The position numbers and the translations under genes are program-made. Under the pieces are notes generated by a model, which searched no databases, was not told the DNA's origin, and worked only from the letters and a program-made list of their open reading frames with translations. From Lysobacter sp. BMK333-48F3 (lineage in GTDB: Bacteria; Pseudomonadota; Gammaproteobacteria; Xanthomonadales; Xanthomonadaceae), in the NCBI RefSeq assembly GCF_019733395.1, contig NZ_JAIHOO010000001.1, positions 3,038,501 to 3,102,500 of the forward strand: 64,000 bases of DNA, written 5' to 3'. This document shows, piece after piece, positions 1 through 64,000 of the stretch. Position 1 is the first letter of the stretch. Each line of letters starts with the position of its first letter.

Positions 1-2934
1 GAGGTCAGCGACGGCCCGCTGGCGCGCCTGCAGGCCCAGGTCGCGCTGGCGCGCGCCGGACACGAGACCGGGCTCGGCGAGCGCCGGGTGCGCGATGCCG
101 AGCGCGAACTGCTGCATCTGCTCGAAGGCATCGACCACCCCGCGCGCGACGCGGCGCTGAGCGAGTTCCGCAGCCTGATCCAGGCGCATCTGCGCTGCCT
201 CCAGACCGAGGGCGCGGCCGCCGACGCGCCCTGCGCCGAAGCCGAGGCTTCGCAGCGCCGGCTGCTGGCGCTGCAGGTGCCGGGCCTGCGCGGCTGGGGC
301 CGCGCGCCGGGCAAGGTGATGGTGCACGACGACACCGTGGTGCTGCCGGGCCTGCGCCTGGGCAACGTGTTCCTCGGCCCGCAGCCGCCGCGCGGCTGGG
401 AAGTCGACGAGGAACTGCTGCACGCCAACACCCAGATCCCGCCGCCGCACCAGTACCTGGCCTACTACCACTGGCTGCGCGATGTGTTCCGCGCCGACGC
501 GATCGTCCATATCGGCCGCCATTCGACCTACGAATTCCTGCCCGGCAAGGCGGTCGGGCTGGCCGAAGACGACTACTCGCGGCTGATCGCCGGCGACGTG
601 CCCGGGATCTATCCCTACATCGTCGACGGCGTCGGCGAAGGCACCCAGGCCAAGCGCCGCGGCCTGGCGGTGATGGTCGACCACCTGACTCCGCCGCTGG
701 CGGCGACGCCGCTGTACGACCGCTTGCTGACCCTGCGCCAGTTGGTCGAAAGTTTCGAGAGCAGCAGCAGCGAGCCGCTGCGCGCCCAGGCCGCCAGCGA
801 GATGCGCGCCCAGGTCGAGGCGCTGCAACTGCGCGCCGAACTGGAAGCGAGCATGGCCGACGTGCTCAAGGTGCGCGGGATCGGCTTCGAGCAGGCCGAC
901 GACGACCTGCTCGCGCACGAGATCGGCCATTACCTGACCAAGCTGCAGGAAAAATTCATGCCGCACGGCCTGCACGTGTTCGGCCAGGCCTGGGATGCGG
1001 GCCAGCTCGACACCATGCTCGACTCGATGCGCGGCCTCGGCGAGCGCGACGCGCTGCGCGGCAAGCTGCTGGAATCGCCGCCGGCGGAAATGGCCGCCTG
1101 GCTGCACGGCCTGGACGGCGGTTTCGTCCAGCCGGGCAAGGGCAACGACCCGCTGCGCGCGCCCGAATCGCTGCCGACCGGGCGCAATTTCCACGGCCTG
1201 GACGGCGACGTGCTGCCCTCGCCGCTGGCCCAGCGCCTGGGCGCCGAACAGGCGGCGCGGGTGCTGGCGCGCAGCGACGGCCGCAGCGGCAGCGAGGGCG
1301 TGGTGCTGTGGGCCTCCGACGCGGTGCGCGACGAGGGCGTCATGGTCGGCTTCTCGCTGGCGCTGATGGGCGTGCAGCCGCGCTGGAACGCGCGCGGCAT
1401 CGTCCAGGGCCTGGAGCTCAAGCCGATGCCCAAGGGCCAGCCGCGCCGCGACGTCATCGTCACCACCTCGGGCCTGTTCCGCGATCTGTACCCGAACCTG
1501 GTGCTGCTGCTCGACCGCGGCGGCCGCCTGGCCTTGGCCGCCAGCGCCAAGACCCTGCGCGCGCAGCGCCCGGAACTGGCGCCGGCCTTGGCGGCGGCGC
1601 TGGCGCCGCTGGGCGAACAGGTCGAGTACGGCGACGAAGCGGTGGCCGGCAACGGCGTCGCCCGCGAATGGCTGCAGCGCACCGATAGTTTGCGGACCCA
1701 GGGCGTGGCCTTGGCCGACGCCGGCCGCGAGGCGGCCTGGCGCATCTTCGGCGACGCGCCGGGCGCGTACGGCGCCGGGGTCAATCGACTGACCGAACGC
1801 TCCGGCGCCTGGAGCGAGCGGCGTCAGATCGGCCGCGCTTATCTCAATCGCATGGGCCATGCCTACGGCCTCGACGCCGACGGCAGCGCCGCGCATCGCG
1901 CGTTCGAGATCGGCCTGGGCCGGATCGAGCGCAGCTACCACGGCCGCGCCTCGCACCTGTACGGCCTGCTCGACAACAACGACGCCTTCGATTATTTCGG
2001 CGGCCTGTCGCTGGCGGTCGAAACCCTGACCGGACGCGTGCCGCAGGCGCAGGTGCTGTACAACGCCGATGCCGAGCGCGCCGATGTCGAGCCGCTGGAA
2101 GCGGCGCTGTTGCGCGAGTTCCGCGGCCGCTACCTCAATCCGGCCTGGATCCGGCCGCTGATGAAGCACGGCTACGCCGGCGCGCGCACGGTCAGCCAGG
2201 AATTCCTGGAAAACCTGTGGGGTTGGCAGGTGACCCGGCCGGACGTGATCCGCGGCTGGGCCTGGGACGAAGTGCAGAGCGTCTACCTCGACGACCGCCA
2301 CCGCCTCGGCGTCGCCGACTTCCTCGATCGCGGCCACGCCCAGCAGGCCAAGGCGCACATGCTGGCGCTGATGCTGGTGGCGGCGCAGAAGGGCTACTGG
2401 AAGACGCCCGACGCCAACGTCGCGCGCCTGGGCGAGCAACTGGCCGCGCTGATCGCGCGCAACGGCTTGCCCGGCAGCGGCCATGCCGCGCCGGACCATC
2501 CGCTGTGGGGCTGGCTGCAGCCGCGCCTGTCGCCGGCGGCGCGGGCGCAGGTCGCCGAAGTGCTGGCGCGCGCGCGCGGCGAGCGCGGCGCGGTGTCGAC
2601 CTACGCCCGCGGCGAAGCGGCGCGGGCGCGGCAGGCGGCGGTTCGGGAAGCCGCGACGGATGCGCCGAGCCAGGCCGCAGACGTCGCAGCGAACCGCCCG
2701 TCGCCGTCGGTGCCGCCGCGCAAACCGCAGCCTGCGGCCAAGCCGGCCGGATCGACGCCGAAGCCGACCGAGCCGGCGCGCGACGAACGGGTCAGCGAAC
2801 TGTCCACCCTGGCGCCGGTGGCGCTGGTCCAGCGCCATCCGTTGCCGTCGGCGCTGATCGCGCTGGCGATCGCGCTGCTGCTCGGCTTCGGCCTGCGCCG
2901 CGGCCTGGCGGTGCCGTCGGCGCGGGCGCGGTGA
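1..2934 (+). CDS. CobN/HmuS-like chelatase-family protein, C-terminal 977 residues (5' truncated)
   Basis: The reading frame is open from base 1, so the true start lies upstream; GTG 88 is only the first in-window start codon. The protein belongs to the CobN/ChlH family of large metal-chelatase subunits: it has the family block with LPGKAVGL, IYPYIVDGVGEGTQAKRR and DHLTPPL. The usual GTHGTLEW-type segment reads GRHSTYEF. A Pro/Ala-rich linker precedes a C-terminal membrane helix (PSALIALAIALLLGFGL), so the protein is probably membrane-anchored. No other cobalamin gene is visible. The ExbB-like and DUF2149 genes that follow match the HmuS-U-V order of Bacteroidota hmu loci, where HmuS is reported to remove iron from heme. 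A heme or tetrapyrrole role is therefore inferred; cobaltochelatase is the alternative. Confidence 0.85.
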   Translation, partial: EVSDGPLARLQAQVALARAGHETGLGERRVRDAERELLHLLEGIDHPARDAALSEFRSLIQAHLRCLQTEGAAADAPCAEAEASQRRLLALQVPGLRGWGRAPGKVMVHDDTVVLPGLRLGNVFLGPQPPRGWEVDEELLHANTQIPPPHQYLAYYHWLRDVFRADAIVHIGRHSTYEFLPGKAVGLAEDDYSRLIAGDVPGIYPYIVDGVGEGTQAKRRGLAVMVDHLTPPLAATPLYDRLLTLRQLVESFESSSSEPLRAQAASEMRAQVEALQLRAELEASMADVLKVRGIGFEQADDDLLAHEIGHYLTKLQEKFMPHGLHVFGQAWDAGQLDTMLDSMRGLGERDALRGKLLESPPAEMAAWLHGLDGGFVQPGKGNDPLRAPESLPTGRNFHGLDGDVLPSPLAQRLGAEQAARVLARSDGRSGSEGVVLWASDAVRDEGVMVGFSLALMGVQPRWNARGIVQGLELKPMPKGQPRRDVIVTTSGLFRDLYPNLVLLLDRGGRLALAASAKTLRAQRPELAPALAAALAPLGEQVEYGDEAVAGNGVAREWLQRTDSLRTQGVALADAGREAAWRIFGDAPGAYGAGVNRLTERSGAWSERRQIGRAYLNRMGHAYGLDADGSAAHRAFEIGLGRIERSYHGRASHLYGLLDNNDAFDYFGGLSLAVETLTGRVPQAQVLYNADAERADVEPLEAALLREFRGRYLNPAWIRPLMKHGYAGARTVSQEFLENLWGWQVTRPDVIRGWAWDEVQSVYLDDRHRLGVADFLDRGHAQQAKAHMLALMLVAAQKGYWKTPDANVARLGEQLAALIARNGLPGSGHAAPDHPLWGWLQPRLSPAARAQVAEVLARARGERGAVSTYARGEAARARQAAVREAATDAPSQAADVAANRPSPSVPPRKPQPAAKPAGSTPKPTEPARDERVSELSTLAPVALVQRHPLPSALIALAIALLLGFGLRRGLAVPSARAR

Positions 2935-3253
2935 CGATGGAGCGCAGCTTGCCCTGTGCGTGCGCGGCGAAGCAGCGAGGGCCCGCAGGGCCGCGAGCGA
3001 TCAAGCCGCAAGCCGGCATCGCCGCCGTTCCCCCCTTTGAAAAAGGGTGAGAGCGTGCGCTTGCGAACCGCCGGGGTCGCGCACGATCGAACGCCAGCAG
3101 GCTGTGCCTGCTGGCCGGACGGGCAGGGGGCTCTTCGCGCGGCAACGACCTCCCGAGCGCGCGCCGATGCGATCCCGCTGCCCCACCACGTCGGCATCGC
3201 GACCGGGGTGGCCGCGGGATCTATCCGATCAACGAACATGAGGTAACACGACG
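2935..3253. other. Intergenic region with xanthomonad-type repeat fragment
   Basis: No coding sequence is convincing in these 319 bases. Around 3031-3049 lies a short imperfect palindrome of the CCCCCCTTTGAAAAAGGG type, which recurs between genes in Lysobacter-like genomes. An hmuT-like gene, which might be expected between the chelatase and the channel gene, is not present. Confidence 0.4.
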
Positions 3254-3697
3254 ATGGAATGGATGACCCATTTCGACTGGCTGCACCACCTGATCGCACG
3301 GCTGCTGCCGGTGGCGATGGCGGTGTTGCTGGTGGCCTGCGGCGCGGCCCTGATCGAGGCCGGGTTGGCGATCGGCGAGCGCTGGCTGGGCCTGCGCCGG
3401 CTCGAACGCGCCGGCGACCCGGCCCTGGTCGAACGTCTGGCGCGGCGCCGCATCGAGCGCTGCGACCTGCTGGCGCGGGTGCCGCCGATGCTGGGGCTGA
3501 TGGCGACCATCATCCCGCTCGGCCCGGGCCTGGCCGCGCTGGGGCAGGGCGATCCGGCCCAGTTGGCCAGCGCGGTGACGGTGGCCTTCGACGCCACCGT
3601 GCTCGGCCTGATCGCCGGCATCGCCGGGCTGTGGATCGGCCGCCTGCGCCGGCGCTGGTACGAGGAACTGCTCGAACGCATGGAGGCGGCGGCATGA
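3254..3697 (+). CDS. MotA/TolQ/ExbB-family proton channel protein (HmuU-like)
   Basis: A 147-residue inner-membrane protein with three hydrophobic stretches: residues about 12-35 (LPVAMAVLLVACGAALIEAG), 77-95 (PPMLGLMATIIPLGPGLAAL) and 105-130 (VTVAFDATVLGLIAGIAGLW). The last two match the conserved TolQ/ExbB channel core. Such proteins form proton channels that energise outer-membrane transport together with an ExbD- or TonB-type partner. The protein is shorter than E. coli ExbB (about 244 residues), like the small HmuU proteins. It overlaps the DUF2149 gene by four bases (ATGA), which indicates translational coupling. Confidence 0.85.
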   Translation: MEWMTHFDWLHHLIARLLPVAMAVLLVACGAALIEAGLAIGERWLGLRRLERAGDPALVERLARRRIERCDLLARVPPMLGLMATIIPLGPGLAALGQGDPAQLASAVTVAFDATVLGLIAGIAGLWIGRLRRRWYEELLERMEAAA

Positions 3698-3993
3698 GCC
3701 TGCGCGCCACCCGTGCGGCGACCCGGCGCCGGCTGCGTACCCGCTTCGACCACGACGACGAAGACCCGCGCGCCAGCCTGGTCAACCTGGTCGACGTGAT
3801 GCTGGTGTTCGCCTGCGGCCTGCTCGCCGCGATCAGCGCGACCACGTCGCAACGCACTCCGGTCGAAGTCGCGCGCGGCAAGGCGATCGAACGCCCGCAC
3901 CGGGGGCAGCAAGGCGCCGGGCCGGGCTACCAGGAGGTCGGCCAGGTTTACCGCGACCCCAAGACCGGCAAGCTGATCCTGATCGAGCGCTGA
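3694..3993 (+). CDS. DUF2149 domain protein (HmuV-like)
   Basis: A 99-residue protein with one membrane helix at about residues 28-47 (SLVNLVDVMLVFACGLLAAI), which is the DUF2149 signature. A short periplasmic tail follows, with GYQEVGQVYRDPKTGKLI. The N-terminal charged segment followed by a single helix resembles ExbD/MotB-type partners, so pairing with the channel protein encoded just upstream is likely (inferred). The start ATG overlaps the upstream stop as ATGA. A repeat cluster begins 13 bases after the stop. Confidence 0.85.
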   Translation: MSLRATRAATRRRLRTRFDHDDEDPRASLVNLVDVMLVFACGLLAAISATTSQRTPVEVARGKAIERPHRGQQGAGPGYQEVGQVYRDPKTGKLILIER

Positions 3994-4191
3994 GCGCCGG
4001 GCTTCTTGTAGGAGCGGCGCCCCGCAGGGATTTGCTTCGATCGCAAGCCGTGCCGCCATCTCGCCCGTTTGCCGCGCCTTTGTCCTGTGCCCTGTAGGAG
4101 CGGCGTAAGCCGCGACCGCGCTGCTGCGGTCTCACGGCGTCTGTATTCGAAGGCTTCAAAAGCAAAGCTTCCGTCCGCAAGCGGCCGGGTC

Positions 4192-4221
4192 ACTTTCTTT
4201 GTCCAAGGCGACAAAGAAAGT
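4192..4221. repeat. Perfect 12-bp inverted repeat
   Basis: The arms ACTTTCTTTGTC and GACAAAGAAAGT flank a 6-base loop, and GTAACCAAAGAAA follows. The AT-rich palindrome stands out in its G+C-rich setting. It has no clear T-tract on either side and is probably a dispersed repeat rather than a terminator. Confidence 0.7.
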
Positions 4222-4395
4222 AACCAAAGAAAACGCCATGGCTGTTTCGGATCAAAAGCCACTATGGGACGAGGTTTGCGCAGGGCTGCTCCGCACAGGC
4301 CATCCATGGCCTGGCTGCGCACGGCCCGCATCCCTGCGGGCCGCCCTTCGGGGCTTCAGGTCTTCTCGCGAGTTCGTGGCGACGCCAAGCTCTTC

Positions 4396-4428
<33 letters not shown>

Positions 4429-4579
4429 TCGGATGCAGCGTCGTTGTTTCTGGGTAGGAGCGGCGTCCTACGGGATTTCCTTCGGTCACAAGCCGCGATC
4501 ACGGGCTGGTAACAACGGCGCAACTGACGGGGCGCGGTTGCGGCTCGTGACCGAAGCAAATCCCCGTGGGATGCCGCTT

Positions 4580-4614
4580 CCCAAAACGAACAAGCCGCCC
4601 GGAGGCGGCTTGTT
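4580..4614 (-). terminator. Rho-independent terminator of the first NlpC/P60 gene
   Basis: The inverted arms AACAAGCCGCC and GGCGGCTTGTT (4589-4599 and 4604-4614) enclose a 4-base loop. Read on the minus strand they are followed by TTCGTTTTGGG. The hairpin lies 21 bases after the stop of the minus-strand hydrolase gene. Confidence 0.8.
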
Positions 4615-4635
4615 GGGATGCGCGGTGCGGAGACC

Positions 4636-5364
4636 TCAGATGCCGTCGACGCGGCGGGCTTCCATGAACTTGCCGCTCCAGTAGCCGGTGTCCAGGCTGG
4701 AGACGGTGACGTCCTTGCCGGTGCGCGGGGCGTGGACGAAGCGGCCGTCGCCGAGGTAGATGCCGACGTGGTCGACCCGGCCGCGGCGGCCGAAGAACAC
4801 CAGGTCGCCTTCGGTCATCGAGGCGCGGTCGATCACCGCGCCGGTCTTGGCCATCTCGCGCGAGACGCGCGGCAGCTCGATGCCCAGGGCGTTGCGGAAC
4901 ACGTAGCCGACCAGGCCGCTGCAGTCGAAGCCCTGGTCCGGGGTGCTGCCGCCCCAGCGGTACGGGGTGCCGAGCAGGCCCAGGGCGCGCTGCAGCAGGT
5001 TCTTGATCCGGCTCTGTTCGGCGACCGGCAGATCGGCCTTGCCCAGGTTGGCGTTCGGGCCCAGCAGGCGGTTCAGGTCGGTCGCCAGCAGCAGGGCGCG
5101 GTCGGACAGGGTCATCGCCTCCGGCAGCATGCTGCCGGCGCTGGACTCCGGCGCATCGGCCGAATCGTTGCGCAACGACGGGCCGCCCGGCAGGGCGCCC
5201 ATCGACAGGCCGGTGGCGGGATCGGCGAAAGCGGGAAGGGCGCAAACCGCCAGGACGGCGGTGAGCAGGAGACGTTGGCTAGCCCGAGCGGTGCGGGTGC
5301 TCTGGGCCAGGGGAGCTTCGGGGGTAGCAGCCTGGCGGCCTTGGCGAGTGAATTGAGGCGTCAC
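4636..5364 (-). CDS. Secreted NlpC/P60-family peptidoglycan hydrolase
   Basis: A 242-residue protein with a Sec signal at about residues 31-47 (RLLLTAVLAVCALPAFA) after an unusually long polar leader. It may start further in, but no better start is evident. A C-terminal NlpC/P60 cysteine-peptidase domain spans about 125-240, with Cys148 in FDCSGL, His199 in VDHVGIYLG and His211 in RFVHA. The family cleaves peptide stems of peptidoglycan, so a periplasmic role in wall growth or turnover is expected. A paralogue lies directly upstream on the same strand, and a CRP/Clp-type site lies about 92 bases upstream. Confidence 0.9.
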   Translation of the reverse strand: MTPQFTRQGRQAATPEAPLAQSTRTARASQRLLLTAVLAVCALPAFADPATGLSMGALPGGPSLRNDSADAPESSAGSMLPEAMTLSDRALLLATDLNRLLGPNANLGKADLPVAEQSRIKNLLQRALGLLGTPYRWGGSTPDQGFDCSGLVGYVFRNALGIELPRVSREMAKTGAVIDRASMTEGDLVFFGRRGRVDHVGIYLGDGRFVHAPRTGKDVTVSSLDTGYWSGKFMEARRVDGI

Positions 5365-5455
5365 GCAGTCATCACGAAGTCGTCACCGGGGAAAGATGAT
5401 GCCCGGCGCGTGCGAGACATAGGTTCAAATTTCGTTAGCTACGCGTTAACAAACA

Positions 5456-5471
5456 CGTGATTTGATTCACA
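5456..5471 (-). promoter_or_regulatory. Candidate Clp/CRP binding site
   Basis: On the minus strand the sequence is TGTGA-ATCAAA-TCACG, one mismatch from the CRP/Clp consensus TGTGA-N6-TCACA. It sits in the most AT-rich part of the gap between the two NlpC/P60 genes, about 92 bases upstream of the first gene's start. Clp is the xanthomonad CRP homologue and controls lytic enzymes in Lysobacter, so regulation of this hydrolase is plausible but inferred. Confidence 0.5.
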
Positions 5472-5517
5472 TTTTTAACCCGGGCCGAACATCGTTCCCT
5501 GTTCAGGAAGCGAGGCC

Positions 5518-6096
5518 TCACTTCATCAGCACCCGCTTGGCGCCGCTGTAGTGATCTACCCAGTAGGGGCCGTCGAGCCGGTCCAGCCGCACCGTGCCGC
5601 CGCTGCTGGGGGCATGGACGAAGCGGCCCTCGCCGACGTAGATGCCGACGTGGCTGACGTTGCCGCGGCTGCCGAAGAACACCAGGTCGCCGGCGGCCAG
5701 GCGGGTCGGCTCGATCCGCGGCCCCTGGAAGGCGGCCAGGTCGCGCGAGGTGCGCGGCAGGCTCAGCGCCAGCATGTCGCGGTAGACGTAGTTGACCAGG
5801 CCGCTGCAGTCGAAGCCGCTGTCGGGGGTGTTGCCGCCGTAGCGGTAGGGGGTGCCGACCAGGCTGATCGCGCGCATCAGCACCGCATTGGCCGAATCCG
5901 GATCGTCGGGCTGGACGTGCGGCCAGTGCCGGGCCGGGGCGCCGGGCGGGGCCGGCTTGCGGACCAGTTCGCGGCCGCCGCCGCAGGCCGCCAGCAGCGC
6001 GCTCAGCACGGTGGCCAGGGCCAGCGCTGGCAACGGCAGCGGGCCGCGCGCTGGCGCGGGAGCGGTGTTGCCGGGATAATGCGCGGCCTTCGTCAC
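5518..6096 (-). CDS. NlpC/P60-family lipoprotein
   Basis: A 192-residue protein if it starts at the GTG at 6096. The open frame continues much further upstream but would run antisense through slyD. From this GTG the protein has a lipoprotein signal ending LLAAC (Cys38), a Pro-rich linker, and an NlpC/P60 domain with Cys97 in FDCSGL, His149 in SHVGIYVG and His161 in RFVHA. It resembles E. coli Spr/MepS-type endopeptidases anchored to the outer membrane. It is a tandem paralogue of the gene downstream on the same strand. The start codon is the main uncertainty. Confidence 0.85.
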   Translation of the reverse strand: MTKAAHYPGNTAPAPARGPLPLPALALATVLSALLAACGGGRELVRKPAPPGAPARHWPHVQPDDPDSANAVLMRAISLVGTPYRYGGNTPDSGFDCSGLVNYVYRDMLALSLPRTSRDLAAFQGPRIEPTRLAAGDLVFFGSRGNVSHVGIYVGEGRFVHAPSSGGTVRLDRLDGPYWVDHYSGAKRVLMK

Positions 6097-6228
6097 GTCG
6101 CTAGCTTGGCGGCTAACGGCAGCGGCGACAAGACAGCGTCCCTGTCGTTTTGTGGCGGTCCGCGCATTCCTGCGCGCCGCCGTGTCCCTTTCCGACCGCC
6201 GCCGCGCGGTCTTCATCCGGATCCAGCA

Positions 6229-6708
6229 ATGAAAATCGAGAAAGATCGCGTCGTCCGTTTCCACTACACCGTCTCCGAGCAGGGCAGCGAGCCGCTGGAG
6301 AGCTCGGAAGGCCGCGATCCGCTGGCGATCCTGATCGGCCACAACAACATCATCCCGGGCCTGGAGAAGGCCATGGACGGTCGCGAAGCCGGCGAGAAGT
6401 TCGAGGTCGACGTGGCCGCGGTCGACGCCTACGGCGCCCGCCAGGAAGGCCTGACCCAGCGCGTGCCGAAGAAGTACTTCAAGGACGCCAAGCTGAGCCC
6501 GGGCATGCAGGCGGTGCTGCCGACCAGCTTCGGCCCGCGCGCGGTCACCATCCAGAAGGTCGGCATGAGCGTGGTCGACGTCGACCTGAACCACCCGATG
6601 GCCGGCAAGGACCTGCATTTCGCGATCGAGATCGTCGAAGTGCGCGAAGCCAGCAAGGAAGAGATCGAGCACGGCCACGTCCACGGCGACGGCGGCCACC
6701 AGCACTGA
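6229..6708 (+). CDS. slyD: FKBP-type peptidyl-prolyl cis-trans isomerase SlyD
   Basis: A 159-residue cytoplasmic proline isomerase and chaperone. The FKBP domain is interrupted by the IF (insert-in-flap) domain at about residues 70-120, as in SlyD. It has the family pieces FHYTVSEQG, DPLAILIGHNNIIPGLEKA and NHPMAGKDLHF. The His-rich tail (HGHVHGDGGHQH) fits nickel or other metal binding, but it is much shorter than in E. coli SlyD. The gene is divergent from the NlpC/P60 lipoprotein and is followed by a strong terminator. Confidence 0.95.
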   Translation: MKIEKDRVVRFHYTVSEQGSEPLESSEGRDPLAILIGHNNIIPGLEKAMDGREAGEKFEVDVAAVDAYGARQEGLTQRVPKKYFKDAKLSPGMQAVLPTSFGPRAVTIQKVGMSVVDVDLNHPMAGKDLHFAIEIVEVREASKEEIEHGHVHGDGGHQH

Positions 6709-6731
6709 CCGCGTAGCGGTCGGCGTTCCGG

Positions 6732-6763
6732 ACGGCCCGCTCGCGCGGGCCGTTCGCGTTTTT
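6732..6763 (+). terminator. Terminator of slyD
   Basis: The arms ACGGCCCGC and GCGGGCCGT enclose the loop TCGC, and TCGCGTTTTT follows, 23 bases after the slyD stop. Confidence 0.85.
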
Positions 6764-6795
6764 GCGGGTCGGTCCTGTCTTGTGCGGCCGGGACG

Positions 6796-6855
6796 GGCTA
6801 CATAAGAGCCGGCTACACAGGAACCGGCTAGATAGGAACCGGCTAGATAGGAACC
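6796..6855 (+). repeat. Four tandem 15-bp repeats abutting a start codon
   Basis: Four contiguous copies of a 15-base unit (GGCTAGATAGGAACC). The last two are identical and the first two diverge slightly. The final copy ends three bases before the ATG of the DUF418 gene, so its AGGAA is also the likely ribosome-binding site. Confidence 0.9.
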
Positions 6856-6858
6856 GCG

Positions 6859-8118
6859 ATGCCCACCGACCCTGGCCCCGTTGCGCAGTCCCCGCCGCCG
6901 GCCTTGCCGCTGGCGCCGGTCGCCGCCGGCGAACGCCTGCAGGCCTTGGACGCGCTGCGCGGCATCGCCCTGCTCGGCATCCTGCTGAGCAACGCGCCGT
7001 TCTTCAGCGCGCCGCTGGCCGACCTGGGCGACGGCGTCGATCCGGCCCTGCGCGGGCTCGACCGCTGGGCGACGATGGCCGTGCATGTAGCGGTCCGGCA
7101 CAAGTTCTGGACCGTGTTCTCGCTGCTGTTCGGCATGGGCTTCGCGGTGATGGGCGAGCGCGCCGGGGCGGCCGGGCGCGATTTCCGTCCCTTGTACCTG
7201 CGCCGCAGCTTCGGCCTGCTGGCGATCGGCCTGGCGCATGCCTGGCTGGTCTGGTCCGGCGACATCCTGGTCACCTATGCGGCATGCGCGTTCCTGCTGT
7301 ACGCGCTGCGCGGGCTCGGCGCCGCGACGCAGTGGCGGCTGGGCCTGTCGCTGTACGCGGTGCCTTGCGCGTTCTTGCTGCTATTGGCCGGACTGCTGGC
7401 GCTGCCCGGAGTGGCCGACGGCGATCCGCAGGCGCAGGCGCGCGGCGCCGCCGAACGCGCGCAGGCGGTGGCGGCCTACGCCCACGGCAGCTATGCCGAG
7501 GCGACCGCGCAACGCCTGCGCGAGTTCGTCGGGCTGACCCTGTCCAGCGCCTCGATCATGGTGCCGTTGGCCTTGGGCCTGTTCCTGATCGGCGCCGGCC
7601 TGGCGCGCAGCGGCGTGCTGGCCGATCCGGCGGCGCACCGCGGACTGTGGCACCGCCTGCTGTGGGGCGGGCTGGCGAGTGGCGCGGCGCTGACCGCGGC
7701 GAGTCTGGCGATCGATCCCGCCGCCTACGGCGCGCGCCTGAGCGCGCGCACCTTCCTCGCCAGCACCCTGCACATGATCGGCGCCTTGCCCTTGGCCCTG
7801 TCGCTGGTCGCGGCGGTGGTGCTGTCGCTGGCGCGCGGCTGGCGCTGGCCGCGGCCCTTCATCGCCCCCGGCCGGATCGCGCTGAGCCTGTACCTGATGC
7901 AGTCCCTGGTCGGCACCTGGGTGTTCTACGGCTACGGCCTGGGGCTGTGGGGGCGGATCGCGCCGGCGCCGTTGTTCGCGGCGGCCGCCGGCTTGTTCGT
8001 GCTGCAGCTGTTGCTGGCGCAATGGTGGCTGCGCCGGTTCCGCTTCGGCCCGGCGGAATGGCTGTGGCGCGCCTTCACCTATTGGCGCCTGCCGCCGTGG
8101 CGCGCGGCGCGCGCCTGA
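6859..8118 (+). CDS. DUF418/YeiB-family membrane protein
   Basis: A 419-residue polytopic inner-membrane protein with about ten hydrophobic segments. The N-terminal RLQALDALRGIALLGILLSN is the typical YeiB/DUF418 opening, and the C-terminal half, with GRIALSLYLMQS and FGPAEWLWR, is the DUF418 domain. The family is related to acyltransferase-type membrane proteins, but no reaction is established. The leader consists of four 15-bp tandem repeats that end at the start codon. A palindromic terminator lies between it and the convergent M4 protease gene. Confidence 0.9.
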   Translation: MPTDPGPVAQSPPPALPLAPVAAGERLQALDALRGIALLGILLSNAPFFSAPLADLGDGVDPALRGLDRWATMAVHVAVRHKFWTVFSLLFGMGFAVMGERAGAAGRDFRPLYLRRSFGLLAIGLAHAWLVWSGDILVTYAACAFLLYALRGLGAATQWRLGLSLYAVPCAFLLLLAGLLALPGVADGDPQAQARGAAERAQAVAAYAHGSYAEATAQRLREFVGLTLSSASIMVPLALGLFLIGAGLARSGVLADPAAHRGLWHRLLWGGLASGAALTAASLAIDPAAYGARLSARTFLASTLHMIGALPLALSLVAAVVLSLARGWRWPRPFIAPGRIALSLYLMQSLVGTWVFYGYGLGLWGRIAPAPLFAAAAGLFVLQLLLAQWWLRRFRFGPAEWLWRAFTYWRLPPWRAARA

Positions 8119-8148
8119 TCGCCGCTGCCGTCCGCCTGGCGCCGGCAG

Positions 8149-8178
8149 CGCAATGGCCCGCATGCGCGGGCCATTGCG
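8149..8178. terminator. Palindrome between convergent genes, likely bidirectional terminator
   Basis: Perfect 13-base arms (CGCAATGGCCCGC and its complement) enclose a 4-base loop between the ends of the DUF418 and M4 protease genes. The flanking T-tracts are weak on both strands. Confidence 0.6.
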
Positions 8179-8212
8179 TCTCGCCTGGCCGGTGGAGCCC
8201 GGCGCGTCGGGC

Positions 8213-10003
8213 TCAGTTGACCGAGACCGCGCTCCAGGTGCGGGCCACCGCCTTGTATTCGGCCGAGTTGCTGCCGTACAGGTCGGCCGCCGCCTGCAGG
8301 GTGCCGGTGCGCGCCTGCGGGTAGGTGGTGCTGGAGACGAAGTAGCGGGTCAGGGCGCGGTACCAGATCGCCCCGGCCTTGGCCCGGCCGATGCCGGCGA
8401 TGGCGCTGTCGCCGTTGCAGACCAGCTGCGCCGGGGTGTAGCTGAAGCCCTTCGGCGTGACCGCGCCCTCGGCCAGCAGGTAGAAGAAACGGTTGCCCAC
8501 GCCCGAGCTCAGGTGCGGGTCGTACTTGCCGTTCTGGCCGGTCTGCGAGGCGGTGAAGCCGCCGACCGGATAGCAGGAGAACGAGCGGCCGTCGGCGTCC
8601 TGCTTGAACATCAGGCGCAGCGCCTTGGTGTCGCCGGGATTGTTGATGTAGACCTCTTCGCCGAGCAGGTAGTCGCCCGGGTCGTTGGCGTTGCCGACGC
8701 TGAATTCGACCAGGGTGCCGAAGATGTCCGAGGTGGATTCGTTGAGGCCGCCGCTGTCCTTGATGTTGTAGTAGCCCAGGCGCGCGGTGGCGCCGGTGAC
8801 GCCGTGGGCCATTTCGTGGCCGGCCACGTCCAGCGCGACCAGCGGGCGATAGGTCACCCCGTCGCCGTCGCCGTAGACCATCGCCGAGCCGGTCCAGTAG
8901 GCGTTGACCAGGTTGGTCGGGCCGTAGTGGACGTAGCTCTTGACCCCGCGGCCGTCGTTGAAGATGCCGTTGCGGCCGTGCACGTTCTTGAAGTAGTCGA
9001 AGGTCGCGGCGACGCCGTAATGCGCGTCGGCGGCGGCCGAGGCGCGGTCGGAGGTGGCGTTGTTGCCCCAGACGTTGTCGGCGTCGTTGAACGCGGTGGC
9101 CGCGCTGGTGCCGGTCTGGTTGCGCGCGTCCAGGGTCTGGCCGTTGCCGCGGGTCGGGTCGGTCAGGGTGTAGCCGCCGCTGATCGAGTTGCTGACCAGG
9201 CCGACATTGCCCAGGGTCAGGGTGCGGCCGGTGCCGTTGGCGGCGGCCGAGTGCACCCGGTCGTCTTCCTGCAGCAGCTTGCCGTTGCGCGCATCCAGGT
9301 AGTAGCTGATCAGGCCCGGCGCCGGATCGTTGCGGCGGTCGCCTTCGACGTCGACCTGCCAGGCCAGGGTCGGCTCGGTGCCGCGGGCGAAGATCACCAG
9401 ACTGGCCGGGGCGATCGCGGTGACCCGGCCGTCGAACGCGGCGCCGGCGTCGATGCCGGCCTGTTCGGCGCTGATCTTCGGCTCGATCGCCGGACGGCCG
9501 AAGCTGCGCATGTTGTCGCCCTGGCTGACCGAAAGCAGTTCGCCGTTGCGCGAATGCACCACCAGGTCGCCGCCGACCACCGGCAGGCCGCGGTAGCTGC
9601 GCTCCATGCGCACGTGCTCGGTGCCGTCGCGGTCGATCATCACGTCGCGGGCGGCGAAGCCGTCGGCCGGGGCGCGGCGCACCTGTTCGGCGGCGACGGT
9701 TTCCAGCAGGCGGCGCGCGCGCTGCGCGGCGGGCGAGGCCGCGGCCTGCTCGGGCGAGGTCGAGGCGGCGAGCAGGTCGCTTTCGCGGCGGCTGCCGACC
9801 GCCAATTGCATCGACTGGGCGGCGCGGCGTTCGTGTGCGACGGTCGTATCGGCCTGCGGCGCGGGCGCAGCCTGGGCGGCGCCCGCGGCGAAGCCGGCGG
9901 CCGCGGCGGCGGAAGCGGCTTCGGAGCCGGAACGGGACGAGACGGCGAGGAGGGCGATGCCGGCGACGACGGCAGCGCTGAGCAGAGCGGTCTTGGCGTG
10001 CAT
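8213..10003 (-). CDS. Secreted M4-family (thermolysin-like) zinc metalloprotease
   Basis: A 596-residue preproprotein with a signal peptide (LLSAAVVAGIALLAVSSRSG). An FTP/PepSY-type propeptide covers roughly residues 60-240. The catalytic domain has HEMAH near residue 395 and the third zinc ligand in GGLNESTSDIFG. It ends with the M4 C-terminal domain (FFYLLAEGAVTPKGFSYTP, IGRAKAGAIWYRAL). It is expected to be secreted by the type II route and self-processed, as in Lysobacter and Pseudomonas elastases. There is no C-terminal P/PPC extension. The gene is divergent from the DadA-like gene across a 420-base gap. Confidence 0.93.
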   Translation of the reverse strand: MHAKTALLSAAVVAGIALLAVSSRSGSEAASAAAAAGFAAGAAQAAPAPQADTTVAHERRAAQSMQLAVGSRRESDLLAASTSPEQAAASPAAQRARRLLETVAAEQVRRAPADGFAARDVMIDRDGTEHVRMERSYRGLPVVGGDLVVHSRNGELLSVSQGDNMRSFGRPAIEPKISAEQAGIDAGAAFDGRVTAIAPASLVIFARGTEPTLAWQVDVEGDRRNDPAPGLISYYLDARNGKLLQEDDRVHSAAANGTGRTLTLGNVGLVSNSISGGYTLTDPTRGNGQTLDARNQTGTSAATAFNDADNVWGNNATSDRASAAADAHYGVAATFDYFKNVHGRNGIFNDGRGVKSYVHYGPTNLVNAYWTGSAMVYGDGDGVTYRPLVALDVAGHEMAHGVTGATARLGYYNIKDSGGLNESTSDIFGTLVEFSVGNANDPGDYLLGEEVYINNPGDTKALRLMFKQDADGRSFSCYPVGGFTASQTGQNGKYDPHLSSGVGNRFFYLLAEGAVTPKGFSYTPAQLVCNGDSAIAGIGRAKAGAIWYRALTRYFVSSTTYPQARTGTLQAAADLYGSNSAEYKAVARTWSAVSVN

Positions 10004-10423
10004 GGATGGATCCCTGAGTGGTTTTTATAGGCCGCAGCCGTCCCTGCCGGCCGCGGCGGCGGTCGGTACGGGCAGTGGCGTCGGGTCCGGCGCTCCAGCG
10101 CGCAGCCGTGGCTGTGGAGATCGCGGCGCGCGTGTCGATGGACGAGTGCGACCTTAGGCGGAGCCGGCAATGTGCTTGAACGCGAAACCCGCGTTCGCGG
10201 TCACACAACGCCGCGGGCTTTTCTGTTGCCGATCACAGAACCGCGGGCGGCCCGCCACGGCGGCGCGATCGGCGGCCCGCCGCATGGCGCAAAGCCGGGC
10301 TCGGCCGGGCCGGTCCAGTCTTAGTACTATGGGGCGTGTGCCGCACGGCTCCCCGACGGCACTGGGGCCGTCGGCGCACGCCGCACGGCCGCACGACCAG
10401 ACTCCGGACGGCTGAAAGGGCAG
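10004..10423. other. Divergent promoter region between M4 protease and DadA-like genes
   Basis: No gene is visible. A 7-base inverted repeat (GAACGCG-N5-CGCGTTC) lies at 10178-10196 and could be an operator or a weak hairpin. A -10-like TACTAT is at about 10324, without a clear -35 partner. Confidence 0.35.
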
Positions 10424-11719
10424 ATGGGCGAAGCAGAAGTGGCTGAGGCGGAAGCGCGGACGGACCGCGGCCGCAGCGATGTGATCGTGGTCGGCGCGGG
10501 CGTGATCGGCCTGACCTGTGCCCTGGCCCTGCTGGAAACCGGACGCAGCGTGCGGGTGATCGACGCCGGCCGGATCGGCGGCGGCAGCTCGCACGGCAAT
10601 TGCGGCACCATCACCCCGAGCCATGCGACGCCGCTGGCGGCGCCCGGCGTGATCGCCCAGGCCCTGCGCTGGATGCTGACTCCGGACGCGCCGCTGTACG
10701 TGCATCCCAAGCTCGACCTGCAATTGTGGGGCTGGCTGCTGCGCTTCGCCGGACGCTGCAACCAGCGCGACTGGCGCGCCAGCGCGCAGGCCAAGTCGGC
10801 CCTGCTCAACGACTCGCGCGCGCGCCTGGAGGACTGGGTCGGCCGCTACGGCCTGGTCTGCGAGTTCGACAACGCCGGCGTCGACTACGTGTTCCGCGAG
10901 CGCAAGTCGTTCGAAGGCGGCCAGTTCGAGCTCGACCTGCTGCGCGAGTTCGGGATCCAGGTGGAGGTGATCGACGGCGCCCGCTACGAGGCCCAGGACC
11001 CGGCGTTCAAGCCCGGCGTGACCGGCGCGATCCGCTTCGAGCACGACGCGGTGCTGCGCCCCGACCGCTATGTCGCCGAACTGGCGCGCACGGTGCGCGA
11101 GCGCGGCGGCGAACTGATCGAACAGTGCCGATTGCAGGAACTGCAGCGCGACGGCGCGGACTACCGCGCCGCGACCTCGTGCGGCGCGCTGCGCGCCGGC
11201 CAGGTGGTGGTGGCGACCGGCGCCTGGTCGCCGAAGCTGTCCGAACTGATCGGCCTGCGCACGCTGCCGCGCGCGATGCAGCCCGGCAAGGGCTATTCGA
11301 TCACCTACGATCGCCCGGCCCTGGTGCCGCGCCGGCCGGTGGTGCTGCGCGAGCGCAAGGTCTGCGTGACCATGTGGGACAGCGGTTTCCGGCTCGGCAG
11401 CACGATGGAGTTCTCCGGTTACGACGAGAGCCTCAATCCGCGCCGCCTGGCCGCGCTGGAACGCGGCGCCGCCGAATACCTGCACCAGCCGGTCGGACCG
11501 GTGCTGCGCGAGCGCTGGTTCGGTTGGCGGCCGATGAGCGTCGACGACGTGCCGATCATCGGCGCCGTGCCCGGCCGCGACGGCCTGTGGCTGGCGACCG
11601 GCCACGGCATGATGGGCGTGAGCATGAGCGCCGGCACCGGCCAGCTGATCGCCGACCTGGTCGCCGGCCGCGCGCCGGCGATCGATCCGCATCCCTATCG
11701 ACCGGAGCGTTTCGCATGA
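10424..11719 (+). CDS. FAD-dependent amino-acid oxidase/dehydrogenase (DadA-like)
   Basis: A 431-residue DAO-family flavoprotein. The FAD-binding motif VVGAGVIGLTCALALLETG lies at about residues 22-40, after a short acidic leader. The FAD/substrate region IDAGRIGGGSSHGNCGTITP follows, and the C-terminal GHGMMGVSMSAGTGQLIADL closes the cofactor site. The family deaminates D-amino acids or related amines and passes electrons to the respiratory chain. It resembles DadA but has no alanine racemase neighbour, so the substrate is open. The stop overlaps the start of the glutathione reductase gene (ATGA). Confidence 0.85.
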   Translation: MGEAEVAEAEARTDRGRSDVIVVGAGVIGLTCALALLETGRSVRVIDAGRIGGGSSHGNCGTITPSHATPLAAPGVIAQALRWMLTPDAPLYVHPKLDLQLWGWLLRFAGRCNQRDWRASAQAKSALLNDSRARLEDWVGRYGLVCEFDNAGVDYVFRERKSFEGGQFELDLLREFGIQVEVIDGARYEAQDPAFKPGVTGAIRFEHDAVLRPDRYVAELARTVRERGGELIEQCRLQELQRDGADYRAATSCGALRAGQVVVATGAWSPKLSELIGLRTLPRAMQPGKGYSITYDRPALVPRRPVVLRERKVCVTMWDSGFRLGSTMEFSGYDESLNPRRLAALERGAAEYLHQPVGPVLRERWFGWRPMSVDDVPIIGAVPGRDGLWLATGHGMMGVSMSAGTGQLIADLVAGRAPAIDPHPYRPERFA

Positions 11720-13110
11720 GTTCTTCCGAGCAAGCCGACGGCCGCTACGACCTGATCGTGATCGGCGGCGGTTCCGGCGGCCTGGCCGGCGCGTTCCGCG
11801 CCGCCGAATACGGCGCGCGGGTCGCCCTGCTCGAACCCGGCGCGCTCGGCGGCACCTGCGTCAACGTCGGCTGCGTGCCGAAGAAGGCGATGTGGCTGGC
11901 CGCCGACATCGCCGCCAAGCTGCGCATGGCCCAGGGCCTGGGCTTCGGCCTGCAGGCCGATCCGCAGCGACCCTGCGCGCTGGACTGGCCGACCTTCATC
12001 GTCCATCGGCAGCGCTACATCGCCAACATCCACGACAGCTACCGGCGCCGCCTCGACGCCTCCGGCATCGCGGTGTTGCCGATGCGCGCGCGGCTGGTCG
12101 ACGCCAACACGGTCGAATGCGACAACGGCGCGCGCCTGAGCGCGACGCGGCTGTTGCTGGCGACCGGCGGCCGGCCGCTGCGCCCGGACATTCCCGGCGC
12201 CGCGCTCGGCGCGGTGTCCGACGATTTCTTCCAATGGTGCGCGGCGCCGGCGCGGGTCGCGATCGTCGGCGCCGGCTACATCGCGGTCGAGCTGGCCGGG
12301 GTGCTACAGGCGCTGGGCAGCCAGGTCGAGCTGTTCGCGCGCGGCGCGCGCCTGCTCGACGGTTTCGACGCCGAGCTGACCGCGCAATTGGCCGAGGACT
12401 ATCGCCAGAACGGCGTGCGCCTGCATTTCGGCCACGCCGTCGCCGCCCTGGAAGGCGAGCCCGGCCGTGTGCGGCTGCGCGGCGCCGACGGTTCGCTCAG
12501 CGAGCCTTTCGATCAGGTGGTGTTCGCCACCGGGCGCCGGCCCAACACCGCCGGCCTCGGCCTGGAGCGCGCCGGGGTGGCGCTGGACGCGCGCGGCCAC
12601 ATCGCGATCGACGAACTCAACGCCACCAGCGTCGCCGGCATCGACGCGGTCGGCGACGTCACCGCCGACCCGCAGCTGACCCCGGTCGCGATCGCCGCCG
12701 CGCGGCGGCTGATGGACCGCGTGTTCGGCGGCCGCGACGGACGCCTGAGCCGCGAGGACATTCCCAGCGTGGTGTTCTCGCATCCGCCGATCGGCAAGGT
12801 CGGACTCAGCGAGGACGAGGCGCGGGAACGCTACGGTGACCATCGACATGGTGACAATCTGCACATCTATCGCGCCGGCTTTCGGCCGATGCTGTACGCC
12901 TTGGCCGAGTCGCCGCAGCGCAGCCTGTTCAAGCTGATCTGCGTCGGCCAGGAACGCCGCGTGGTCGGCATCCATCTGTTGGGCGAGGGGGCCGACGAAA
13001 TCCTGCAGGGCTTCGCGGTAGCGCTCAAACGCGGCATCACCTTGGACGACCTGCGCGACACGGTCGCCATCCATCCCACCAGCGCCGAAGAAGTGGTGTT
13101 GATGCGCTAG
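11716..13110 (+). CDS. gor: Glutathione-disulfide reductase
   Basis: A 464-residue class I pyridine-nucleotide disulfide oxidoreductase that reduces GSSG with NADPH in the cytosol. Visible elements are FAD-binding VIGGGSGGLAGAFRAAEYG, the redox pair Cys48/Cys53 in GGTCVNVGCVPKK, the NAD(P) motif VGAGYIAVELAGVLQALGS, the FAD motif GIDAVGDVT, and the C-terminal dimer-interface histidine in VAIHPTSAEE. It is coupled to the DadA-like gene by a 4-base overlap, which is unusual for gor. Confidence 0.93.
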   Translation: MSSSEQADGRYDLIVIGGGSGGLAGAFRAAEYGARVALLEPGALGGTCVNVGCVPKKAMWLAADIAAKLRMAQGLGFGLQADPQRPCALDWPTFIVHRQRYIANIHDSYRRRLDASGIAVLPMRARLVDANTVECDNGARLSATRLLLATGGRPLRPDIPGAALGAVSDDFFQWCAAPARVAIVGAGYIAVELAGVLQALGSQVELFARGARLLDGFDAELTAQLAEDYRQNGVRLHFGHAVAALEGEPGRVRLRGADGSLSEPFDQVVFATGRRPNTAGLGLERAGVALDARGHIAIDELNATSVAGIDAVGDVTADPQLTPVAIAAARRLMDRVFGGRDGRLSREDIPSVVFSHPPIGKVGLSEDEARERYGDHRHGDNLHIYRAGFRPMLYALAESPQRSLFKLICVGQERRVVGIHLLGEGADEILQGFAVALKRGITLDDLRDTVAIHPTSAEEVVLMR

Positions 13111-13168
13111 CCCGGCGACGCCCGCCGCGCCGGCGCCGCCCACGCGCGCGATCCGAACCGGGGCAGCG

Positions 13169-15286
13169 ATGAAACACAAGGAACGTCATTGGATTCTGGC
13201 CGGCGCGGTAGCCGGCATGATGGGCATCGCGGCGAGCGCCGCGGCGGCGCCGCCGGCGATGGACATCGCCGATTTGCTCAGCGTGCCGCGGCCGGACCAG
13301 TTGGTCGGCGCCAGCGACGCGCCGGTGTTGGCCTGGGTGTCGAACGAGCAGGGCGTGCGCAACGTGTGGACCGCGCGCGCGCCGGCTTTCGCGCCCAAGC
13401 GCCTGACCTCCTATGCCGAAGACGACGGCCAGGCGATCGGCCCCTTGCAGTTCAGCGCCGACGGCCGCTGGCTGGCTTATGTGCGCGGCAGCGGCCCGGA
13501 TGCGGCCGGCAACAACAGCAACCCGACCAGCGACCCCGACGGCCAGGAACAGGCGGTATGGGTGGTGGCCAGCGACGGCTCGGGCCCGCCGCAACGCATC
13601 GCCGCCGGCCGCGGCATGCAGTTCGCGCCGCAGGGCGATGCGCTGCTGGTGCAAGGCTCGGCGCTGGCCTGCCATGCCTTGCCCGGAGTCCAGGCGCCGG
13701 CGTGGTGCAAGAGCGACCTGATCAGGACCCGCGGCGGCAACGGCAACGCCGGGTTTTCGCCCGACGGCAAGTCGCTGAGCTTCGTCAGCGGCCGCGGCGA
13801 CCACAGCTTCGTCGGCGTGCTCGACCTGGCCGCGCGCACGGTGCGCTGGATGGGCGCGGACTTCAATCGCGACAGCCAGCCGGCCTGGTCGCCGGACGGC
13901 CGCCGCATCGCCTTCCTGCGCACCGCCGCGGCGCGCAACGGCGAAGTCTTCGACCTGACCGGCGCCAATCCGTTCGAGATCTGGGTCGCCGAGGTCGCCA
14001 CCGGCCAGGCCAGGCGCGTGTTCCGCTCCAACGACACCGCCGGCGGCTACGCCCAGTTCGCCGAGCCCGATGCGCTGCAGTGGAGCCGCGACAACCGCCT
14101 GGTGTTCAGTTCCGAACAGAGCGGCTGGCTGCACTGGTACGCGCTGTCGCCCGACGGCGGCGAGCCGGTCGCGCTGAGCCGCGGCGAATGCGAGGTGGAA
14201 ACCAGCGTCCTGGCCGAGGACGGTAAGTTCTTCTTCAGCGGCAACTGCGCCGACCTGGATTACCGCCAACTGTTCGCGGTCGACGCCAAGGGCGAGACGC
14301 AGACGCTGTTGACCGGTAAGCACGAGATCGCCACCGAGCCGGTCGCGGTCGCCGGCGGCCAATGGCTCGCGTTCCGCCACGCCGACGCGCGCCGCCCGAC
14401 CGCGATCGCATTGGTGTCGCGCAACGGCGGCGAGCCGCGGCGGATCTTCCCGGAACAGTTGCCGGCGCGGTTCCCGATCGACCGCCTGGTCGAACCCAGC
14501 ACGATCGCCCTGCGCGCCAGCGACGGCGTGGTCTCGCATGCGACCGTGTTCGAGCCGCCGGCGAGCTTCAAGGGCAAGCGCGCGGCGCTGGTCTACGTGC
14601 ACGGCGGGCCGATCCGGCAGATGCTGCCGGGCTGGCACTACGGCAGCTACTACTACGCCGACTACGCCAACAATCAGTGGCTGGCGAACCAGGGCTTCGT
14701 CGTGTTGGCGCTGAACTTCCGCGCCGGCACCAACTACGGCCAGGCCTTCCGCCGCGCCGCCAAGCAGGGCCCGCGCGGCGCCAGCGAGTACCAGGACGTG
14801 CTGGCCGCGCACGCCTACCTGGCCAAGCGCGCCGACGTCGACCCGCGCCGGATCGGCATCTACGGCGGTTCCTACGGCGGCTTTCTGACCGCCTCGGCGC
14901 TGGCGCGCAATTCCGACCTGTTCGCGGCCGGGGCCGACCGCCACGGCGTCCACGACTGGCGCGAAAGCGCCAAGGGCGGCGACAACAGCGGCCTGTGGGG
15001 GCTGCGGCCGGACGAACTGGAACTGGCCTGGCAGTCCTCGCCGATGGCGCACGTGGACAGCTGGCGTTCTCCGGCGCTGCTGATCCACGGCGACGACGAC
15101 CGGGCGGTGAAGTTCGGTCAGAGCGTGGAACTGGTCGAACGCCTGCGCGCGCGCGGCGCTCCGGTCGAGACCCTGGTGCTGCCGGACGAGGATCACTTCT
15201 TCCTGCGCCATGCGACCTGGCTGCAGGTGCATCGCAGTACCATGGCCTTCTTCCGCCGGCACCTGCAGTCCGGCGCCGCCGACTGA
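13169..15286 (+). CDS. Secreted S9-family prolyl oligopeptidase-like serine peptidase
   Basis: A 705-residue protein with a signal peptide (WILAGAVAGMMGIAASAAAA). A WD40-like/TolB-type propeller (FSADGRWLAYV, FSPDGKSLSFV, WSPDGRRIAF) is followed by a C-terminal alpha/beta-hydrolase domain. The nucleophile is Ser568 in YGGSYGGF. The acid lies in HGDDDRAVKFGQ and the His in DEDHFF. This is the dipeptidyl-peptidase IV/acylaminoacyl-peptidase branch, acting on short peptides in the periplasm or outside the cell. It lies 58 bases after gor and 10 bases before the deformylase gene, so it may be cotranscribed. Confidence 0.92.
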   Translation: MKHKERHWILAGAVAGMMGIAASAAAAPPAMDIADLLSVPRPDQLVGASDAPVLAWVSNEQGVRNVWTARAPAFAPKRLTSYAEDDGQAIGPLQFSADGRWLAYVRGSGPDAAGNNSNPTSDPDGQEQAVWVVASDGSGPPQRIAAGRGMQFAPQGDALLVQGSALACHALPGVQAPAWCKSDLIRTRGGNGNAGFSPDGKSLSFVSGRGDHSFVGVLDLAARTVRWMGADFNRDSQPAWSPDGRRIAFLRTAAARNGEVFDLTGANPFEIWVAEVATGQARRVFRSNDTAGGYAQFAEPDALQWSRDNRLVFSSEQSGWLHWYALSPDGGEPVALSRGECEVETSVLAEDGKFFFSGNCADLDYRQLFAVDAKGETQTLLTGKHEIATEPVAVAGGQWLAFRHADARRPTAIALVSRNGGEPRRIFPEQLPARFPIDRLVEPSTIALRASDGVVSHATVFEPPASFKGKRAALVYVHGGPIRQMLPGWHYGSYYYADYANNQWLANQGFVVLALNFRAGTNYGQAFRRAAKQGPRGASEYQDVLAAHAYLAKRADVDPRRIGIYGGSYGGFLTASALARNSDLFAAGADRHGVHDWRESAKGGDNSGLWGLRPDELELAWQSSPMAHVDSWRSPALLIHGDDDRAVKFGQSVELVERLRARGAPVETLVLPDEDHFFLRHATWLQVHRSTMAFFRRHLQSGAAD

Positions 15287-15296
15287 ACGCCACCGC

Positions 15297-16115
15297 ATGA
15301 ACGCCGTCCCCGTACCGCCGCCGACCGAGCCCGTGTTCCAGTTGCACCGCGGCACGGCGCCGCTGCTGATCAGCCTGCCGCACGACGGCTCGCGCATTCC
15401 CGAGCCGATTGCCGCGCGCATGGTCGAGTCGGCGCGCCGCGCGCCGGACACCGACTGGCACGTCTCGCGCCTGTACGCGTTCGCGCGCGAACTCGGCGCC
15501 TCGATCCTGGTGCCGCACTACTCGCGCTACGTGGTCGACCTGAACCGGCCGCCGGACGACACCTCGCTGTACCCGGGCCAGAACACCACCGGGCTGTGTC
15601 CGGCGGTGCAGTTCAGCGGCGAGGCGGTGTACCTGGAGGGACAGGCGCCGCAGCCGGAGGAGGTCGCCGAGCGGGTCGAGCGGTACTGGCGCCCCTACCA
15701 CGACACCCTGGTCGCCGAACTCGACCGCATCCGCGGCGAACACGGCCGCGCGGTGCTGTGGGAAGGCCATTCGATCCGCGGCGAACTGCCGTTCCTGTTC
15801 GAAGGCCGCTTGCCCGACCTCAATCTCGGCACCGCCGCCGGCAAGAGCTGCCTGCCCGAACTGCAGGCCGGCCTGGAACGCGCGCTGGGCGCGCAGACCG
15901 ACTACGACTGGGTCGCCAACGGCCGCTTCAAGGGCGGTTACATCACCCGCCAGTACGGCGACCCGGAGATCGGCGTGCAGGCGGTGCAGTTGGAGCTGAG
16001 CCAGCGCAACTACATGGACGAGGACAGCTTCGCCTACGACGAAGCCAAGGCCGCGCGCCTGCAGCCGCTGCTGGAGGCCCTGCTGCGCGTCGCGCTGGAC
16101 TCCCAGGCGGCATGA
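15297..16115 (+). CDS. hutG: N-formylglutamate amidohydrolase (HutG type)
   Basis: A 272-residue hydrolase with the family pieces LLISLPHDGSRIPE, DTDWHV, ILVPHYSRYVVDLNRP and VLWEGHSIRGELPFLFEGRL. It converts N-formylglutamate to glutamate and formate at the end of one histidine-degradation route. No other hut gene is present in the window, so the pathway assignment rests on the protein alone. ATG 15297 is chosen because the family motif starts close to it; earlier starts would overlap the peptidase gene. Confidence 0.88.
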   Translation: MNAVPVPPPTEPVFQLHRGTAPLLISLPHDGSRIPEPIAARMVESARRAPDTDWHVSRLYAFARELGASILVPHYSRYVVDLNRPPDDTSLYPGQNTTGLCPAVQFSGEAVYLEGQAPQPEEVAERVERYWRPYHDTLVAELDRIRGEHGRAVLWEGHSIRGELPFLFEGRLPDLNLGTAAGKSCLPELQAGLERALGAQTDYDWVANGRFKGGYITRQYGDPEIGVQAVQLELSQRNYMDEDSFAYDEAKAARLQPLLEALLRVALDSQAA

Positions 16116-16152
16116 CCGCAGCGGCGCGGCGCACGGGCGCAGGCCGGTGGAC

Positions 16153-17400
16153 ATGACGCCGACGGCGCCGCTGCGCCCGGCGCAAGCGCGCGCGCTGCAC
16201 CTGGCCGCGCAGGGACTGCTGGCGCGGCCGCGCCGGCGCGCGCGCAAGGCCGACCTGGTGGCGGCGATCGAACGCATGCAGTTGCTGCAGATCGACACCA
16301 TCCACGTGGTCGCGCGCAGTCCCTACCTGGTGCTGTTCTCGCGCCTGGGCGATTACCCGCAGCGTTGGCTGGAGGAACTGCTGGCCGAGCGCGCGATCTT
16401 CGAAGTCTGGGCGCACGAGGCCTGCTTCGCCTCGATGCGCGACTACGTCCTGCACCGCAACGCGCTGCCGCAGCGCGAGCACCATTGGGCGATCCGCAAC
16501 GCGCGCAGCCACCGCGCCAGAAACGGCGCGCAGATCGAGCGCCTGCTGCAGCACATCCGCGAGCTCGGCCCGGTCAAGTCCTCCGACTTCGAACGCGAGG
16601 ACGCCGGCGGCGGCTGGTGGGGCTGGAAAGACGAGAAGCGCTGGCTCGAGGCCGGTTTCGCCCTGGGCGAGCTGATGGTCGCGCGGCGCGAGAACTTCCA
16701 TCGCGTCTACGACCTGGCCGAGCGCGTGGCCGGGGTCGCGGTGGCGGATTGGGACACGGCGCAGATCGCGCCCGAGGCGGTGCGCCAGGAGACCGTGCTG
16801 CGCTCGGTGCAGGCGCTGGGCATCGCCCAGGCGCGCTGGATCGCCGACTACTTCCGCACCAGGCCGCGCCTGCGCGACGCCGATCTCGACGCGCTGGTCG
16901 CGCAAGGCGCGTTGCTGCGGGTCGAAGTGCAGGGTTGGAGCGCGCCGGGCTACGTGCATCCGGCGCATGCGCCGCTGCTGGCGCAGGCGGCGGCCGGGCG
17001 CCTGCGCGCGACCCGCGCCACCGTGCTGTCGCCGTTCGACCCGGTGGTCTGGGACCGCGAGCGCGCCAGCGAACTGTTCGGCTTCGACTACACGCTGGAG
17101 TGCTACGTCCCCGAACCCAAGCGCCGCTACGGTTACTTCGTCCTGCCGATCCTGGCCGGCGGGCGGCTGGTCGGGCGCCTGGACGCCAAGGCGCATCGCG
17201 CCGCCGGCGAGTTCGAGGTGCGGGCCTTGTACCTGGAGGACGGGATCGAACCGTCCGAACGCCTGGCGGCCGACATCGCCGCGGCGATCGACGAATGCGC
17301 GCGCTGGCACGGCACACCTAAGGTGAGGCTGAGCCGCTGCCGCCCGGCCGCGTTCGCGCCCTTGCTGCGGCGCGCGCTCAGCGCCGCGGCGGCGGCTTGA
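16153..17400 (+). CDS. YcaQ/AlkX-like winged-helix DNA glycosylase
   Basis: About 415 residues of the HTH_42 winged-helix family (YcaQ, AlkZ), which unhooks DNA interstrand crosslinks and removes alkylated bases. The family catalytic signature appears as QID in MQLLQIDTIHVVARSPYLVL, matching the Q-x-D form of the YcaQ branch rather than the Q-x-Q of AlkZ. Other conserved parts are EVWAHEACFASM, WWGWKDEKRWLE, LSPFDPVVWDRER and YCYVPEPKRRYGY-like YVPEPKRRYGYFVLPIL. A GTG six bases upstream (16147) is an alternative start. Confidence 0.85.
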   Translation: MTPTAPLRPAQARALHLAAQGLLARPRRRARKADLVAAIERMQLLQIDTIHVVARSPYLVLFSRLGDYPQRWLEELLAERAIFEVWAHEACFASMRDYVLHRNALPQREHHWAIRNARSHRARNGAQIERLLQHIRELGPVKSSDFEREDAGGGWWGWKDEKRWLEAGFALGELMVARRENFHRVYDLAERVAGVAVADWDTAQIAPEAVRQETVLRSVQALGIAQARWIADYFRTRPRLRDADLDALVAQGALLRVEVQGWSAPGYVHPAHAPLLAQAAAGRLRATRATVLSPFDPVVWDRERASELFGFDYTLECYVPEPKRRYGYFVLPILAGGRLVGRLDAKAHRAAGEFEVRALYLEDGIEPSERLAADIAAAIDECARWHGTPKVRLSRCRPAAFAPLLRRALSAAAAA

Positions 17401-17457
17401 GCGACGGCGGCGCGGCGCCGCCGTCCGGTCGACTGCGGCCGATCAGTCGAATGTCGA

Positions 17458-17817
17458 TCAGTTGAATTTCGAAATCAGCACGATCGCGCCGATCAGCCCC
17501 GCCAGCGCGACCAGATTCAGCCCCAGCGCCGGCACCGCGGTGTCGTGCGGTTCGTGGCGGAACAGGGCCGCGGTCGCCGACAGGCTGCCGAACAGCCAGC
17601 AGGCGGCGGTGCACAGGATGGCCTGGCCGGTGCAGCGCAGGTCCCAACTGCCGCACTGGTCGGCGCTGGTGAAGGCGAACACCAGCATCCACGACAGCAA
17701 CGGGCCCAGCAGCAGCGCGCACCAGGCCAGGATTCCGAACAACCGGGTTTGCGCCGCGGGCGGCAGGTGCATGTGCGCGGGCATGCGGAACGGGATATGC
17801 AGGCGCTCAACGGCCAT
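17458..17817 (-). CDS. Hypothetical membrane protein, three helices
   Basis: A 119-residue protein with hydrophobic segments at about residues 25-48 (LFGILAWCALLLGPLLSWML), 62-85 and 95-115 (GLNLVALAGLIGAIVLISKF). The loop between the first two segments holds a Cys pair (DQCGSWDLRCTG). A good Shine-Dalgarno (GGAGG) precedes the ATG. No family is recognised. It lies between the convergent glycosylase gene and parE. Confidence 0.6.
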   Translation of the reverse strand: MAVERLHIPFRMPAHMHLPPAAQTRLFGILAWCALLLGPLLSWMLVFAFTSADQCGSWDLRCTGQAILCTAACWLFGSLSATAALFRHEPHDTAVPALGLNLVALAGLIGAIVLISKFN

Positions 17818-17966
17818 GACGAGGTCCTCCGCGGCGGGGCCCGCGCGCGGCGCGGCGGGCGATGCGGCAGCTTCCGTTCATATCGATCTCCGGACCGATA
17901 TCGACACGCCCAGCATGCCGCATCCGCCGCCATGGTTGCGTGAGCGTCGGACCGCAGGGATGTTGC

Positions 17967-17997
17967 AAAAACGAAGCGCCGCCCGGAGGCGGCGCTT
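17967..17997 (-). terminator. Terminator of parE
   Basis: The arms AAGCGCCGCC and GGCGGCGCTT enclose a CGGA loop. On the minus strand they are followed by CGTTTTTGC. The hairpin lies 37 bases after the parE stop. Confidence 0.85.
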
Positions 17998-18033
17998 GCG
18001 TCGTCGCAGCGGACCGAAGCCCGCGGGCGGACC

Positions 18034-19953
18034 TCAGACCTCCAGCGTGGCCAGGTCGCCCTTGGTCTCCAGCCACTGCTTGCGGTCGCCGGCGCGCTTC
18101 TTGGCCAGCAGCATGTCCATCAGCGAATGGGTCTGCGAGTTGTCGTCGACGGTCAGCTGGACCAGCCGGCGGGTGTCGGGGTGGATGGTCGATTCGCGCA
18201 GCTGCGAAGCGTTCATCTCGCCCAGGCCCTTGAAGCGGGTGACGTTGATCGCGCCGCTGAGGCCCTTCTTGCGGTCGCCCTTTTCGCGTTCGATCTTCTC
18301 CAGCAGGATCCGCTTTTCCTCTTCGTCCAGCGCATAGAACACCTGCTTGCCCACGTCGACGCGGAACAGCGGCGGCATCGCCACGAAGATGTGGCCGGCC
18401 GCGACCAGCGACGGGAAGTGGCGCAGGAACAGGGCGCTGAGCAGGGTGGCGATGTGCAGGCCGTCGGAGTCGGCGTCGGCCAAGATCACCACCTTGCCGT
18501 AGCGCAGGCCGGAGATGTCCTCCTTGCCCGGGTCGCAGCCGATCGCGACCGCCAGGTCGTGCACTTCCTGCGAGCCGAGCACGCTGCCGGAGGCGACTTC
18601 CCAGGTGTTCAGGATCTTGCCGCGCAGCGGCAGGATCGCCTGGAAATCCTTGTCGCGGGCCTGGCGCGCGCTGCCGCCGGCGGAGTCGCCTTCGACCAGG
18701 AACAGCTCGGTGCGCGAGAGGTCCTGCGAGGTGCAGTCGGCCAGCTTGCCGGGCAGGGCGGGGCCCTGGGTGACCTTCTTGCGGACGATCTGCTTTTCGG
18801 TCTTCAGGCGCGCGGCGGCGCGCTCGATCGCCAGCTGGGCGATCTTTTCGCCCAGCTCGGTGTGCTGGTTCAGCCACAGCGAGAAGGCGTCGTGGGCGGC
18901 GCCCTCGACGAAGCCGGCGGCCTGGCGCGAGGACAGCCGCTCCTTGGTCTGGCCGCTGAACTGCGGGTCGGTCATCTTGATGCTGAGCACGAAGGCGACC
19001 CGGTCCCAGACGTCTTCCGGGGCCAGCTTGACCCCGCGCGGCAGCAGGTTGCGGAAGTCGCAGAACTCGCGCAGCGCGTCGGTGAAGCCGGTGCGCAGGC
19101 CGTTGACGTGGGTGCCGTGCTGGGCGGTCGGGATCAGGTTGACGTAGCTTTCCTGGACCAGCTCGCCGTCCGGCGCCCAGGCCACCGCCCAGTCGACGAC
19201 TTCGGTGTCCTTCTTAAGCTGGCCGACGAACAGGTCCGGCGGCAGCAGTTCGCGCTGGGCCTGGCCTTCGCGCAGTTCGCCGGACAGGTAATCGCGCAGG
19301 CCGTCCTCGTAGTACCACTCCAGGCGCTCGCCGCTGGCCTCGTCGAACAGCTTGACGTTCAGGCCCGGGCACAGCACCGCCTTGGCCCGCAGCACGTGCT
19401 TGATCGCGCGCAGGTTGAACTTGGGCGTGTCGAAGTACTTCGGGTCCGGCCAGAAGCGCACCCGGGTGCCGGTGTTCTTCTTGCCGACCGTGCCGACCAC
19501 CTCCAGCGGCGTGGCGCGGTCGCCGTCGCGGAAGGTCATCCGGTACTCGCTGCCCTCGCGCTTGATGTGCACTTCCACCAGCTTGGACAGGGCGTTGACC
19601 ACGCTGACGCCGACGCCGTGCAGGCCGCCGGAGAAGGTGTAGTTCTTGTTGCTGAACTTACCGCCGGCGTGCAGGCGGGTCAGGATCAGCTCCACGCCGG
19701 GGACTTTCTCCTCCGGGTGGATGTCGACCGGCATGCCGCGGCCGTCGTCGCCGACCTCGCAGCTGCCGTCGGCGTACAGGGTCACCTCGATGCTGCGGGC
19801 GTGGCCGGCCAGCGCTTCGTCGACGGCGTTGTCGATGACTTCCTGCGCCAGGTGGTTGGGGCGCGCGGTGTCGGTGTACATGCCGGGCCGGCGCTTGACC
19901 GGGTCCAGGCCGGAAAGGACTTCGATGTCTGCGGCGTTGTAACGACTGCTCAT
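18034..19953 (-). CDS. parE: DNA topoisomerase IV subunit B
   Basis: A 639-residue ATPase subunit that works with ParC to decatenate daughter chromosomes. The GHKL ATPase domain shows VIDNAVDEALAGHA, DDGRGMPVDIHPEE and GGLHGVGVSVVNALS. The TOPRIM domain shows LVEGDSAGGSARQARDK, LPLRGKILN and DADSDGLHIATLL. The C-terminal region contains RFKGLGEMNASQLRESTI. The start MSSRYNAADIEVLSGL at 19953 is the family start, although the frame is open for a further 294 bases. ParC is not in the window. Confidence 0.96.
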   Translation of the reverse strand: MSSRYNAADIEVLSGLDPVKRRPGMYTDTARPNHLAQEVIDNAVDEALAGHARSIEVTLYADGSCEVGDDGRGMPVDIHPEEKVPGVELILTRLHAGGKFSNKNYTFSGGLHGVGVSVVNALSKLVEVHIKREGSEYRMTFRDGDRATPLEVVGTVGKKNTGTRVRFWPDPKYFDTPKFNLRAIKHVLRAKAVLCPGLNVKLFDEASGERLEWYYEDGLRDYLSGELREGQAQRELLPPDLFVGQLKKDTEVVDWAVAWAPDGELVQESYVNLIPTAQHGTHVNGLRTGFTDALREFCDFRNLLPRGVKLAPEDVWDRVAFVLSIKMTDPQFSGQTKERLSSRQAAGFVEGAAHDAFSLWLNQHTELGEKIAQLAIERAAARLKTEKQIVRKKVTQGPALPGKLADCTSQDLSRTELFLVEGDSAGGSARQARDKDFQAILPLRGKILNTWEVASGSVLGSQEVHDLAVAIGCDPGKEDISGLRYGKVVILADADSDGLHIATLLSALFLRHFPSLVAAGHIFVAMPPLFRVDVGKQVFYALDEEEKRILLEKIEREKGDRKKGLSGAINVTRFKGLGEMNASQLRESTIHPDTRRLVQLTVDDNSQTHSLMDMLLAKKRAGDRKQWLETKGDLATLEV

Positions 19954-20311
19954 GAAACCTGCATCGGTAGTAAGGAGTGGCGTCCGGGCCGGCGCTGCGG
20001 GCGGCGCGCGGGCGCCGGCGGAGCGGGTCGGGCGGCGGCCGCGGCCATCTTGCCATCGGCCGGTGACGGCCGCGCATCGGCGGGGCCCGGCGCGGGGCGC
20101 AGCGAGCATGGCGACCGGCGCCAGCCGGGTCAAGCCGCGCCGGCCGCGGGCGACATTCACGCCCGCCGCCGTCTCGCCGGTTGAGACCGGCGCCACGCGG
20201 CCGCGGCCGAACCGGCGCCGGCGCGCCCGCGGGTTGATCTGGCGCAAGCCGGGCCGGCGCCGGCGCTGCGATCCTGCGCGCCGTTTCTTTCTCGCGCCAC
20301 AGGAGGGCAGG
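19954..20311. other. Divergent intergenic region, parE/globin
   Basis: These 358 bases are very G+C-rich. Open frames extend through them on both strands, but none looks like protein beyond the parE and globin starts. An AGGAGGG ribosome-binding site at 20301-20307 serves the globin gene. Confidence 0.4.
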
Positions 20312-20722
20312 GTGTCCGCCCAGGACCAGTACTTCGATCTGCAGCAGAGCTATGGCCGCTGCCTCATCCGCAAGGGCTTCATCGAGCGGTTCTACGAGAT
20401 CTTCATGGCCAGCCACCCCGAGGTGGCGCCGATGTTCGAGCGCACCGACTTCCAGAAGCAGCGCCTGGCCCTGCGCCGCGGGATCAGCGTGGCGATCTTC
20501 CACGCCGCCGGCAGCGCGGTGGTCAAGCGCACCTGCGAGCAGATGGCCGACGTGCATTCGCGCCAGGGCCGCACCCCGGTGCCGCCGGAGCTGTATCCGT
20601 ACTGGATCAACAGCCTGCTGCTGGCGATCCGCGAATACGACGAGCGCGCCGACGAGGCCCTGCTGGCGCGCTGGCGCCAGGCGATGAACTCGGTCACGGC
20701 GATGTTCAGCTCGCGCTACTGA
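20312..20722 (+). CDS. Single-domain globin
   Basis: A 136-residue protein starting at GTG 20312, behind AGGAGGG. The globin fold is suggested by FIERFYEIFMASHPEVAPMF (helices A-C), LRRGISVAIFHAAGS (E region), and MADVHSRQGRTPVPPELYPYW with His in MADVHSRQ as probable proximal heme ligand. The helical tail is LARWRQAMNSVTAMF. It lacks the FAD/NAD reductase domain of flavohemoglobins and the output domains of globin-coupled sensors. Oxygen or NO handling is possible but not shown. Confidence 0.75.
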   Translation: MSAQDQYFDLQQSYGRCLIRKGFIERFYEIFMASHPEVAPMFERTDFQKQRLALRRGISVAIFHAAGSAVVKRTCEQMADVHSRQGRTPVPPELYPYWINSLLLAIREYDERADEALLARWRQAMNSVTAMFSSRY

Positions 20723-20980
20723 GCCGTCGCCGCGGCCGTCCGGCCGGGCCCGCGGCTTGAACGGCGCCGCTCGCGGCCCCATTGTGACGGCGGATCCGGC
20801 CGCGCCGGCGCGGGTCCAGGTACTGTTCGGGCCCTGGCCGTTCAGCCCCTGGCGAGGCGGGCCCGACTAGGGTTCGCCCGACGCTGCACGGACGCGGCGC
20901 GAAGACCGGCCGGCTGGGAGCCGGGGCGCCCCGGGCGCCGCTCCCGAACCGGCCGCTCCCCATTCGTACGGAGTCACCCC

Positions 20981-21208
20981 ATGAAGATCCGCAAGCTGCT
21001 GCTCCCCACCGTCATCGCCGCCGCATTGCTGGCCCTGGTCGCGCCGAGCGCGTTCGCGCAGCAGGATCCGCAGGCCGACAAGAAGGCCGAGGAGGCCAAG
21101 AAGGCCGAGGACGCGAAGAAGGCGGAAGCCAAGAAGAAGGCCGAGGCCGAGAAGCGCCAGAAGTCCGGCGACCGCGGCGTCGAGCCCGAGGAAGAGGGCG
21201 ACCGCTGA
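20981..21208 (+). CDS. Small secreted Lys/Ala/Glu-rich protein
   Basis: A 75-residue protein with a clear Sec signal (LLLPTVIAAALLALVAPSAFA, cleavage after AFA near residue 26). The mature part is a highly charged KKAEEAKKAEDAKKAEAKKK tract ending in an acidic tail, predicted as one helix. Similar TolA-like low-complexity periplasmic peptides occur in xanthomonads without known function. A strong terminator follows. Confidence 0.65.
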   Translation: MKIRKLLLPTVIAAALLALVAPSAFAQQDPQADKKAEEAKKAEDAKKAEAKKKAEAEKRQKSGDRGVEPEEEGDR

Positions 21209-21266
21209 GGTCTGGCGCCGCCTGCGGGCGGCGCCGCCCTGTCGCAGCGTTCCCGCGACCCCACCG

Positions 21267-21297
21267 ACGCCCCGGCCCCGGCCGGGGCGTTTTCGTT
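21267..21297 (+). terminator. Terminator after the small secreted protein gene
   Basis: Perfect 10-base arms (ACGCCCCGGC and its complement) enclose a 4-base loop, and TTTCGTTT follows. A second G+C hairpin without a T-tract precedes it at 21214-21235. Confidence 0.8.
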
Positions 21298-21456
21298 TCG
21301 GCGCTGTCGGGCATGGCCTCCGGTTTCCGCGGCCCTCCCCCCGTCGTCGGGCCGGACCGGTGGCCGCTGCGGCGGCAGCCGGCTATCGTGCCCGAGGCGG
21401 CGCGCGGCCGGCCCCGGCTGCGATCGTCGCCATCGTCCCGGCCCCAGGAGAGCCCG

Positions 21457-23659
<2,203 letters not shown>

Positions 23660-23760
23660 GCCCGCGGTGAACGACGGGCCGGCGCGCACCCGCGCCGGTC
23701 TTGTCGAGGCCGGCTTCGGCCGCCATCTGATCGACCCACGAACGCAACCGGAACTCAAGC

Positions 23761-24594
23761 ATGAAACTCTGCGGTTTTGACGTAGGCCTGGACCAGCCGT
23801 TCTTCCTGATCGCCGGCCCCTGCGTGATCGAATCGATGCAGTTGCAGCTCGACGTCGCCGGCCAGCTCAAGGAGATCACCTCCGCGCTGGGCATTCCGTT
23901 CATCTTCAAGTCCAGCTTCGACAAGGCCAACCGCACTTCGGCCACCAGCTTCCGCGGCCCCGGCCTGGAAGAGGGCTTGAAGGTGCTGGCCGAGGTCAAG
24001 CGCCAGATCGGCGTGCCGGTGCTGACCGACGTGCACGAGTACACGCCGATGGCCGAGGTCGCCTCGGTGGTCGACGTGCTGCAGACCCCGGCCTTCCTGT
24101 GCCGGCAGACCGACTTCATCCAGAACGTGGCCCGCGCCGGCAAGCCGGTCAACATCAAGAAGGGCCAGTTCCTGTCGCCGTGGGAAATGAAGCACGTGAC
24201 CGCCAAGGCCAAGGCTACCGGCAACGAGCAGATCATGGCCTGCGAGCGCGGCGCCAGCTTCGGCTACAACAACCTGGTCAGCGACATGCGCTCGCTGTCG
24301 GTGATGCGCGACACCGGTTGCCCAGTAGTGTTCGACGCGACCCATTCGGTGCAGCTGCCCGGCGGCATGGACGGCAAGTCCGGCGGCCAGCGCGAGTTCG
24401 TGCCGGTGCTGGCGCGCGCGGCGATCGCGGTCGGCGTCTCCGGCGTGTTCATGGAAACCCATCCGCGCCCCGAAGAAGCCCTGTCCGACGGCCCCAACGC
24501 GGTGCCGCTGCCGAAGATGCGCGCCTTGCTGGAAACCCTGGTCGAACTGGACCGTATCACCAAGCGCAACGGTTTCCTGGAACAGGATTTCTGA
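23761..24594 (+). CDS. kdsA: 3-deoxy-8-phosphooctulonate (KDO-8-P) synthase
   Basis: A 277-residue enzyme that joins arabinose-5-phosphate and phosphoenolpyruvate for the KDO core of lipopolysaccharide. Family pieces are [52 protein letters not shown] and [13 protein letters not shown]. Cys is absent from the FDATHS segment's first metal position, as in the metal-independent class; this is a tentative reading. It lies 101 bases after pyrG. Confidence 0.97.
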
Positions 24595-25995
<1,401 letters not shown>

Positions 25996-26016
25996 TCGCG
26001 ACGGAGACGCCGGAGC

Positions 26017-26466
26017 ATGCGCTGGGTGCGGGTCTCGGTGGTGGCGCTGCTGGCGCTGCTCGCCCTCCTGCAGTACCGGCTGTGGTGGGCCGGCGACGGG
26101 CGCGGCGGCAGCGTCGCCGCGCTGCAGGCCCAGGTCGACGGCCAGAGCCGCGAGAACCAGGGCCTGCAACAGCGCAACGCCGCCCTCGCCGCCGAAGTCG
26201 AGGACCTCAAGTCCGGCGAGGCGGCGGTCGAGGAACGCGCGCGCAGCGAGCTGGGCATGATCAAGCCCGGCGAAACCTTCTACCGGGTGGTCGAGGCCAA
26301 GCCGCAAGCGCCGGGGCCGAACGCGGCCGCGGCGGTGAGCGCGGTGCAGGGCGGCGCCGCGCCGGCCGATTCGGCCGACTCCGCCGAGCCGAGCCTGGAA
26401 GAGCAGGTCGACGAGCCGCCGGGCGAACTGCCGGCGCCGGAACCGCAGCCGTCGCCGGCGCAGTGA
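26017..26466 (+). CDS. ftsB: Cell division protein FtsB
   Basis: A 149-residue bitopic inner-membrane protein with a helix at residues 5-22 (RVSVVALLALLALLQYRLWW), a periplasmic coiled coil at about 33-70 with VAALQAQVDGQSRENQGLQQ, and the FtsB end ERARSELGMIKPGETFYRVV. It forms the FtsQLB divisome complex. E. coli FtsB has about 103 residues; here an additional acidic Pro/Ala/Glu-rich tail of about 45 residues follows the conserved domain. It sits between eno and ispD, as in many gammaproteobacteria. Confidence 0.95.
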   Translation: MRWVRVSVVALLALLALLQYRLWWAGDGRGGSVAALQAQVDGQSRENQGLQQRNAALAAEVEDLKSGEAAVEERARSELGMIKPGETFYRVVEAKPQAPGPNAAAAVSAVQGGAAPADSADSAEPSLEEQVDEPPGELPAPEPQPSPAQ

Positions 26467-26512
26467 CGCCGGCGGCAGCGTCCCTCCGTACCGTTCCTTT
26501 TCGAGTCAGCGC

Positions 26513-27193
26513 ATGATCTGGGCCGTCCTTCCCGCCGCCGGCCGCGGCCAGCGCTTCGGCGGTCCGACCCCGAAGCAATACCTGCACGCAGCCGGCAAGC
26601 CGCTGATCGAGCACGCTTTGCGCGCATTGCTGGCGCATCCGCGGGTCGGCGGGGCGATGGTCGCGTTGGCGGCCGACGACGCCCTGTGGCCGGGCTGGAG
26701 CGAACTGCTCGGCAAGCCGGTGCTGCGTTGCATCGGCGGCGGCGAGCGCGCCGACTCGGTGCTGGCCGGCCTGCGCGCCTTGCCGGCGCAGCTCGGCGAC
26801 GACACCCTGGTGCTGGTCCACGATGCGGCGCGGCCGAACCTGCGCGGCGCCGACCTCGACGCGCTGATCGCCGCGGCGCAGGCCGACCCCGCCGGCGCCA
26901 TTCTCGGCGCGCCGCTGCGCGATACCCTCAAGCGCGCCGGCGACGGCCGCATCCTCGCCACCGAGCCGCGCGACGGCCTGTGGCGCGCCTTCACCCCGCA
27001 GGCCTTCCGCCGCGGCGCCTTGACCGCGGCCCTGGCCCAGGCCGCCGCGGACGGCGCGATCGTCACCGACGAGGCCAGCGCGATGGAACGCATCGGCCTG
27101 CGCCCGCGCCTGGTCGAGGGACGCGAGGACAATCTCAAAGTCACCACGCCGGCGGATCTGGCGTTGGCGGAGTACCTGCTGGGCAAAGCCTGA
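26513..27193 (+). CDS. ispD: 2-C-methyl-D-erythritol 4-phosphate cytidylyltransferase
   Basis: A 226-residue enzyme of the MEP isoprenoid pathway that attaches CMP to methylerythritol phosphate. Motifs are the nucleotide-binding VLPAAGRGQRFGGPTPKQYL, VLVHDAARPN, FTPQAFRRGAL, TDEASAMERIG and the ending DNLKVTTPADLALAE. It is followed by an inverted-repeat spacer and ispF, the next-but-one step of the same pathway. Confidence 0.96.
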   Translation: MIWAVLPAAGRGQRFGGPTPKQYLHAAGKPLIEHALRALLAHPRVGGAMVALAADDALWPGWSELLGKPVLRCIGGGERADSVLAGLRALPAQLGDDTLVLVHDAARPNLRGADLDALIAAAQADPAGAILGAPLRDTLKRAGDGRILATEPRDGLWRAFTPQAFRRGALTAALAQAAADGAIVTDEASAMERIGLRPRLVEGREDNLKVTTPADLALAEYLLGKA

Positions 27194-27197
27194 CCGC

Positions 27198-27304
27198 CGA
27201 GGAGTGAGCGCAGAGCAGCGAGGAGTGAGCAGAAGCGCGAGCCGGCTCTCGACCTATTGACCTCTGCATTCGCTCGCTCCTCACTCCTCTTCGCTCACTC
27301 CTCG
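27198..27304 (+). repeat. Complementary purine/pyrimidine tracts between ispD and ispF
   Basis: A purine-rich tract directly after the ispD stop (27198-27242, with two GAGGAGTGAGC copies) is imperfectly complementary to a pyrimidine-rich tract directly before ispF (27271-27304, with CTCACTCCTC repeated). In mRNA the two can pair into a long hairpin between cotranscribed genes. Confidence 0.75.
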
Positions 27305-27319
27305 AACTCAGGAATTTCC

Positions 27320-27799
27320 ATGAACATCCGCATCGGCCAAGGCTACGACGTCCACGCCTTCGGCGACGGCGACCACGTCATGCTCGGCGGAGTGCGCGTG
27401 CCGCACGACCGCGGCGTGCTGGCCCATTCCGACGGCGACGTGGTCCTGCACGCGCTGTGCGACGCCATGCTCGGCGCGCTGGCGCTGGGCGACATCGGCC
27501 GCCATTTCCCGCCCAGCGACGAACGCTGGCGCGGCGCCGACAGCCGCCAGTTCCTGCGCCACTGCAACGCGCTGATCGGCGAGCGCGGCTACCGGGTCGG
27601 CAACGCCGACGTCACCGTGGTCTGCGAACGGCCCAAGGTGGGCCCGCATGCGCAGGCGATGCGCGAGGCGATCGCCGCCGACCTGGGCATCGCGGTCGAC
27701 GCGGTCAGTGTCAAGGCCACCACCACCGAACAACTGGGCTTCACCGGCCGCCGCGAAGGCATCGCTGCGATGGCGGTGTGCCTGCTGGTTGCGGCATGA
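27320..27799 (+). CDS. ispF: 2-C-methyl-D-erythritol 2,4-cyclodiphosphate synthase
   Basis: A 159-residue trimeric zinc enzyme of the MEP pathway. The metal site is in [19 protein letters not shown] (Asp and His), with the family signature [18 protein letters not shown]. The C-terminal [18 protein letters not shown] completes the CDP-binding region. The stop overlaps the truD start (ATGA). Confidence 0.97.
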
Positions 27800-28881
27800 G
27801 CGAGCGCGACGATGCCGTGGCCGGCACGGCCGAGGAGCCGGCGCTGCCGCGCGCCCACGGCGCGGCGGTGCTGCGCGCGCGCCTGCGCGCGCGGCCGGAG
27901 GACTTCCGGGTCGAGGAGTTGCCGGGCTTCGCCGCCAGCGGCAGCGGCGAGCACCTGCTGCTGACGATCGAAAAGCGCGGCATGAACACCGCCTTCGCCG
28001 CCAAGCGCCTGGCCGCCTGGGCCGGCGTCGGCGAGGTCGCGATCGGCTACGCCGGGCTCAAGGACCGCCACGCGGTCACCGTGCAGCGCTTCAGCGTGCA
28101 CCTGCCGAAGCGGGTCGCGCCGGACCTGGACGCGCTGCAGAGCGACGAGCTGCGCGTGCTCGACTGCCAATGGCACGCCAAGAAGCTGCCGCGCGGCGCG
28201 CTGGCCGGCAACCGCTTCGTGCTGACCCTGCGCGAGCCGGCCGGCGAGCGCGAGGCGATCGAGGCGCGGCTGCGCCGGATCGGCGAGCAGGGCGTGCCGA
28301 ACTACTTCGGCGAGCAGCGCTTCGGCCGCGACGGCGACAACGTCGCCAATGCGCTGGCGATGTTCGCCGGACGGCGGGTGCGGCGCGAGCAGCGCAGCCT
28401 GCTGCTGTCGGCGGCGCGTTCGGAACTGTTCAACCGCGCGCTCGCCGCGCGGGTGCTGGACCGCAGCTGGAGCGGACTGCGCGACGGCGCGCCGCTGGCG
28501 GGCGAGGTCTGGGCCCTGGCCGGCAGCCGCAGCGTGTTCGGCCCGGAGCCCTGGAGCGAGGATCTGGCCCAGCGCCTGGCGGCCTTCGACATCCATCCCA
28601 GCGGACCGCTGTGGGGGCGCGGCGCCTTGCGCAGCCGCGACGAGGTGGCGGCGCTGGAATCCGATGCGCTCGGCGACCCGCAGGCGCTGGCCTTGCGCGC
28701 CGGGCTGGAGGCGGCCGGGCTGGAACAGGAGCGTCGCGCCTTGCGCCTGCGCCCCGACGCGCTGAGCTGGCGCTGGTGCGAGGACGGCGCGCTGGAAGTG
28801 TGCTTCGCTTTGCCCGCAGGCGCTTACGCCACCGTGGTCCTGGCCGAACTCGGCGAACTGCATTCCGGCGTCGCGGGCTGA
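27796..28881 (+). CDS. truD: tRNA pseudouridine(13) synthase TruD
   Basis: A 361-residue enzyme that isomerises U13 in tRNA-Glu. The catalytic Asp is in [18 protein letters not shown]. Other family pieces are [56 protein letters not shown] and the TRUD insert. It is translationally coupled to ispF, in line with gammaproteobacterial order (ispD-ispF-truD-surE). Here surE lies about 2.2 kb further on, after an insertion of other genes. Confidence 0.96.
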
Positions 28882-29054
28882 GCGCGCCGCGCCGCCGCAA
28901 CCCCTACGCCTACCGCTCGTCGGCTTGCAGCCGAAGGCACTGGAACGCCGGTCCGGCCGGCGTATAAGCCGGAAGTGACAGCCGGCAGGGGCCGGTTGCC
29001 GTCCGGCCGCCGGGCGTACCGGGACCGGACTCCACCGCGTCAGGGAGCCTGGTC

Positions 29055-29288
29055 ATGAACGCTACCGTGCGTGTCGCCGTCCTGTCGTTGTCGATCCTGG
29101 GCCTGGCCGCCTGCGCCGGCACCCAGACCAAGAGCACTTACGCCGAGCCGGCCAGCGCGCCGCGCGAGCCTTCGCCGATGTCGCGCGACGAGCGCTACAT
29201 CGCCACGATCGAGCGCATCGCGCGCAATCGCGGCATCGATGTGGTGTGGGTCAATCCGCCGGCGCGCGAGTCCGCCGGGGACGAATGA
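29055..29288 (+). CDS. Small lipoprotein of unknown function
   Basis: A 77-residue protein with a lipobox signal (VLSLSILGLAAC, modified Cys near residue 20). The short mature domain contains MSRDERYIATIERIARNRGIDVVWVNPP. The second half looks globular rather than low-complexity. No family name can be given. The ATG follows CAGGGAG. The gene ends just before a palindromic repeat shared with two other loci. Confidence 0.7.
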   Translation: MNATVRVAVLSLSILGLAACAGTQTKSTYAEPASAPREPSPMSRDERYIATIERIARNRGIDVVWVNPPARESAGDE

Positions 29289-29294
29289 ATGCGC

Positions 29295-29330
29295 CAGGGA
29301 CGGAGGGGGTTAAACACGTTTAACTCCCTG
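29295..29330. terminator. Palindromic repeat, copy A (between convergent genes)
   Basis: A CAGGGACGGAGGGGGTTAA arm runs into the stem GTTAAAC-AC-GTTTAA and then CTCCCTG. It is the shortest of three copies of this element (others at 30127-30170 and 34554-34595) and sits between the stops of the lipoprotein and Smr genes. Confidence 0.65.
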
Positions 29331-29337
29331 CGTGCCT

Positions 29338-29916
29338 TCAACGCCGGCGCGGCGCCAGCAGCACCAGCACCGCGCCGGTGCCGCCCTGCGCGGGCGGCGC
29401 GGAATGGAACGCCAGCACGTCGGCGCGCTGGCGCAGCATCCGGTCGACCAGATTCTTCAGCACCGGCACGCCGCGGCTGTCGACGTAGTCGCCGCCGCTG
29501 CCGCTGCGTCCCTTGCCGTGGATCAGGCGCACGCAGCCCAGGCCCTGCTCGCGCGCGTCGTGCAGGAAGGCGCGCAGCAGCTGCTCGGCCTCGCGCACGT
29601 CGCTGCCGTGCAGGTCCAATTCTTCCTGGGCCGAGATCTCGCCGCGGCGCAGGCGCGCGAATACCCGCGGCGGCACTTCGTCGCGGCGATAGCTGAGCGC
29701 ATCGCCGGCTTCCAGCAGGCTGTCTTCCAGGGCGTGGCGGAACTCCTCGCGCGCCTGCGCTTCGTCGCGCTCGGCCATGCGCGCGCGCGGCCGCGGCTTG
29801 GGCGCGGCCGGCGGCGGCGTCGCGTCGGGCAGGCGCCGCACCTCGCCGATCGCGGCCCGGAACAGGGCAGCGTCGTCGTCGGAGTCGTCGTCGGGGCGGT
29901 CGGGGGGCGGGCTCAT
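29338..29916 (-). CDS. Smr-domain protein (YdaL/SmrA type)
   Basis: A 192-residue cytoplasmic protein with an acidic N-terminus, a charged middle region and a C-terminal Smr domain from about residue 100. Its motifs are LDLHGSDVREAEQLLRAFL and LIHGKGRSGSGG, which match the LDLHG and HGKG signatures of Smr endonucleases. The family cleaves nucleic acids; in E. coli, SmrA and SmrB proteins act on RNA, with SmrB rescuing collided ribosomes. ATG 29916 is preferred to the GTG six bases upstream. Confidence 0.9.
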   Translation of the reverse strand: MSPPPDRPDDDSDDDAALFRAAIGEVRRLPDATPPPAAPKPRPRARMAERDEAQAREEFRHALEDSLLEAGDALSYRRDEVPPRVFARLRRGEISAQEELDLHGSDVREAEQLLRAFLHDAREQGLGCVRLIHGKGRSGSGGDYVDSRGVPVLKNLVDRMLRQRADVLAFHSAPPAQGGTGAVLVLLAPRRR

Positions 29917-30126
29917 GGCCACAGGATAAAAGCCCCGGCCCTTCCTTGGGACCTGCGACCCGTCGGTATCGGGCCGTCACCGGGGAAAACCGCACGCGGC
30001 GCGCGCCGGACAGCCCCAGGCGCGCCTGAGCGCCGCTGCGTCTGCGACACCGCATCGGCACAGTTCAGCATGCGTCGCAGCGGCGCCGGCGCCGCGCCTG
30101 TCAGAACAGACAGGTCCGAAGAAAAT

Positions 30127-30170
30127 AGGGACGGAGGGGGTTAAGAGGACTTAACCCCCCCTCCGTCCCT
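30127..30170 (-). terminator. Palindromic repeat, copy B (after the LuxR-type gene)
   Basis: Near-perfect arms of 19-20 bases (AGGGACGGAGGGGGTTAAG and its complement) surround a short AGGA loop, followed on the minus strand by ATTTTC. It starts 5 bases after the stop of the minus-strand regulator gene, so it is a good terminator. Same family as copies A and C. Confidence 0.8.
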
Positions 30171-30174
30171 GGTT

Positions 30175-30942
30175 TCACAGCGTGATCAGGCCCAGCGCGA
30201 CCGCGCGCGCGCAGGCGGCGCGGCGGCCCTTGACCCCGAGCTTGCGCGAGGCCTGCTGCAGGTGGAAGTTCACCGTGCGCTCGCTGATCCGCAGGATCAT
30301 CGAGATCTCCCACGAGGTCTTGCCGACCGCCGACCAGCGCAGCACCTCGCGCTCGCGTTCGCTCACGGTCGGCAACGGCTGGCGCTGGCGCAGCAGGCGG
30401 TCGATCGCGGCCTGCATGCAATTGACGAAGTACACCGCCGAGGCCACGGTCGGCAGCATCTCGCGCGGGTCGAACAGGGCGTTGTGGGTAAAGGTCATGA
30501 ACGACCAGCGCATGCCCGGCGACCAGCTCGGCACGGTGATGCCGCCGCGCAGGCCGTGTTCGCCGGCCATCTCCAGGGTGCGGCGGGTGCGCTGCATCAG
30601 GTACACGCGCGGGCGCAGCTCGTAGCTGGTTTCGCCGCGCGCGTTCCACGACGCCGCCGGCAGGCCCTCGCGGGCCTGGATGATGCGCGGGTCGGTGCGT
30701 TCGGCCTGCGCCCCGGCCAGCGCCGGATAGGTCTTGGACCAGTCGCTGGCGAAATCCTCGAAAAAGAAGAAATCGTTGCCCGGGACCGCGGCATGGCCGG
30801 GCAGGAGCGAGGGCTCCTGCAGTTTCATCGCATAGCCATGATGCTGAAACCCGAGCGCCTTGGTATAGGCGCTCGTCGCCGATTTCACTTCGTCCAGCGA
30901 TCGGGCGCGGAACACGCGCTCGATATGTTCCCAGTACTGCAT
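30175..30942 (-). CDS. LuxR-family regulator with autoinducer-binding domain (LuxR solo)
   Basis: A 255-residue regulator. The N-terminal autoinducer-binding domain covers about residues 1-165 and includes aromatic-rich [17 protein letters not shown] and [15 protein letters not shown]. The C-terminal LuxR helix-turn-helix lies at about 190-250, with [38 protein letters not shown] [20 protein letters not shown] and [15 protein letters not shown]. No luxI synthase is nearby, so it is a solo that may sense foreign or own signals. The Trp/Tyr ligand residues of classic acyl-homoserine-lactone receptors were not verified. It is divergent from surE. Confidence 0.9.
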
Positions 30943-31048
30943 GCCTTGCCCTGCATTCAGACCGTACGGCGGCCATCTTACCGCCCAATGGCCGGCCGAA
31001 CCGCCGTGCCGGATCGGGTATGATTCAGCCTTTCACCGCGGAATCCCC

Positions 31049-31852
31049 ATGCGCGTATTGGTCAGCAACGATGACGGCGTCGACGCCCCGGGCATCCGCA
31101 TCCTGGCCCAGGGCTTGCGCGACGCCGGTCACGAAGTGCTGGTGGTCGCCCCCGACCGCGATCGTTCCGGCGCCAGCAATTCGCTGACCCTGGACATGCC
31201 GGTGCGGGTGAACAAGATCGACGATTCGACCTGGCGCGTCTACGGCACGCCCACCGACTGCGTGCATGTGGCGATCACCGGCATGCTCGAGGTCGAGCCG
31301 GACATCGTCGTCTCCGGGATCAACAACACCGCCAACCTGGGCGACGACGTGATCTATTCCGGCACCGTCGCCGCGGCGATGGAAGGGCGCTTCCTCGGCC
31401 TGCCGGCGGTGGCGATGTCGCTGGCCACCGCCGACCACGTCGGCCGCCATTACGAAACCGCCGCCCGCGCCGCGGTCGAGATCATCGCCCGCCTGCGCAC
31501 CGACCCGCTGCCGGCCGACACCATCCTCAACGTCAACGTGCCGGACCTGCCCTGGAGCGAGGTCGCCGGCTTCGAGGTCACCCGGCTCGGCAACCGCCAT
31601 CGCGCCGAGGCCTGCATCCCGCAGCAGGACCCGCGCGGCCGCCAGTGGTGGTGGATCGGCGCCGCCGGCCCCGAGGCCGACGCCGGCGCCGGCACCGATT
31701 TCCACGCCGTGCGCACCGGCAACATCTCGATCACCCCGATTCATGTCGACCTGACCCGCTATCAGGCGCTGGAACAGGTCGCCAGCTGGGTCGGCGGCCT
31801 GGCCGCCGCGCTCGAGCCCGAGGCCGGCGTCGCCGCGGAGCCCGGCGCATGA
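31049..31852 (+). CDS. surE: 5'/3'-nucleotidase SurE
   Basis: A 267-residue metal-dependent nucleotidase. It has the metal site [41 protein letters not shown] and [20 protein letters not shown]. The family dephosphorylates nucleoside monophosphates and short polyphosphates during stress. Its stop overlaps the pcm start (ATGA), matching the conserved surE-pcm pair. Confidence 0.97.
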
Positions 31853-32529
31853 TCCAGCGCATGCGCCTGCAGCCCGAGGCGATCGGCAGCGGCCTGACCT
31901 CGCAGCGCGTGCGCGACCGCCTGGTCGAGCGCCTGCGCGAGGCCGGGATCCGCGACGAGCGCGTGCTCAACGCGATCCGCACCGTGCCGCGCCATCTGTT
32001 CGTCGACGAAGCCCTGGCGATGCGCGCCTACGAGGACACCGCGCTGCCGATCGGCCACGGCCAGACCATCTCCCAGCCCTGGGTGGTGGCGAAGATGACC
32101 GAGGCCCTGCTGGCCGAACGCGTCCCGGCCAAGGTGCTGGAGATCGGCACCGGCTCGGGCTACCAGGCCGCGATCCTGGCCGCGCTGGGGCTGGAAGTGC
32201 ATACCGTCGAGCGCATCGGCGAGCTGCTGCGCACCGCGCGCAAGCGCTTCCGCCAGCTCGGCCTGAACGTGCGCAGCAAGCACGACGACGGCCGCATCGG
32301 CTGGCCCGAGAACGGCCCCTTCGATGCGATCATCGTCACCGCCGCGGCGCCGGCCCTGGTCGAGGCGCTGACCGAACAGCTCGCCCCGGGCGGCACCCTG
32401 ATCGCGCCGGTCGGCGCGGCCTCGTCGCAATCGCTGCTGCAATTGCGCAAGGACGCCGACGGCAACCTCAGCCAAACCTCGCTCGCGCCGGTGGTGTTCG
32501 TGCCGCTGTTGTCGGGCATGATCGACTGA
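31849..32529 (+). CDS. pcm: Protein-L-isoaspartate O-methyltransferase
   Basis: A 226-residue SAM-dependent repair enzyme that methylates L-isoaspartyl residues of aged proteins. Motif I is [19 protein letters not shown]. The PCMT signature region includes [27 protein letters not shown], and [17 protein letters not shown] is motif II. The length is typical. It is coupled to surE by a 4-base overlap. Confidence 0.96.
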
Positions 32530-32548
32530 CCCCCGCAGCCGACCCTCT

Positions 32549-33166
32549 ATGGCACTGAAGATTTTCGGGCCGCTCTACGAGCGCGCCATCACCTGGGCCC
32601 GCCACCGCCATGCGCCGGCCTACCTGACCGGCCTGAGCTTCGTCGAGGCGATCATTTTCCCGATCATGCCCGAGGTCATGCTGGCGCCGATGTCGGTGGC
32701 CCAGCCCAAGCGGGCGTTCTGGTTCGCCACCTTGAGCATCGTCGGCTCGATGGCCGGCGCCCTGGTCGGCTATTTCCTCGGCCACTACGCTTTCGAGGCG
32801 CTCAAGCCGATGTTCGCCGCGCTGGGCATGCTGCCGGCGATCGAGTCGGGCATCGCCACGGTCCAGGCCAAGATGGCCGAGTCGCCGTGGGCGGTGTTCT
32901 TCTTCCTGGTGCTGGGCGGCTTCATGCCGATCCCGATGAAGGTGTTCACCTGGGCGTCGGGCATCGTCGGCGTGCCTATGCTGCAATACGTGCTGAGCAT
33001 GCTGATCGGCCGCGGCAAGCGCGTGTACCTGCTGGCGCTGGCGATCCGCCTCGGCGGCGAGCGCGCCGAGGCGACGCTGCGGCGCTACATCGAGCCGATC
33101 GGCTGGATCGCCACGGTGCTCCTGGCCGCGGCGGTGGCCTGGCTGGTCTGGCGTTCACAACACTAA
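32549..33166 (+). CDS. YqaA/DedA-like membrane protein
   Basis: A 205-residue inner-membrane protein of the YqaA branch of the VTT/DedA superfamily. Visible are FVEAIIFPIMPEVMLAPMSV near the N-terminus, the glycine-rich GSMAGALVGYFLGHY, MPIPMKVFTWASGI, and a C-terminal helix at about 182-202. DedA proteins are implicated in lipid-carrier recycling and membrane homeostasis; the substrate here is unknown. It lies 19 bases after pcm and is likely in the surE-pcm operon. Confidence 0.85.
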   Translation: MALKIFGPLYERAITWARHRHAPAYLTGLSFVEAIIFPIMPEVMLAPMSVAQPKRAFWFATLSIVGSMAGALVGYFLGHYAFEALKPMFAALGMLPAIESGIATVQAKMAESPWAVFFFLVLGGFMPIPMKVFTWASGIVGVPMLQYVLSMLIGRGKRVYLLALAIRLGGERAEATLRRYIEPIGWIATVLLAAAVAWLVWRSQH

Positions 33167-33248
33167 GCCGCGCCGGACGCGACACTGTCGCCGGCGGCCG
33201 CAATCAGGAACGAATGCGCGCGAACCGAGGCGCAGCAAGAGGACGAGC

Positions 33249-34049
33249 ATGAGCGAGACGACCCGAACCCCGACCCTGGCGATGGCCGCCTGCTTGTTGG
33301 CTACGCTTGCCCTGATCGGTTGTTCGAGCACGGTCGTCCGCGAACCCTCGCGCGGCGGTTCCAGCCGTCCCGGCGCGCGCCCGCCGGCCTCGCGTCCGTC
33401 GCCGCGCCCGTCGACGCCGAAGTACGGCGCCACGGTCACCGTGCAGCGCGGCGAAGGCCTGTACCGCATCGCCACCAACCACGGCATCGCGATGAGCGAC
33501 CTGGCGGCCTGGAACGGCCTGTCGGAGCCGTACAACCTGTATCCGGGCCAGCGCCTGCGCCTGTATCCGCCGGGCGGCCGCACGCCGTCGGCCGGTTCGG
33601 GCTCGCCGTCGGCTTCGACCGGCACCGCGCCGCCGCGCACCGCGCCGGCACCCACGCCCGCGGCGCCGGTCAGCAGCGGCATCCGCTGGCGCTGGCCGGC
33701 CGACGGTCCGCTGCTGGGCCGCTACGTCGCCAACGAGCCGACCAAGCAGGGCGTCGACATCGGCGGCGCCAGCGGCGCGCCGGTGCGCGCGGCCGCCGAC
33801 GGCGTCGTGGTCTATTCCGGCACCGGCCTGGTCGGCTACGGCGAGCTGATCATCGTCAAGCACAACGAACAGTGGCTGTCGGCCTACGGCCACAACCGCA
33901 AGCGCCTGGTCAACGAAGGCCAGCTGGTCAAGGCCGGCGACCAGATCGCCGAGATGGGCCGCAGCGGCGCGGCGCGCGACATGCTGCACTTCGAGGTCCG
34001 CTACAACGCCAAGCCGGTCGATCCGCTGCTGTACCTGCCGGCGAAATGA
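33249..34049 (+). CDS. nlpD: NlpD-like lipoprotein: LysM plus degenerate M23 domain
   Basis: A 266-residue outer-membrane lipoprotein with lipobox LALIGC (Cys near residue 26). After a Ser/Pro/Arg-rich linker comes a LysM domain (VTVQRGEGLYRIATNHGIAM, NLYPGQRLRLYPP) and then a C-terminal LytM/M23 domain from about residue 155. The usual M23 zinc ligands are altered: the HxGxD site reads KQGVDIG, and the final HLHFE reads MLHFE. This is expected of NlpD/EnvC-type activators of cell-wall amidases. rpoS, which follows nlpD in E. coli, is absent here. Confidence 0.9.
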   Translation: MSETTRTPTLAMAACLLATLALIGCSSTVVREPSRGGSSRPGARPPASRPSPRPSTPKYGATVTVQRGEGLYRIATNHGIAMSDLAAWNGLSEPYNLYPGQRLRLYPPGGRTPSAGSGSPSASTGTAPPRTAPAPTPAAPVSSGIRWRWPADGPLLGRYVANEPTKQGVDIGGASGAPVRAAADGVVVYSGTGLVGYGELIIVKHNEQWLSAYGHNRKRLVNEGQLVKAGDQIAEMGRSGAARDMLHFEVRYNAKPVDPLLYLPAK

Positions 34050-34543
34050 CCCGCGGCGGGCCGATGCCGCTGCGACCGTACTTCACCGACGACGACGGCT
34101 CGTTGCCGGAAATCGAATTGCACTATGCCGACGCCGAGCGGTTGGTCGCCTCGTTCGTCTACCTCTACTCGTTGCCTGGGATGCGCGACATGACCCGCAG
34201 CGATCGCTTGTGGGATCTGCGCCAGGAACGGGAAGCCGGGTTTGTCGGGCCGGAAGACTCGAGACGGGTAGTGAGCGGAGAGGTGTCGGCCTTCCATCGA
34301 CTGCTCGAAGGGCTGCGCGTGGGCGACCGCCCGTTGCCGGCGCTGGGCATCTTCGTCGATACAGATCTGCTGGTGCTGGACTACCGCATGGGCGCCGAGT
34401 GGGGCGATGCCGAGATTTTCGCGCTGATGAGGCTGCTCGCCGAGCTGCGTCGACGCGGCGCCCGTATTGCGGTCCCCGGTTGGGGCGCGGACGGTGATTG
34501 CGCGTTCCGCATGGCGGTGGATGAGGCGGCCACTGCCGTGTGA
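34046..34543 (+). CDS. Hypothetical protein downstream of nlpD
   Basis: A 165-residue protein if started at the ATG that overlaps the nlpD stop (ATGA); the ATG at 34064 is an alternative. It is soluble, with acidic patches (YFTDDDGSLPEIELHYADAE) and a predicted helix-rich centre. No signal peptide, membrane helix or family motif is recognised. The base composition is less G+C-rich than its neighbours (many TTG and CGT-type codons), so it may have been acquired. A palindromic terminator (copy C) follows. Confidence 0.6.
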   Translation: MTRGGPMPLRPYFTDDDGSLPEIELHYADAERLVASFVYLYSLPGMRDMTRSDRLWDLRQEREAGFVGPEDSRRVVSGEVSAFHRLLEGLRVGDRPLPALGIFVDTDLLVLDYRMGAEWGDAEIFALMRLLAELRRRGARIAVPGWGADGDCAFRMAVDEAATAV

Positions 34544-34553
34544 GCAGTGAACC

Positions 34554-34595
34554 AGGGACGGAGGGGGTTAAGCGGGCTTAACTCCCTCCGTTCCT
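34554..34595. terminator. Palindromic repeat, copy C (between convergent genes)
   Basis: The arms AGGGACGGAGGGGGTTAAG and CTTAACTCCCTCCGTTCCT have two mismatches around a short loop, followed by TTTCGC on the plus strand. It lies just after the stop of the hypothetical gene. Same family as copies A and B. Confidence 0.75.
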
Positions 34596-34637
34596 TTCGC
34601 GGCGCGGCTGAGGCTTGCTGCAGGAGCGCCATGCCGC

Positions 34638-35243
34638 TCATGGCCGCGGCGGAGGCGGGTCGAACTGGCGGTCCACCGCGACGTAGCGGTAGTCGCCGGC
34701 GATCAGGTTCAACAGCAGGCGCGACTTGGGCGAGTAGGCGATACGCACCCGGTCGCCGGGCTCGACCGCGTCGTAGCAGCCCAAGGGTACCGAGAAACCG
34801 AGCGGCTGCTCCGCATCTTCGCCGTCGATCGCGCTGCCGTCGACAGCACTGCTGTCGACAGCGCTGCCGTCGAAGGCGATGTAAAGGCGATAGATCGGCG
34901 GCCAGGTCTCGCCGTCGTCGTGGACCGTCACCCCGTCGATGCGGCCCTCGCGCCACAGCTTGACTCCGGCCGCGACGTCCTCGCGCAAGCTCATCTCGTC
35001 GTAATAGATCGACAGCGCGAACACGAACAGGAACAGCGTCGCCGCGCCGACCATCGCGAACACCCACCACTGGCGCATCTCCGGCTCGAACACGAAGCCC
35101 GGCACGAAGCAGGCCAGGCATCCCAACGGCATCGAAAAGAACACCGAGGCGGGCCAGCGCAGCTCCTGCTTGGAACGCAGGTACTCGCGTTCGCGCGGGT
35201 CCAGGGGCGCGCGTTCGTCGCCAGCGGCGGGGGACGGGTCCAT
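34638..35243 (-). CDS. DUF3592-like membrane protein
   Basis: A 201-residue protein with two membrane helices at about residues 33-55 (SVFFSMPLGCLACFVPGFVF) and 63-85 (WWVFAMVGAATLFLFVFALS). A beta-rich extracytoplasmic or cytoplasmic domain of DUF3592 type follows, with KLWREGRIDGVTVHDDGE and GDRVRIAYSPKSR. ATG 35243 is preferred over 35255 because GGAGG precedes it at good spacing. A 5-residue repeat (SAVDG-like) interrupts the domain at about residues 122-141. It is the last gene of a possible yhbY-Mth938-M15-DUF3592 group. Confidence 0.65.
   Translation of the reverse strand: MDPSPAAGDERAPLDPREREYLRSKQELRWPASVFFSMPLGCLACFVPGFVFEPEMRQWWVFAMVGAATLFLFVFALSIYYDEMSLREDVAAGVKLWREGRIDGVTVHDDGETWPPIYRLYIAFDGSAVDSSAVDGSAIDGEDAEQPLGFSVPLGCYDAVEPGDRVRIAYSPKSRLLLNLIAGDYRYVAVDRQFDPPPPRP
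34821..34880 (-). repeat. Four in-frame 15-bp tandem repeats inside the DUF3592 gene
   Basis: Units at 34821-34835, 34836-34850, 34851-34865 and 34866-34880 share GC(C/T)GTCGA(C/T)(C/A)GC(G/A)CT. They encode a repeated SAVDG/SAIDG motif. Gain or loss of units would keep the frame. Confidence 0.85.
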
Positions 35244-35288
35244 GTGCGCCTCCATGCGCGGCCGCCGGCGGCGGCCGAGTGGGCTTGG

Positions 35289-35993
35289 TTATAGCCGCCG
35301 CGGCGCGGCGGCGCCATCCGGGGGCGCCCCTTGGGGCGGCTTCTGGCAGAGCGAGGTCCCGCGCCTGAAATCGCCGCCCCAGGTGCGGAAGCCGGCGGTG
35401 TCGACGTGGAGGTGGCGGCGGTCGTAGAAGCCCAGGCCGAAGCCGGCCGCCGCGCCGCGCCGGCGCCAGAACCCGCACAGCGCCCGCACCGGCGCGTCGG
35501 CGGCGAGATCGAAGTCGTAGGCGCCGCCGTGGCGATGGCGGCTCAGCCGGCTGCCGCCCTCGCAGCGGTTGAAGCGCTCGTCGCGATAGGCCGATTGCAC
35601 GGTGGCCCCGTTCAGCCAGCCCTGCGCACGCAGTTCGCGGATCAGGCGCAGGCTGGGCACGGTCGCCGCCCACAGCGTCCGCGGCGGCACGACGAACTCG
35701 TCGACCCCGCAGCGGCGCCAGTGCCGGCCGCTGCGCAGCAACTGGCGCAGCGGCAGCACGTCGGCCACGCCGTCGGTGCGTAGAAAGGCGCGGTAGGCCT
35801 CGGCCTGCGCGCGATGGCCGCGCGCCAGCCAGGCCTGGTAGCGCTGTTCGGGCGTGTCGCTGCCGTCGCGGCGCAGCGACAGGGACATGGCGACCGCGGC
35901 CGCCAGCAGCGCGACGACCAGGCGCGCGCGACCGGAGGGCGCAAGCGCGCGGCGCGAAGGACCGAGCGCGCCGGATTCCCTTCCCTGGGTCAT
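35289..35993 (-). CDS. M15-type (D-Ala-D-Ala carboxypeptidase-like) peptidase
   Basis: A 234-residue protein with an N-terminal membrane anchor or signal (RLVVALLAAAVAMSLSL, about residues 23-42). The C-terminal domain has the zinc-peptidase pattern SRHRHGGAYDFDLAADAP (His...Asp) and RRHLHVDTAGF (HxH), which fits M15/hedgehog-type DD-peptidases. Three or more Cys could form disulfides in the periplasm. It is expected to trim peptidoglycan peptides. It begins 7 bases after the Mth938-like gene on the same strand. Confidence 0.75.
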   Translation of the reverse strand: MTQGRESGALGPSRRALAPSGRARLVVALLAAAVAMSLSLRRDGSDTPEQRYQAWLARGHRAQAEAYRAFLRTDGVADVLPLRQLLRSGRHWRRCGVDEFVVPPRTLWAATVPSLRLIRELRAQGWLNGATVQSAYRDERFNRCEGGSRLSRHRHGGAYDFDLAADAPVRALCGFWRRRGAAAGFGLGFYDRRHLHVDTAGFRTWGGDFRRGTSLCQKPPQGAPPDGAAAPRRL

Positions 35994-36000
35994 GCCCGGC

Positions 36001-36375
36001 CTATGCGCCCAGGACGAAGCCCGCGACCACCCGTCGGCCTTCGCCGGCGAGCACGTTGAAGGTCCGCGCCGCGGCGGCGTTGGTCATGCTTTCCAGGCCG
36101 ATCCCGCGGCCCAGGCAGGCGGCCAGGGTGGCCGGCGGCGGGAACGCCTGGCTGGCGCCGCAGCCGAGCACGATCAGCTCCGGCTGCAGCTCGAGCAGGG
36201 GGGCGAGGTCTTCGATGCTCAGCGTGCGTACGTCGCCGACCGCCCAATCCTCGATCAGCCGGTTCGGCGCCAGCACGAAGCTGCGCTCGAGCCGGCGGTC
36301 GTTGACCAGCGCGACCCGGCCGTCGGCCCCGCGCAGGAAGAACTCGTGGTCGGGGGTTTCGAGTGAGAGGAGCAT
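36001..36375 (-). CDS. Mth938/DUF498-domain protein
   Basis: A 124-residue single-domain protein of the Mth938 family. Characteristic pieces are RSFVLAPNRLIEDWAV, LIVLGCGASQAFPPPATLAA, GIGLESMTNAAAARTFNVLA and the C-terminal RRVVAGFVLG. The family includes Xcc1710 of Xanthomonas and mitochondrial NDUFAF3, a complex I assembly factor, but the bacterial function is not settled. A G-tract/C-tract inverted element separates it from yhbY. Confidence 0.88.
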   Translation of the reverse strand: MLLSLETPDHEFFLRGADGRVALVNDRRLERSFVLAPNRLIEDWAVGDVRTLSIEDLAPLLELQPELIVLGCGASQAFPPPATLAACLGRGIGLESMTNAAAARTFNVLAGEGRRVVAGFVLGA

Positions 36376-36382
36376 GAGCGTC

Positions 36383-36496
36383 GGGAATGGGGAGTCGGGA
36401 ATGGGGAATCGTCAAAACCAAAGCCGGGTAAGGCGTGAGGCGACCCGGGGGGCAGAACCGGCTTCTGCCGATTCCCTCACCCCATTCCCGATTCCC
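36383..36496 (-). repeat. Complementary G-tract/C-tract element between yhbY and the Mth938-like gene
   Basis: On the plus strand 36383-36406 carries four G-runs (GGGAATGGGG twice) and 36474-36496 carries four C-runs. In the minus-strand transcript the G-runs come right after the yhbY stop and the C-runs right before the next start, so they can pair. Either G-run group also fits a G-quadruplex pattern. Confidence 0.7.
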
Positions 36497-36501
36497 GGCC
36501 T

Positions 36502-36807
36502 TCAGGCCCGCGGCAACACGATCTGGCGCCGTTCCTTGCTCGGGCGGTACAGCACGGCGGTGTGGCCGATGCGCTGGACCAGGGCCGAGCCGGTGCGTTC
36601 GGCGATCTCAGCGATGAGTGAGTCGCGGGCCTCGCGGTCTTCGGCGCCGACCTTGACCTTGATCAGCTCGTGGTGCTCCAGGGCCAGGTCGATTTCGGCC
36701 ACCAACGCATCCGTCACGCCCTTGCCGCCGACCTGGAGCATGGCCTTGAGATCGTGGGCCTGTCCGCGCAGGAAACGGGTCTGGGCGGAGGTCAGCAGGG
36801 TCGGCAT
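36502..36807 (-). CDS. yhbY: YhbY/CRM-domain RNA-binding protein
   Basis: A 101-residue ribosome-associated protein consisting of one CRM (CRS1-YhbY) domain. The fold is marked by LTSAQTRFLRGQAHDLKAML, VGGKGVTDALVAEIDLAL, HELIKVKV and IGHTAVLYRPSKE. E. coli YhbY binds pre-50S particles. It is divergent from rlmE (23S rRNA methyltransferase) across 78 bases, a conserved gammaproteobacterial pairing. An ATG-proximal GTTCGTGTGACCC leader shows no clear SD. Confidence 0.93.
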   Translation of the reverse strand: MPTLLTSAQTRFLRGQAHDLKAMLQVGGKGVTDALVAEIDLALEHHELIKVKVGAEDREARDSLIAEIAERTGSALVQRIGHTAVLYRPSKERRQIVLPRA

Positions 36808-36885
36808 CGGGTCACACGAACGGAGTAGAAAGGTCGCTCAGGGTATCATGGCGCCCCCAAACCCCACCGGGACGGCCGCCCGCCC

Positions 36886-37533
36886 ATGGCGACCCGCAGC
36901 AAATCCAGCCATCGCTGGCTCAAAGAGCACTTTTCCGACCCCTTCGTGAAGAAGGCCAAGGCCGAGGGCCTGCGCTCGCGCGCGGCCTACAAGCTGGAGG
37001 AGCTGGTCGAGCGCGACCGCCTGCTGCGGCCGGGCATGGTGGTGGTCGACCTGGGCGCCGCCCCGGGCGGCTGGTCGCAGTGGGTCCGGCAGGAACTGGA
37101 CCGGCTGAATCCGAAGCAGCCCGGCCGGATCATCGCCCTGGACATCCTCGACATGCCCGGCCTGGCCGGGGTCGAATTCCTTCATGGCGATTTCAGGGAG
37201 GATGCGGTGTTATCGCAGTTGGAAGCCACCCTGGGCGGGCAGGCGGTGGACCTTGTGCTGTCGGACATGGCCCCCAATATGAGCGGTGTGGATGCGGTGG
37301 ACCTGCCGCGGGCGATGCACCTTTCGGAGCTGGCGATGGATTTCGCCGACCGGCACCTGAAGGTCGACGGTACGTTCCTGATCAAGCTGTTCCAGGGCGT
37401 CGGCTTCGACGATTACGTGCGCGAACTGCGCCGACGCTACGCCAAGGTCTCGATCCGCAAGCCGGCGGCCTCGCGCAAGCGGTCGCCGGAGGTGTACGCA
37501 CTGGCGCAGGGCAAACGCGCAACGGCCGCATGA
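36886..37533 (+). CDS. rlmE: 23S rRNA 2'-O-ribose U2552 methyltransferase
   Basis: A 215-residue RrmJ/FtsJ-type SAM methyltransferase. The cofactor site is [16 protein letters not shown]. The catalytic K-D-K-E set is visible as [27 protein letters not shown] and the late Glu in SPEVYALA. It methylates U2552 late in 50S assembly. It lies upstream of ftsH, the usual order. Confidence 0.96.
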
Positions 37534-37646
37534 CGGCAGGTGCCGGACGCGCGCCGGTGTGACAATCTGGGCAATCTGGCGGTACCCGCCGGCGCACGAG
37601 GCGTCGGAGGACACGAGGCCCCGCGGGGCCGCAGGGTAGGAAATAA

Positions 37647-39542
<1,896 letters not shown>

Positions 39543-39547
39543 CGGTC

Positions 39548-39743
39548 GGGATTGGGGATTTGGGATTCGGGATTCGTTAGAGCCGAAGCCAAAGCCAAAG
39601 CGTTGAAGCAGACGGCGCCCGGGGAACCGGGCGCCGTTTGTTTTTTCTGGCTGGGATTGGGGGTTTGGGATTCGTTAGGGCACAAGCCAAAGCGCTGAAG
39701 CAGGCGGTGTCCGGGGGAGCCGGGTGCCGTTTGTTTTTTGGGC
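39548..39743 (+). repeat. About 100-bp direct duplication with G-runs and terminator
   Basis: The segment after ftsH occurs twice. Copy 1 (39548-39650) and copy 2 (39653-39743) each contain a G-run tract with GGGATTGGGG, then AAGCCAAAGCG(T/C)TGAAGCAG, then a hairpin of GGCGCCCGG/CCGGGCGCC type ending in GTTTGTTTTTT. The first hairpin is perfect; the second has decayed. Confidence 0.85.
39613..39646 (+). terminator. Terminator of ftsH
   Basis: The arms CGGCGCCCGG and CCGGGCGCCG enclose GGAA, and TTTGTTTTTT follows. A degenerate second copy lies about 100 bases downstream (ending near 39739). Confidence 0.9.
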
Positions 39744-39908
39744 TGGAATTGGGGACTGGTCGGAGTCTGGGCTCCGGGATGGACCGGGCAGGTGTCGGAC
39801 CGGTTCTGGCTTGCGTTGCCTAAAAAGGAGCGTGGGAGGGGGCGCTTTGCCAGGTCGAGGGTGAAAGCCGCAGGACGCTTGCGTAAGCTCGACGGGGACG
39901 AACACTCG

Positions 39909-39932
39909 CCCAATCCCCAATCCCCAATCCCC
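39909..39932 (+). repeat. C-run tract in the folP leader
   Basis: Four C-runs separated by AAT (CCCAATCCCCAATCCCC...) end 6 bases before the folP ATG. They are complementary to the G-run tract after ftsH at 39548-39571. The minus strand fits a G-quadruplex pattern with 3-base loops. No SD sequence is visible for folP, because the leader is pyrimidine-only here. Confidence 0.75.
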
Positions 39933-39938
39933 AATTCC

Positions 39939-40841
39939 ATGTTCGACCTCTCCCCGATCCTCGACTGCAACGGCCGCCCGCTCAAGCTCGATCGCCCGCG
40001 GGTGATGGGCATCGTCAACGTCACCCCGGACTCGTTCTCCGACGGCGGGGCGCACGATGGCGTCGAGGCGGCGGTGGCGCATGCGCTGCGGCTGGCCGCG
40101 GAGGGCGCGGACGTGCTCGATATCGGCGGCGAGTCGACCCGGCCCGGGGCCGATGAGGTGCCGGTCGAGGAGGAACTGCGGCGCACGATTCCGGTGATCG
40201 AGCGCTTGGCGCGCGAAACCGGCCTGCCGATCAGCATCGACACCTCCAAGCCCGAGGTCATGCAGGCTGCGGTCGCGGCCGGCGCGGGGATGATCAACGA
40301 CGTCTACGCCCTGCGCCGCGACGGCGCGCTCGAAGCGGCGGCCGGGCTCGGCGTGCCGGTGGTGCTGATGCACATGCAGGGCGAGCCGCGCTCGATGCAG
40401 CACGAGCCGGTCTACGACGACGTGGTCGCGCAAGTGCACCGCTTCCTCGCCGAGCGCATCTTCGCCGCCGAGATGGCCGGCATCGCCAAGAAACGGATCG
40501 TGGTCGATCCGGGCTTCGGCTTCGGCAAGACCCTGGACCACAACCTGAGCCTGCTGGCCCAACTCGAGCGCTTCGCCGAACTCGGCGTGCCGCTGCTGGC
40601 CGGTCTGTCGCGCAAGCGCAGCATCGGCGAGCTGACCGGCCGCGAGGACGCGCGCGAGCGCGTGCACGGCTCGGTCGCCGCGCATCTGATCGCGGCCCAG
40701 CGCGGCGCGACGCTGCTGCGCGTGCACGACGTCGCCGCGACGGTGGACGCGCTGAAGGTCTGGCACGCGGTCGCGGCGCAAGCGATGCCGCGGCGTACGA
40801 CGGCGTCGGCGCCGTCGCTGAAGTGGCCCGACGACGAGTAA
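39939..40841 (+). CDS. folP: Dihydropteroate synthase
   Basis: A 300-residue TIM-barrel enzyme of folate synthesis and the sulfonamide target. Signatures are RVMGIVNVTPDSFSDGG, VLDIGGESTRPGADEVP, GAGMINDVYALRRD, VVLMHMQGEPRSMQ, DPGFGFGKTLDHN and GLSRKRSIGELTG. The ATG at 39939 is the family start; the upstream leader is repeat sequence. In E. coli glmM follows folP; here a 1.9 kb non-coding array and miaA follow. Confidence 0.97.
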   Translation: MFDLSPILDCNGRPLKLDRPRVMGIVNVTPDSFSDGGAHDGVEAAVAHALRLAAEGADVLDIGGESTRPGADEVPVEEELRRTIPVIERLARETGLPISIDTSKPEVMQAAVAAGAGMINDVYALRRDGALEAAAGLGVPVVLMHMQGEPRSMQHEPVYDDVVAQVHRFLAERIFAAEMAGIAKKRIVVDPGFGFGKTLDHNLSLLAQLERFAELGVPLLAGLSRKRSIGELTGREDARERVHGSVAAHLIAAQRGATLLRVHDVAATVDALKVWHAVAAQAMPRRTTASAPSLKWPDDE

Positions 40842-41165
40842 GCCGCCCCCCCCGCAGGCGCGCCGCGCGCCTGCGCACTCGACCGGTCGTTTCGCGCCGT
40901 CGCTGGCGATATCGAACCCGCTGCGTCCCGCGTCCGCCGATAGGCCGGCGAGGGCGAAGCCGGCGCGCGCAGCGGCGAACCGGCATGGAAGCGGCGACGA
41001 TGGCCGGACCTCGATCCGCAGCGGCATCGGTCGCGCATCGGCGCGGAGCACGAGCACTCCCGTGCCGGCGACGGGAATGTGCGCAATTCGGCGGCTGTCT
41101 TGCCCCGTCGCGTCGAGCGCGGACTCCGACGGCGCCGCGCCGGGGGCTCGGCAGCATCCGCAGCG
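40842..41165. other. Non-coding G+C-rich DNA after folP
   Basis: No gene and no convincing terminator is visible. Frames are open because of high G+C, but their translations are Arg/Ala-rich and resemble no family. The DnaA-box-like array starts at its right end. Confidence 0.4.
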
Positions 41166-42680
41166 CTGGCGATAATTTCGCCACAATCCTGCAAGCCTTG
41201 CGGCGCAAGGCGTGAAACCCGATTCGCGGGCGACTGTCCGCAGCCTTGTCCACAGCGCATGTGGACAAGGCGCGGCCGGGATTGCGCGTGCGGCGCCCGC
41301 TCGGCATCGGGCTCGGGACCGCGACGGACAGTCCGCGTCGCGCCGGTACAGGGCCGCCGGCGGAACGTGCCCGCTTCGTGGACAAAAAATAGCCAAACTC
41401 CTGCGAGGCTTGCTGCGCAAGGCGTGAAACCGCCTTCGCCGATGTGTGTCCGCAGCTTTGTCCACAGCGTTTGTGGACAGCGCACGCGTCGTATCGCGGC
41501 AACGCACAGCGGCGCCGGATTTGTCAACGCGGACCGCTGCGTCCAGGCGCGGACCCGACGCCTCTCGTATCGCCGTCGAGGACGGCCGATGTCCATCGCC
41601 TCCAGCGCTGGCGAAGATTTGTCCAAAATCCCCGAAGCCTTGCCCCGCAAGGCGTGAAACCCGAATCCCCGGCGAGTGTCCGCAGCCTTGTCCACAGCCG
41701 ATGTGGACAAGCGCACGAGGCGAAGCCGGCGCCTGCGCCGACGGCAGCCCTCCGGTCGGTACCGCTCCGCGACGGGGGCAGGGCTCGCTGCGAATCGCCG
41801 TCGGATCCGGATCTCGACGTCCTGGACAAAAAATCGCCAAAACTCCGCAGGCCTTGATGCACAAGGCGTGAAACACGCCTCCCGGCCGTGTGTCCGCAGG
41901 TTTGTCCACAGCGTTTGTGGACAGCGTACGCAAGCTCTCGCGGCCATCGCACCGCACTGCCGCTGCGCGAGCGTAGCGGCGTCGCCATCGCGACCGGCCC
42001 GAAATCGGGCGCGGAACGGCCCGCGCGCGCCTGGCGATATTTTGTCCAGAATCCTGCAGGCCTTGTCCCGCAAGGCGTGAAACCCGATTCCACGACAGCT
42101 GTCCGCAAGCTTGTCCACAAGCGATGTGGACAACGGCGCCGCGGCGAAACCGCAGCGCAGGCCAAGGCGGGAGCGTCGCGGCGCCAGGGCAGGGCATCGC
42201 AGCGATCGCTGCCGGCGACGCGATGCCGGTAGCCGCATGGCGCGCGTCATGCCCGCGCGAGCGTGTGTTCCCAGACATCGCGGCGGCCTGGTGATTTTTT
42301 CGCCAATCTTTGCCAGGGCTTGCGACGCATAGCGTGAAACCCGATTCGCGGATCGCTGTCCGCAGGCTTGTCCACAGCGAATGTGGACAGCCGGCGCGCG
42401 CGCCGCGGACCGGCGCCGATCGCGCGGATGCGCGCAAAGCCTTGGAAGTCAAGCGAAAATCGCTGGTCAAATTATCGCCAACCCTCTTGCAATCGTTGTG
42501 TGGCAACGGATTGCGGGCGCGTTCCGGAAACTGTCCGCAGGCTTGTCCACAGGCTGTGTGGACAACCGCAGGCGGGTGGCGATGTTTTCGCCAAAATCCC
42601 GCCAAGCCTTGCCGTGCCTGGGCTGCGCCGGCTTATCAACAGGCTTGCCCCAGTGCTTCTCCACAGCGGATGTGGAAAGC
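41166..42680. repeat. Eight-unit array of inverted DnaA-box-like sites
   Basis: Inverted nonamer pairs TTGTCCACA-N5-TGTGGACA(A/G) lie at 41246-41268, 41458-41480, 41688-41710, 41902-41924, 42111-42133, 42368-42390 and 42543-42565, with a degenerate pair at 42657-42679. In the first seven, TGTCCGCA starts exactly 11 bp before the first nonamer. In units 1-6 that box starts exactly 24 bp after the end of a 17-base element (GCCTTGC-N3-GCAAGGC in units 1 and 3, related in 2, 4 and 5, weak in 6) followed by GTGAAAC. An AT-rich block (GATAATTT, GACAAAAAAT, GATATTTT, GATTTTTT) precedes each unit. The 70-150 bases between units are not conserved. TTGTCCACA matches the DnaA box form of high-G+C bacteria. 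No gene is present. Confidence 0.9.
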
Positions 42681-42767
42681 CGTCCGCCGCCGCCGCCGCG
42701 GCTTCCGTCGCGCGCGCGGCTGTGCGAGGCTGCCGGCTCTCGCCGCCGCCCGCTCCGCTTCCGCCGC

Positions 42768-43757
42768 ATGCCCCGTTCCGCCGACCCGCGCCCGCTCGCG
42801 ATCGCCCTGATGGGGCCGACCGCGTCGGGCAAGACCGCCCTGGCCCTGGACTGGGCGCAGCGCCTGGACGGCGAGATCGTCAGCGTCGACTCGGCCCTGG
42901 TCTACCGCGGCCTCGACATCGGCGCGGCCAAGCCCAGCGCGGCCGAGCAGGCGCTGGTGCCGCACCACCTGATCGACGTGCGCGACCCCTGGCAGCCGTA
43001 CTCGGCCGCCGACTTCGCCCAGGACGCGCGCCGCGCCCTGGACGGCATCGTCGCCCGCGGCCGCCTGCCGATCCTGGCCGGCGGCACCGGCCTGTACTTC
43101 CACGCCCTGCTGCGCGGTCTGGCGCCGATGCCCGAGGCCGACGCCGCGGTCCGCGCCCAGCTGGCCGCCGAGGCGGGGCGGCGCGGCTGGGCCGCCCTGC
43201 ACGCCGAGCTGGTCCAGGTCGATCCGGAGGCGGCGGCGCGCATCCACGCCACCGACGCCCAACGCATCCAGCGCGCCCTGGAAGTGTTCCGCCTGTCCGG
43301 CAAGCCGATCAGCCGCTGGCGTCGCGAGGCCCTGCACGCGCCGCGGCTGCCGTATCGGGTGCTCAGGCTGGCGCTGGCGCCGGCCGAACGCGCGACCCTG
43401 CATGCCCGGATCGAGCGCCGCTTCGACCAGATGCTGGCCGACGGCTTTCTCGATGAAGTCCGCCGTCTGCGCGCGCTGCCGCCGCTGGGCGCGCATCCCG
43501 CCCCGCTGGATCTGCCGGCGATCCGCGCGGTCGGCTACCGCCAGGCCTGGGAGTACCTGGACGGGGCCGGCAGCGAGGACCAGTTCCGTGCGCGCGGCAT
43601 TTACGCGACCCGGCAGTTGGCCAAGCGCCAGTTGACCTGGTTGCGCGGCGAGCTTGACCTGCGTTGGTTCGACCCTTTGCGTGATGCGGTCGAGTTGGAG
43701 CGCACATTGACCCAGTTCGCGGGCGTTCGGCTCGTAGGACGGGCCCCGGCGGCTTAG
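42768..43757 (+). CDS. miaA: tRNA dimethylallyltransferase
   Basis: A 329-residue enzyme that adds the isopentenyl group to A37 of UNN-decoding tRNAs. The P-loop is [20 protein letters not shown]. Other signatures are [68 protein letters not shown] and [14 protein letters not shown]. The start [13 protein letters not shown] is the first ATG before the P-loop. Upstream open frame belongs to the non-coding array. The order miaA-hfq-hflX-hflK-hflC is conserved. Confidence 0.96.
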
Positions 43758-43918
43758 AATGGACCGCGCAAACCCGGAACCGGGTCGCAATGTTTGCTAT
43801 CACTTGCGTTACCATCGGCCGGTCGCCCTGTGGGGACAACAGCCGGCGATACGGCCGCGCCTGCACCCGTTGCTGGGAGCGCCGTCCTAATAACTAGAAC
43901 ATGCTGGGGAATTAGAAG

Positions 43919-44191
43919 ATGTCTAAGGGGCAATCCCTCCAGGATCCTTTCCTGAATGCGCTGCGTCGCGAACGTGTGCCGGTCTCGGTCTACCTCGTCA
44001 ACGGCATCAAGCTGCAGGGCACGATCGAATCGTTCGATCAGTTCGTGGTGCTGCTGCGCAATACCGTGAGCCAGATGGTCTACAAGCACGCGATTTCCAC
44101 CGTGGTGCCCGCGCGCAACGTGCGCGTCGGACCGGGCGGCGGCTATGTCCAGTCGGCCGAAGGCGGCGACGGCAGCGACGAAACCGAATAA
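43919..44191 (+). CDS. hfq: RNA chaperone Hfq
   Basis: A 90-residue Sm-like protein. Sm1 is in [20 protein letters not shown] through [20 protein letters not shown], and Sm2 is [12 protein letters not shown]. It forms hexamers that pair small RNAs with mRNAs. The C-terminal tail is short and acidic/Gly-rich, ending SDETE. The leader at 43880-43918 is AT-richer, with GGGGAATTAGAAG before the ATG. Confidence 0.98.
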
Positions 44192-44194
44192 TCC

Positions 44195-44270
44195 GGAACG
44201 AGAGCGGAGGACGGGGCCGGCACGGCATGGCCGCCTTGACTCGTTCCTCGTTCCTCTCCACTCGTTCCCC
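44195..44270 (+). repeat. Complementary purine/pyrimidine tracts between hfq and hflX
   Basis: GGAACGAGAGCGGAGGAC directly after the hfq stop is imperfectly complementary to a tract before hflX (44239-44270) built from CTCGTTCC repeats. The layout is the same as at ispD-ispF. Confidence 0.65.
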
Positions 44271-44279
44271 GGACCCTAG

Positions 44280-45578
44280 ATGTTCGAACGTTCCAAGAAG
44301 GGCGAGCACGCCCTGTTGATCCAGCCCCACGCCGGCGGCGCGCCGGACGAGGACCTGCTGGAGGAGTTCGCCGACCTGGCGCGGTCGGCGGGCGCGACCG
44401 TTGCCGCGGTGCTGACCGCGCGCATCGACCGGCCCAATGCGGCGACCCTGATCGGCAGCGGCAAGCTCGACGAGGTCAAGACCGCGGCCGACGCCAGCGG
44501 CGCCGACCTGATCCTGGTCAACCATCCGCTCAGCCCGGGCCAGGAGCGCAATCTCGAGCGCGCCCTGCAGCGCCGGGTGGTCGACCGCACCGGCCTGATC
44601 CTGGACATCTTTTCCCAGCGCGCGCAGAGCGCCGAGGGCAAGCTGCAGGTCGAACTGGCCCAGCTCAAGCACATGGCCACCCGCCTGGTGCGCGGCTGGA
44701 CCCACCTGGAGCGCCAGCGCGGCGGCTCGATCGGCCTGCGCGGGCCCGGCGAAACCCAGCTGGAAACCGACCGCCGCCTGCTGCAGAAGCGGGTCGAACA
44801 GCTGCAGCGCCGGCTCGACAAGGTCGAGGTGCAGCGCACCCAGATGCGTCGCGCGCGGGTGCGCAGCGAACTGCCGCGGGTGGCCCTGGTCGGCTACACC
44901 AACGCCGGCAAGTCGACCTTGTTCAACGCCCTGACCGGCGCCGAGGCTTACGCCGCCGACCAGCTGTTCGCGACCCTGGACCCGACCGTGCGCCGGATCG
45001 AGCTGTCCGGCGGCGCGGTGGTGCTGGCCGACACGGTCGGCTTCGTCCGCGACCTGCCGCACGAGCTGGTCGCGGCGTTCCGCTCGACCCTGTCGGAGGC
45101 GCGCGAGGCCGACCTGCTGCTGCACGTGATCGACGCCGCCGACCCGCATCGCGACGACCGCATCGCCCAGGTCGACGAGGTGCTGAACGAAATCGGCGCC
45201 GGCGATTTGCCGCAATTGCTGGTTTTCAACAAGATCGACCGCCTCGAAGGCGTGCCGCCGCGGGTCGACCGGCCCGGCGAGGAGCGCCACCGGGTCTGGG
45301 TCTCGGCCCGCCAGGGCCTGGGCCTGGACATGTTGCGCGGTGCCCTGGGCGAGGCCTTGCAGCTGCGCCACATCGCCGGCGAGCTGCGGATCGCCCCGCA
45401 GGACGCGCGTTTGCGCGCGCGCCTGCACGAGCTGGGCGCGGTCCGCGCCGAGCAGGCCGACGAGCACGGCTGGCTGCTGCAGGTCGACCTGGCCCTGGCC
45501 GACGCCCAGCGCCTGTTCGTCCAGGCTCACGGCGAAGCGCTGCGCCCCTTGCTTGAGGCGGTTCAGGACCCCACCTAG
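44280..45578 (+). CDS. hflX: Ribosome-associated GTPase HflX
   Basis: A 432-residue GTPase that splits stalled or heat-damaged ribosomes. The N-terminal HflX domain contains ATLIGSGKLDEVKTAAD and RTGLILDIFSQRAQSAEGKL, followed by GGSIGLRGPGETQLETDRR. The G domain has G1 GYTNAGKSTLFNAL, G3 DTVGFVRDLPHELV and G4 FNKIDRLE. It lies in the hfq-hflX-hflK-hflC group. Confidence 0.97.
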   Translation: MFERSKKGEHALLIQPHAGGAPDEDLLEEFADLARSAGATVAAVLTARIDRPNAATLIGSGKLDEVKTAADASGADLILVNHPLSPGQERNLERALQRRVVDRTGLILDIFSQRAQSAEGKLQVELAQLKHMATRLVRGWTHLERQRGGSIGLRGPGETQLETDRRLLQKRVEQLQRRLDKVEVQRTQMRRARVRSELPRVALVGYTNAGKSTLFNALTGAEAYAADQLFATLDPTVRRIELSGGAVVLADTVGFVRDLPHELVAAFRSTLSEAREADLLLHVIDAADPHRDDRIAQVDEVLNEIGAGDLPQLLVFNKIDRLEGVPPRVDRPGEERHRVWVSARQGLGLDMLRGALGEALQLRHIAGELRIAPQDARLRARLHELGAVRAEQADEHGWLLQVDLALADAQRLFVQAHGEALRPLLEAVQDPT

Positions 45579-45715
45579 AATCGACGGGTTCGCGCGCGCT
45601 GGTTCGGCGCGCGGATTCCCGCGGCGCATCGGCGCTGCGGGCCGGCGGCGTGCCGCCGGTGCAGCGGGCTGGACAGAGGACGTCCCGCCTGGCGCCCAAC
45701 TTCTTAGGAGCAGGC

Positions 45716-46825
45716 ATGGCCTGGAACACCCCTGGCAGTGACAATTCCGGCGACAACCCGCGTCCGCCGCGCCGCAAACCCCAAGGGCGCGGCCTCGACG
45801 CCGTGATCGAGCCGCTGCGCGGCCTGTTCGGCAACGGCGGCGGCGGGATCCTGCGCTGGGTCGCGCTGCTGCTCGGCCTGTGGCTGATGTTCAACTGCTT
45901 CGTCCTGGTGACCGAGCAGGAGCGCGGCGTGGTCCTGCGCTTCGGCGTGTTTTCGCGCGTGCTCCAGCCCGGCCCGCACTTCAAGGCGCCGTGGCCGATC
46001 GAGAGCGTGCGCAAGGTCAACGCGACCCAGACCCAGGCCTACAGCGAAACCATCCCGGTGCTGACCCGCGACGGCAACATGGTCAACGTCGAGATCAACG
46101 TCCAGTACCGGATCGAGTCGCCGCGCCTGTACCTGTTCGGTTCGCGCAAGCCCGACGACGTGCTCAAGCAGGCCGCGCAGAGCGCGGTGCGCGAGCAGAT
46201 CGGCCGCTCCGACCTGGACACCGTGCTCGGCGCGCGCAGCGTGCTGACCACCCAGGTGCGCCAGCGCCTGCAGGCCTCGCTCAAGGCCTACGAGACCGGC
46301 CTGATCCTGACCGAGCTCAACCTGCCCAACGCGCGTCCGCCGGAAGAGGTCAAGGACGCGTTCGACGAAGCCCAGCGCGCCAACGCCGAAAAGTCGACCT
46401 CGATCAACGAGGCCCAGGCCTACGCCAAGAAGATCGTCCCGGAAGCGCGCGGCGACGCGCAGCGCATCCGCACCACCGCCGAGGGCTACAAGACCTCGAC
46501 CGTGGCCCGCGCCGAAGGCGACGCGACCCGCTTCTCGCTGTTGGTCGAGCAGTACAAGAACGCGCCCGACGTGACCCGCAAGCGCCTGTGGCTGGATACG
46601 GTGCAGGAAGTGCTGGCGCAGAACCGCACCATCGTCGGCGGCGACTCGCGCCAGATCCTGTACGTGCCGATGGCCGACCGCAACGCGGTGCCGACCACGC
46701 CGGGCCCGGTCAGCGTGCCGCTGCAGCCGGAAATGCTCAGCCCGGTCACCTCGACCGAATCGAGCACCATGCCCTACGTCGGCCGCCCGGCGCGCCCGAA
46801 GACCCGCGATGAGGTGATGCGATGA
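45716..46825 (+). CDS. hflK: FtsH regulator HflK
   Basis: A 369-residue SPFH/prohibitin-family inner-membrane protein with an N-terminal disordered Pro/Arg segment, one helix at about 44-66 (ILRWVALLLGLWLMFNCFVL) and a large periplasmic SPFH domain (VVLRFGVFSRVLQPGPHFK). HflK and HflC form a multimeric cage around FtsH and modulate its proteolysis. AGGAG precedes the ATG, which fixes the start. It overlaps hflC by four bases. Confidence 0.96.
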   Translation: MAWNTPGSDNSGDNPRPPRRKPQGRGLDAVIEPLRGLFGNGGGGILRWVALLLGLWLMFNCFVLVTEQERGVVLRFGVFSRVLQPGPHFKAPWPIESVRKVNATQTQAYSETIPVLTRDGNMVNVEINVQYRIESPRLYLFGSRKPDDVLKQAAQSAVREQIGRSDLDTVLGARSVLTTQVRQRLQASLKAYETGLILTELNLPNARPPEEVKDAFDEAQRANAEKSTSINEAQAYAKKIVPEARGDAQRIRTTAEGYKTSTVARAEGDATRFSLLVEQYKNAPDVTRKRLWLDTVQEVLAQNRTIVGGDSRQILYVPMADRNAVPTTPGPVSVPLQPEMLSPVTSTESSTMPYVGRPARPKTRDEVMR

Positions 46826-47685
46826 GATTCCCCGTCATTGTGGCCGCGGTGGTGGCCGCCCTGCTGGCCCTGCTGGGTTCGGTGTTCACCGTCTCCGAAG
46901 GGCACAGCGCGATCGTGTTCCGGCTCGGCACCGTGGTGCGCGAGGACATCGGCCCCGGCCTGCGCTTCAAGTGGCCGCTGATCGAAACCGCGCGGGTGTT
47001 CGACCGCCGCCTGCAGATCCTGGAATCGCCGCCGGAGCGCTACCTGACCGCCGACAAGCTCGACGTCAGCGTCGACTTCTTCGCCCTCGGCCAGATCGAC
47101 GACATGCGCCGCTTCTTCCAGGCCACCGGCGGCGACGAGTCCGTCGCGGTCGAGCGTCTGGCGCCGATCATCCGCGACTCGCTGCGCAACGAGATCAACT
47201 CGCTGAAGCTGCTCGACGTGGTCAAGGGCGACCGCGAGGCGGTGATCGGCAAGCAGCTGGAAGCGATCAACAAGGGCGCTGCGACGCTGGGCATCCGGAT
47301 CAAGGACATCCGCATCAAGCGCATCGACCTGCCGCAGGACAGCAACGTGCTGGCCTCGGTCTACAACCAGATGCGCTCGCAGCGCCTGCAGGTCGCCAGC
47401 CAGCTGCGCGCCGAGGGCGTGGAGCAGGCGCAGGCGATCCGCGCCGCGGCCGAACGCGACCGCACCGTGATCCTGGCCGAGGCCGAGCGCGACGCGCAGC
47501 GCCTGCGCGGCGAGGGCGACGCCCAGGCCGCGCGCCTGTACGGCGAGGCGGCGAACAAGGATCCGGCCTTCTTCGCCTTCCAGCGCAGCCTGGAGAGCTA
47601 CCGCAAGTCCTTCGCCGATGGCCAGAGCGTGATCGTGCTCGACCGCGACGATCCGTTCCTGCAATACCTCAAGTCCGACCGCTGA
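46822..47685 (+). CDS. hflC: FtsH regulator HflC
   Basis: A 287-residue SPFH protein with an N-terminal membrane helix (VIVAAVVAALLALLGSVFTV). The domain starts EGHSAIVFRLGTVVREDIGP and ends with a long coiled coil (QAIRAAAERDRTVILAEAER). It is the partner of HflK. The start overlaps the hflK stop as ATGA. Confidence 0.96.
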   Translation: MRFPVIVAAVVAALLALLGSVFTVSEGHSAIVFRLGTVVREDIGPGLRFKWPLIETARVFDRRLQILESPPERYLTADKLDVSVDFFALGQIDDMRRFFQATGGDESVAVERLAPIIRDSLRNEINSLKLLDVVKGDREAVIGKQLEAINKGAATLGIRIKDIRIKRIDLPQDSNVLASVYNQMRSQRLQVASQLRAEGVEQAQAIRAAAERDRTVILAEAERDAQRLRGEGDAQAARLYGEAANKDPAFFAFQRSLESYRKSFADGQSVIVLDRDDPFLQYLKSDR

Positions 47686-47691
47686 GGCGCC

Positions 47692-47880
47692 GTGGCCGGC
47701 GAAGTGCTGCGGGCGCTGTGCCTGGTGGCGGTGTTCGAGGGGCTGTTCCTGTTCGCCGCCCCGCGCGGCTGGAAGCGCGCCGCCGAACAGTTGCTGATGC
47801 TGCCCGACCGGCACCTGCGCCTGGTCGGGGCGATAGTCGTGGCGATCGGCATCGTCGCCTTGTGGCTCGCGCGCGGCTGA
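47692..47880 (+). CDS. DUF2065 membrane protein (YjeT-like)
   Basis: A 62-residue protein starting at GTG 6 bases after hflC. It has two helices, residues about 5-23 (VLRALCLVAVFEGLFLFAAP) and 43-60 (LVGAIVVAIGIVALWLA), with PRGWKRAAEQLLMLPDRHLR between, which is the DUF2065 pattern. E. coli yjeT has the same position after hflC. Function unknown. Confidence 0.88.
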   Translation: MAGEVLRALCLVAVFEGLFLFAAPRGWKRAAEQLLMLPDRHLRLVGAIVVAIGIVALWLARG

Positions 47881-48297
47881 GCGCTCGCGCCGAGCGCAAG
47901 CGACCCTGTCGCCTCTAGCGCATCGACCGACGCACGCGGCCGCTCCGGCCGCGTGCGCGGTCCGCTCGCGCTGCTCGAATCCTCGCCGCGAGCCTCCCGA
48001 TCCTGCGCACGGCCCGCCTGGGCTGCATGTGATTGGCTTCGCGCCGCATCGCAGCGTTCGCTGGGAAAGGCGCCGCAACGCAGGCGTCGGTTGCAGGCCA
48101 AGCAGGCCATCGGCTTGCCTCGTCGCCAGGCCGTGCGTTCGCATCCGCATCGCTCGGCACGACCGACGCTTTCATCGACGCGCGGGCGATGGCCGATCCG
48201 GACCTCCGCCGGCGTTTGGCTAGCAGCGGCGGACATGATCGCCGCCTGCTCGACAGGACTTTCGTCACACGAACTCCGGTACACGAAAGGAGGATCG
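47881..48297. other. Intergenic region before the XRE regulator
   Basis: No gene is visible in these 417 bases. The frame of the XRE gene stays open upstream but without protein-like features. A strong AGGAGG at 48289-48294 serves the regulator start. Confidence 0.4.
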
Positions 48298-48657
48298 ATG
48301 CCGTCGATGTCGACGCGAATCCGGCGCGCGCGCAGGTTCGCCAATTTTTCCCAGACCCAACTGGCCGGGCGCGTCGGCGTCCAGCGCAGCGCGGTGGCGC
48401 AATGGGAGCAGGCGGGCGGCACTTCGCCCAGCGTGGACCACCTGGCGCGGGTCGCGCTGGCCACCGGGGTGTGTTTCGAATGGTTGGCCACCGGACGCGG
48501 ACGCGCGCAGCCCAACGGCGGCGATTTCGATATGGCCGTCACGATGCAGGACTTCGCCCAAAGCGAGACCGAGGGCCGGATGCTCGAATTGATCCGGCGC
48601 CTGCCGCCGAAGAAGCAACGGATGGCCTGTTCGATCCTGGACCTGCTCGCCGGCTGA
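48298..48657 (+). CDS. XRE-family helix-turn-helix regulator
   Basis: A 119-residue DNA-binding protein. The HTH covers about residues 5-60: RIRRARRFANFSQTQLAGRV, GVQRSAVAQWEQAGGTSPSV, DHLARVALATGVCFEWLATG. This last part is typical of phage-repressor-like Cro/CI regulators. The C-terminal part (about 75-119) is helical, with no peptidase or sensor motif. ATG 48298 is chosen for its AGGAGG ribosome-binding site. No phage genes are adjacent; its target is unknown. Confidence 0.85.
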   Translation: MPSMSTRIRRARRFANFSQTQLAGRVGVQRSAVAQWEQAGGTSPSVDHLARVALATGVCFEWLATGRGRAQPNGGDFDMAVTMQDFAQSETEGRMLELIRRLPPKKQRMACSILDLLAG

Positions 48658-48981
48658 GCCGCCGGCCGCGCCGCAAGGCGTCCGCGCGATGCGCCGCGGC
48701 GCCGGCGCGACCGCGCTCGCTTTCGTTCGCCGCCCATGACGCCGGTCAACAGGGCGCGGAGAAGCGCATCACCTTTGCCCGCGTTTCGCGATCGGGACTG
48801 CGAATCCTTCCCCGGTCGTCCCGGTATCGACCCGTTTTCGCCCTGTCGCCGACCCCGCCCGCGGTCCTAGAACCATCGGCGGCGAACGACGCATGCGGCC
48901 TCCGATCTCTCCGGCGGCGACGGCGCCAAGACGCCAGTCATCCCACCGTCCCAGAACGTCCACACGACCCGGAGTCGCGTC
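48658..48981. other. Intergenic region before the metzincin gene
   Basis: These 324 bases contain no gene. No clear sigma-70 promoter or terminator is visible. Confidence 0.35.
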
Positions 48982-50730
48982 ATGAAGGAATCGCTGCACT
49001 TGCGTCGGACCGCACTCGCCCTGGCCCTGCTGTCGCTGAGCGGATCGGCGCTGGCCGCCACCTGCCCGGCCTACAACCCGTCCAACAAGGCCAACAAACT
49101 CTACCTGGTGTTCCCGACCGCGCCGATCGCCTACCCCTCGTTCGGTTTCTCGGCCGGTTCGGTGACCAATCCGGCGGCCGCGTTCAACGCCGCCGACCTG
49201 CCCAGCTACACCGGCACCACCACCGCGCTGCGCGACGCGGTCAAGCACGTGGTCGAGCTGGACTACTGCGAATTCAACGTACAGGTGCTGCCGACCGCGA
49301 CCCTGCCGCCGGCGACCTTCCCGCGCCGCAACGTGGTCGCGGTGACGACCAAGTCGGACATCGCCGACGGCCTGTTCGGCCTGGCCCAGGCGGTCGATAC
49401 CGGCGATGCGGTCGCGATCGACTATTCCTATGTCTGGGGCAAGACCTACCAGGACTGGACCGGCGGCCCGGGCGGCGCGCTCAACGGCGCCAACTCGACC
49501 CTGGACCGCTGGGCCAACTCGATCGGCGGCACCGCCGCGCACGAGGCCGGACACAACTACGGCCTGGCCCACAACACCATCGTCGGCCCCGGCGAAGACA
49601 CCTACAAGCACCATGTGATGCCGGCCGGCGGCGCGCTGACCGCCGAAGACCGCGCCGGCTACCGCCGCCATTTCAGCGACCACGAATTCTCGGTGCTGGC
49701 GGCCAACGTCGGCCTGTCGCTGCAGACCATGTGGAACTGGGATCTGGTCAATCCCAACGCCGCGCCCGCGCACAGCCTGGAGCTGCGCGTGCTGTATCCC
49801 TCGGCGACGCCGCCGGTGATCGACTGGGCCTACGCCGGCTGCAACAGCCCGTGGATCAACCCGACCGTGATCGGCCCGATCGGCCCGTCCGAAACCTTCC
49901 AGGGCGGCACCTACTACCCGTACACGGTGAAGTGGAGCACGCCGAACCCGGGCTGGGGCACCGGCGGCTGCGTCGGCCTGCCGGGTGCGCCGGGCCAGGC
50001 GCCGGGCGGGGTCAAGTTCCACATCGGCGCGTCTTTCGCCGGGGTCAACTTCAGCCTGTCGACGCCGAACCCGATCGTGATCAAGGACATCACCCTGCGC
50101 AATTCGTCGAACGTGGCGATGGCGCTGAACCCGCGACTGCACGCCTTCGACGCCGGCACCCTGGACACCATCGGCGGCACCTTGAACCTGGGCGTGTTCA
50201 ACCTCGCCGACACGCCGCTGCTGGTGCGCGACCTGCAGGTGATGGAGCTGCCGCGCGTGCTCGCGCTCGACCAGATGGTGGTCGACGGGCGCATCGCCGA
50301 CTTCCTCGGCGAGCCGTTCCAGCCCTGGCCGGAAACCACCCGCACCCTGGTGCGCGAAGCCAAGCTGGATCCGCGCGGCAAGGGCCTGAGCCTGCCGATC
50401 GCCCAGCTCAACCAGCCGCGCCACGTCTACGAGGTGATCACCGAGGAGGACTGCAAGAAGGGCCAGGCCGACCGCTTCACCGCCGGTCCCGACACCGCCG
50501 ACTGCCGGCCGGGCACCAACATCGACCTGTTCCCCTCGACCACGGTCTATTTCACCGCCAATACGGTCGACCCCAACGCCACCTACTGGGATCCGGACAA
50601 GCGCGCTTACGTGCGCGGCGAGCTGGCCACGCGCACCTACTACCAGCTCACCGGCCGCCGCCTGGACCAGGACAAGAACGGCGTCGACGACTACGTCGAC
50701 GCTCGCCAGGGAGGCAAGAGCGGACGCTGA
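48982..50730 (+). CDS. Secreted metzincin-type zinc metalloprotease
   Basis: A 582-residue protein with a Sec signal (ALALALLSLSGSALA, cleavage near residue 25). The zinc site HEAGHNYGLAHN is a full metzincin motif (HExxHxxGxxH), and HVMPAG about 24 residues later could be the Met-turn. Two later Cys pairs may form disulfides. The C-terminal part is beta-rich, with no named domain recognised. It ends KNGVDDYVDARQGG, like a calcium-binding thrombospondin type 3-like segment. Extracellular proteolysis is expected. Strong terminators follow. Confidence 0.85.
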   Translation: MKESLHLRRTALALALLSLSGSALAATCPAYNPSNKANKLYLVFPTAPIAYPSFGFSAGSVTNPAAAFNAADLPSYTGTTTALRDAVKHVVELDYCEFNVQVLPTATLPPATFPRRNVVAVTTKSDIADGLFGLAQAVDTGDAVAIDYSYVWGKTYQDWTGGPGGALNGANSTLDRWANSIGGTAAHEAGHNYGLAHNTIVGPGEDTYKHHVMPAGGALTAEDRAGYRRHFSDHEFSVLAANVGLSLQTMWNWDLVNPNAAPAHSLELRVLYPSATPPVIDWAYAGCNSPWINPTVIGPIGPSETFQGGTYYPYTVKWSTPNPGWGTGGCVGLPGAPGQAPGGVKFHIGASFAGVNFSLSTPNPIVIKDITLRNSSNVAMALNPRLHAFDAGTLDTIGGTLNLGVFNLADTPLLVRDLQVMELPRVLALDQMVVDGRIADFLGEPFQPWPETTRTLVREAKLDPRGKGLSLPIAQLNQPRHVYEVITEEDCKKGQADRFTAGPDTADCRPGTNIDLFPSTTVYFTANTVDPNATYWDPDKRAYVRGELATRTYYQLTGRRLDQDKNGVDDYVDARQGGKSGR

Positions 50731-50776
50731 GCGGGACGGTTGCGGCTGCCGGGCGCGTCGGACCGCCCGGCGGCAG

Positions 50777-50808
50777 GCGGGCCCGGCATGAGGCCGGGCC
50801 CGCGTTTT
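50777..50808 (+). terminator. Terminator of the metzincin gene
   Basis: Perfect 11-base arms (GCGGGCCCGGC and its complement) enclose a 5-base loop, and GTTTTAA follows. Confidence 0.8.
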
Positions 50809-50957
50809 AACCGACAGGCTTGCGCACGGACGGGCCGGCGGGCGGGGCGGGGGAGGGCGCAAGCATGAACGAAACCCGCCCGCCGGGCCGATCCGGGCCG
50901 GCCGATCGGACGATCCGACCGATTTGGGGTGGCCTTGACCCCCCGAAACCCGGATAA

Positions 50958-52391
<1,434 letters not shown>

Positions 52392-52412
52392 GCCCGGTCG
52401 GCTTAGCGTTGC

Positions 52413-52441
52413 AAAAAGCCCCGCATCCGCGGGGCTTTTTT
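52413..52441 (+). terminator. Terminator of purA
   Basis: AAAAAGCCCCGC and GCGGGGCTTTTT enclose ATCC with a long T-tract, 21 bases after the stop. A further 14-base hairpin (GGCGGGGGTCAAGC/GCTTGGCCCCCGCC) lies at 52445-52474. Confidence 0.95.
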
Positions 52442-52474
52442 TGTGGCGGGGGTCAAGCGAGCTTGGCCCCCGCC

Positions 52475-53131
52475 GTCCCTGGGGCTCGAGTCACCGTGCC
52501 GCTTCCTGAGGCGGGCGGAGCGGTCTCCAGATATGTCCCGGTTCGGTGATCGGTCAGTCGGGCCGGGCGGCCAGCGACGTCGAACCGATCCGAGCCATGC
52601 TGCTCGGATGCGCATTTCGTTCATACGGCTTGGCGCACCGTTCCGTGCATACCCATGGACGAGTAGGCAATCGCCGTGAACCAGCGTCGGAAAAATCCGA
52701 ATCGAGCTGAACGATCGGGAGTGGTTCGAGTGACACGGTTCCTCTGTCGCGCGATCGCTAACGAGGAAGGCTGCGCTTGATCGTGAAGAGAGTTCCGAAC
52801 AGTCGCCTGCATGTGTGTCAACCGTTGCGGCTGCGTCACAAAACAGCGCGACCTACGATTTCTCTTCCACGGACAGGTCGACTGTTCAGCCGATGACAAA
52901 GCGCAGAAGAACGCTCAAGCGTATTCGCACATTATCGCCACATTCGATAGCTGCCGCTGCGCGTGCCTTTTTGGGGGCTTGTACGACAACGATCGCGCCA
53001 TCTGCGCCCGAGCCCACGATCTGGATCGGCCATGCCAAGCTTGTCCACTGACGCCGCGACGGGGATAGTGGAGTCTGAGTCCGCTCCATGTCGGCGTAGC
53101 TGACCGCCTCTCGCTCCTTCGAACTTCACGG
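52475..53131. other. Lower-G+C non-coding segment at the left edge of the effector region
   Basis: This 657-base segment has visibly lower G+C than the surroundings. A 52-codon frame at 52893-53051 starts MTKRRRTLKRIRTLSPHSIA and contains AFLGAC, faintly like a lipoprotein signal. It ends soon after and may be the remnant of a gene related to the downstream lipoprotein. No intact gene is claimed. Confidence 0.4.
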
Positions 53132-54031
53132 ATGACTATGAACCGCCTGCTCCGGTCGTTGCCCCATGTATTTCGTCCTTTTGCGGTTGGTCTCGCCGGC
53201 CTGTTGATCGCGTGCCTGCTGGCCGGCTGCCTGGCGCCCTACACCCCCGCGCAAGAATCCTCGTTGCCGGTCGCGGATTGGTTCCCGAATCAGCCCAAGG
53301 CGCAAGCGCTCGCGGTCGCGTCGGAGTTTGGCCGGCTGGAGGAAGTTCGGCGCTTGATGAAGGCCGAAGGAGTCGACCCGGACAAAATCTTCTCCCCTGA
53401 GGGCTATCCGCTCTTGGCCTGGCCGGTCATCACGGAGAGTCCAGAAGGCCTGCGGGAGATGCTGAAGAACGGGGCCGATCCCAATGCGATGCGTCGCTCG
53501 ATGACCACCGATCGCGGCATGCGCAACAACAACAACGCCATGGTGTGGGCAGCCAAGGCGAAAGACCCCATTTATCTAAAGATATTGCTCGATCACGGCG
53601 GCGACCCGAATACCCGCAACTCGAATGACGAGACACTGCTTGAGCAATCCATTCTAGGCGGCGGCGGATGGCCGAACGTCAAGCTTCTGGTTGAGCGTGG
53701 AGCGGACGTTAACGCTCGCAGCAAAGGATCGACCATTCTGGCCGACTTCGCCGGACTCGGCGGATTTCAGCAGGTGCTCTGGCTTCTGGAGCATGGCGCT
53801 GATCCAACTACGGCAGTCGCGCTCCCACCCGACATCCCACCCGAGCGCACCCCCGTTATTGAGAACATCTTCTGGTACCCAAGCAAGCCCGGATTCACGG
53901 AGTGGCAAAAGAAGTGCCAGCAATGGCTATTGGCACACGGGTACAACCGCCCTCCGATGCCTGACCGCCTGCGCAGAATGCGCAAAGCGTTCGGTTACCC
54001 GGACGAAGAGAAAGACATCCCCCTGCTGTAA
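53132..54031 (+). CDS. Ankyrin-repeat lipoprotein, putative immunity protein
   Basis: A 299-residue protein with a lipoprotein signal (GLAGLLIACLLAGC, Cys near residue 33). Four or so ankyrin-type repeats follow at about 60-240, such as GLREMLKNGADPNAM, YLKILLDHGGDPNTR, VKLLVERGADVNARS and VLWLLEHGADPTTA. It lies 29 bases upstream of an XVIPCD-lipase effector. Lipoprotein partners encoded next to such effectors protect the producer's periplasm, so an immunity (X-Tfi) role is inferred. Base composition is lower in G+C than in core genes. Confidence 0.8.
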   Translation: MTMNRLLRSLPHVFRPFAVGLAGLLIACLLAGCLAPYTPAQESSLPVADWFPNQPKAQALAVASEFGRLEEVRRLMKAEGVDPDKIFSPEGYPLLAWPVITESPEGLREMLKNGADPNAMRRSMTTDRGMRNNNNAMVWAAKAKDPIYLKILLDHGGDPNTRNSNDETLLEQSILGGGGWPNVKLLVERGADVNARSKGSTILADFAGLGGFQQVLWLLEHGADPTTAVALPPDIPPERTPVIENIFWYPSKPGFTEWQKKCQQWLLAHGYNRPPMPDRLRRMRKAFGYPDEEKDIPLL

Positions 54032-54060
54032 GCACTCGCTAGAACCGACAAGGAGTCACC

Positions 54061-56469
54061 ATGTTTCCCTCCGTAGAAGCCCTCAAAGAGCGCCAAGCGC
54101 TGCTGAAGCAGTTGCGCGAAAGCGGTGACCCGGCCGCAGTCGCCCGTGCCGACGAGCTGCAACGCACTTACCATGCCGACAACATGGCCGTGCTGGCGAA
54201 GGACACCTACTTGTCGGCGATGGAGCCGAGAGCCCCGGATGAACGCACCCAGCCGCCGCCGGGCTGGATTCGCGCCAGCGAACACCTCGACAAGTTGCGC
54301 GAAGCGGCCCCCGCGCTCAGTGCGCTGAGCAATGAGCAGCTCTTGGACTATCTCAAGCCCGGGGAGTCAGGCTTCCGCGCTGAGATCTACTTGCCCGACC
54401 CGAGCATCCTTGGCCCCGGCTACAAGCCGGTGATCGTACCCAAGGGCTCCGCCGGTGAGGTGATGGGGAAAGACGGCAAGCTCTATGGCACGACGAATGA
54501 AGACTTCATCGCCAACAACTTTCCGCAGTCGGTCGGGCTGAAAACAGACTATTACGACCGCGCCATGGAGCTGGCAACGACCATGGAATTCTATGGCCTT
54601 GTCGCCGAGTACTCCGGTCACTCCCTCGGCGGTGGCATGGCCTCGGCGATGTCGGCCGTAACCGGCAATCCCGCGACGACCTGGAATGCGGCCGGCCTGC
54701 ACCCGGAGACGGCCCGGCGCTTCGCTCGCGAGAACCCTGGAACGCAGGTCCACGACACGTCCCGCTCGGTGGTTTCCTATCAGATCAAGGGCGAGCTGCT
54801 GAACGACGGCGTTCAGCACAACATCGACCGGCTCGATGCGCTTCATCGCGCTCAGTTGGCCGGAGTGCTGCGGGAGACCTGCAAACTGTTGCAGGACGTT
54901 CCCGAAGGCCGAGAGGTTCTGACCACGCAACTCAGCGCTATGTTGCCGCGCCACGCGCAACCTTCGGTACGCGAGTTCGTCAAGACGCTGGCCGAAGGCG
55001 ATACGAATCAACTGCTGCGCGACCTGCCCCTGGCGGCCGGACGCGTCGCACCGCTCGACGACGTCAAAGTATGGGAGAACGGCAGCCTCGCCGACCGCGA
55101 GCAACGCCTGACCCTGACCGAGATTTCCAACTTCGCCGCCCCCGTGCTGGAGACCGCCTATATCACCACCCAGGGCGCGCGCGTGGGCCGCGTGGCGGGT
55201 CAAGCCACCGCCGCCGCGGGCGATATGGCCGCGGCAAACCTGGACGCCAGCGGCGACCTGGTGCGCACGGCGACGGCCAAGGCCGCCGACTTCGCGGATG
55301 TCGTGTCCGGCGTCCAGCACACAGCGGTGCAAGCTGGCGTCCGGCTTACCGGCGAAGGGGCCGCCCAAGCGCGCGTCGCCGCAGGCCGGGTGGAAGCCGC
55401 CATCGACACCGTGCAGGGCGAAGTGCAACTGCGCGGCGCGCAAGCCGGGGCCGGCCTGTTGCGCGGTATCGGCGATCTGGACGTGCTGCCTGACGGCATG
55501 CAACGCTGGGCCAACGACACAGCAGCCAACGTGGAGCGGGGCGGGCAGGTGGCGCACGCGCGCAATCAGGTAGAAGCGGCCCAGGCGCGCTCCGAGGCCC
55601 AATCGGATGCCTCCGGAATCCGCCAGGCCACCTCGGACCGCGTCGTGGACTTGGAGCGGGTGCAGGTCGTGGTCGAGGGCTCGCAGAGGGCCGTGATCGC
55701 CGGCAGCGGCCAGCAGGCGGACGCCGCGCTCGACTCGGGCAGCCGCGCCATTGGCGACATGTCGCGTCACGCCCCCCTGGTTGGGGCAGGCATCGGCGCA
55801 GCGGCTGGCGGCGTGGCGGGGATTCAAGCCAACACCAACCTGGTAGATCTGGTGCAGATCGGGCGCTTCGCTCACGGCTATCACACCCAAGGCGCGGAGG
55901 GCATCGAACGCCATCTGATGACCGAAGCCGTCCTGCCGAGCATGGCCTCGCGAGTCCAGGCCGAGGAGCGCGCGGTTCGTGCCGAGTTCCCGAACTTGAA
56001 CCGGCCCGCGCAGGACGCCCCGGCACAGAAGCCGGCGTCCGGGCCGGACCAGCCCACGCACCCTGATCGCGGCATGCTGGAGCAGATTCGCGAGGGAATG
56101 CGGGCCGCTGACGCCCGCATCGGGAAGCCCTACGACGAGGGCAGCGAGCGTATCAGCCGGTGCTTGTTGGCGGCCTGCAAGGACAATCGGGAAATGCACC
56201 CTGGCAAGGACTACTCGTTGGCGGCCAACGCGTTGAGCCGAGTCGACCATGTGGTTCCTGGCCCGACCGGCAATATGTTCGCGGTCGAGGGCAAGCTGGA
56301 CGACCCGGCCAGCAAGCGAGCCTTCGTGTCCGTCGAGCAGGCGCTGAAGACGCCGGTCGAACAGTCGGACCAGAAGCTGGCGCTCGCCAATCAAGCCATC
56401 GCCCAGGAGCAGGAACGCGAGCGATCGCTGACCCAGAACCAGCAGCGAAGCGGCCCGAGCCTCGGCTAG
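54061..56469 (+). CDS. Putative type IV secretion effector: lipase domain plus XVIPCD
   Basis: An 802-residue protein without a signal peptide. The N-terminal part (to about 290) is a lipase-like alpha/beta-hydrolase with nucleophile Ser188 in EYSGHSLGGGMAS. It is homologous to the second effector (SGFRAEIY, YYDRAMELA, GELLNDGVQHN). The middle (about 370-640) is Ala/Gln-rich, with a glycine-zipper-like APLVGAGIGAAAGGVAGI. The C-terminal 130 residues match the XVIPCD: ALSRVDHVVPGPTGN near residue 727, FAVEGKLDDPASKRAFV and a Gln/Glu-rich tail. XVIPCDs bind VirD4 of the antibacterial Xanthomonadales T4SS. A phospholipase attack on competitors is inferred; no T4SS structural genes are in the window. 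Confidence 0.85.
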   Translation: MFPSVEALKERQALLKQLRESGDPAAVARADELQRTYHADNMAVLAKDTYLSAMEPRAPDERTQPPPGWIRASEHLDKLREAAPALSALSNEQLLDYLKPGESGFRAEIYLPDPSILGPGYKPVIVPKGSAGEVMGKDGKLYGTTNEDFIANNFPQSVGLKTDYYDRAMELATTMEFYGLVAEYSGHSLGGGMASAMSAVTGNPATTWNAAGLHPETARRFARENPGTQVHDTSRSVVSYQIKGELLNDGVQHNIDRLDALHRAQLAGVLRETCKLLQDVPEGREVLTTQLSAMLPRHAQPSVREFVKTLAEGDTNQLLRDLPLAAGRVAPLDDVKVWENGSLADREQRLTLTEISNFAAPVLETAYITTQGARVGRVAGQATAAAGDMAAANLDASGDLVRTATAKAADFADVVSGVQHTAVQAGVRLTGEGAAQARVAAGRVEAAIDTVQGEVQLRGAQAGAGLLRGIGDLDVLPDGMQRWANDTAANVERGGQVAHARNQVEAAQARSEAQSDASGIRQATSDRVVDLERVQVVVEGSQRAVIAGSGQQADAALDSGSRAIGDMSRHAPLVGAGIGAAAGGVAGIQANTNLVDLVQIGRFAHGYHTQGAEGIERHLMTEAVLPSMASRVQAEERAVRAEFPNLNRPAQDAPAQKPASGPDQPTHPDRGMLEQIREGMRAADARIGKPYDEGSERISRCLLAACKDNREMHPGKDYSLAANALSRVDHVVPGPTGNMFAVEGKLDDPASKRAFVSVEQALKTPVEQSDQKLALANQAIAQEQERERSLTQNQQRSGPSLG

Positions 56470-56743
56470 TCGGCATCGGCTCAACCACATCGACTCGACG
56501 CCCGGCAGCTGGGTGCCAGGCTTGTGTTGCCCGGGCCTGGAGGAGCGATGGCAGGACTGTCGCATCCGCATCAAAGTGGTACCCACCGCAACGCATGAGT
56601 GACCCGGCAAGCCGATTCGCCGGGCATAGCCCAATCGCCAAGTCGATTGGTTCCAAATGATCCTCAATAAGGCGATTAAAATACGTCACTGCGGCGTTAT
56701 GCGCTGCGATAACCTGGCCTTCCCTCATCCAGGCCACGCCGTC

Positions 56744-57574
56744 ATGTCGATCGTTTCCACCGCCTCCACCGATGCCTCGCCGCGCAAGAAACGCGTCCTG
56801 ATCGTCTACGCCCATCCCGAACCGCAATCGCTCAACGGCGCGCTCAAGGACGCGACCGTCGAGCGCCTGCTCGCCACCGGCCACGAGGTCGAAGTGACCG
56901 ATCTGTACGCGCAGGGCTGGAAGACCTCGATCGATGCCGGCGACTTCCCGCAGCACGATCCGGACCGGCGCCTGCAGGTGATCGCCGCCTCCGGCCGCGC
57001 CTACGCCGACAACGCCCTGACCGAGGACGTGCGCCGCGAGCAGGACAAGCTGCGCTGGGCCGACGCGGTGATCCTGCAGTTCCCGCTGTGGTGGTTCTCG
57101 ATGCCGGCGATCCTCAAGGGCTGGATCGACCGCGTCTACGCCTTCGGCCTGGCCTACGGCGTCGGCGAGCATTCCGACCGGCGCTGGGGCGACCGCTACG
57201 GCGAAGGCTCGTTCGCCGGCAAGCGGGCGATGCTGTCGGTGACCGCCGGCGGCTGGCGCGACCACTACAGCGCGCGCGGCATCAACGGCTGCATCGACGA
57301 CATCCTGTTTCCGATCACCCACGGCGTGCTGCATTACCCCGGTTTCGAAGTGCTGCCTTCGTTCGTGGTCTATCGCAGCGAACGCGTCGATGCGGCGCAG
57401 TTCGAGCAACTGCGCGCGCAATTGCACGAGCGCCTCGACGGCCTGTGGAGCCAGGCGCCGATTCCGTTCCGGCAGCAGAACGCGGGCGATTACGAGCTGC
57501 CCTCCCTGCGCCTGAAGCCGGGTCTGGAAACGCCCGGCGCGCAAGGCTTCCGACTGCATCTGCGCGCGGACTGA
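56744..57574 (+). CDS. NAD(P)H dehydrogenase (quinone)/flavodoxin-fold oxidoreductase
   Basis: A 276-residue cytosolic flavoprotein of the NQO1/MdaB/KefF family. It has RVLIVYAHPEPQSLNGALKD, VTDLYAQGWKTSIDAGDF, QFPLWWFSMPAILKGWIDRV, FAGKRAMLSVTAGG and GVLHYPGFEVLPSFVVY. It reduces quinones or nitroaromatics with NAD(P)H and FAD. ATG 56744 is the first start near the domain; the frame is open upstream. It lies between the two effector modules but has normal high G+C, so it probably belongs to the core genome. Confidence 0.88.
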   Translation: MSIVSTASTDASPRKKRVLIVYAHPEPQSLNGALKDATVERLLATGHEVEVTDLYAQGWKTSIDAGDFPQHDPDRRLQVIAASGRAYADNALTEDVRREQDKLRWADAVILQFPLWWFSMPAILKGWIDRVYAFGLAYGVGEHSDRRWGDRYGEGSFAGKRAMLSVTAGGWRDHYSARGINGCIDDILFPITHGVLHYPGFEVLPSFVVYRSERVDAAQFEQLRAQLHERLDGLWSQAPIPFRQQNAGDYELPSLRLKPGLETPGAQGFRLHLRAD

Positions 57575-57853
57575 CGGCGCCGGCGCGGCGCCGCCGGACG
57601 GGCCGGGACGGCGGCGCGCCGGCACGTAAACGCCTCGGCCTTGCGGCCATGGCTCGGTGTCGTTTTGTGACCCAGGTCCGCCGCGGCTGCGCGGTCATCG
57701 GCTTCTTGCTAGGCTCGACTCGCCACGGTACGTGGCCGTATGTCGGGGACGACGCGGCTCAGGGGACGCTCCGTGCGCGTCGTTGGATTCGTTCGTTGCC
57801 CGCCCGCGGCGGGCGCCAGGGGTAGATCCGGCAGTGCTCAGGAGGAGTGCAAG

Positions 57854-58516
57854 ATGACAGTGGTAGTAGACGTGCGCGAAATATTCGCCGATCCGGCCGT
57901 GGCCGATCTGGCCGAAGCGGTGGCCGAAGGGGATGCCGCCGAAATCCGTCGACGAGCCGCAGGTGTGGACCTGCGCGTGCGCGGCGACAAGAACGTGACC
58001 CTGCTCGAATGGGCGGTGCTCAACAAGAGCCCGGTCGGGTTGCGCAGCCTGCTCGACCTCGGCGCCGATCCGGCCCAGCCCGGGATCGACGGCAGCACCG
58101 TGGTGCATATGGCGGCGATGGCCAACGACCCGAGCTATCTCGAGGTCTTGCTCGAGTACGGCGCCGATCCCGATACCGCGCATGCGGAAACCGGCATGAC
58201 CCCGTTGAGCTCGGCGCTGATGGGCGGCCGCTCGGTGCAGTTCAAGCGCTTGCTGATCGCCGGCGCCGCCGTCGACCGCGCCGACCGCATGGGCAACACC
58301 GCCCTGCACGTGGCGGCCAAGACCAACCAGCCCGGCGCCGCGCTGGAACTGCTGCAGGCCGGCGCGGATCCGTCGCCGCGCAACGCCCAGAGCGTGACCT
58401 TCCAGCGCTATCTGTTCATGACTCCGCCGAGCGTGCTGAGCGCGTCGGCGCGTCGCGACCGCGATGCGCTGGTGGCGTGGATGCGCGATCGCGGCCACGC
58501 GCTGGAAAACGGTTGA
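57854..58516 (+). CDS. Ankyrin-repeat protein without signal peptide, putative immunity protein
   Basis: A 220-residue protein with five ankyrin repeats (TLLEWAVLNKSPVGLRSLLD, TVVHMAAMANDPSYLEVLLE, PLSSALMGGRSVQFKRLLIA, TALHVAAKTNQPGAALELLQ). The start follows AGGAGGAG. No signal peptide or lipobox is present, and extending upstream adds none. It lies 106 bases before the second XVIPCD lipase, in the same order as the first pair. A cytoplasmic immunity role or a chaperone role for the effector is inferred. Confidence 0.8.
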   Translation: MTVVVDVREIFADPAVADLAEAVAEGDAAEIRRRAAGVDLRVRGDKNVTLLEWAVLNKSPVGLRSLLDLGADPAQPGIDGSTVVHMAAMANDPSYLEVLLEYGADPDTAHAETGMTPLSSALMGGRSVQFKRLLIAGAAVDRADRMGNTALHVAAKTNQPGAALELLQAGADPSPRNAQSVTFQRYLFMTPPSVLSASARRDRDALVAWMRDRGHALENG

Positions 58517-58622
58517 TCCGGCCGCGCGCGACGTCGCCGGTTGCGGCGCGCGGCGCGAGCCTGCCTAGGGAGATACGGAGCCCGGCTTCGCCCGGGTTTC
58601 AGGGATTCAGGGAGAAAGAATC

Positions 58623-59816
58623 ATGAGCGAGCAGTCCCAGCGCACGAACGGTGAGCCTTCGTTCGCCGACCAGGTCCGCGGCCTCGACGCCAAGCCGATC
58701 GACAAGACGATGGCGCGGCTGATGGACGATCTGTACGAACTCGGCCCCGGCGCCGACGGCTTCAAGCCGCTGAGCGCCGATCAGCTGCTCAAGGCCGGCA
58801 TCGACCCGGCCTCGCTGGAAAACCCGGACAGCGGTTTCCGCGCCCGCATCTACGGCGACGAGCAGGGCCGTTACGTGCTGGCGTATTCCGGCACCGACGA
58901 AGGCAAGGACTGGCTGACCAATTTCCGCCAGGGCCTGGGCTTCGAGGACGCGCAGTACAACCAGGCCATCGCCCTGGCGCGCGAGGCGAAGATCGCGTTC
59001 GGCGACCAGGTCGCGATCACCGGCCATTCGCTCGGTGGCGGTCTCGCCGGCGCGGCCTCGATCAGCACCGGCATTCCGGCGGTGACCTTCAACGCGTCGG
59101 GCGTGCACGACAAGACCCTGGAGCGGATCGGCATCGACGCCGACGCGGCCAAGCAAGAGGTCGCGCACAACGGCCAGATCCGCCGTTTCGCGGTCAAGAA
59201 CGAGATCCTGACCGATCTGCAGGAGCACAGCATTCCGCTGAAATGGGCGATGCCCGATGCGGTCGGGCACAAGATCGAACTGCCCGATCCGGATCCGCAA
59301 TCGTTCTGGCGGCGGATGATCCCGGGCAACGGGATCAAGCACGGCATCGACGTGCACTACATCGAAGCGGTGATCAAGGCGCAGGAAATGGCCTACCCCG
59401 AGCGCCGCGGCGCGGCCCTGGATGCGCCGGAAGCGCCGGTGCGCACGGCCGCCGCCGCGGATTGGGCGCAACCGGGCCATTCGCATCGTGCGATGTACGA
59501 TCAGGCGCTGCACGGCCTGCAGGGACTCGACGGCAAAGGCCTGGAATTCCGCGGCGAGCAAGGCGTGCGCAATGCCGCCGCGCACGCGACTCTGGACGCG
59601 CGCGCCAACGGCCTGGAGCGGATCGACCACGTGGTGCCGGGACGCGACGGCAGCGGGTTCTTCGTCGTCCAGGGCGCGCTCGAAGACCCGGGCCATCGCC
59701 GGGTGTTCCTCGACCAGGACCGCGCCGTGTCGACGCCGCCGCCGGCCCCGGCCGCCGCGCAAGCCGAGCAGGCCGTCGCGCAGCAGGCCGAAACCCGGCG
59801 CGCGGTGATGAGCTGA
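58623..59816 (+). CDS. Putative type IV secretion effector: class 3 lipase-like domain plus XVIPCD
   Basis: A 397-residue protein, no signal peptide. The lipase-like domain (about 30-265) has YVLAYSGTDEGKDWLTNFRQ before the nucleophile elbow ITGHSLGGGLAGAAS with Ser136. This oxyanion-hole segment is better preserved than in the first effector. The XVIPCD (about 290-397) has HSHRAMYDQALHGLQGLDGK, GLERIDHVVPGRDGSGFFVV near residue 334, DPGHRRVFLDQDRA and a Gln/Ala-rich tail. It probably travels through an X-T4SS encoded elsewhere. Confidence 0.87.
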   Translation: MSEQSQRTNGEPSFADQVRGLDAKPIDKTMARLMDDLYELGPGADGFKPLSADQLLKAGIDPASLENPDSGFRARIYGDEQGRYVLAYSGTDEGKDWLTNFRQGLGFEDAQYNQAIALAREAKIAFGDQVAITGHSLGGGLAGAASISTGIPAVTFNASGVHDKTLERIGIDADAAKQEVAHNGQIRRFAVKNEILTDLQEHSIPLKWAMPDAVGHKIELPDPDPQSFWRRMIPGNGIKHGIDVHYIEAVIKAQEMAYPERRGAALDAPEAPVRTAAAADWAQPGHSHRAMYDQALHGLQGLDGKGLEFRGEQGVRNAAAHATLDARANGLERIDHVVPGRDGSGFFVVQGALEDPGHRRVFLDQDRAVSTPPPAPAAAQAEQAVAQQAETRRAVMS

Positions 59817-59842
59817 GGCGTCGTCGGACCTATCGGCGGCGA

Positions 59843-59874
59843 CGCGAACGGCGGCCTGCGGGCCGCCGTTCGCG
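59843..59874. terminator. Palindromic terminator between convergent genes
   Basis: Perfect 14-base arms (CGCGAACGGCGGCC and its complement) enclose TGCG, with TTTGCGG on the plus side. It lies between the stops of the effector and decarboxylase-family genes and can serve both. Confidence 0.8.
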
Positions 59875-59883
59875 TTTGCGGCC

Positions 59884-60348
59884 TCAGCCCTTCCAGGCGC
59901 CGACCGGCTGGCGCACGGCGACGTTGAGGCGGTTCCAGACGTTGATGTTGGCGATCGCCACCACCAGCGCCGCCAGCGCGGCCTCGTCGTAGTGGCGCGC
60001 GGCTTCGTCCCAGACCTCGTCCGAGACCGCATCCGGCCGGTCGCTGATCCGGGTCAGGGCTTCGGCCAAGGCCAGCGCGGCGCGCTCGGACGCATCGAAA
60101 TACGGCGCCTCGCGCCAGGCCGCGACCGCGAACAGGCGTTCGTCGCTCTCGCCGGCCTTCCTGGCCATCTTGGCGTGCATGTCCACGCAGGCGCCGCAGC
60201 CGTTGATCTGGCTGGCGCGCAGTTCGATCAGCGCCAGCGTGGCCGCGCTGACGCCCTTGTGTTCGACCGAGGCTTTCAGCGCCCACAGCGCCTGCATCGT
60301 GTCCTGGTGGATGAGGGCCGGGTGGTTGATACGGGCCTGGATCTGCAT
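59884..60348 (-). CDS. Carboxymuconolactone decarboxylase/AhpD-family protein
   Basis: A 154-residue protein. The CMD core has LIELRASQINGCGACVDMHA with the redox Cys pair (CGACVDMH), then DERLFAVAAWREAPYFDASE. This family includes AhpD-type alkylhydroperoxidases. It is divergent from an ECF41-like sigma factor, and CMD genes are the classic partner of ECF41 genes. Two TGTCACG-N16-CGTC promoters lie upstream on its strand. ATG 60348 follows GGAGCGAACCC. Confidence 0.9.
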   Translation of the reverse strand: MQIQARINHPALIHQDTMQALWALKASVEHKGVSAATLALIELRASQINGCGACVDMHAKMARKAGESDERLFAVAAWREAPYFDASERAALALAEALTRISDRPDAVSDEVWDEAARHYDEAALAALVVAIANINVWNRLNVAVRQPVGAWKG

Positions 60349-60421
60349 GGGTTCGCTCCTGTTCGGTGGGGTGGGGTCGTAGCGCATCGGAATCGGCGCG
60401 ACCGCGCCGCTTCGACGGGCT

Positions 60422-60448
60422 GACGGATCGCGGCGCGCAAACGTGACA
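60422..60448 (-). promoter_or_regulatory. ECF41-type promoter for the CMD gene
   Basis: On the minus strand, TGTCACG (60448-60442), a 16-base spacer and CGTC (60425-60422). It fits the ECF41 consensus TGTCACA-N16/17-CGTC and lies about 75 bases before the CMD start. Confidence 0.75.
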
Positions 60449-60500
60449 GCGGCGGCGTGGCGGCTGTCGGCGGGCTGCGCGAGGCGCCGACATCGGGTCC

Positions 60501-60527
60501 GACGCGGCAGGGCGCGCAAACGTGACA
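60501..60527 (-). promoter_or_regulatory. Second ECF41-type promoter, minus strand
   Basis: On the minus strand, TGTCACG (60527-60521), a 16-base spacer and CGTC (60504-60501). It is identical in layout to the other two. It may be a distal promoter for the CMD gene. Confidence 0.65.
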
Positions 60528-60598
60528 AGCTGCGGCGCGTCGCTGGCGCAGTGGAGCAGGCGCCGATAAGGTGGCCCGCCGGTGCGCCGCATCGCGCT

Positions 60599-60625
60599 TG
60601 TCACGTTTGCGCGCGCTGCCGCGTC
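60599..60625 (+). promoter_or_regulatory. ECF41-type autoregulatory promoter of the sigma gene
   Basis: TGTCACG (60599-60605), a 16-base spacer and CGTC (60622-60625), 31 bases before the sigma factor ATG. Together with the minus-strand sites it implies that the sigma factor controls itself and its divergent partner. Confidence 0.75.
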
Positions 60626-60655
60626 GAACCTGGGAACCCCTACCGGAATCGCTCC

Positions 60656-61597
60656 ATGCACGATGCCCACTGGTTGGCCGCGCAGTTCGAAAGCCAGCGC
60701 AGCCACTTGCGCGCAGTGGCCCTGCGCATGCTCGGTTCGCCCAGCGAAGCCGACGATGCGGTGCAGGAGGCCTGGCTGCGGCTCAGCCGCGCCGACACGC
60801 GCGAGGTGGAGAACCTGGCCGGCTGGCTGACCACGGTGGTCGCGCGGGTGTCGCTGGACGCGCTGCGCGCGCGCAAGACCCGGCGCGAAGAATCGATCGA
60901 CTGGGAACCGGACGCGGGCGAGGCCGACGCGGGCGCCGAACCCGGCCCCGAGCAACAGGCCTTGCTCGCCGACGCGATGGGCCCGGCCTTGCTGCTGGTG
61001 CTGGAGACCTTGAACCCGGCCGAGCGCCTGGCTTTCGTCCTGCACGATCTGTTCGCGGTCTCGTTCGAGGAGATCGCGCCGATCGTCGGCACCAGCGCGG
61101 TCAATGCGCGCCAACTGGCCAGCCGCGCGCGGCGCCGGGTGCAGGGCGCCGCGGCGAGCGAACGCGAAGGCGCAAGCGAACGCGCCAACCAACCCCATCG
61201 GGCGCCGGCCGATCCTTCGCGCCAGCGTCGTGTGGTCGATGCCTTTCTCTGCGCCTCGCGCAACGGCGACTTCGCCGGCCTGTTGGCCGTGCTCGATCCG
61301 GACGTGGTGCTGCGCGCCGATCCGGCCGCGGTGCTGGCCAGCGCCGCGCGCCAGGCCGACGGCGCGCCGACACTGGCCGCGCGGACGCGCGGCGCGCAGG
61401 CGGTGGCCGAAGCTTTCAACGGCCGCGCCCGGGCGGCGCAGCCGGCGCTGATCGATGGCGCGGCCGGCGCGGTGTGGGCGCCGGGCGGCACGGTGCGCGG
61501 CGCATTCCTGTTCGCCGTCGCCGGCGAGCGCATCGCCGGGATAGAGGTCGTGATCGATCCGCAGCGCTTGCGGCAGCTGCGGATCTCGATCCTGTGA
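60656..61597 (+). CDS. ECF sigma factor of the ECF41/SigJ type with SnoaL-like C-terminal domain
   Basis: A 313-residue sigma factor. Region 2 has LRAVALRMLGSPSEADDAVQ, EAWLRLSRAD and NLAGWLTTVVARVSLDALRA. Region 4 has LNPAERLAFVLHDLFAVSFE and IAPIVGTSAVNARQLASRAR. A C-terminal SnoaL/NTF2-like extension of about 110 residues ends DPQRLRQL, close to the family's NPDKL motif. ECF41 proteins lack an anti-sigma factor; the extension controls activity. The usual linker WLPEP is not recognisable (IDWEPDAG instead). It is divergent from a CMD gene, as expected. Confidence 0.9.
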   Translation: MHDAHWLAAQFESQRSHLRAVALRMLGSPSEADDAVQEAWLRLSRADTREVENLAGWLTTVVARVSLDALRARKTRREESIDWEPDAGEADAGAEPGPEQQALLADAMGPALLLVLETLNPAERLAFVLHDLFAVSFEEIAPIVGTSAVNARQLASRARRRVQGAAASEREGASERANQPHRAPADPSRQRRVVDAFLCASRNGDFAGLLAVLDPDVVLRADPAAVLASAARQADGAPTLAARTRGAQAVAEAFNGRARAAQPALIDGAAGAVWAPGGTVRGAFLFAVAGERIAGIEVVIDPQRLRQLRISIL

Positions 61598-61630
61598 TGC
61601 GGACGCGGCGGCGACCGCTGCCGTCGCGGC

Positions 61631-62473
61631 CTACTTCAGGCGCTTGAGCAACTCATCGGCCACGCCCATCGCCGAGGCCGGGTTCTGGCCGGTGATCAGT
61701 TCGCGGTCGACCACCACCTGCGCCGTCCACGGCTGGGCGTTGCTGCGATAGACGACGCCGGCCTGTTCCAGCGCGGTTTGCGGGTAGAACCGCATCCGCC
61801 CGCCGCCGAGCTGGGGCTTGGCGATCTCTTCTTCCTGGTTGCTGATCACCGTGACTTGATAGCCGCGGTAGATCCACTGCGCCGGCGCGATGGCCCGGCC
61901 GCGGGAGGCGAGCTCGGCGGTGAAGGCCGACGCCTGCGGCAGGGTCGACAACAGCGCGATCGGGCCGTGGCAGACCAAGGCGGTGGGCTTGGCCCGGGCG
62001 TGGAAGTCGGCGAGCAGGCGGCCCAGCGCCGGGTCGTGCAGCAGGTCCTGCATCGGCGCGTGGCCGCCGGGGATGTAGACCGCATCAAAGCGCCCGTAGC
62101 CTTGCTGCTCGATGCGCGCCAGGCTGAGCACCGGCGAGCGTTCGGCCGAGGTCAGCGCGAGCCGGTCGAGCAGGGCCTGGTGCTCGCGCAGCGCCGCGGC
62201 GTCGCCGCCGAAATGCATCGCATCGACCGAGTTGCGGTCCAGGGTCGGCGCGCGGCCTTGCGGCGTGGCGAAGGTCAGCCGGTGGCCGGCGTCGAGCAGG
62301 CGCTTGACCGGCTGCATCAGCTCGTTGAGGTAGAAGCCGGTGGCGAAGGTCTTGCCGTCCTCGAGCTCGAGACGGTCGGCATCGGACAGCACCACCAGCA
62401 CGTCGGCCGCATGGGCGCCGCTGGCGGCGAGCGACAGAGCCAGGGCGAGGCTCAGCTTGGAAACGGATGTCAT
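61631..62473 (-). CDS. Secreted DJ-1/PfpI-family protein
   Basis: A 280-residue protein with a Sec signal (LSLALALSLAASGAHA, about residues 7-22). The DJ-1/PfpI domain has VYIPGGHAPMQDLL, the nucleophile-elbow Cys in TALVCHGPIALL, and SNQEEEIAKPQLGG, ending ITGQNPASAMGVADELLKRL. Members include Hsp31-like glyoxalases and amidases. A periplasmic location is unusual for the family. A cytoplasmic paralogue follows on the same strand; both end with an ITGQNP(A/Q)S motif. Confidence 0.87.
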   Translation of the reverse strand: MTSVSKLSLALALSLAASGAHAADVLVVLSDADRLELEDGKTFATGFYLNELMQPVKRLLDAGHRLTFATPQGRAPTLDRNSVDAMHFGGDAAALREHQALLDRLALTSAERSPVLSLARIEQQGYGRFDAVYIPGGHAPMQDLLHDPALGRLLADFHARAKPTALVCHGPIALLSTLPQASAFTAELASRGRAIAPAQWIYRGYQVTVISNQEEEIAKPQLGGGRMRFYPQTALEQAGVVYRSNAQPWTAQVVVDRELITGQNPASAMGVADELLKRLK

Positions 62474-62504
62474 CGGGAAGATTCCTGCTGGAGAAGAGTG
62501 GCGA

Positions 62505-63197
62505 TCAGGCGTCGGCCAATACGCGATCGCGCAGCGCGGCGCCGACGCCGGCGGCCGATTGCGGGTTCTGGCCGGTGATCAGGCGGCCGTCGACCACGAC
62601 CTGCGCGGTCCAGTCCGGCGCGGGCTGATGCAAGGCGCCGCGTTCGCCCAGGGCGCCGGCGAGCAGGAACGGCACCACGTGTTCGAGCCCGACCGCGCGT
62701 TCTTCGCTGTCGGTGAACGCGGCCACGCGCTTGCCCGCGACCAGCGCCGTGCCGTCGTCGAGGACCACGTTCACCAGCGCCGCCGGGCCGTGGCAGACCG
62801 CGGCGACCGCGCCGCCGGCCTGGTAGATCTCGCGTGCGACCCGCGCCACCGCGGTGCTACCCGGAAAGTCCCACATCGCGCCGTGGCCGCCGGCGAAGAA
62901 CACCGCGGCGTAGCCCGCGGCGTCGACCCGGTCGAGGCGCTGGGTGGTCGCGATGGAGCGGCGGAAGGCCGGGTCGTTCCAGTAGCCGGCATTGATCGGA
63001 TCGTCGAGGTCCAGGCCGTCGACCGGCGGCTCGCCGCCCAGGATCGAGGCGAACTCGACCGCGATCCCGGCCGCGTCGAGCTCGGCCAGCGGGTGGGTGA
63101 CTTCGCCGAGGTAGTAGCCGGTAGGCTGGCCGGTGGCGCCCTTGCGGTCGTGGCTGGTCAGCACGAACAACACCGGGCGGGAGGAAGCGGGGGACAT
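62505..63197 (-). CDS. Cytoplasmic DJ-1/PfpI-family protein
   Basis: A 230-residue protein resembling Hsp31-like class III DJ-1 proteins. It starts PVLFVLTSHDRKGATGQPTG with the typical YYLGEVTHPLAEL. AVFFAGGHGAMWDF, nucleophile Cys in AVCHGPAALVN and a C-terminal ITGQNPQSAAGVG follow. Glyoxalase III or chaperone activity is common in this group. The start at 63197 is preferred because the domain begins there. It is divergent from a LysR regulator, which probably controls it. Confidence 0.88.
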   Translation of the reverse strand: MSPASSRPVLFVLTSHDRKGATGQPTGYYLGEVTHPLAELDAAGIAVEFASILGGEPPVDGLDLDDPINAGYWNDPAFRRSIATTQRLDRVDAAGYAAVFFAGGHGAMWDFPGSTAVARVAREIYQAGGAVAAVCHGPAALVNVVLDDGTALVAGKRVAAFTDSEERAVGLEHVVPFLLAGALGERGALHQPAPDWTAQVVVDGRLITGQNPQSAAGVGAALRDRVLADA

Positions 63198-63292
63198 GGA
63201 CGGGGCCTTGTTGGGAGTGGGGCCACTGTATTGCGCGCTTGTGCGGCGATAAACTTCCAAGTCGGGAAATCATTCGTGCTGCAGAGGCAAAA

Positions 63293-64000
63293 ATGAGCCG
63301 TCGCTACGACCACCTCGGCGATGTCGAGGCCTTCGTCGCCGTGGTCGACCATGGCTCGCTGACCGCGGCGGCGGTGGCGCTGGCGACCACGCCCTCGGTG
63401 ATCAGCCGGGCGATCGCACGCCTGGAAAGCCGGCTCGGCAGCCAGTTGCTGCGCCGGACCACCCGCCGGCAGGGCCTGACCGAGGCTGGCCGGCTGTACC
63501 TGGAACAGGCGCGCGCCGCGTTCGCCCTGATCGACGACGCCGAGCGCAATCTCCAGGGCGAGGGCGGCGAGTTGAGCGGACGGGTGCGGATCAGCGCGCC
63601 GACCACCTACGGCCACTACCGCCTGCCGGTTTTGCTGCAGCGCTTCGCCGCGCGCCATCCGCGCGTGCAGCTCGAGGTCAACATCGCCAACCGCAACGTC
63701 GACCTGGTCGCGGAAGGCTTCGATCTGGCGGTGCGGCTGGGCGCCTTGCCCGACAGCGGCCTGGTCGCGCGCAAGCTCGAAGACGCCGCGTTGTGCCTGG
63801 TCGCGTCGCCGGACTACCTGCGGCGCGCCGGCATGCCGGCGGACCTGGCGCAGCTGCGCGAGCACGTCTGCATCGCGTTCGTGATGCCGAGCACCGGCCG
63901 CATCGCTGCCTGGTGGCTGCGCGAGAACGAGCGCGAGCTGGACTGGACGCCGCCGGCGCCGTTGCTGGTGTCCGACGACGTGCTCGGCGTGGTCTCGCTG
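63293..64000 (+). CDS. LysR-family transcriptional regulator (3' truncated by window end)
   Basis: The first 236 residues of a LysR regulator; the frame runs off the window. The HTH is at about 8-65: DVEAFVAVVDHGSLTAAAVA, LATTPSVISRAIARLESRLG, QLLRRTTRRQGLTEAGRLYL. The effector-binding domain begins near residue 95 with GRVRISAPTTYGHYRLPVLL. The divergent 95-base gap to the DJ-1 gene holds TTCC-N6-GGAA (63256-63269), a possible operator. The sense of regulation is unknown. Confidence 0.93.
   Translation, partial: MSRRYDHLGDVEAFVAVVDHGSLTAAAVALATTPSVISRAIARLESRLGSQLLRRTTRRQGLTEAGRLYLEQARAAFALIDDAERNLQGEGGELSGRVRISAPTTYGHYRLPVLLQRFAARHPRVQLEVNIANRNVDLVAEGFDLAVRLGALPDSGLVARKLEDAALCLVASPDYLRRAGMPADLAQLREHVCIAFVMPSTGRIAAWWLRENERELDWTPPAPLLVSDDVLGVVSL

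Follow-up and report, generated by a model that had tools for sequence, protein, structure and literature searches.

A tandem array of putative DARS-type DnaA-binding cores between folP and miaA in Lysobacter

Introduction

Two single DARS sites, DARS1 and DARS2, are known in Escherichia coli, and in Bacillus subtilis clusters of DnaA boxes act as DnaA sinks. The box spacing of DARS1 and DARS2 is identical, with box I opposite to boxes II and III (PMC5742627), and the head-to-head boxes I and II are described as characteristic of DARS and essential, box III being stimulatory (PMC10380432). Double DnaA boxes 2-3 bp apart are reported to be preferred by DnaA in vivo (PMC11317965). DARS have been described for E. 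coli and close species; the latter share with it the DARS2 core together with the accompanying IHF and Fis sites (PMC4245941, PMC5742627).

Here we describe a set of DnaA-box units between folP and miaA in Lysobacter sp. BMK333-48F3, together with related single elements. Because E. coli has two single sites of this kind, a tandem DARS-type set was unexpected. Titles and abstract openings, in which subscription journals were thinly covered, yielded no published description of such an array or of the priA-linked element reported below, and the novelty of both is not proven.

Results

The window is a stretch of 64,000 nucleotides. Its folP ORF (dihydropteroate synthase, 39738..40841, plus strand) matched Pfam Pterin_bind at 2.4e-84 over residues 90-330, and the true start of folP probably lies downstream of the ORF start; miaA (42768..43757, plus strand) matched Pfam IPPT at 1.5e-87. 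A first-pass annotation had proposed eight related units between these genes, and our pattern scan of the window bore this out, revealing seven intact units and a worn eighth one (41168..42679, plus strand). Units 1-7 matched NTGTCCRCA-N3-TTRTCCACA-N5-TGTGGAYAN with 0/25 mismatches, and the weak box claimed to lie 11 bp upstream of the first nonamer was exactly placed in all seven. When up to 6 mismatches were allowed, the sole extra match in the window was worn unit 8, which has 6 mismatches, reads TTCTCCACA-N5-TGTGGAAAG and has lost box III. All units run in the direction common to folP and miaA. The box III starts of units 1-8 are 41234, 41446, 41676, 41890, 42099, 42356, 42531 and 42645, giving start-to-start spacings of 212, 230, 214, 209, 257, 175 and 114 bp.

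An intact unit consists of a Fis-like AT block about 66 bp before box III, a small palindrome with GTGAAAC (units 1-6), and a 35 bp three-box core. In unit 1, the Fis-like block (41168..41182) has 2 mismatches to the Fis consensus GNNYANNNNNTRNNC, GTGAAAC lies at 41212..41218, and the DARS-type core (41234..41268) reads box III CTGTCCGCA-N3-box II TTGTCCACA-N5-box I TGTGGACAA. The other Fis-like blocks and cores, located by consensus and pattern scans and, like those of unit 1, on the plus strand, are at 41380..41394 (0 mismatches) and 41446..41480 in unit 2, 41610..41624 (1 mismatch) and 41676..41710 in unit 3, 41824..41838 (1 mismatch) and 41890..41924 in unit 4, 42033..42047 (1 mismatch) and 42099..42133 in unit 5, 42290..42304 (2 mismatches) and 42356..42390 in unit 6, and 42465..42479 (1 mismatch) and 42531..42565 in unit 7. 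In unit 8 the block (42578..42592) has 2 mismatches, and the worn core (42645..42679) follows unit 7 by 114 bp. The AT-rich block said to open each unit was thus present in 8/8 window units, with 0-2 mismatches to the Fis consensus. GTGAAAC begins 22 bp before the 9-mer of box III in units 1-6; the fixed offset proposed earlier held in these six units, and its value, given then as 24 bp, depends on the counting point. GTGAAAC and the palindrome are missing from unit 7 and from a unit beside a response-regulator gene elsewhere in the genome, and GTGAAAC also occurs in many units of other Lysobacter.

None of the 6 ORFs tested in the gap had a Pfam match, and coding content was rejected on this ground; the long antisense ORFs are, in our judgement, an effect of high G+C. 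A non-coding RNA was also rejected, as Rfam gave one sub-threshold match, which lies inside folP.

The three boxes of units 1-7 had a mean pairwise identity of 0.94-1.00. The value fell to 0.65 for the AT block, 0.58 for the stretch between this block and box III, 0.37 over the first 26 bp beyond the core and 0.29-0.30 at greater distance. Because identity is only 0.29-0.30 well outside the units, the DNA between them is not conserved, in agreement with the first-pass annotation. The label "phased" given to the array applies inside the unit and fails between units: the spacings are not multiples of a common helical repeat of 10.5, and helical phasing between units was rejected.

The nonamer TTGTCCACA occurs 14 times in the 5.2 Mb genome, 11 times in the array, twice in one single unit at C1:4474335 and once elsewhere. 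Read backwards as a control, it occurs 10 times, indicating that the nonamer is little enriched genome-wide but concentrated in the array. Pairs of the form TTGTCCACA-N5-TGTGGACA with at most 3 mismatches were found at 11 places in this genome, of which 8 are the array. With 8/11 pairs and 11/14 TTGTCCACA boxes falling in the array, chance and a dispersed repeat, the outcome held in advance to tell against the array, were both rejected. The nonamer TTATCCACA occurs 7 times (2 upstream of priA, 2 in the dnaA-dnaN gap, 3 elsewhere), which brings the perfect TTRTCCACA boxes in the genome to 21 (14 + 7). By location, 15 of these 21 therefore lie in elements of one architecture.

The array is a non-coding site away from oriC, 1.46 Mb (28.0% of the contig) from dnaA. 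It had also been proposed as an auxiliary unwinding site, and each unit does have both an AT block and DnaA boxes, as an auxiliary or cryptic replication origin with an unwinding element would. The block is, however, only 55% A+T over 22 bp and scores as Fis-like, single elements next to other genes have it too, and boxes I and II stand head-to-head, not in head-to-tail runs. The oriC candidate, in the dnaA-dnaN gap 1.46 Mb from the array, has a different layout, with DnaA boxes and an AT-rich stretch of its own, and head-to-tail boxes beside an unwinding element near dnaA were not found in the array. We therefore consider an origin extremely improbable. Units as oriC copies were rejected as well, since the dnaA-dnaN gap has two TTATCCACA boxes and no unit.

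The genome has two further single units, one adjoining priA and one between response regulator and histidine kinase genes. The latter (C1:4474335-4474357; L036 3336-3358) is an array-type unit on the minus strand, with genes for a LuxR-type response regulator and a hybrid histidine kinase on either side; pairs with the same neighbours were observed in L074-L077, L080, L086, L090-L092 and L095. The former (C1:1189938-1189960; L037 3939-3961) is a DARS2-like element upstream of priA with TTATCCACA boxes and with an IHF-like site (at -99) and a Fis-like one, each with 1 mismatch.

For comparison, the sequences of DARS1 and DARS2 were taken from E. coli MG1655. DARS1 reads TTATCCACT-N5-TGTGGATAA-N3-TGTGTATTA, and DARS2 reads TTATTCACC-N5-rcCTATCCACA-N3-rcTTCTTCACA. 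On the strand starting with box III, both consist of box III, 3 bp, box II, 5 bp and inverted box I, and their III-3-II halves agree with the table of PMC11317965. Units 1-7 and the priA element are identical to both E. coli cores in order, orientation and 3/5 bp spacing: three boxes are present, and box I is opposite to boxes II and III. Judged by this geometry, the units are very probably DnaA-binding DARS-type cores. Observations that count against a DARS reading include the box sequences, since boxes II and I are of the TTGTCCACA type and box III is CTGTCCGCA, away from TTATCCACA, and the modest score of 7.4 that even DARS1 reaches on the full flank profile described below.

Near-perfect palindromes in some units would suit a different dimeric DNA-binding protein recognising TTGTCCACA-N5-TGTGGACAA, as the first-pass annotation had allowed. 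Each core, however, has a third box at 3 bp, present on a single side as in the double DnaA box already described (PMC11317965); this argues against such a protein, as do the TTATCCACA boxes in related elements and the exact DARS1/2 geometry, and we hold this alternative to be very improbable.

The earlier suggestion of a datA/DARS-like control of DnaA was strongly supported in its DARS half, by the exact core geometry, and unsupported in its datA half. E. coli datA resembles the array as a DnaA-box cluster outside oriC and near miaA, but it has no III-3-II-5-I core, and no inverted 5 bp pair with fewer than 5 mismatches was found in its region. The datA reading was rejected on this geometry; the units, compared with E. 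coli datA and its one IHF site, also gave no match to the IHF consensus at the slot examined. The proximity of datA and miaA in E. coli, to which the first-pass annotation had pointed, proved real (datA boxes at L099 1178-1427 and miaA from L099 7753, about 6.4 kb apart). It looks coincidental, because queG, nnr, tsaE, amiB and mutL, which lie between them, are absent from the folP-miaA gap. Six DnaA-box clusters outside oriC provide a further likeness in B. subtilis, which differs in being described as having no Hda, IHF, datA, DARS1 or DARS2 (PMC13220808).

DARS1, in the bioD-uvrB gap, shares with the array units three DnaA boxes in equal order, orientation and 5/3 bp spacing. It needs no trans-acting activators in vitro, unlike DARS2 (PMC4245941), and the array units likewise have no IHF site. 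It differs in being present as one copy in E. coli, against 7 + 1 in the array, and in its boxes, those of the array being TTGTCCACA/CTGTCCGCA. The Fis-like block is well kept in the array, whereas none of the best three Fis matches of DARS1 is near -66. DARS2, in the rppH-mutH gap, shares the core geometry, but the array units lack an IHF site, their Fis-like block is positioned differently from the DARS2 Fis site, and DARS2 has further DnaA boxes IV-VI in E. coli (PMC4245941).

Related pairs are widespread. The TTRTCCACA-N5-TGTGGAYA pair was found in 54/60 genomes (own and relatives), including 20/20 of the genus; the 40 genomes outside the genus had one pair in 29, more in 5 and none in 6. 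A PriA match adjoined the pair in 16/26 fetched loci outside the genus (family and order), and in L061 and L062 the pair lies behind the 3' end of priA. A class scan of 229 genomes with spacers of 0-24 bp gave matches in 105 genomes, and its reversed-pattern control gave matches in 2/229. Among the matches listed, 71 of 75 plus-strand rows, counted by eye, had a 5 bp spacer, two had 17 bp, one 22 bp and one 24 bp; 17 bp is the distance from box III to box I in the same core. A phylum scan of 249 genomes drawn differently gave matches in 52 genomes, and among those listed, again counted by eye, 32 of 72 plus-strand rows had 5 bp, 10 had 17 bp and 30 had others (17, 1 and 13 in the 31 listed rows from the same class). 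Spacers of 5 bp are less prominent in the phylum scan than in the class scan; the other phylum spacers were 0, 3, 4, 6, 9, 10, 13-15, 17, 19-22 and 24 bp.

Inverted TTATCCACA pairs with spacers of 9-10 or 19-24 bp were observed in other class members (L170-L173, L175-L177, L179 and L180), with no DnaA or PriA match within 1.5 kb. The proposal that non-5-bp pairs mark oriC was unsupported, 15 fetched loci having no DnaA or PriA match within their flanks. Outside the class, perfect TTATCCACA-N3-TTATCCACA-N5-TGTGGATAA cores were seen, for example, in G399, G498, G411, G514 and G448; the single locus read among these, L190 (G448), had no IHF or Fis match in the slots. The core may be older than the class.

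Of 30 fetched class-scan loci, 28 had the 5 bp pair, and PriA was adjacent in 11/30 (10/28 for the 5 bp pair). One long neighbouring ORF was tested at each of 20 non-PriA loci, and the Pfam families matched by 12 of these ORFs were diverse (exonuclease I-type, ProS-type, Lon-type, HemN-type and others), indicating that the DARS-type element is not tied to one gene. E. coli UvrB, BioD, BioC, MutH and YgdQ had no match in the ORFs of 49 loci.

The flanks of these elements hold fixed slots for IHF and Fis consensus sequences. The IHF consensus TAANNNNTTGATW and the Fis consensus were taken from PMC8682772 and are independent of these data. The analysis covered 52 elements with full flanks (25 order and 27 class) and omitted L049, in which the last base differs, L104 and L105, which have spacers other than 5 bp, and L116, which is at a contig end. 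Orientation was set by the better box III, so that the two sides are not independent. Box III on that side matched TTATCCACA at at least 7/9 positions in 38/52 elements and at least 6/9 in 49/52, and on the opposite side never at more than 4/9. On the box III side, the IHF consensus (at most 1 mismatch) was found at -96..-101 in 23/52 elements and at -86..-89 in 6/52, and the exact Fis consensus at -64..-68 in 17/52 and at -54..-56 in 9/52. On the box I side there were 0 IHF or Fis matches at the slot positions, and shuffles averaged 0.07-0.16. Where both slots are present, they tend to shift jointly, by roughly a helical turn. In DARS2 an IHF-like site with 1 mismatch lies at -87, the register of part of the class-wide elements; the order of DARS2 in E. 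coli is core-IHF-Fis, against core-Fis-IHF in the class-wide elements.

Twelve later elements were obtained from the 15 N5 loci of the phylum scan, minus L184 and L185 (the same as L054 and L055) and L186 (own genome). Box III matched at at least 6/9 in 10 and at least 7/9 in 5; within the slots, IHF was found within 1 mismatch in 6/12 and Fis within 1 mismatch in 8/12 (exact in 1/12). L167, L168 and L174 are poor fits, as they lack an IHF match and their box III matches badly. The IHF/Fis slots hold in new data, but not for every 5 bp pair.

For the array-type units, 16/17 folP-miaA sources supplied a set of 60 that had complete flanks and no more than 2 mismatches in the core; a unit of L083 was left out as too close to the sequence end. 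The Fis consensus was found within 1 mismatch at -65..-67 in 47/60 (shuffle mean 2.65) and in 5/8 window units, units 1, 6 and 8 having 2 mismatches. The motif GGNNAWWWWWTNNCC is present in 59/60, but it was written after the units had been viewed, and the 47/60 for the Fis consensus is the fairer figure. The IHF consensus within 2 mismatches at -97..-101 was found in 0/60, so that a DARS2-type IHF site at fixed distance is absent from the array units and present in the priA element. The species in all these sets are related, and the counts are not independent events.

Against a flank profile built from 44 elements, the DARS1 flank peaked at register 0, the register common to the class-wide elements, with a score of 7.4 that 2/2000 shuffles reached. 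The DARS2 flank was highest at +12, the -87/-55 register, with a score of 12.0; its shuffle test covered registers -1..+1 only and gave 13/2000. All these shuffles kept single-base composition only. Of the 30 profile-member scores printed, 28 lie between 10 and 41, and array units 1-7 scored low on the full profile (-20.5 to 4.6, shifts -2..+2 only). The comparison suggests, without proving, that the E. coli DARS sites belong to the family of class-wide elements. In the upstream flank of DARS1 (L098), we also observed the inverted repeat GCAAGC/GCTTGC and, after it, CTCGTG; both stand between Fis slot and box III, at about the place of the palindrome and CGTGAAAC in array units.

Units in the folP-miaA gap were found in 17 sources, 16 of which gave the 60 units above. 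The exact unit pattern was found in 19 named stretches, 17 of them Lysobacter and the others Vulcaniibacterium and Paraburkholderia; in the latter (L093), it occurs once, and no Fis consensus with up to 1 mismatch accompanies it. When worn units are counted too, the smallest arrays have 2 units, in Vulcaniibacterium (L083), Lysobacter chinensis (L084) and L. maris (L088), and the largest, in L. antibioticus HS124, has 11. A distance of 114 bp separates the last intact unit from the worn unit next to miaA in the window, L079, L082, L083, L084 and L088, and no worn unit above threshold was found at this place in L078, L081, L085, L087, L094 and L096. This last pair may be ancestral, with the remaining units added. 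In Lysobacter sp. yr284, four units have an exact 206 bp period and are probably a recent duplication. A second array of four units was observed in the same strain (L089 140-752), about 58 kb from the folP-miaA array and near an ORF that resembles alkaline phosphatase by reading of its translation. Two groups of pairs 57-59 kb apart in opposite orientation were seen in G014 and G002.

Among 30 miaA loci of the family, searched 1.5 kb upstream and leaving out 48 further miaA matches, units were found in 7 (own and 6 others) and in none of the other 23, indicating that the array is not generally needed. Its distance from oriC was 28.0% of the genome in our strain (G000), 33.8% in G001, 33.3% in G016, 10.0% in G005 and about 28% in G014 (calculated by hand from a rounded genome size). 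A conserved array-oriC distance was rejected as evidence, given 10.0% in G005 versus 28.0-33.8% in G000, G001 and G016.

A regulatory region under DnaA/Fis control, serving miaA-hfq-hflX or folP read-through, would fit the position of unit 7 and the worn unit beside the miaA start, their constant 114 bp spacing in several species, and the regulation of promoters by DnaA in E. coli (PMC11317965). We nevertheless judge this improbable: like elements adjoin priA, exonuclease I-type, ProS-type and Lon-type genes and others, yr284 has its second array 58 kb away, and seven to ten units seem, in our judgement, far beyond the needs of a promoter.

The genome encodes a DnaA of 448 aa that is 55% identical to E. 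coli DnaA, Hda and IhfA, both above cut-off (a curated one for Hda), and a Fis homologue with 50% identity over 74 residues. Aligned to the E. coli protein, Lysobacter DnaA keeps F46, K178, K243, R245, R285, L290, R334, R399 and D433-T436; at the positions of E21, V211 and R227 it has D, M and Q. We take R334, R399 and D433-T436 to be key residues, with the roles usually assigned to them. For AID-1 R227, importance for DARS2 has been reported (PMC4245941).

Discussion

The best reading of these data is that a widespread DARS-type element with a core, a Fis site and an IHF site appears to have been multiplied without its IHF site in Lysobacter and neighbouring genera. We think it rather likely that the main job of the array, as tandem DARS-type cores, is the reactivation of ADP-DnaA, a function that we infer from the architecture. 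In each unit, boxes II and III would serve DnaA as a double box, with a second DnaA placed head-to-head on the inverted box I at a distance of 5 bp. By analogy with DARS1 and DARS2, this face-to-face pair would loosen ADP from ADP-DnaA, and apo-DnaA would leave and take up ATP. Bound to the AT block at 66 bp, a Fis dimer would adjust the reaction to growth, and IHF would not be used by the array units, unlike in the priA-linked element. About seven copies would raise the reactivating capacity and hold many DnaA molecules. Several results count against this reading: the missing IHF sites, the 2-mismatch Fis-like blocks of units 1, 6 and 8, the low profile scores of the array units, the order of Fis and IHF sites in the class-wide elements, which differs from DARS2, Q at the place of R227, the 23 miaA loci with no units, the phylum spacers and the misfits among the later elements. 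The last two left our estimate as it was, because the argument for the array rests on core geometry.

The array could instead be a DnaA sponge that only titrates DnaA, as proposed for datA, and so delays or buffers initiation with no nucleotide exchange. With 11 of the genome's 21 perfect TTRTCCACA boxes, it far exceeds any other cluster of them, its unit number varies between species as in a dose device, and its units have no IHF site. Titration, however, needs no fixed 5 bp head-to-head pair, no box at 3 bp and no fixed Fis-like block; the conservation of the boxes and of both spacings exceeds what it would require, and single-copy relatives of equal geometry can titrate little. Pure titration thus seems unlikely to us, though it deserves to be taken seriously. 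Reactivation and titration can hold at once, because 7 units offer 21 boxes.

For the origin of the array, we tentatively propose a joint reading, which is possible without being our firm expectation: DARS would be ancient and class-wide, with E. coli DARS1 and DARS2 as descendants and an IHF-less Lysobacter copy amplified into a tunable array. The original DARS would have had the order core-Fis(-66)-IHF(-99), often next to priA, and DARS1 and DARS2 would descend from it in two helical registers, -99/-66 and -87/-55. One copy would have lost its IHF site and been amplified between folP and miaA to 2-11 units, with a second array arising in some species.

A far more widespread element with a DARS core and fixed IHF/Fis slots would offer a comparative handle on ADP-DnaA recharging. 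The roles of reactivation and titration in initiation timing are still debated (PMC12371093), and the natural tandem array, with 2 to 11 units between species, would provide a dose series for weighing one against the other. If the joint reading is true, DnaA reactivation in these bacteria would be a copy-number-tunable, IHF-independent and Fis-responsive dial for replication initiation.
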